Positions 1-21,429 of a stretch of DNA of 21,429 nucleotides are shown in pieces. The DNA is from a virus. The position numbers were made by a program, and so were the translations under genes. The stretch is taken from IMG/VR virus record IMGVR_UViG_3300012936_000216, positions 1-21,429 of that record, one strand, 5' to 3'. Within the stretch, counting starts at the first letter, position 1, and each line of letters opens with the position of its first letter. The notes under the pieces are model-generated. The model was not told the origin of the DNA. It saw only the letters and a list, made by a program, of their open reading frames with translations, and did no database searches.

Positions 1-1047
1 ACAGAGGGAAATGTCTATGCAGCCTATGAAGAAGCAGTGTTGGAATATTGTTACTTAGTCAACGTTCATCAGGCTACCAATATCTTATCGAACACACTTG
101 GAAACACAACAGGAAGTTTTGATTCTAAAGGAAACATTCAAGCGAGCCCGCTTAGCTCATCGCTTGAGGGGACTCATGTTGCTCTAAAGTATCCTAAATT
201 TGATTATGGGATTGGCAGACAAGTTTCCGAAGGTGTTGGTGCAGAGGTTGGCCTGAAAGACTCGATACAATATTCTGCCAGCTTTAGCGTATCAGAAGGT
301 AAGCAAGATTATGACTTACAGCAAATTCTATCAACAAGCGAAGAATTTTCAGCATCGATTGGCAACAAAAGGGTACTAATCAAAAAAGTATATTACAAAA
401 CTCCTCATGCAATGTGGAGATTCTTTGGTTACTATGGTGGACTCAACGTCGTTGGTAATCTACATAATTATGGGCAGTTTTCAGATGATTCTACATTCCA
501 GCTAGTACCTGCTTGGCACAACAAAGCGCAAGCTATGGCGTTTGAAGATGCGATATACACAAGAATGTCTCACTATTCTTATGAAATAAAGGGCAATAAG
601 TTGAGGTTATTTCCTATACCTTACAGCGGCGGCCCAAGCCAAATGTCGATAGAGTTTTCAATACCAGAGGATTCTTGGGGAGGAACAGACCTAAAGAGAG
701 ATGGTGTCAACAACATGAACACACTGCCAATTGGCAACATACCGTTTACTAGCATCAACGCAATAGGCAAGCAGTGGATTAGAAGGTTCGCATTAGCTCT
801 CTGCAAGGAGACTTTGGGTCAAGTAAGGTCTAAGTTCGGAACCGTGCCAATACCGGGCGAGAGCGTAACTCTCAACGGTGCTGCACTATTGTCTGAGGGC
901 AAAGACGAGCAGGAAAAACTGAGAACAGAACTGAAAGAAACACTTGCAGAGCTAACATATGTTAAGTTAGCAGAGCAGGATGCTCAGAAACTAGAGAACG
1001 CAGAGAAAACAATGCAAAAGATTCCGTATCATATATACGTGGGGTAA
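1..1047 (+). CDS. gp13-like neck protein (5' end cut by window edge)
   Basis: The reading frame is open from base 1, so the N-terminus lies outside the window; the GTG at 37 is merely the first possible start inside it. The visible part is about 348 residues, near the 309 residues of T4 gp13. The C-terminal third resembles T4 gp13 in layout: an Ile-Gly-Lys-Gln-Trp stretch leading into an alanine/leucine helix, a KFGTVPIPG turn followed by VTLNG, then a charged helix (EQEKLRTELKETL) and a short end in YVG. T4 gp13 has the same order (RW helix, LPGGVTIDG, charged helix, ILVG). In T4, gp13 closes the filled head and connects it to the tail together with gp14. The gp14-like gene starts 5 bases downstream, which fits this job. 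The middle, with many aromatic residues (MWRFFGYYGG), is less familiar. Family is inferred from memory of gp13 and from gene order. Confidence 0.7.
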   Translation, partial: TEGNVYAAYEEAVLEYCYLVNVHQATNILSNTLGNTTGSFDSKGNIQASPLSSSLEGTHVALKYPKFDYGIGRQVSEGVGAEVGLKDSIQYSASFSVSEGKQDYDLQQILSTSEEFSASIGNKRVLIKKVYYKTPHAMWRFFGYYGGLNVVGNLHNYGQFSDDSTFQLVPAWHNKAQAMAFEDAIYTRMSHYSYEIKGNKLRLFPIPYSGGPSQMSIEFSIPEDSWGGTDLKRDGVNNMNTLPIGNIPFTSINAIGKQWIRRFALALCKETLGQVRSKFGTVPIPGESVTLNGAALLSEGKDEQEKLRTELKETLAELTYVKLAEQDAQKLENAEKTMQKIPYHIYVG

Positions 1048-1052
1048 CATAA

Positions 1053-1550
1053 ATGTCTGATGATAACAAATGGTCACAGCCGGATAGTCCACCTCCACCG
1101 CTATTTACGGGAAAAAAGGAAAAGGACTTTGTAAAGCAGATAAATGATGAGGTTATTGAGCGAGTCATTGGCCAAACTATTATATATTACCCTGTAAGCC
1201 TTGAGCACACCAACTTTCACAGTCTTTATGGTGAGGCATTAGATAAAAGCTTCCTTGATCCGATCCGCGTATATGCAATGGTGAAGTGGGAATCACAAAA
1301 TACAACAACAACGCCACTTGGTGTTGACAGAATAGAAAAGATCTCAGTTGCTTTCCACAAAAGGAGGCTAACAGAAGACCAAGACTTGTTTGTAAGAGAG
1401 GGAGACTTTGTTCAGTACGGTGAAAACATGTACGAAATATTATCTTTACAAGAACCAAAGTGGCTATTTGGTCAAGTTGAGTCAAGTTTTGAGATTGCGG
1501 CCTCATGTGTAAGAGCAAGGGAGGGTTTGTTCAATGTCAGAGATAATTAA
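1053..1550 (+). CDS. gp14-like neck protein
   Basis: The product is 165 residues, shorter than T4 gp14 (about 256). After a proline-rich start (residues 8-15) it shows a gp14-like core: IIYYPVSLEH, a Leu-Tyr-Gly-Glu-Ala stretch, a strand YAMVKWESQ, the phrase IEKISVAFHKRRL, then EGDFVQYGENMYEIL, and finally a strand-rich end with a phenylalanine/glutamate pattern. In T4, gp14 contains a comparable series (YYIPRTL, LFGEDVL, FTVSRRRW, EGDLVYF, LFEI). T4 gp14 joins gp13 to form the neck below the portal. The start at 1053 lies 5 bases after the upstream stop with a GGGG stretch before it. The gene overlaps the next one by 17 bases, so translation of the two is probably coupled. Seen: order and motifs. 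Inferred: function. Confidence 0.75.
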   Translation: MSDDNKWSQPDSPPPPLFTGKKEKDFVKQINDEVIERVIGQTIIYYPVSLEHTNFHSLYGEALDKSFLDPIRVYAMVKWESQNTTTTPLGVDRIEKISVAFHKRRLTEDQDLFVREGDFVQYGENMYEILSLQEPKWLFGQVESSFEIAASCVRAREGLFNVRDN

Positions 1551-2754
1551 CGGGAAACTTCACTTTGAAGTCTCGACAATAGAGACTATCGACCAGTCTG
1601 TCTTGAATTTTGTAGAGTCACTCGGTCTTTCCACAATGACAAACAAAGGCTTCAAACCTGTCCCTATCATATGGGGCACAGCTGAGCGATCTTTTCAAGC
1701 AAAAGGCAACAAAGAAATAAGAGATCGGCAGGGTTTGCTTGTTTTGCCAATCATAGCTATTAAGAGAGCGTCTTTTACCAAATCTAGAGAAAGTCAAGGT
1801 ATTTTCCAAGGAAATGTTCCAGAGATTAGCGATGATAAAGGCGGATCACTAGATGTTAGTAGGGTACTTTATCAAGAAAAAACCATGAAGTTTGCAAATG
1901 CGGATGCTTATAGGCTTTATGGTCAAAAAAACTTTCCCGGCGCCAATCCAAAAGTGGTATACAGGACAGTAACAGTCCCAATGCCAGTAAATGTGGAGAT
2001 TATGTATGAAATAACATTACGAACAGAATATCAGCAGCAGATGAATGATCTTATGACTCCCTTTGCTACGACACCCGGAACAGTAAATTTTGTCAGACTT
2101 ACAGAGAAGGATCACAAGTATGAAGGATTTATTCAGCCAGATTATACTTCAACTGATAATATATCAGACTTCTCCTCGGATGAAAGGAAGTTTGAAACAA
2201 AAATAAACCTGAAGGTAATAGGGTATATTGTTGGTGAAGGTCCCAATAGAGAAAAACCTCACTATTCTATTAGAGAAAATATTGTAGAGGTGAAGATACC
2301 TAGAGAAAGGATATCTTTAGCCGAGATACCCGAGCACGAAAAGGGAGCCTATTATGGATTGTCGGGAATATCACAAGAACAACTTGATAGATTCTTTTCA
2401 GGTCCGGTTATGATAGGAAACACTCCAGCCGCAAGCTTCTTTGCCTCGGGAAATGGCGGTGGCGCTTCTAGTACCTCTGCGAATGTCATAACAACAGATA
2501 ATTTGGCAGAGAACATGTCAAATAGTATGCAAATTGGTGAAGTCCTAAAAGCAGAAACAGATGCACTACCAGACGATAAGAGAACCTTTACAACTCAATT
2601 TACAATAAGAGACAATACCGAACTTGTTATGCTCAACGGCTTGATACAGGCTTCCGGAGCTGACAAGGATTATACGGTTAGTGGAAAAACTATTCTATTT
2701 ACTGAAGACGTCGAACTAGAAGATACGGTTCAAATAACTTACATAAAATCCTAA
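1534..2754 (+). CDS. gp15-like tail completion / sheath stabiliser protein with extra C-terminal domain
   Basis: The first ~240 residues follow the plan of T4 gp15, the ring that caps the tail and binds the neck. There is a PVPIIWGTAER strand, a run of hydrophobic strands (LLVLPIIAIKR), a VPMPVNVEIMYEITLRTEY segment and the MNDLMTPF helix; T4 gp15 has VPITYASKEH, PIKMIYELSIFTRYEDD and VEQILPYF in the same order. T4 gp15 has about 272 residues and this protein has 406. The surplus is a Gly/Ser/Ala linker near residues 300-320 and a C-terminal beta-rich segment (about 350-406) with LNGLIQASGADKDYTV and a final ITYIKS strand, like domains on phage fibres. The start at 1534 is supported by AAGGGAGGG at 1517-1525. 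It follows the gp13- and gp14-like genes exactly as in T4. Confidence 0.7.
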   Translation: MSEIINGKLHFEVSTIETIDQSVLNFVESLGLSTMTNKGFKPVPIIWGTAERSFQAKGNKEIRDRQGLLVLPIIAIKRASFTKSRESQGIFQGNVPEISDDKGGSLDVSRVLYQEKTMKFANADAYRLYGQKNFPGANPKVVYRTVTVPMPVNVEIMYEITLRTEYQQQMNDLMTPFATTPGTVNFVRLTEKDHKYEGFIQPDYTSTDNISDFSSDERKFETKINLKVIGYIVGEGPNREKPHYSIRENIVEVKIPRERISLAEIPEHEKGAYYGLSGISQEQLDRFFSGPVMIGNTPAASFFASGNGGGASSTSANVITTDNLAENMSNSMQIGEVLKAETDALPDDKRTFTTQFTIRDNTELVMLNGLIQASGADKDYTVSGKTILFTEDVELEDTVQITYIKS

Positions 2755-2770
2755 AAAACATTTTTTATTG

Positions 2771-2779
2771 TGATATAAT
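2771..2779 (+). promoter_or_regulatory. candidate extended -10 promoter
   Basis: TGATATAAT matches the extended -10 pattern TGnTATAAT perfectly. It lies in the 51-base gap before the gene at 2806, leaving about 20 bases of leader with its ribosome binding site. No convincing -35 box is seen 17 bases upstream, which extended -10 promoters can do without. The gap is AT-rich, so a chance match is possible. A host sigma-70-type promoter would transcribe the small genes at 2806-3918 separately from the neck genes. Confidence 0.4.
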
Positions 2780-2805
2780 TCTTGTAGACATGCAAAGGAG
2801 AAAAA

Positions 2806-3168
2806 ATGTCAAAAGCAGCTGCAAAGAAGAAAGTAACACAAAAAGAAAATAGTACCACACCAGAATCTACAAAGAAAAACTCTCAAGAAATTATAGAGGT
2901 TGAGTGGGATAAGGTCAGTCACGTTTTTGAGTTTCGCGAAAAGCTGATAAATTTAGAGAACTATTTTGCGAACATGTGTCTTCAGTTTGAAAAAAACAAG
3001 GCAAACATGATGAACCAAATCATGTATGGTCAAACGGACCTGTATTCTATGGCCCAAGCAGTGCAGAAGGACCTAAATATTGACGAAAACCTTACGTACG
3101 AACTCAAGCTGCCAGTCAACCCTGGAGAAAAAGGTTTTTTCGTACGAAAAGAGGAAACCCACCAGTAG
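2806..3168 (+). CDS. small coiled-coil protein of unknown function (paralogue of the gene at 3499)
   Basis: The family is not recognised. The 120-residue product has a Lys/Thr/Ser-rich, probably disordered N-terminus (1-30). A long helix with heptad-like hydrophobic spacing follows (about 35-85, VFEFREKLINLENYFANM), then a strand region TYELKLPVNPGEKGFFVRK. The last part resembles the end of the protein at 3499 (YSIQFPSSPEDRVIFIK), with a similar preceding helix and the same spacing, so the two are probably distant paralogues. There is no signal peptide, membrane segment or catalytic motif. The start at 2806 has AAAGGAG at 2794-2800. Its place between tail-completion and fibre genes suggests a role in virion assembly, but that is only context. 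Confidence 0.75.
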   Translation: MSKAAAKKKVTQKENSTTPESTKKNSQEIIEVEWDKVSHVFEFREKLINLENYFANMCLQFEKNKANMMNQIMYGQTDLYSMAQAVQKDLNIDENLTYELKLPVNPGEKGFFVRKEETHQ

Positions 3169-3233
3169 AAACCGTTTCTAGCTTCTATTTATTGTTATAG
3201 TATAAAGACAACTTACAGTAATCGGAGAGAGAC

Positions 3234-3476
3234 ATGTCAGAGCAAAATCCAACCACAGAAAATAATTTTTCTACGAGCGATATCGGCATTGCAGCATACT
3301 TACAGCTGCGCGGTCACAAACTAGTAAAATGCTTTCGCCAAAATACAGGGAAGTTTCATTTCGAGTTTGAAGACCGTGAAGATCAATGCCGCCAGCGCTC
3401 AATAGAGTTTCTAGAGTCTGATTTTTGTAAATTCGATAATAATGTTCGAAATCTTAAGAAAATACTTTTTTCATAA
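3234..3476 (+). CDS. DUF5659-like small phage protein
   Basis: The product has 80 residues. It shows FSTSDIGIAAYLQLRGHKL near the start, then KFHFEFEDRE, and ends in a basic NNVRNLKKILFS helix. This order (T-S-D, Ala-Tyr-Leu helix, Gly-His/Tyr-Lys-Leu, a FxFED strand, final RxLKxLL helix) is the pattern I recall for DUF5659, a small family common in phages and of unknown function. The start is supported by CGGAGAG just upstream. The gene stands between two coiled-coil paralogues. Nothing in it suggests an enzyme. The DUF assignment is from memory of the pattern; that the gene is real is more certain than its family. Confidence 0.65.
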   Translation: MSEQNPTTENNFSTSDIGIAAYLQLRGHKLVKCFRQNTGKFHFEFEDREDQCRQRSIEFLESDFCKFDNNVRNLKKILFS

Positions 3477-3498
3477 AGATAAAAGGAGAAACAGAAGT

Positions 3499-3918
3499 AT
3501 GAGCATATTAGACAAACTAAAAGAATTAGTTGCGGCTATAGAAGAGGATTCCTCAGACGAAAAAGAGCAAATAAGTGAACCAGAGCAACAAGAGGAAGAA
3601 CAAAGTTGGCAGGACCACGCCGATGACTCTGGTTCGGAAAGTGAAGAATTTCCAGCTTACTTGGAATGCGGCCAACAAGAATCAAGAGATGTTTATGATA
3701 TACTGCTTTCGGTCAAAGCACACAAAAGCCGATTAGCTGAACTAGTTATAGAATATGAGAGAATAAAAAAAGAGCACCTTGCAATGATTAATTCTCTCAA
3801 TCACCAAGTTTTAGAGGACCTCAATTCTCTTAGGTTAGAGTATGGGGTACCAGAAGAAGGTTATAGTATTCAGTTCCCGTCAAGTCCAGAAGATCGTGTT
3901 ATATTCATAAAAAGTTAA
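3499..3918 (+). CDS. small acidic coiled-coil protein of unknown function
   Basis: The frame is open from an ATG at 3442, but that start would overlap the previous gene and lacks a ribosome binding site. The ATG at 3499 has AAAAGGAG at 3481-3488 and gives 139 residues, so it is preferred. After a short helix (SILDKLKELVAAIEE) there is a very acidic Glu/Gln/Ser-rich stretch (about residues 15-55), then a long helix (about 65-110) of coiled-coil character (LAELVIEYERIKKEHLAMI). The end YSIQFPSSPEDRVIFIK matches the end of the protein at 2806. Function is unknown. The pair could be assembly or scaffold-like factors for the large fibre-like gene just downstream; this is context only. Confidence 0.75.
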   Translation: MSILDKLKELVAAIEEDSSDEKEQISEPEQQEEEQSWQDHADDSGSESEEFPAYLECGQQESRDVYDILLSVKAHKSRLAELVIEYERIKKEHLAMINSLNHQVLEDLNSLRLEYGVPEEGYSIQFPSSPEDRVIFIKS

Positions 3919-3971
3919 AAGTTTCCTAATTTTATTCCTATCAAAATTTAGTTATTTTCCAATTTAGAGAA

Positions 3972-3995
3972 CCTGTTAAAAAACCAACAAACAGG
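3972..3995 (+). promoter_or_regulatory. possible weak hairpin touching the ribosome binding site
   Basis: CCTGTT at 3972-3977 can pair with AACAGG at 3990-3995 across a 12-base loop. The 3' arm runs into the ribosome binding site CAGGAGGAA of the fibre-like gene at 4006. If it forms, it would occlude the first bases of that site. Six pairs with a long loop is weak and may be chance. Confidence 0.2.
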
Positions 3996-4005
3996 AGGAA
4001 ATATA

Positions 4006-6681
4006 ATGGCAAAAGCAACAGGCACGATTGATTTTTCAGCGGCGCCGGCGTTATTTTCTAAGTTGACATTGAGTGATGGCACCGGTGACGGTTTCGGCCA
4101 GGTAACATTCGCGTTTTCGGATACAGCAAGTTCCGGCCGCGACGCACTTTCAGGCTCATCTGCACTCAGTGATTCAAACAATGTATTTAACGGTAACGCT
4201 AGTAAAGCACTAACGTTATATGCAAACTCGTCCACAAATAAGAGCTTCATGTACATCAGTTTTCACTCTGATGGGCAAGTAGCTGCTGATTTTCGGGATA
4301 TGGCAACTGGTGGTAGCACACCGTTGATATATGAGTTCACGGACGCGTCAGGCAACGTACTTAACGTCACCTTGGTGAATGAGTCTTCTGGATTTACTGC
4401 AACCGTAGGATCAGGAACCAATAGTGGACGTAAAGATTCGGCTGGTAATTATAGTATCAACACTAACTTAAACCTTACTGCTGCGAACATAGCAGAATCA
4501 TTAAAACTGATCCTTAATGCTGCAAAGTCGGATGGAGAAATCAATATTACCACGGCAACCAGAGATAGTACTAATTTTCTAAATTTCAGAACGGTTGGCA
4601 ACGATACGTCGGACGGCCCACTGAAGTTTAGGATCAAAAGGGCATCTGGCTCGTGGACGTCAACCGCTAAAGTCGCCGCACACATCTCAAAAGATGATAG
4701 TGCAAGTACAGGGGACAGAATTGCAAACTTGTCTGCACCAGATGAACCTGTTTACTCTGTTAGGCACGCACCAGCTTCTGGTGGGTCTTTAGATGCTACA
4801 GAGTTTGCAGCTTATTTTGGAGCGACAATCAACAATTTGCCGATTGGCATCACGGCAACAGTTAGCGGTACAGAAGTTAGTTTAGAAAATGATGTTGAAG
4901 GTACAGCAGGTAACGTAACAATAACAACACTCGGAACCGTAAACGCATCCGTTTCAGGAATGTCAGGCGGTTCTGCATCTGGAGGAGGTGGATCCATGGC
5001 CAAACGATTAACAATTTCAGCAGAACAGATTGCTGTCTCATCATCAGGCGGTTTAGCAAGTTCTGGAGACAACAAACCAGCACTAATGCTTTCGCTTACT
5101 GGGCTTACATCGCAAGCATCTGCAGGCGATGATGACTTATTAGCAATTCATGTCGATGGAGAATTAGTCCCTAAGAAAATCAAAGTTTCAGAACTTATCG
5201 CTTCATTTGCGGGTGGCTCTGACACTCAAGTTCAGTTTAATGATAGTAACGCACTTGGCGGCGACGCAGGCCTGACATACTACAAGAGCAGTAATGCATT
5301 GTTCGTTTCAGGCGCAGTTAGCGGCGTCACGCTGTCTGGTTCTGGTGAAGTGGCAGCTGCATCGTTCAAATGTGACGGCGCTGTGGAGTTTGGTACTAGC
5401 CTAATTGTTGGCTCTGCTAGTCTAAACGAAACCGACCTAACAAAGCTTGATGGCATCACAGATGGTACAGCAGCCGCTAATAAGGCTCTAGTTCTCGATG
5501 CGAACAAGAATATCAGTGGTATTACTATGCTCACTGCTTCTTTTGCTAGAATCGACGAACTCGACGTTGTTACCATTAATAGTGTTACCGAAACAGTAAA
5601 CACTTTGCAGATCCAAGACAAGTTGCTTGTCTCGGCTCTTTCTGCGTCTTCAGCGCAGGCTGATGGCGGCGGTCTCCAGGTTGGTGGTAAGCAGGGTGAT
5701 GATTCTGTTGCTTCCGTGCTTTATGAGCACACTGGCACAAAGATGCTTCACAAGATTGCGGGATCAACCATTGCAGCAGTCAAGCCAGCTGGTGTTGATG
5801 TCACTGGCATCATATCTGGTTCCGGTGTTGCAACCATCCACAAGGTTACATCTGATGGTTTGACCGTCAATGGTATTGTGTCTGGTTCTGGTGTTTCTAC
5901 AATTCACAAGATTACCTCCGACGGCTTGACTGTCAATGGTGTCGTGTCTGGCTCTGGTGTGTCCACCATTCACAAGATTAATGTTGACGCTTTGACTGCA
6001 GGTGGTGCTGTCACCGCTGGATCTAGCTTCATCATCGGTTCAGCTGATCTAAATGAGGCAGACCTTGAGAAACTTGATGGAATCACAGACGGTACTGCAG
6101 CAGCCAACAAGGCAGTTGTTGTTGATGCGAACAAAGATGTTTCAGGCCTTAGAGATGTCAGCGGTCGTATCTTTAGCGGCTCAGGAACCTCAACACTTTC
6201 TGGATTGACTGCAGACAATGCTACTGTTGGAACACGCTTGATCCTTAGTGGGTCAAAGGTCGGAGCAGAAATTGCTACTGTAGCAGTGGCAAATGACTAC
6301 TTCATGTTCCTTGACGGTGACGATGATGGTGATGTAAAGAAGGAATCCATTAAGGACCTTGTAACTTTACAAGCCGGCTCCGGCATCCAGGCAACAAATG
6401 GCGTCTTCAGTCTTTCACATGTTATCGATCGTGCCGTCGCGACTGCATCCTTCGATAGTGATGGATCAACGAAGTACGACTTCTTGCCAATATCTGGAAC
6501 ACCATCATCTGACAATTGTGTCTCCGTATATATCAACGGTCTTCACTTGTCCCTTTCAAGTTCTGCCACAGGCATTACTGACCACTGGGATTATAAGATT
6601 GATTCTTCGCGCTTGGTCTTCAACGCTGGAACTGATATCAATGTTGGTGACGAGATTGTTATCAAGTATGTTGCAAGCTAG
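4006..6681 (+). CDS. large modular fibre-like virion protein
   Basis: The product has 891 residues, rich in Ser, Gly, Ala, Thr and Asp, poor in Cys and Trp, with no signal peptide. Residues 1-320 contain beta-rich modules ending in a GTAGNVTI...GMSGG pattern; a similar pattern occurs inside the tail sheath of this window. A GGGGS linker precedes Met331, which has its own ribosome binding site. Residues 406-423 (QVQFNDSNALGGDAGLTY) are typical of phage structural proteins. A 41-residue module with KLDGITDGTAAANKA occurs twice (466-506 and 675-715), the type of repeat seen in tail-fibre shafts. Three 22-residue repeats lie at 601-666. The C-terminus (about 810-891, VSVYINGLHLS ... IVIKYVAS) is a beta-sandwich-like tip similar to the end of the gp15-like protein. 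A fibre or decoration on the tail or neck is likely; the exact site is unknown. Ribosome binding site AGGAGG at 3993-3998. Confidence 0.65.
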   Translation: MAKATGTIDFSAAPALFSKLTLSDGTGDGFGQVTFAFSDTASSGRDALSGSSALSDSNNVFNGNASKALTLYANSSTNKSFMYISFHSDGQVAADFRDMATGGSTPLIYEFTDASGNVLNVTLVNESSGFTATVGSGTNSGRKDSAGNYSINTNLNLTAANIAESLKLILNAAKSDGEINITTATRDSTNFLNFRTVGNDTSDGPLKFRIKRASGSWTSTAKVAAHISKDDSASTGDRIANLSAPDEPVYSVRHAPASGGSLDATEFAAYFGATINNLPIGITATVSGTEVSLENDVEGTAGNVTITTLGTVNASVSGMSGGSASGGGGSMAKRLTISAEQIAVSSSGGLASSGDNKPALMLSLTGLTSQASAGDDDLLAIHVDGELVPKKIKVSELIASFAGGSDTQVQFNDSNALGGDAGLTYYKSSNALFVSGAVSGVTLSGSGEVAAASFKCDGAVEFGTSLIVGSASLNETDLTKLDGITDGTAAANKALVLDANKNISGITMLTASFARIDELDVVTINSVTETVNTLQIQDKLLVSALSASSAQADGGGLQVGGKQGDDSVASVLYEHTGTKMLHKIAGSTIAAVKPAGVDVTGIISGSGVATIHKVTSDGLTVNGIVSGSGVSTIHKITSDGLTVNGVVSGSGVSTIHKINVDALTAGGAVTAGSSFIIGSADLNEADLEKLDGITDGTAAANKAVVVDANKDVSGLRDVSGRIFSGSGTSTLSGLTADNATVGTRLILSGSKVGAEIATVAVANDYFMFLDGDDDGDVKKESIKDLVTLQAGSGIQATNGVFSLSHVIDRAVATASFDSDGSTKYDFLPISGTPSSDNCVSVYINGLHLSLSSSATGITDHWDYKIDSSRLVFNAGTDINVGDEIVIKYVAS
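4981..4998 (+). promoter_or_regulatory. internal ribosome binding site and start codon inside the fibre-like gene
   Basis: GGAGGAGGTG at 4981-4990 is followed after five bases by an in-frame ATG at 4996. This is as good a ribosome binding site as any in the window. Initiation here would give a 561-residue C-terminal form (residues 331-891) beginning MAKRLTISAEQ. The same bases encode the GGGGS linker, so part of the match may come from glycine codons. The new N-terminus at a domain boundary makes a second product plausible. Confidence 0.45.
5401..5523 (+). repeat. fibre module copy 1 (41 residues)
   Basis: Encodes residues 466-506, with LNETDLTKLDGITDG followed by TAAANKALVLDANK. It is matched residue for residue over most of its length by the copy at 6028-6150, 209 residues downstream. 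The DNA of the two copies has diverged mainly at synonymous positions, so the duplication is old or the protein is under selection. Such LDGIT...NKAVVVD modules are common in phage fibre shafts. Confidence 0.85.
5806..6003 (+). repeat. three tandem 66-bp repeats in the fibre-like gene
   Basis: Units at 5806-5871, 5872-5937 and 5938-6003 each encode 22 residues of the form G-[IV]-[IV]-SGSGV-[AS]-TIHK-[IV] followed by a DGLTVN-type end. The first two units are nearly identical in protein and differ at many third codon positions; the third diverges at its end (NVDALTAG). Repeats like this usually form a regular beta-helical or trimeric shaft. Confidence 0.9.
6028..6150 (+). repeat. fibre module copy 2 (41 residues)
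   Basis: Encodes residues 675-715, with LNEADLEKLDGITDG followed by TAAANKAVVVDANK. It is the partner of the module at 5401-5523. The block immediately follows the three 22-residue repeats. Confidence 0.85.
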
Positions 6682-6710
6682 CAACCCTACCTAAAATATC
6701 TTGCCTTTGC

Positions 6711-6745
6711 AGCCCCGGGTAATCCCGGGGCTTTCTTTTTTTTCT
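6711..6745 (+). terminator. rho-independent terminator
   Basis: AGCCCCGGG (6711-6719) pairs perfectly with CCCGGGGCT (6724-6732) around a TAAT loop, giving a 9-bp GC-rich stem followed by a long T-rich tract (TTCTTTTTTTT). It lies 30 bases after the stop of the fibre-like gene and is the only strong terminator seen in the window. It separates the neck/fibre block from the sheath block. Confidence 0.93.
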
Positions 6746-6754
6746 TTTATACTT

Positions 6755-6784
6755 TTGAAAAAATCTCTAACTATTTACTAGAGT
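6755..6784 (+). promoter_or_regulatory. possible promoter for the sheath block
   Basis: Between the terminator and the sheath gene there is a TTGAAA at 6755-6760 and, 18 bases on, a poor -10-like TAGAGT at 6779-6784; TAATAAT also follows. A strong terminator just upstream implies that a promoter lies in this 90-base leader, but the exact site is uncertain. The sheath gene has a good AAGGAG at 6823-6828. Confidence 0.3.
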
Positions 6785-6838
6785 AATAATTTATTTTGTT
6801 TTTGCAAAAGAAAGCCTGTATCAAGGAGATTTATTCAC

Positions 6839-9800
6839 ATGTCTGCTAAGAAATTTAAATTTATATCACCTGGCGTCTTCTTAAATGAGATCGACAATAG
6901 CCAGTTGCCAAAGGCACCCGGCGGTGTCGGGCCTGTAATTATCGGTCGCGCTCGAAGAGGTCCAGCACTAAAGCCTGTAAAGGTTAGCTCTTTTCAGGAG
7001 TTTGTAGAAATCTTTGGTGAACCATTGCCAGGAAATGAAGGTAGTGACCCATGGAGAGAAGGCAATGGTCTTTTAGCACCAGGTTATGGCACATATGCGA
7101 CACAGGCTTACTTGAGTGCAGATATAAACTCGCCAGTTACTTTTATTAGGCTGCTGGGTGTGCAAGGCGATGACGCGTCGGATACTGGCCAAGCCGGCTG
7201 GTCATTAGACACCGGGAATGCATTCGGGTTATTCTTTATGCATAGCGGTTCCTCTGCAGGCGCCCACAATCTTACAGCTCACCTAGGCGCGATTGTATAT
7301 ACTGATGCTGCAGATTTTTCTGTTGGTGTAAAGGGTCAAACATTGGTAAGTGGTTCTAGCAGCATAATCACTTCTGTAGCCACCCGAGGTGCAGATTCCA
7401 CAGAGCCGGTAAAGCTTAATGGGCATGAGTTCACTGTAGTTCTCTCTAGTAGCAGTGGGGCCAAACTAGAAAGACAGGTTACTATGAGAGAAGGCGCCAA
7501 TTACATCAGAGACAGACTAAACACCAATCCTGTCGCAACAAACGACAAAGTAATGTCTCCACCCGCCCCATCTCTTGCAGCAAGCTACTGGTTAGGTGAG
7601 ACGTTTGATGAAGAATATGAAAGATTGTACACAAGTAGTTCAACTGGCCTTTGCGTGTTCGCCGCAAAACTGGCAGACAACTCAGAAGATTTCAAGAGTG
7701 TAAACCACCAATTGGCCGCGGCCGCTTCTGGCTGGGTCATTCCACAGAATCCAAACAGTCCTGATAACTTTGTTGGAGAATCTTTGGAGAAAATGTTTAG
7801 ATTCCATGCAATCCAAGAGGGCGAATCAGGCATGAACCTCAGCATTAGTATTGAAAACATAAAGATTGCAGACCCAGGGAGCGTAAACCCTTATGGGCGC
7901 TTTGATGTTGTTGTTAGGCAACGACTAGGAAGGCGAATTGTTCCTGTGGACTCTTTTGAGAATCTAAATCTAAATCCAAATTCCTCTGACTTTATTGCAA
8001 GAAGAATAGGTGATCAATATCTCAAGTGGGATACAACCCAAAAGAGAAATAGAGTATACGGCAGTTTCCCAAATCAATCAAACTTTATTAGAGTGGAGAT
8101 GAGCCTAGACGTCCTAGAGTCAGGACCAAGTAATCCATCTTCTGTACCTTTTGGATTTTTAGGCCCAATTGTACCACAAGATATAGACTCAACAGCTGCT
8201 CACTTCGGTGATGAAAACTCTAGTAAGAGAAAATTACCATTTGGCAATACGTGGGTAACTGGGTCGCTTATTGTTGATACTAATCCAAGTTCTGTTTCGC
8301 TTAAGTGGGCACAGATGCCACATGTTGTGTCTGGTTCCCGTGCCAACGGACTAGGCGCCGGTTATATTTTAGGTCATGCCGAGTACAACAAGTTAGCCGG
8401 CTCTGGAAGTGGCGGCCGCCTAAACTACTCTTCCGTCAATGTTGGGGCAAAAGACTTTTTGCGTAGATTCAGCACTGTCAATAATAGTAGCTTAGTTGGA
8501 GAACAGATTAGCGGCATAGCTTCAACTGGCAAGCACTCGTATGTATTTTCGCTAGATAGTGTTGTTGTCTCAGGGGCAACTGCACTCTCAAATGAGATGT
8601 CGTCATTCGTGCCAACGGCCGTGGACTTTATCTCGGGCTCAAGTATTTCAGCAGCCGCAAGTGCCGTGCTAACTTTCGCCTCGGCACCAGATACTAATGA
8701 AAAACTTACAATTACTGATAGTGCTGATAATTCAGTAGAGTTTACTTTTACTAGACTAAACTCTAATGTAACCAACAACGAAGCGGGAACTGAAACCGAT
8801 GTAGGTTTACAGGGTGTTACTGCTAATATGGCAAATTGCGCCGCTAGAATCAAGACAGCAATAGAGGGTACAAATTTAAGAGTATCAGTGAGCCAGACAG
8901 ATGGCGTATTGACCATAACTCAAACCGACCCAGGACCAGCAGGAAACAAAGCCATTGGTAATACCCCAGCAGTCTCAGGCCTATCCATCCCGGGGAACAA
9001 ATTCGCCGGAGGCTTCAACGGTACAGCTTTCACCGCAACTCTGCTAGATTCGTCAAATTTTGCCAGAAACTCATTCTTGTCAGCCTCAGCTTTACTAGAA
9101 GTTGTGGACGGATTTACGATGCCAATGGTCGCTGGTTTCGATGGCGTTGATGTAACGGAAGCAGATCCTTTCAATATGAGAATAGTAAATAGAGATAGCA
9201 CAACAAGGAACAGTTACGCTCATGCTAGTATTGACCGCGCCATCGAGCTAATCAAGGATCCAGAATTCTTAGAGATGAATCTTGCGACCATACCTGGTGT
9301 ATCAAACGAGTCTTTGACTACAAAACTGGTTCAGACTTGCGAAGCAAGAGGCGACTCGTTGGCTGTCATCGACTTACCGAACATTTACGTACCGCCATCT
9401 GAGCAGATTTGTTCAACTTTCGAACAAAGAGTGAACAACACAAATCCCGCGAAGAGCGCAAAGGCTCTCACAGCTAGACAGATAAACTCAAGTTATGGCG
9501 CCACGTATTACCCTTGGGTTAAGGTTAGGGACACCATCAGCGCAAGAGATGTATGGGTACCGCCATCAGTTATAGCTTTGGGTGTTATGGCATACACAGA
9601 GGAGCGTAACGAAGTTTGGTTTGCGCCCGCGGGATTCAACCGCGGCGGCCTCAATGAAGGCAACGCAGGTCTACCAGTCCTTCAGGCATCTGAGCAGCTT
9701 CTATCAGCCGATAGAGACAGGCTGTATGAAGCAAATATAAATCCGATAGCTTCTTTTGTTTCTGAAGGTCTAGTGGTCTTCGGTCAGAAGACGCTTCAAA

Positions 9801-10135
9801 TGACTCCTTCTGCCCTTGACAGGATCAACGTACGACGACTCTTGATCTTCGTAAAGAGAGAGGTTTCACGAATTGCAAATACACTACTTTTTGATCAGAA
9901 TGTTCAGGCAACCTGGAATCGTTTCACCGGTCAAGTTGTGCCATTCTTGGAGAGTGTGAAGACTAGACTCGGCCTTACAGATTTCAAGGTCATTTTAGAC
10001 AGCACAACAACAACTCCAGATTTGATTGATAGAAATATCATGTATGCAAAGATTTTCTTGAAGCCAGCAAGAGCCATTGAGTTTATTGCAGTTGATTTTG
10101 TTATTACCCGAACTGGCGCTTCTTTCGATGACTAA
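6839..10135 (+). CDS. contractile tail sheath protein (gp18-like), enlarged
   Basis: The N-terminus (KFISPGVFLNEIDNS, then GPVIIGRARRGPA and FQEFVEIFGEP) and the C-terminal ~330 residues are classic sheath: SSYGATYYPWVKV, WVPPSVIALGVMAYTE, WFAPAGFNRGG, YEANINPI, VVFGQKTL, DRINVRRLLIFVKRE, and a final DRNIMYAKIFLKPARAIEFI strand. Sheath subunits surround the tail tube and contract to drive it into the cell. T4 gp18 has 659 residues; this protein has 1098, so about 440 residues are extra, mostly in the middle, where sheath proteins carry surface domains. One insert (about residues 598-730) has a beta-rich pattern with GPAGNKAI and FAGGFNG, echoing the GTAGNVTI and GMSGG module of the fibre-like protein. 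The tail tube gene follows directly. Confidence 0.93.
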   Translation: MSAKKFKFISPGVFLNEIDNSQLPKAPGGVGPVIIGRARRGPALKPVKVSSFQEFVEIFGEPLPGNEGSDPWREGNGLLAPGYGTYATQAYLSADINSPVTFIRLLGVQGDDASDTGQAGWSLDTGNAFGLFFMHSGSSAGAHNLTAHLGAIVYTDAADFSVGVKGQTLVSGSSSIITSVATRGADSTEPVKLNGHEFTVVLSSSSGAKLERQVTMREGANYIRDRLNTNPVATNDKVMSPPAPSLAASYWLGETFDEEYERLYTSSSTGLCVFAAKLADNSEDFKSVNHQLAAAASGWVIPQNPNSPDNFVGESLEKMFRFHAIQEGESGMNLSISIENIKIADPGSVNPYGRFDVVVRQRLGRRIVPVDSFENLNLNPNSSDFIARRIGDQYLKWDTTQKRNRVYGSFPNQSNFIRVEMSLDVLESGPSNPSSVPFGFLGPIVPQDIDSTAAHFGDENSSKRKLPFGNTWVTGSLIVDTNPSSVSLKWAQMPHVVSGSRANGLGAGYILGHAEYNKLAGSGSGGRLNYSSVNVGAKDFLRRFSTVNNSSLVGEQISGIASTGKHSYVFSLDSVVVSGATALSNEMSSFVPTAVDFISGSSISAAASAVLTFASAPDTNEKLTITDSADNSVEFTFTRLNSNVTNNEAGTETDVGLQGVTANMANCAARIKTAIEGTNLRVSVSQTDGVLTITQTDPGPAGNKAIGNTPAVSGLSIPGNKFAGGFNGTAFTATLLDSSNFARNSFLSASALLEVVDGFTMPMVAGFDGVDVTEADPFNMRIVNRDSTTRNSYAHASIDRAIELIKDPEFLEMNLATIPGVSNESLTTKLVQTCEARGDSLAVIDLPNIYVPPSEQICSTFEQRVNNTNPAKSAKALTARQINSSYGATYYPWVKVRDTISARDVWVPPSVIALGVMAYTEERNEVWFAPAGFNRGGLNEGNAGLPVLQASEQLLSADRDRLYEANINPIASFVSEGLVVFGQKTLQMTPSALDRINVRRLLIFVKREVSRIANTLLFDQNVQATWNRFTGQVVPFLESVKTRLGLTDFKVILDSTTTTPDLIDRNIMYAKIFLKPARAIEFIAVDFVITRTGASFDD

Positions 10136-10186
10136 ACATAGTAAAAAACAAGAGAAGCTAATATATATTAATAGGAGACTATAACA

Positions 10187-10807
10187 ATGGCAAGATTTTG
10201 GACAGAAAAGAGCGTTGAGCCAAAGAGAAAGTTCAGATGGCTTCTCTACTGGACTGGTGTTCCGCAATTTATCGTAAAGAGCGTAAAGAAGCCGTCCTTT
10301 CAGGTCGCGACAACGCCACACCAGTTCTTGAACTATGAGTTTTATTATCCAGGCCGCGTTACTTGGCAGGATATATCAATCACGCTGGTCGACCCAGTGC
10401 AGCCAGACTCAACTAAAAGTCTTTATAAGGTCTTAGAAAATTCAGGCTATAGGATCCCGCACAACTATAATCAGAACAATGCTAGAACCATATCAAAGAA
10501 AGATATGGTAGAATCATTGGGTACAGAAATAAAACTATCTCAACTAGATGCAGAGAACGGCACCCCAATTGAAACTTGGATTATAAAAAATCCCTTAATA
10601 ACTTCTGTGGATTTTGATAGTCTAGATTATAGCCAAGATGAGTTGGTAAATATTACCATAAATTTGAAATATGATTACGCGGTAATTGAAAACTTGCCAC
10701 AGGCGCCTGAACAGGCCACAGGTGGCAACATCTGGTCATTCAACAAGCAAGGCCGCGGCCGCGATAACTTTTCAGCTGACGACACTGGTGGCGGCCCGCT
10801 CATATAG
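10187..10807 (+). CDS. tail tube protein (gp19-like)
   Basis: The product is 206 residues; T4 gp19 has 163. The start RFWTEKSVEPKRKFRWLLYW, followed by VKSVKKPSF, HQFLNYEFYYPGRVTWQDISITLVDP, a LYKVLENSGY helix and a late strand VNITINLKYDYAVIE, is the tube-fold pattern of the gp19 family. The subunit stacks in rings inside the sheath to form the DNA channel. The last ~30 residues are Gly/Asp/Arg-rich and probably disordered. The gene sits between the sheath and the gp26-like gene, with AATAGGAG before its start. As in most myoviruses, the tube gene directly follows the sheath gene. Confidence 0.88.
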   Translation: MARFWTEKSVEPKRKFRWLLYWTGVPQFIVKSVKKPSFQVATTPHQFLNYEFYYPGRVTWQDISITLVDPVQPDSTKSLYKVLENSGYRIPHNYNQNNARTISKKDMVESLGTEIKLSQLDAENGTPIETWIIKNPLITSVDFDSLDYSQDELVNITINLKYDYAVIENLPQAPEQATGGNIWSFNKQGRGRDNFSADDTGGGPLI

Positions 10808-10849
10808 ATTTTTTAGTTTTATTATTTTTGTTTATTTATAAGAGGAAAC

Positions 10850-11719
10850 ATGTCAAGAAACCAAAAAAGAATAACGGCGAATCAGCCACAAGTCTCAAAT
10901 CCGTTACAAAGTAGCGCAGCTGCAGAAGAAAGTCCAAATCCTTTTGGACTTTCTTTTGTTGTTAATAAAGAAATTGTAAAGTTGCCAAGTAAAGGTAATT
11001 TCTATTCAGAGAACAGCCCCCTGCGTGGAGTTGGATCATTAGAAATAAAAGCCATGACTGCCAAAGAAGAAGATATAGTCCTAAATGAGAGTTATATAGA
11101 AAATGGAACTGTTTTTGATAGGCTTATCGACTCTATAGTCACTACTCCAAACATATTTGCAAAAGATATGCAAGACTGCGATAAGATGGCGGTTTTGCTT
11201 CATGCAAGAAAAACTGGGTATGGGGATGATATTGAGCTAGCAGCTTCTTGTAATGAGTGTGGCCATGAATTTGAGCCTACCGTAAGTATCGGTGACATAC
11301 TTAGTAAGTCGTCAACAAGCTCCACCGGTAGAGAAGAATGGAATATTGAGGAATCTTCAGGCTTAGTGTCTGTACAATTACCACTCACAAAGATTGATGT
11401 AAAGATAAGAATATTGACTCCAGAGGATAAAGAAAATCTGCGAAACACTATAGAGAAGAAGAAGAAACTCAACCTAGAATATAGCGAAACAATAGAGTTT
11501 CTCAGAAAAATCCTTGTGTCAGCTAATGGTGTTGTTGACCCACTAATGTTAAACCAGTTATGTGAAGTTGTTCCAGCCTCAGATGCCAGGATTATGACGA
11601 AAGCACACAAAGACTGTTCTCCTTCGGTGAATATGGTGGCAGATATCACATGCCCATCTTGTAATGCAGTATCTGCAAGGGAGGTGCCCTTTTCATTGGG
11701 CTGGTTTTGGTCTAAGTGA
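10850..11719 (+). CDS. baseplate hub protein, gp26-like, with zinc ribbon
   Basis: The product is 289 residues; T4 gp26 has 208. After a disordered start (1-30) comes the pattern I associate with the T4 baseplate hub family: LPSKGNFYSENSPL, LEIKAMTAKEEDIVLN, FDRLIDSIV, then a Cys pair C134/C137 (CNECGHEF). A second pair C268/C271 (CPSC) near the end would complete a zinc ribbon. The segment KIRILTPEDKENLRNTIEKKKK is also typical. In T4, gp26 belongs to the hub cluster, acting in hub assembly with gp51, 27, 28 and 29. Here the next genes are a short chaperone-like frame and a tape measure, which matches that order. The 3' end overlaps the next frame by 56 bases and contains a possible +1 frameshift site. 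Confidence 0.75.
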   Translation: MSRNQKRITANQPQVSNPLQSSAAAEESPNPFGLSFVVNKEIVKLPSKGNFYSENSPLRGVGSLEIKAMTAKEEDIVLNESYIENGTVFDRLIDSIVTTPNIFAKDMQDCDKMAVLLHARKTGYGDDIELAASCNECGHEFEPTVSIGDILSKSSTSSTGREEWNIEESSGLVSVQLPLTKIDVKIRILTPEDKENLRNTIEKKKKLNLEYSETIEFLRKILVSANGVVDPLMLNQLCEVVPASDARIMTKAHKDCSPSVNMVADITCPSCNAVSAREVPFSLGWFWSK

Positions 11720-11876
11720 AGAGTACCTTGAGAAAGTTGTTTACGAACAAATTTTTTCACTTGTAAAGCATGGAAATTTTTCTTTTTCCGAAGCATATTC
11801 CCTTCCTATCGGTCTAAGAAACTGGTTTTTTGACCGTCTTATAAAATACTATAACTCAACAGACGAAAACAATTAG
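11664..11876 (+). CDS. short hub-assembly chaperone-like frame, possibly expressed by +1 frameshift
   Basis: The protein-like part starts at about 11712: LSEEYLEKVVYEQIFSLV, then HGNFSFSEAYSLPIGLRNWF and a basic helix to the end. This Y-[ED]-EIF...F-[ST]-x-x-x-[VAY]-x-x-[ML]-P-I-x-x-R pattern resembles small proteins next to gp26-like hub genes in T4-like phages, and tail assembly chaperones in general; it holds the place of T4 gene 51. The ATG at 11664 has no visible ribosome binding site, and the first ~16 residues it adds (MQYLQGRCPFHW) look like out-of-frame hub sequence. Either translation is coupled to the hub gene, or the frame is reached by a +1 shift at 11687-11690, giving a 341-residue fusion. 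The gene ends 34 bases before the tape-measure start. Confidence 0.65.
   Translation: MQYLQGRCPFHWAGFGLSEEYLEKVVYEQIFSLVKHGNFSFSEAYSLPIGLRNWFFDRLIKYYNSTDENN
11677..11690 (+). promoter_or_regulatory. candidate SD-stimulated +1 frameshift site
   Basis: AAGGGAGG (11677-11684) lies two bases before an in-frame CCC codon (11687-11689) followed by T. A proline tRNA on CCC could re-pair with CCT one base on and continue in the frame of the short chaperone-like gene. A strong anti-SD match 2-3 bases before the slippery codon is the arrangement that drives the +1 shift in bacterial prfB (RF2). No good start codon lies at a useful distance after this SD in the downstream frame, so it does not look like an ordinary ribosome binding site. 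Unlike prfB, the next zero-frame codon is TTT, not a stop. Confidence 0.4.
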
Positions 11877-11910
11877 TCTTAGGCCCTATTTATTAGTAAG
11901 GAGATGATTT

Positions 11911-13545
11911 ATGGCAGCATATAGAACTGTATCCGAAGTCCTCGAGGCGGTCAAACAAGGCATGCTCTCGACCAATGAAGCGAAAAGAGAAATAGCAAAG
12001 CTCGGCACCGGCTCTAGAGGTGGCGGCAGCAGTGTGGTTGATAAAGCAAGATCGTTGGCCTCGGGCATTACTGGTGATGATCTTCAACAAGATATCAATG
12101 AGGCCCTTGGTGCAACTGGTAAATTAGTAGGCGGGTTTGAGAGCCTTTTTCAGCAAATTACACTAACCAGAGAAGAGATGAACCAGTTCTTTCAGGCCGG
12201 CTACTCGAATCAGATGGATAGATTTGGCAAGTCTATAGACTCTGCATACAAGGCCAGTTTTGATCTTTTTGGATCATTTGAGAAAGGTGCAACAGTTGTT
12301 TCGGCTTTTAGAGATGAATTCAAAGCAATGCCTTTTGTCTCAAAGCAGTTCACACAATCTTTGATGGAAAACTCTGTTGTTCTGTCCGGTGCAGGCTTTG
12401 AGATGAGAACCTTTGCGCAAGTGATAGAGGATGGCGTCATGGCATTTAACATGTCTGCCGACGGTCTAGATTCACTTACTGCACAACTTATTACAACGAG
12501 CAAAGAGATGGCCATCGCCCCAGATGTTTTGACAGATAATTTTAGAATAGCCCAAAAAGATTTCGCATACACCTCAGATAAGTTTATGGATAATTTTGTC
12601 AAACTACAAAAAATGGCAAGAACAACTGGTGTAGACTTTCAATCACTGGCTACTGCATTCGGATCTTCAATGGACACTTTTGAGGGATCTGCTACAAAAG
12701 CAGGGCAGCTCAACCAAATTCTAGGTAAGTCAGTTTTTAATAGTATCGATCTCCTAAACAAAACAGAAGCTGAGAGAGCGGAAACGATAAGAAATGAAAT
12801 AACAAAAAGCGGCCGCAATGTTGAAGAGATGGGCAAGTTTGAGCTTTTAGCCCTAAAAGACACACTAGGTCTTGGAAGCGTTGCGGAAACCAGAAAGTTC
12901 CTTCGTGGTGATCTCAAAATGGACGAACGTGGCGACATAAAAAAAATGAAAGACATGTCACCAGACAAGATTGTCCAAATGCAAGGAAAAGATCTCGGCA
13001 ACGCAATTAAGAACCTAAGTGATGGAATAAAAAATCAACAAGCCCCAATGACGAGAGCGTTTATAGAGCTAAATAAGTCAATCCGTGGAAAGGCTCAGGA
13101 GATTGGCATGCTTGGCGGTCTTATAGGTAAACCCATTGGGGACGAAGGCCTAGTACAATTTTTCTCGAGGTCCCTCGCCGAAGCGATGGGCGCAACTGGC
13201 AAAGCGGACCCAATGTCAACGGCGGGTATAGACATTTCAAATTTAGAAAATCAAGCAGTTTTTCTAAGGAAGATATTGGGCCAAGTTGATAAAGCAGAGG
13301 GCATAGGAGATCTGGTTAAAATTCAATTGACAAATGTTGAACTGGCGAAGGCTTTAGCCCAAAATATACCTGGATTGAACAAGGAGATGGCTGGTAATAT
13401 GGGTGTTGTTTTTGGTGACGCTGCAATTAATGAGATCTTGCGGCTGTTGAGGATAAAAGCCCCCTCTACAGCAGTGAGTAACGCCGCATCCACAGGTGCC
13501 AATATTGTACCAAACACCACATCTGGTGGTACCACCGGTGGATGA
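11911..13545 (+). CDS. tail tape-measure protein (gp29-like)
   Basis: The product has 544 residues, close to T4 gp29 (590). It is mostly alpha-helical with alternating hydrophobic residues (FQQITLTREEMNQFFQAGY, AQLITTSKEMAIAPDVLTDN) and Gly/Ser breaks, as in tape-measure proteins. The segment MARTTGVDFQSLATAFGSSMDTF, with TKAGQLNQILGKS after it, is the kind of TG-rich helical repeat seen in the family. The C-terminus is a Thr/Gly tail (TTSGGTTGG). Its role would be to set tail length, filling the tube lumen, with the hub at its end. It lies after the gp26-like gene and before the tube-cap gene, the same order as 26-51-29-48 in T4. The start has TAAGGAG about 7 bases upstream. Confidence 0.72.
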   Translation: MAAYRTVSEVLEAVKQGMLSTNEAKREIAKLGTGSRGGGSSVVDKARSLASGITGDDLQQDINEALGATGKLVGGFESLFQQITLTREEMNQFFQAGYSNQMDRFGKSIDSAYKASFDLFGSFEKGATVVSAFRDEFKAMPFVSKQFTQSLMENSVVLSGAGFEMRTFAQVIEDGVMAFNMSADGLDSLTAQLITTSKEMAIAPDVLTDNFRIAQKDFAYTSDKFMDNFVKLQKMARTTGVDFQSLATAFGSSMDTFEGSATKAGQLNQILGKSVFNSIDLLNKTEAERAETIRNEITKSGRNVEEMGKFELLALKDTLGLGSVAETRKFLRGDLKMDERGDIKKMKDMSPDKIVQMQGKDLGNAIKNLSDGIKNQQAPMTRAFIELNKSIRGKAQEIGMLGGLIGKPIGDEGLVQFFSRSLAEAMGATGKADPMSTAGIDISNLENQAVFLRKILGQVDKAEGIGDLVKIQLTNVELAKALAQNIPGLNKEMAGNMGVVFGDAAINEILRLLRIKAPSTAVSNAASTGANIVPNTTSGGTTGG

Positions 13546-13567
13546 TCATGAACAGGAGTAACTTACG

Positions 13568-14251
13568 ATGAGTTTTACTAATTTTAACGATATTGCAAGA
13601 AACAGCGGACAAGTTGTTAGAATAATACATGTTGCAACCGGTAAGTCTGTCGAGTTTCCTGCGTTTATTAAAAATTTTGAAGATAATTATCAACTTGGTT
13701 GGGGTAGCGAACAGATATTTGGAAGAAATGACCCTGTAAAGCCGTATCAGAGTACAAGCAGGGTTATATCTATAGGTTTCACTGTTTTGTCACCAGACCT
13801 TCAGTCTGCAAAAAAGAATATGCATGACTTTTCGCTATTGACAAAAATGGTCTATCCGGTTTATAGTGAACCCTTGGATGGTGAAGGGGGAAGTGTTGGT
13901 AGAACAATAAAGGCCCCACCTCTATTGAGGTTGAGTTTTGTTAATTTCATTCAGAGTGCAGATGGAATGGGCCAGTTGCTAGGCTGTCTGGAGGGATTAG
14001 AATTTGCCCCAGATATGGATCCTGGTGTTTTTGTTGATGGAGAACAGATATTTCCTAAGCAGTTTGATATAAGTTTTAGATTTACACCGCAACACGAAAC
14101 TCCGCTAGGTTGGGAAACCAACGTATCTCCTACGTTTTTAGCAGAGAGTTTCCCTTACGGCACCCAGGATCCGCAAGCTAGCCAGCTAGGGAACACCTCA
14201 AATGAAAATGGGTCCTTAGAATCTGCAGCCGATGACCGAGCCCTAAGTTAA
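13568..14251 (+). CDS. baseplate tube-cap / tube-initiator protein (gp48/gp54-like)
   Basis: The product is 227 residues. It holds the block EFPAFIKNFEDNYQLGW followed by GRNDPVKPYQSTSRVISIGFTV, then LLTKMVYPVYSE and LLRLSFVNFIQ, and a late strand FPKQFDISFRFTPQHETPLGW. The [YF]-GR-x-DP-[VI] motif followed by a strand and an L-x-x-x-x-YP-x-[YF] motif is what I recall from T4-like baseplate-to-tube junction proteins (gp48/gp54 class), which share the tube fold and start tube assembly. T4 gp48 (364) and gp54 (320) are longer. Position right after the tape measure supports this. The two T4 genes may be replaced here by one. Ribosome binding site ACAGGAGT at 13551-13558. Confidence 0.55.
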   Translation: MSFTNFNDIARNSGQVVRIIHVATGKSVEFPAFIKNFEDNYQLGWGSEQIFGRNDPVKPYQSTSRVISIGFTVLSPDLQSAKKNMHDFSLLTKMVYPVYSEPLDGEGGSVGRTIKAPPLLRLSFVNFIQSADGMGQLLGCLEGLEFAPDMDPGVFVDGEQIFPKQFDISFRFTPQHETPLGWETNVSPTFLAESFPYGTQDPQASQLGNTSNENGSLESAADDRALS

Positions 14252-14269
14252 CACAGGAGGATTTTTTTT

Positions 14270-14617
14270 ATGCCAAATAGAAATGATTATAGAACTGATT
14301 ATGATGTATCCAGAATACTCAGAGAAAACATACATGATAGAAAGTTTGTTGAAAATGTAAATGTCTTAACTAGAATGGCTCCTGGCATACCAACTGAAGA
14401 CGAGCTCTTTACCCTCAACCACTATAAAGAGATATTTAAAATGGGTGACAAGATGTATAAATATGCCTCTAAATATTATGGTAGTACAAGCTATTGGTGG
14501 GTTATTGCTTGGTACAACAACAAGCCAACTGACGCTCATTTCAAGATAGGGGATGCAATTTATATACCTAAAAACTTAAACTTAGCAATTACCTTGGCGA
14601 ATAAGGAAGAGAGATAA
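14270..14617 (+). CDS. gp53-like baseplate wedge protein with LysM-type domain
   Basis: The product has 115 residues. The second half, MYKYASKYYGSTSYWWVIAWYNN followed by FKIGDAIYIPKNL, is the LysM-like fold found in T4 gp53 and in P2 gpX-type tail proteins: a helix with YYG, a WWVIA core, then a G-D-x-[IL]-x-[IVL]-P strand. T4 gp53 joins baseplate wedges to one another around the hub. T4 gp53 has 196 residues, so this is a short version. An AGGAGG stretch precedes its start by 8-10 bases. Its stop is followed at once by the start of the 926-residue hub-like gene, so the two are probably translated together. Confidence 0.7.
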   Translation: MPNRNDYRTDYDVSRILRENIHDRKFVENVNVLTRMAPGIPTEDELFTLNHYKEIFKMGDKMYKYASKYYGSTSYWWVIAWYNNKPTDAHFKIGDAIYIPKNLNLAITLANKEER

Positions 14618-17398
14618 ATGGCTGAAACAGATGACGACCGCGGTGGTGTAAACTCTTTTCATCCGCAAGCTTACCTGATGTATCTAGTAAGCAACAATCC
14701 AGAGGCCCTAAGAGACGATTCAGCAAAGCTAACCCCTGGTACTGAAAACACTTCAGTTCATCGTCTTGGTGGTCCGTACAAGCCGCAGGATGTAATGTCT
14801 AAGGTCTACAACACGAGAGATGCATCGGGGAAAAAGCTAATTAAGGCTCACTTTTTCAACTTGGAGACTCATAAACTAACATCGCTGGTTCCAGAAGTTA
14901 GATTTTACAAGATTGATGGCAGAACCGGCGCAAAAACAACAGAGGAGCTGCTGACACCTTTCTTTTTCCCAGTTAGTGCACTTTCGGATGAGGCGGCCAC
15001 ATCAACAGGCTTCAGCCGACTCAAAGCTTCAGGGGTGCAATCCTTTACCGTAACCTATCAAGGCACAGACCCCTTTACGGCTCCAAAATATTTATCAGCT
15101 AATGTTAGTTTGTTCGTAGATAATTTAGCTAATATTTTTGACACCAGAGAGGGCTTCGCACCGCTAGCAGACATGTTTACAATATCGATACCGAAAGGCA
15201 CCAGTTCTTCTGAAAACGGCTCTGCTACTGTGGTTTCAGGTGATCTATCTAGGCCAATTGAGGTCGTCGCAACATTAGGGTATGCAGACCCAGGAACCAG
15301 ATTTCTTTTGGAGGAGGAGATAGAGGAAATAAAGGAGGCAAACATAACTCTTAGAATGAATGTTATTCACCATTCTATAGACGTCAGTCAAGACGGCTCA
15401 GCAACAATAAGTATAAAATATACAGCAAGAATTGACAACACTCTAAACGATAAAGTGTTCAGCGCTACAGACTCCCCGGTGAACATACTAAAAAGAGCAG
15501 ACATAAGACAACTGCTCGAAGAGGGCGGCACTGACATGTCAAAGTTAAATGGCAAAAAAAGCAAAGCTGGCTCTGGATATAAAAACCAAATACAAAAAAT
15601 GGCCCAAATACGTCAAATAATGGAAATTGTTGAGCAAAAAAAGAGAATTTTTGAAATAGAAACAGACCCTGGGTCTCTTGGTAGGTACTCGACACTTGGA
15701 TATGATGATCAGAAACTCAAGGACTATGAAAGGTATACAAACTCTCAAACGACCAAAAAAGATAATAACTCTACAAATCGAAAACAAAAAGAGGCTTCAA
15801 ATCCATCGCCTCCTCAAGAAACAATAGTGCCAACAAACCAATCGGGTAAAGACTTGTTTGAAAGAATAAAGGCCTTGGATAATTATGTAAGATCAATTCA
15901 TTACGTTTTATTTGGAGATTTGAGACAGGCTTTTTTTGAAAGGACAAAAAACAATCTAGAGGAAACAAAAAGCTTGATAGGTATTGCAAGCGAAGCAAGA
16001 CTCATACAGATGGTTGCAACTGGTCGTATTTCGGAGCTTGATAAAGCCTATATAATGGCTATTTCCAAGAAGAAAGCAAAAGAAAAAGCAAAAATAATAA
16101 GAATAATCCAAGGAGCTATAGAGAAGCTGAAAACCTTTAAGGTGCTCTTACCACGGGTCAGGTACAAATATGTTACGATCAACGGCGATGATAACAGTGC
16201 AGTTGATTACAAGGAGATCAACATAGCTGATGTTCCGATCTCTTTGGAAATTTATCAGGCTTTTATGTACCAAAAGATAGTAAATTCATATAGGAACACA
16301 TATACGATCCCAGCATTTTTAAACGAATGTGTTCATACGTTATTGCCCATGGCTTTTGGGTCGACATTTTCTGCAACCGGTATTGCGCCTGCTGTCATTG
16401 ATGAGGCTCCAAGCTTTACTTCCTCTACTTTCTCTGGCCCTCGAATTAGAGGAGATCTAGCAAATAAGTCGGATCTTGACCCCGTAAAGCATATACCGGG
16501 CGGAACCTCACTGTCTCCAACCAAGATTGATGATGCGTGTGACTACTTTGTAATATATCAAAATATAGACAAAGTGCTAGCATCCGACAAAGGTGGAGAC
16601 TTAGATGAAGATTCAAAAAATGGTATATATCATTTTCAAATTGGGAAAAACAGAGGACTCATAAAGGAGATAACATTCAGCCGCTTCGACGTGCCATATG
16701 CCCAAGAGCAGTTGATGACAAACCAAGTAGGCCAATACGATGAGTTGAAGATGCCATATAAGGCGGACATACAGATGTTTGGAAACAATTTATTCATGCC
16801 AGGAAGTCAGATATTTATAGACCCTAGCAACATAGGCTTCGGTAATCCTAGAGATCCAATCTCGCCGGCTTATAAATTAGGTTTGGGGGGATACTATACA
16901 GTCATAAGTGTTGAAACTGGTTATCAAGGAGGTGTGATGACCACGACGCTAGGGTGCTCTTTTGGTTCTCATGCAAGGATAGAAAAAGAAAGAACAGAAA
17001 CTGCGAAGGTAGAAACGAAAATTGAGACAATCAATACACCACAAGTGAGCAATGATTCAGAGCCTAATGAAATCCCCGCAGACTTGCAGACAGCTGCAAC
17101 AAGTGGTAACAATTTTGAAACTAGAATTCAGCAGCTAAGAACTCCCGGTAGAGGTGATTCTGTCGCTGATGCACCTCTTGCTCGTGCAATATCCAATGAC
17201 TATGTTTTACATAAAAACACCATAATCAACAGGATACCTGGAGTTATTGATAAGGAAATAAATCCCTTCTCCGGAGCAGTTCGCTATAATCTTGTAACTG
17301 GCTTCATCATAGAGATAGACCCTAGCAGGGGAGACACAGACTCTGTTCGCTTGGTGACAGGTGAGGGACACAGTAAATATAGGAGCTCTGGCACATGA
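14618..17398 (+). CDS. large baseplate hub-like virion protein
   Basis: The product has 926 residues. Residues 1-290 are beta-rich (FFNLETHKLTSLVPEVRFYKI). Residues 305-500 are helical and lysine-rich, with a Ser/Asn/Pro linker near 385-410. Residues 670-785 carry KNRGLIKEITFSRFDVPYA, QMFGNNLFMPGSQIFIDPS, LGLGGYYTVISVETGY and MTTTLGCSF, the GN-x-x-x-x-PG-x-x-I and GGYY-x-V pattern of hub proteins (gp27/gpD class). The C-terminal 140 residues are polar and end in a small domain (IINRIPGVIDKEINPFSGA). T4-like cyanophages encode comparably large baseplate proteins, some annotated VrlC-like; relation to those is possible but unproven. It begins right after the stop of the gp53-like gene and overlaps the next gene by 4 bases (ATGA), so expression is coupled on both sides. 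Confidence 0.6.
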   Translation: MAETDDDRGGVNSFHPQAYLMYLVSNNPEALRDDSAKLTPGTENTSVHRLGGPYKPQDVMSKVYNTRDASGKKLIKAHFFNLETHKLTSLVPEVRFYKIDGRTGAKTTEELLTPFFFPVSALSDEAATSTGFSRLKASGVQSFTVTYQGTDPFTAPKYLSANVSLFVDNLANIFDTREGFAPLADMFTISIPKGTSSSENGSATVVSGDLSRPIEVVATLGYADPGTRFLLEEEIEEIKEANITLRMNVIHHSIDVSQDGSATISIKYTARIDNTLNDKVFSATDSPVNILKRADIRQLLEEGGTDMSKLNGKKSKAGSGYKNQIQKMAQIRQIMEIVEQKKRIFEIETDPGSLGRYSTLGYDDQKLKDYERYTNSQTTKKDNNSTNRKQKEASNPSPPQETIVPTNQSGKDLFERIKALDNYVRSIHYVLFGDLRQAFFERTKNNLEETKSLIGIASEARLIQMVATGRISELDKAYIMAISKKKAKEKAKIIRIIQGAIEKLKTFKVLLPRVRYKYVTINGDDNSAVDYKEINIADVPISLEIYQAFMYQKIVNSYRNTYTIPAFLNECVHTLLPMAFGSTFSATGIAPAVIDEAPSFTSSTFSGPRIRGDLANKSDLDPVKHIPGGTSLSPTKIDDACDYFVIYQNIDKVLASDKGGDLDEDSKNGIYHFQIGKNRGLIKEITFSRFDVPYAQEQLMTNQVGQYDELKMPYKADIQMFGNNLFMPGSQIFIDPSNIGFGNPRDPISPAYKLGLGGYYTVISVETGYQGGVMTTTLGCSFGSHARIEKERTETAKVETKIETINTPQVSNDSEPNEIPADLQTAATSGNNFETRIQQLRTPGRGDSVADAPLARAISNDYVLHKNTIINRIPGVIDKEINPFSGAVRYNLVTGFIIEIDPSRGDTDSVRLVTGEGHSKYRSSGT

Positions 17399-18552
17399 CT
17401 AGTAATATAAGATTCTCCGGAGGGCAAACAGACACTTTGCATGAAGAGTTTACTGAAAGAGAGAAATATAGAAATTATGCGAATTTTCCTGGCTCTATAG
17501 ACGTCATCTATGATAAGATATCTTATGGTTTGATAAATTCAAACTATGAGCCGATCTATATAGTACCAAATTCTCTGATCTTTGAAAATTTTGCACCTTA
17601 TGCGCCAAATGTTGAAGCCTTGAAATTTGTGACTGATACTTTTTCTGATTTTCGAAATGCTTATCTGGACAAAGTTTCAAACAGTAGCCGCTCTACACCT
17701 AAGTTTCTCGGAGAAATAATTCCTGTCTTAGGCTACTCTTCTCTGGAAGAGGTCTATTCTCGATACATGGTTTTTACAAATACAAAATATTCTACCATAC
17801 TAGAATCTAACAAGAGCGTAAATGACTTTAATTGTTTCTTGACCGCTATAAAGTCTCTACTTAGAAAAAATGCCCATATTTTTCCCGTAACTAGAAGCGG
17901 ATTTATTTTGTCAAACAAGAATATCCCGAGAACCTCTGGAATAACAATTGAATTAGCAAAACTAGACTACAATCTAGATTTTGAAAAAGGCCAGATCATA
18001 CAAAGTGAGGATTTCTATTGTTATGCGCAGTTTGCAAAAAATTTTGGATTTTATATAGACAAATATAGCCCATGGCGACTATATGCGAATTTGGAACACG
18101 AAACAATACAACAGAGAATAATAAGGGGAAGAGAAAATTTTGATTCTGCAGAAGCAGTAATAAACCAGACCTTTCGCTTGAGGTCGCATCGAGACGATCT
18201 ATATGATTTGCAAGATTTCATACTAAAAACATACAACCAAATAGTTAGTAACACGCCGTTTTACGTGGAGTCCAAATACAACCCTCAGAGTAACACAACA
18301 AGTAGAGAGATAATCATTCGACCTGATGATAAGCGGTTTTCGACTGAGCAGTGGCTCGAGCTTTTGTTGGAAGTAAGAATGTTAGAACTGCAGGTGTACA
18401 ATTTAAATGAATTTACTTTTCATCGCGATTCTGTTATAATGACAAATAAACTTTACGGCCCGCAGGCGGCAATTGACAGTCTTGGGTCGATTTGTTCAAA
18501 TTATATAAGAGCTAAGTATGAAAGAAGAAAGCATGGTAATTCAACCCCTTGA
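17395..18552 (+). CDS. unrecognised protein at the end of the baseplate block
   Basis: The family is not recognised. The 385-residue product is rich in Tyr, Asn, Ser and Phe, has no signal peptide or membrane helix, and has only two cysteines besides the C-terminal region. Notable segments are LGEIIPVLGYSSLEEVYSRY, KSVNDFNCFLTAIKSLL, ISLSNKN-like RSGFILSNKNIPRTSGITIE, and FYIDKYSPWRLYANLE. The last is a conserved-looking Pro-Trp-Arg-Leu block. It starts inside the stop of the hub-like gene (ATGA) and overlaps the polymerase gene by 35 bases, so it belongs to the same transcript. A virion structural or baseplate assembly protein is the simplest guess from context; nothing in the sequence proves it. 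Confidence 0.7.
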   Translation: MTSNIRFSGGQTDTLHEEFTEREKYRNYANFPGSIDVIYDKISYGLINSNYEPIYIVPNSLIFENFAPYAPNVEALKFVTDTFSDFRNAYLDKVSNSSRSTPKFLGEIIPVLGYSSLEEVYSRYMVFTNTKYSTILESNKSVNDFNCFLTAIKSLLRKNAHIFPVTRSGFILSNKNIPRTSGITIELAKLDYNLDFEKGQIIQSEDFYCYAQFAKNFGFYIDKYSPWRLYANLEHETIQQRIIRGRENFDSAEAVINQTFRLRSHRDDLYDLQDFILKTYNQIVSNTPFYVESKYNPQSNTTSREIIIRPDDKRFSTEQWLELLLEVRMLELQVYNLNEFTFHRDSVIMTNKLYGPQAAIDSLGSICSNYIRAKYERRKHGNSTP

Positions 18553-19657
18553 AATAGAAAACAATTGTGTAGGAATTTTTGCAAAAGACACATTTTATTT
18601 TGAAGACTTTAGTGAGCCTCTGCTGTCATCTAAATACTGCTGGTCTTATTCTCCTATAATTAAGAATGACCTAGATTATGAATTTGTTAGCGTTTTCTTG
18701 AAAAAAGAAAACTTGAAAAACTATTCTTCAGATCCCGCTAAGTATGAAGCAACTGAAAGCTTGCTTAAGGCTCAAAAAAAAGCTTCAAGCATTGCAAAGA
18801 TAGATTGTTCGGAATTATGCTTCTTTGATGTAATCCCAGATCATCTACTAAACAAATGGTTTATACTGAGAGATGAAGCAATTTCGAACGTTTTAGAAAA
18901 AAATAAAAAACCAGATGACTATGATATTTTGCATAAAATCCACGTCCTGACCTCTGAAATTTCAAAAAAACCGATAAATTTTTTGAATCAAGATAAAAGA
19001 ATAATTTACGACATCTACTCTTCGGCCACTGGGAGGTTGACCACCAAAAAAAGTTCAGTTCCTATATTAAATATAAGCAAGCCTGAGCGACATGCCCTTA
19101 AGCCAAAAAATGACCTCTATTTAGAGCTGGATATAAATGGCGCAGAGATTAGGACTCTGCTAGCTTTTTCTGGAATCGAGCAACCCAGAGAAGATATACA
19201 TAGCTGGAATATGAAATCGTTACCATCCTGGGTCACAAGAGCAGAAGCAAAAGAAAAGTTTTTTGCATGGCTTTACAACCCGACTGCAGAGAATAAGGAT
19301 TATGAAAAATATTATAATAAAAAAGCGTATCTGAGATACTATGATGGCGGAATCGTAAAAACCCCATTCGGTAGACGATTGCCTGTTGATGAACGTAGGG
19401 CTCTAAATTACTTGCTTCAATCAACAACTAGTGATATAGTGTTAGCTAGCTCTTATAATATAATGAAGCTTTTAAAAAATAGAAAAAGCCACATTGCATT
19501 TACGATGCACGATTCTGTCATTCTCGACTTTGCAAAAGAAGACCATCATTTGGTGAGAAAAATTAAAGATATTTTTGAAAGCAATATATTTGGAAAATTT
19601 TTATCTACAGTAAGTATTGGAAAAGACTTTGGAAATTTAAGGAAAATTGAAATTTGA
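18518..19657 (+). CDS. compact family A DNA polymerase without exonuclease domain
   Basis: The product has 379 residues. The palm and fingers motifs of family A polymerases are all present: TGR at 171-173, motif A with D205 and E210 (ELDINGAEIR), the O-helix R241-x3-K245-x3-F249-x3-Y253 with the exact spacing of E. coli Pol I (R754/K758/F762/Y766), GGIVKTPFGRRLP at 277-289, Q301 (LQSTTSDIV), and motif C H331-D332 (TMHDSVILDF). Both catalytic aspartates are kept, so activity is expected. Pol I has 928 residues and its Klenow part about 600; here the N-terminal ~110 residues show no 3'-5' exonuclease motif and the thumb looks short. The usual Gly after the O-helix Tyr is Asn. T4-like phages normally use a family B polymerase (gp43). 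It overlaps the upstream gene by 35 bases and the downstream one by 4. The alternative start ATG at 18533 would remove five residues. Confidence 0.85.
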   Translation: MKEESMVIQPLEIENNCVGIFAKDTFYFEDFSEPLLSSKYCWSYSPIIKNDLDYEFVSVFLKKENLKNYSSDPAKYEATESLLKAQKKASSIAKIDCSELCFFDVIPDHLLNKWFILRDEAISNVLEKNKKPDDYDILHKIHVLTSEISKKPINFLNQDKRIIYDIYSSATGRLTTKKSSVPILNISKPERHALKPKNDLYLELDINGAEIRTLLAFSGIEQPREDIHSWNMKSLPSWVTRAEAKEKFFAWLYNPTAENKDYEKYYNKKAYLRYYDGGIVKTPFGRRLPVDERRALNYLLQSTTSDIVLASSYNIMKLLKNRKSHIAFTMHDSVILDFAKEDHHLVRKIKDIFESNIFGKFLSTVSIGKDFGNLRKIEI

Positions 19658-20517
19658 GAAACATTTTAGCAATCGGAAATGCAGCTTCGTCTATTGTCGA
19701 TCATTTGGCAGCATACAAAATATATAACATATATAAGATAAATAACGACCCGGCTAAATCTAAAAACACATACACCGTACCGGAGCTCGAAACAGCCGAG
19801 GAATATGAAGATTTAAGAATAGTTAGCAAGATTTCCTTTTTGAAGAAAATTAAAGACGAGGTGGTATTTTTTGTCTGCGGCGCCTCCAAGAGTTCGGCAT
19901 TATCACTAAAAATATTAGAGTCTCTACACAAGAGAGGAGTAAAAATAAGCATAGTATACTTTTATCCCGAAGTAGAGTTTTTATCAACGGAACAGACCCT
20001 ACAGGAAAAGGTTATTAGAAATGTTTTGCAAGAATATACACGTTCCGGACTTTTTGAAGACATAACTCTTGTTTCTAACAAAGCCATAGAAGATTTGTTG
20101 GGAGAAACCAACGTTTTTGACTATTACAGTCAGATAAATAAAGCATTTTGTGACACTTTTCACATGATAGAGACCTTCAAGAAGACAAAACCGATTATGT
20201 CGACATTTTCAAGACTTAGAGAGTCTTGCAGGATCAAAACTATAGGAGGCAGCACATTTTCTTGTGAGGACACGCTATTTTTTCCTTTCAATCAGGAAGT
20301 AGAAATGGTATACTATTATGGTATCAACGAAGAAAAGCTGAAACAGCAGGGAAGTCTATTTAGAGACTTGACTACTAATATCAAATCTAAAATAACCGAA
20401 GAAAAGAAAGCGTATTTTGGAATCTATCCAACTCAATACGAGCATGACTACATTTATGTAGAATATTATTCACCAAAAATTCAACAAATAGTTGTTGACA
20501 CAGAGGAATCAATCTGA
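19654..20517 (+). CDS. tubulin/FtsZ-fold-like protein with eroded GTP-binding loops
   Basis: The product has 287 residues. It follows the FtsZ plan from end to end: an opening strand and loop ILAIGNAASSIVDHL (FtsZ VIGVGGGGGNAVEHM), a strand VVFFVCGASKSSALSLKIL at 70-88 (FtsZ FIAAGMGGGTGTGAAPVV), then ISIVYFYPEVEF (VAVVTKPFNFEG), a helix and DITLVSNKAIEDLL at 136-149 (SLITIPNDKLL), a QINKAFCDTFHMIE helix (AANDVLKGAVQGIAE), and a C-terminal EVEMVYYYGINEEKL with IYVEYYSPKI (ARGVLVNITAGFDLRL, LRVTVVATGI). The glycine-rich phosphate loop is replaced (CGASKSSA), and the T7 catalytic N-x-D-x-x-D has no counterpart, so GTP hydrolysis is not expected. The start is TTG overlapping the polymerase stop (TTGA), with AAGGAAAA before it. 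Inferred from reading, not from a profile search. Confidence 0.6.
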   Translation: MRNILAIGNAASSIVDHLAAYKIYNIYKINNDPAKSKNTYTVPELETAEEYEDLRIVSKISFLKKIKDEVVFFVCGASKSSALSLKILESLHKRGVKISIVYFYPEVEFLSTEQTLQEKVIRNVLQEYTRSGLFEDITLVSNKAIEDLLGETNVFDYYSQINKAFCDTFHMIETFKKTKPIMSTFSRLRESCRIKTIGGSTFSCEDTLFFPFNQEVEMVYYYGINEEKLKQQGSLFRDLTTNIKSKITEEKKAYFGIYPTQYEHDYIYVEYYSPKIQQIVVDTEESI

Positions 20518-20530
20518 TAATATGTAATTA

Positions 20531-20546
20531 TCTGGAAAACTCCAGA
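20531..20546 (+). promoter_or_regulatory. small perfect hairpin between genes
   Basis: TCTGGA and TCCAGA flank an AAAC loop, a 6-bp perfect stem in the 64-base gap before the ATPase gene. No T tract follows, so it is not a standard terminator. It could be an RNA processing or stability element, or chance. Confidence 0.35.
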
Positions 20547-20581
20547 AAGATTGAATTACTACCACAATACAAGGAAATAAA

Positions 20582-21429
20582 ATGTCTAACCACGCGAAGA
20601 AAATTACCCTCACGCCAAATATAAATATCTTAAGAACTTTCACAAATAAAATGTATAAAGACTACAGAGCCGCAATTGATGAATATGTCTCTAATGCAAT
20701 CGACTCGATTATTAGAGACTACCAGCAAAACCCTGATTCAACGAAAAAGTATAAAATCATAACTGCACGTAAGGGCAATGATTTAATTATTATTGATAAT
20801 GGCTCTGGTTGTGTTGGAGAAGATATTTTGAACGTAACACAGCTCGGCGCCTCAGGAACGAGAGAGTTAGGAATCTCTGGGTCACACGGAACCTATGGAG
20901 CCGGCTGCACAAGTGCTGCATTTTATTTGGCAGGCCAAGGCAATGTTTGTACCCTGACAGCCGTTTCCTTTATTGGACCAGATCGGGCTTATTCAAAATT
21001 TGACCCCAAAATGATGGAACAATCAAAAGAACCCTGGCAGTATTTATATAGCATCGACCCAGGCGAAAGCCCGGACTTTTCAGAAAAGCTAAGTTTCCTA
21101 GAAAAAATTCTTCCAGAGGACAGTGCTTCTGGGATTGCTATCTTCATTGAAAATGGCTGTAACAAATTCCCAAAAAAGATATCTGAAGCCTGGAAAAATA
21201 TAAGTAAAAATTTGCAAGCTAACTATGCGTATAAATTTTTACAAATGTCTCAAATGGGAATTGATGTTGAGTTTGTTTTCTTGAATAACAACAAACGCGC
21301 GGAGAAAGCTTGCTTTAGAATTTCTGATGCACTTCAAGATAACTTAGATTACAAGCCGGCCCCAGAAGAAATCAATTGGTTCATAGGCGGCCCAAATTAT
21401 GAATATGAATATAAAACATTTTTTGGCCT
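20582..21429 (+). CDS. GHKL-type ATPase (Hsp90/MORC/topoisomerase-like), 3' end cut by window edge
   Basis: The frame is open from ATG 20582 to the last base (282 codons visible), so the C-terminus is outside the window. The Bergerat ATP fold is clear: N box E34-x3-N38 with D41 (IDEYVSNAIDSI), G1 box D72-x-G74-x-G76 (IIDNGSGC), and G2 box GTYGAG at 103-108. These bind Mg-ATP in Hsp90, MutL, gyrase B, histidine kinases and MORC proteins. The layout from N box to the G2 box (SHGTYGAGCTSAAFYL) is closer to Hsp90, MORC or topoisomerase VIB than to gyrase B; T4 gp39, a phage GHKL protein, is of the gyrase type. No transducer or kinase domain can be judged in the visible part. A good ribosome binding site, AAGGAAAT, precedes the start. 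Its substrate and partner are unknown; it follows the tubulin-like gene in the same direction. Confidence 0.8.
   Translation, partial: MSNHAKKITLTPNINILRTFTNKMYKDYRAAIDEYVSNAIDSIIRDYQQNPDSTKKYKIITARKGNDLIIIDNGSGCVGEDILNVTQLGASGTRELGISGSHGTYGAGCTSAAFYLAGQGNVCTLTAVSFIGPDRAYSKFDPKMMEQSKEPWQYLYSIDPGESPDFSEKLSFLEKILPEDSASGIAIFIENGCNKFPKKISEAWKNISKNLQANYAYKFLQMSQMGIDVEFVFLNNNKRAEKACFRISDALQDNLDYKPAPEEINWFIGGPNYEYEYKTFFG

Follow-up and report, generated by a model that had tools for sequence, protein, structure and literature searches.

The T4 proteins gp26 and gp51 are said, after Vladimirov et al. 2022 (pmid 34826709), to be tail-assembly chaperones of T4-like phages. In phage lambda, gpG and gpGT come from two overlapping ORFs beside the tape-measure gene, and a shift near the end of the first ORF gives a minor long form with a C-terminal T domain (PMC5009743), a layout shared by the locus described here. 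A 2016 review regards the G-T frameshift as conserved except in T4 and that of HSTV-2 as very likely +1 (PMC5009743). A conserved -1 tail-chaperone shift at GTTTTT has been reported for phage Adele, with poly-T -1 sites ascribed to T4-like chaperone genes (PMC12846349). In the RF2 context CUU_U is the most shift-prone site and UUU is one of those that come next (PMC5009743, PMC10885494); UUU_U was weaker than CUU_U in RF2 tests in E. coli (PMC5009743). Working in vitro with E. coli 70S extracts, Huang, Cho and Chang found that +1 shifting at CUU_UGA, and likewise at a hungry UGU codon, is stimulated by a hairpin adjoining the E site; the same hairpin attenuates -1 shifting and mimics an internal SD duplex (PMC6321510).

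Here we analyse a 21.4-kb IMG/VR virus record (the window, 21,429 nt; all features are on the plus strand), in which a +1 shift joining a hub protein to a chaperone-like tail had been predicted. With a probability of about 0.88, we read the locus as encoding the tail-assembly chaperones of a virus with a contractile tail and a distant relationship to T4, where a +1 shift at UUU_U would lead to a GT-like form.

Results

ORF1 (10850-11719) encodes 289 aa with two CxxC pairs and ends at the TGA stop 11717-11719, two codons past the UGG codon of the proposed slip site. It belongs to Pfam PF12322 (T4 gp26/gp51; T4 base plate protein) with a profile score above the curated cutoff (E 1.7e-7, 31.6 bits vs 24.5), the same family that both T4 gp26 and gp51 match, and it also matches phrog_150 (E 2.5e-9). 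Structures of ORF1 and of the downstream T domain were predicted separately, not as a fusion. The AlphaFold model of ORF1 (pLDDT 88.9) retrieved the SP-15 hub protein (E 3e-15) and gp26 of Aeromonas phage 25 (E 1e-4) with Foldseek, while its best two matches in the PDB, YqbN (3klu, E 0.76) and the HK97 tail assembly chaperone (2ob9, E 1.3), were not significant. We take YqbN to be a phage tail-chaperone protein. Sequence searches of the PDB with ORF1 and the T domain gave nothing useful.

The 5' neighbour of ORF1 is a gp19-like tail tube gene (10187-10807; phrog_4542 tail tube, E 3.4e-24), preceded by a gene for a tail sheath protein of 1098 aa (6839-10135; PF17482, E 2.4e-9). Sheath domains are recognised solely in the final quarter of the latter, the rest being a large N-terminal or inserted region. 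On the 3' side lies a 544-aa ORF (11911-13545) without a significant match in family profile searches, a putative tape-measure protein by position only. The Flavobacterium phage vB_FspM_immuto, the B. subtilis phage SP-15 and the Listeria innocua phage LIS04 have annotated tape-measure genes after a homologous ORF1/T pair; their ORF1 comes after the sheath and tube genes and is separated from the tape-measure gene by a small gap or a short ORF, and the window has the same order with the 544-aa ORF in the last place. ORF1 thus lies where a G/GT pair is expected, between a tube gene recognised by profile and a tape-measure gene recognised by position. Because of this gene order and the homology to T4 gp51 described below, we interpret the locus as a G/GT tail-assembly-chaperone pair; that the short form and a frameshifted long form share an N-terminus is indicated by sequence conservation only. 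ORF1, called a hub protein in the original prediction, is better named a short, gpG-like tail-assembly chaperone, as judged by family and gene order. Elsewhere in the window, the ORF at 18518-19657 carries only a C-terminal family A DNA polymerase signature (phrog_17, E 6e-15; PF00476 at positions 277-352, just under the cutoff) and has no match in its N-terminal half, so the polymerase may be shortened or split.

The +1 frame is open for 61 codons from CCC_T to the TAG stop at 11874-11876. Its T-domain ORF (11709-11876) runs from GGT 11709 to this stop and encodes 55 aa with the pattern GLSxxYxE..VYEE.F.L..G..SF.EAYSLP..LR.WF..RL. AlphaFold models the T domain as three helices (pLDDT 88.5), for which Foldseek found no match in the PDB; a relationship to DNA polymerase III theta was considered and dropped, the PDB sequence matches being weak and judged to be due to chance. 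A shift at CCC_T gives a 341-aa fusion and a shift at UUU_U (11705-11708) likewise gives 341 aa (286 + 55), so the predicted product sizes of 289 and 341 aa hold for either site.

Scanning viral contigs with ORF1 yielded 80 relatives. In each retrieved relative whose sequence reaches far enough downstream, the +1 frame carries the same domain and the -1 frame is full of stops. A second scan, started from the T domain alone, gave 80 loci, all of them located after an open ORF1 frame with the same frame change. Searching genome contigs for an exact DNA motif gave no hits, and IMG/VR protein scans with XacN1, Atu_ph07 and GXN1 queries added few or no new loci. Of the nucleotide differences between pairs of T domains, 25, 10 and 64% lie at codon positions 1, 2 and 3 of the +1 frame; the 64% at third positions indicates that the T domain is translated in that frame. 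By these comparisons its conservation is far beyond chance. In all 134 distinct sites the ORF1 stop ends 8-14 nt beyond the start of the first +1 codon. The predicted +1 fusion of a gp26-like zinc-ribbon protein to a chaperone-like tail is therefore strongly supported by a T domain conserved in the +1 frame and by the retention of YUU_U.

The proposed slip site UUU_UGG (11705-11710) is the window's version of YUU_UGG, where the first codon is UUU or CUU, found at the frame change in 81/81 ORF1-based and 80/80 T-based loci. These two sets, 161 loci in total, partly overlap and contain 134 distinct sites, and each of the 134 has UUU, or in some cases CUU, as its final codon ahead of the frame change, with U as the next base. 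Seven more loci from genome collections and eight genomes of named or uncultured phages have UUU or CUU followed by U or C. A P-site codon able to re-pair one base forward is thus conserved in 161/161 loci, and the invariance of its third U fits slipping, since the +1 product does not need this U if the shift takes place there. UUU is the commonest Phe codon (76%), so the Phe cases by themselves are modest evidence; the Leu cases, all of which use the RF2 slip codon CUU although CUU makes up 26% of Leu codons, argue more strongly. A point against a +1 shift at UUU_UGG is that its A-site codon, UGG, is a sense codon. The predicted junction peptide (from 11681-11722) is ...VPFSLGWFGLSEEY for a shift at UUU and ...VPFHWAGFGLSEEY for one at CCC, the junction being ...GWFGLSEEY or ...FHWAGFGLSEEY, respectively. 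In five contigs from Flavobacteriales and other MAGs (L189-L193) the same +1 arrangement occurs with UUU_UGG or UUU_UUC. Streptococcus phage GXN1 (L090:3700-3729) has UUU_CGU as its proposed site, whose P- and A-site codons are presumably those of the PA-X +1 site of influenza.

Two elements lie upstream. The SD-like sequence AAGGGAGG (11677-11684) is 20 nt 5' of the slip codon, and the RNA hairpin GCCC-UUUUCAUU-GGGC (11686-11701) ends 3 nt 5' of it. GGAGG occurs in 65 of the 91 representatives vs 17.2 expected from synonymous codon resampling, and the Glu codon at -27 is GAG in 58/59 cases. Codons just 5' of the site are also skewed (Pro CCG 63% vs 15% in the background; Asp GAC 44/44), which we attribute to the constraint from GGAGG and the hairpin. 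For the 27 nt before the slip codon, folding of the 91 representatives at 37 C, compared with synonymous redraws, gave a mean z of -2.45 and a median of -2.82, with 70% below -1.5; ten control windows along the same genes gave medians between -0.3 and 0.25. These scores come from 27-nt windows of sequences that are related to one another. The window's own hairpin (MFE -7.8 kcal/mol, 97% of the ensemble for 11678-11704) scores z -2.2 vs synonymous resampling and -0.41 vs dinucleotide shuffles, which it does not beat. The stem registers differ by lineage (CCGC/GCGG, TGCCG/CGGCA and TCGGCGTT/AACGCCGA, compared with GCCC/GGGC in the window). About a quarter of the representatives have no SD and some have no strong stem, while 21 of the 25 SD-less representatives still carry a strong stem. 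As judged by synonymous resampling, the hairpin and GGAGG are thus maintained beyond the protein code, and the SD-like stimulator that had been proposed is probably real. A search for a strong downstream stimulatory structure returned only a mild signal (median z -0.8). Bacteroidetes generally have no SD sequences (PMC3155529), and any SD-like stimulator may therefore not act in contigs L189-L193.

The T domain could be reached in other ways. The original prediction placed the +1 shift at CCC_T (11687-11690), with AAGGGAGG 2 nt upstream acting in the manner of RF2. The sequence layout is as it described, with AAGGGAGG at 11677-11684 followed by TG, CCC at 11687-11689 and T at 11690; CCC_U is shift-prone, its spacing from the SD resembles that of prfB, the +1 frame of the window is open from it, and CCC_T is kept in the four nearest relatives. 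It is nevertheless unconserved in the wider family, where the proline codon is CCG in 51/81, CCC in 14/81, CCA in 9 and CCT in 7 loci, while UUU/CUU_U is kept in every case. Moreover, in 27 of the 134 distinct sites the +1 frame is closed by a stop that falls after the proline codon and before the UUU codon; there the shift must come later, in the last few codons before GGN. The CCC of the window lies in the 5' arm of the hairpin and is explained by the GCCC/GGGC stem. We therefore rejected CCC_T as the slip site and consider a shift there unlikely; the prediction was probably wrong by 18 nt, and its prfB-style geometry changes accordingly, with the SD 20 nt rather than 2-3 nt from the conserved slip codon and UGG rather than a stop codon in the A site. 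The conservation anticipated in relatives thus applies to GGAGG, which is enriched, and not to CCC_T.

Alternatively, a start in the +1 frame might be used, through re-initiation or coupled translation, to make the T domain as a separate small protein. The window does have such a start, ATG 11664, several genomes have a short separate ORF annotated here, and in the uncultured phage LR756511 (L085:3760-3900) a T-like domain follows a TAATG stop-start overlap that could start it, possibly a switch from frameshifting to separate initiation in that phage. However, ATG 11664 is the sole possible +1-frame start in the window, has no ribosome binding site, as had been stated, and is not conserved; the family has no conserved start or start-proximal SD, 39 of the 134 distinct sites lack any +1-frame ATG, GTG or TTG as far as T codon 6, and one relative (L004) has no +1-frame start whatsoever. 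Separate initiation would also leave the constraint on the slip codon, the U_UUU_UUY of the -1 relatives described below and the in-frame T4 gp51 unexplained. On the 39 sites we rejected this explanation, which we regard as very improbable. A separate start with its own ribosome binding site and no conserved SD or slippery codon, the pattern named in advance as speaking against a frameshift, is not what the clade displays, even if CCC_T itself is unconserved. Finally, the T run, which in most relatives comprises seven consecutive T's (TTTTTTTGG), could lead into the same frame if ribosomes slipped -2 on it or if the polymerase slipped during transcription. The run is broken with YUU_U kept in the window (TGGTTTTGG), in relative L005 (ATGTTTTGG) and in the variants TTCTTTTGG and TTTCTTTGG, and these interrupted runs favour a +1 P-site slip; slippage of either kind was rejected and seems the most far-fetched of the three.

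In 15 relatives the T domain is instead in the -1 frame, and each has an in-frame T_TTT_TT(T/C): XacN1, RAS14, PA5oct, Atu_ph07, Phosso, Vibrio 2.275.O, Munch, CBB, 121Q, RaK2, SCTP-2, XaC1, S-RS29, C48C1 and contig L178. These -1 relatives give no upstream-hairpin signal (mean z -0.22 vs -0.24 in controls); the mean z in the other +1 lineages is -1.17. Mapped on the tree of ORF1, the three arrangements require 5 changes, compared with 16 in shuffles, and the tree may be compatible with as few as one switch of direction. In S-RS29 (L186:3571-3760) and C48C1 (L187:3062-3240) the T domain is overlapped by a gene with the annotation 'baseplate hub assembly catalyst' and can be reached from ORF1 by a -1 shift at T_TTT_TT(C/T).

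The T domain of cyanophage C48C1 matches the C-terminus of T4 gp51 (E 1e-6) as well as the profile of the +1 T domains (E 2e-5), and the T domains of jumbo phages match the same profile (E 1e-5), all three being single-comparison E-values. The single T4 gp51 sequence had no match to the +1 profile, so the link runs via the cyanophage domain. Because the cyanophage domain matches both, gp51 resembles G and T fused in frame, and gp26 a copy of G alone, a reading in agreement with the title of Vladimirov et al. 2022 and with its citation in PMC10885494.

Discussion

A programmed +1 frameshift in a T4-type tail-assembly chaperone is well supported by our comparison, in which the conserved overlap, the coding T domain, the constraint on the slip site and on the hairpin and SD, and the homology to gp51 are all properties of the sequences. 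From them we infer the occurrence of the shift and its efficiency, as well as the action of the hairpin and a role in tail assembly. Most ribosomes would stop at TGA 11717 and make the short G-like chaperone. A minority would pause when UUU occupies the P site and UGG the A site; there the Phe-tRNA could slip one base forward on UUU_U, changing the A-site codon from UGG to GGU; translation would then enter the T domain and produce the 341-residue GT-like chaperone. The hairpin at 11686-11701, refolding directly behind the ribosome, and the upstream GGAGG would push the ribosome forward and discourage -1 slipping. We hypothesize that, once the hairpin is folded, GGAGG would effectively lie about 4 nt from the slip codon. 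Set beside the published E-site hairpin experiments (PMC6321510), the window combines a hairpin whose 3' end lies 3 nt from the slip codon with a YUU_U codon, and its A-site codon, UGG, is the only one for its amino acid. The probable role of the short and long chaperones is to coat the tape-measure protein and to bring in tube subunits.

We slightly favour the view that both shift directions are used for one T domain, that the flanking RNA sets the direction, and that T4 escaped the frameshift by gene duplication. On this view, a U-rich site would be made to slip +1 by a hairpin that refolds behind the ribosome, whether or not an SD duplex is also present, and lineages without the hairpin would slip -1 at U_UUU_UUY. 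If this is true, the family contains a widespread natural example of an upstream-hairpin +1 stimulator, so far mainly known from designed constructs. T4 has long been listed as an exception to the conserved tail-chaperone frameshift (PMC5009743), and this large clade of marine relatives would place a frameshift in the T4-type family, with the opposite sign to lambda. The clade's many natural sequences could also be used to test how the direction of the shift is set by RNA behind the ribosome. In many genome annotations the T domain appears as a hypothetical gene, truncated or separate, or under the name 'baseplate hub assembly catalyst', and the fusion is missed.

Lambda gpG/gpGT, which the locus resembles in layout, shifts -1, whereas the window would shift +1 at YUU_UGG with an upstream hairpin and SD, and its protein belongs to the T4 gp26/gp51 family. 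T4 gp26 and gp51 share PF12322 with ORF1, and the C-terminus of gp51 is akin to the T domain via the cyanophage relatives, but in T4 the short and the long form have a gene each and no frameshift is involved, where the window has one locus for both. The jumbo phages RaK2, 121Q, CBB, Munch, PA5oct and Atu_ph07 and the cyanophage S-RS29 have, like the window, the ORF1 family with a related overlapping T domain; unlike the window, they carry it in the -1 frame at U_UUU_UUY and have no upstream hairpin constraint. E. coli prfB (RF2) is similar in its P-site YUU_U slip, with the exact CUU_U in some relatives, and in its upstream SD-like element; it differs in that the A-site codon of the window is UGG rather than UGA, the SD is 20 nt away with a hairpin in between, and the locus has no autoregulatory logic. 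Listeria phage PSA and, very likely, the archaeal myovirus HSTV-2 also have +1 shifts in structural or tail-chaperone genes of tailed phages (PMC5009743), though PSA shifts on a proline codon, in its capsid and tail-shaft genes (PMC5009743). The T4 chaperones and +1 chaperone shifting in another phage were already known, while this clade, its slip site and its hairpin appear to be new.
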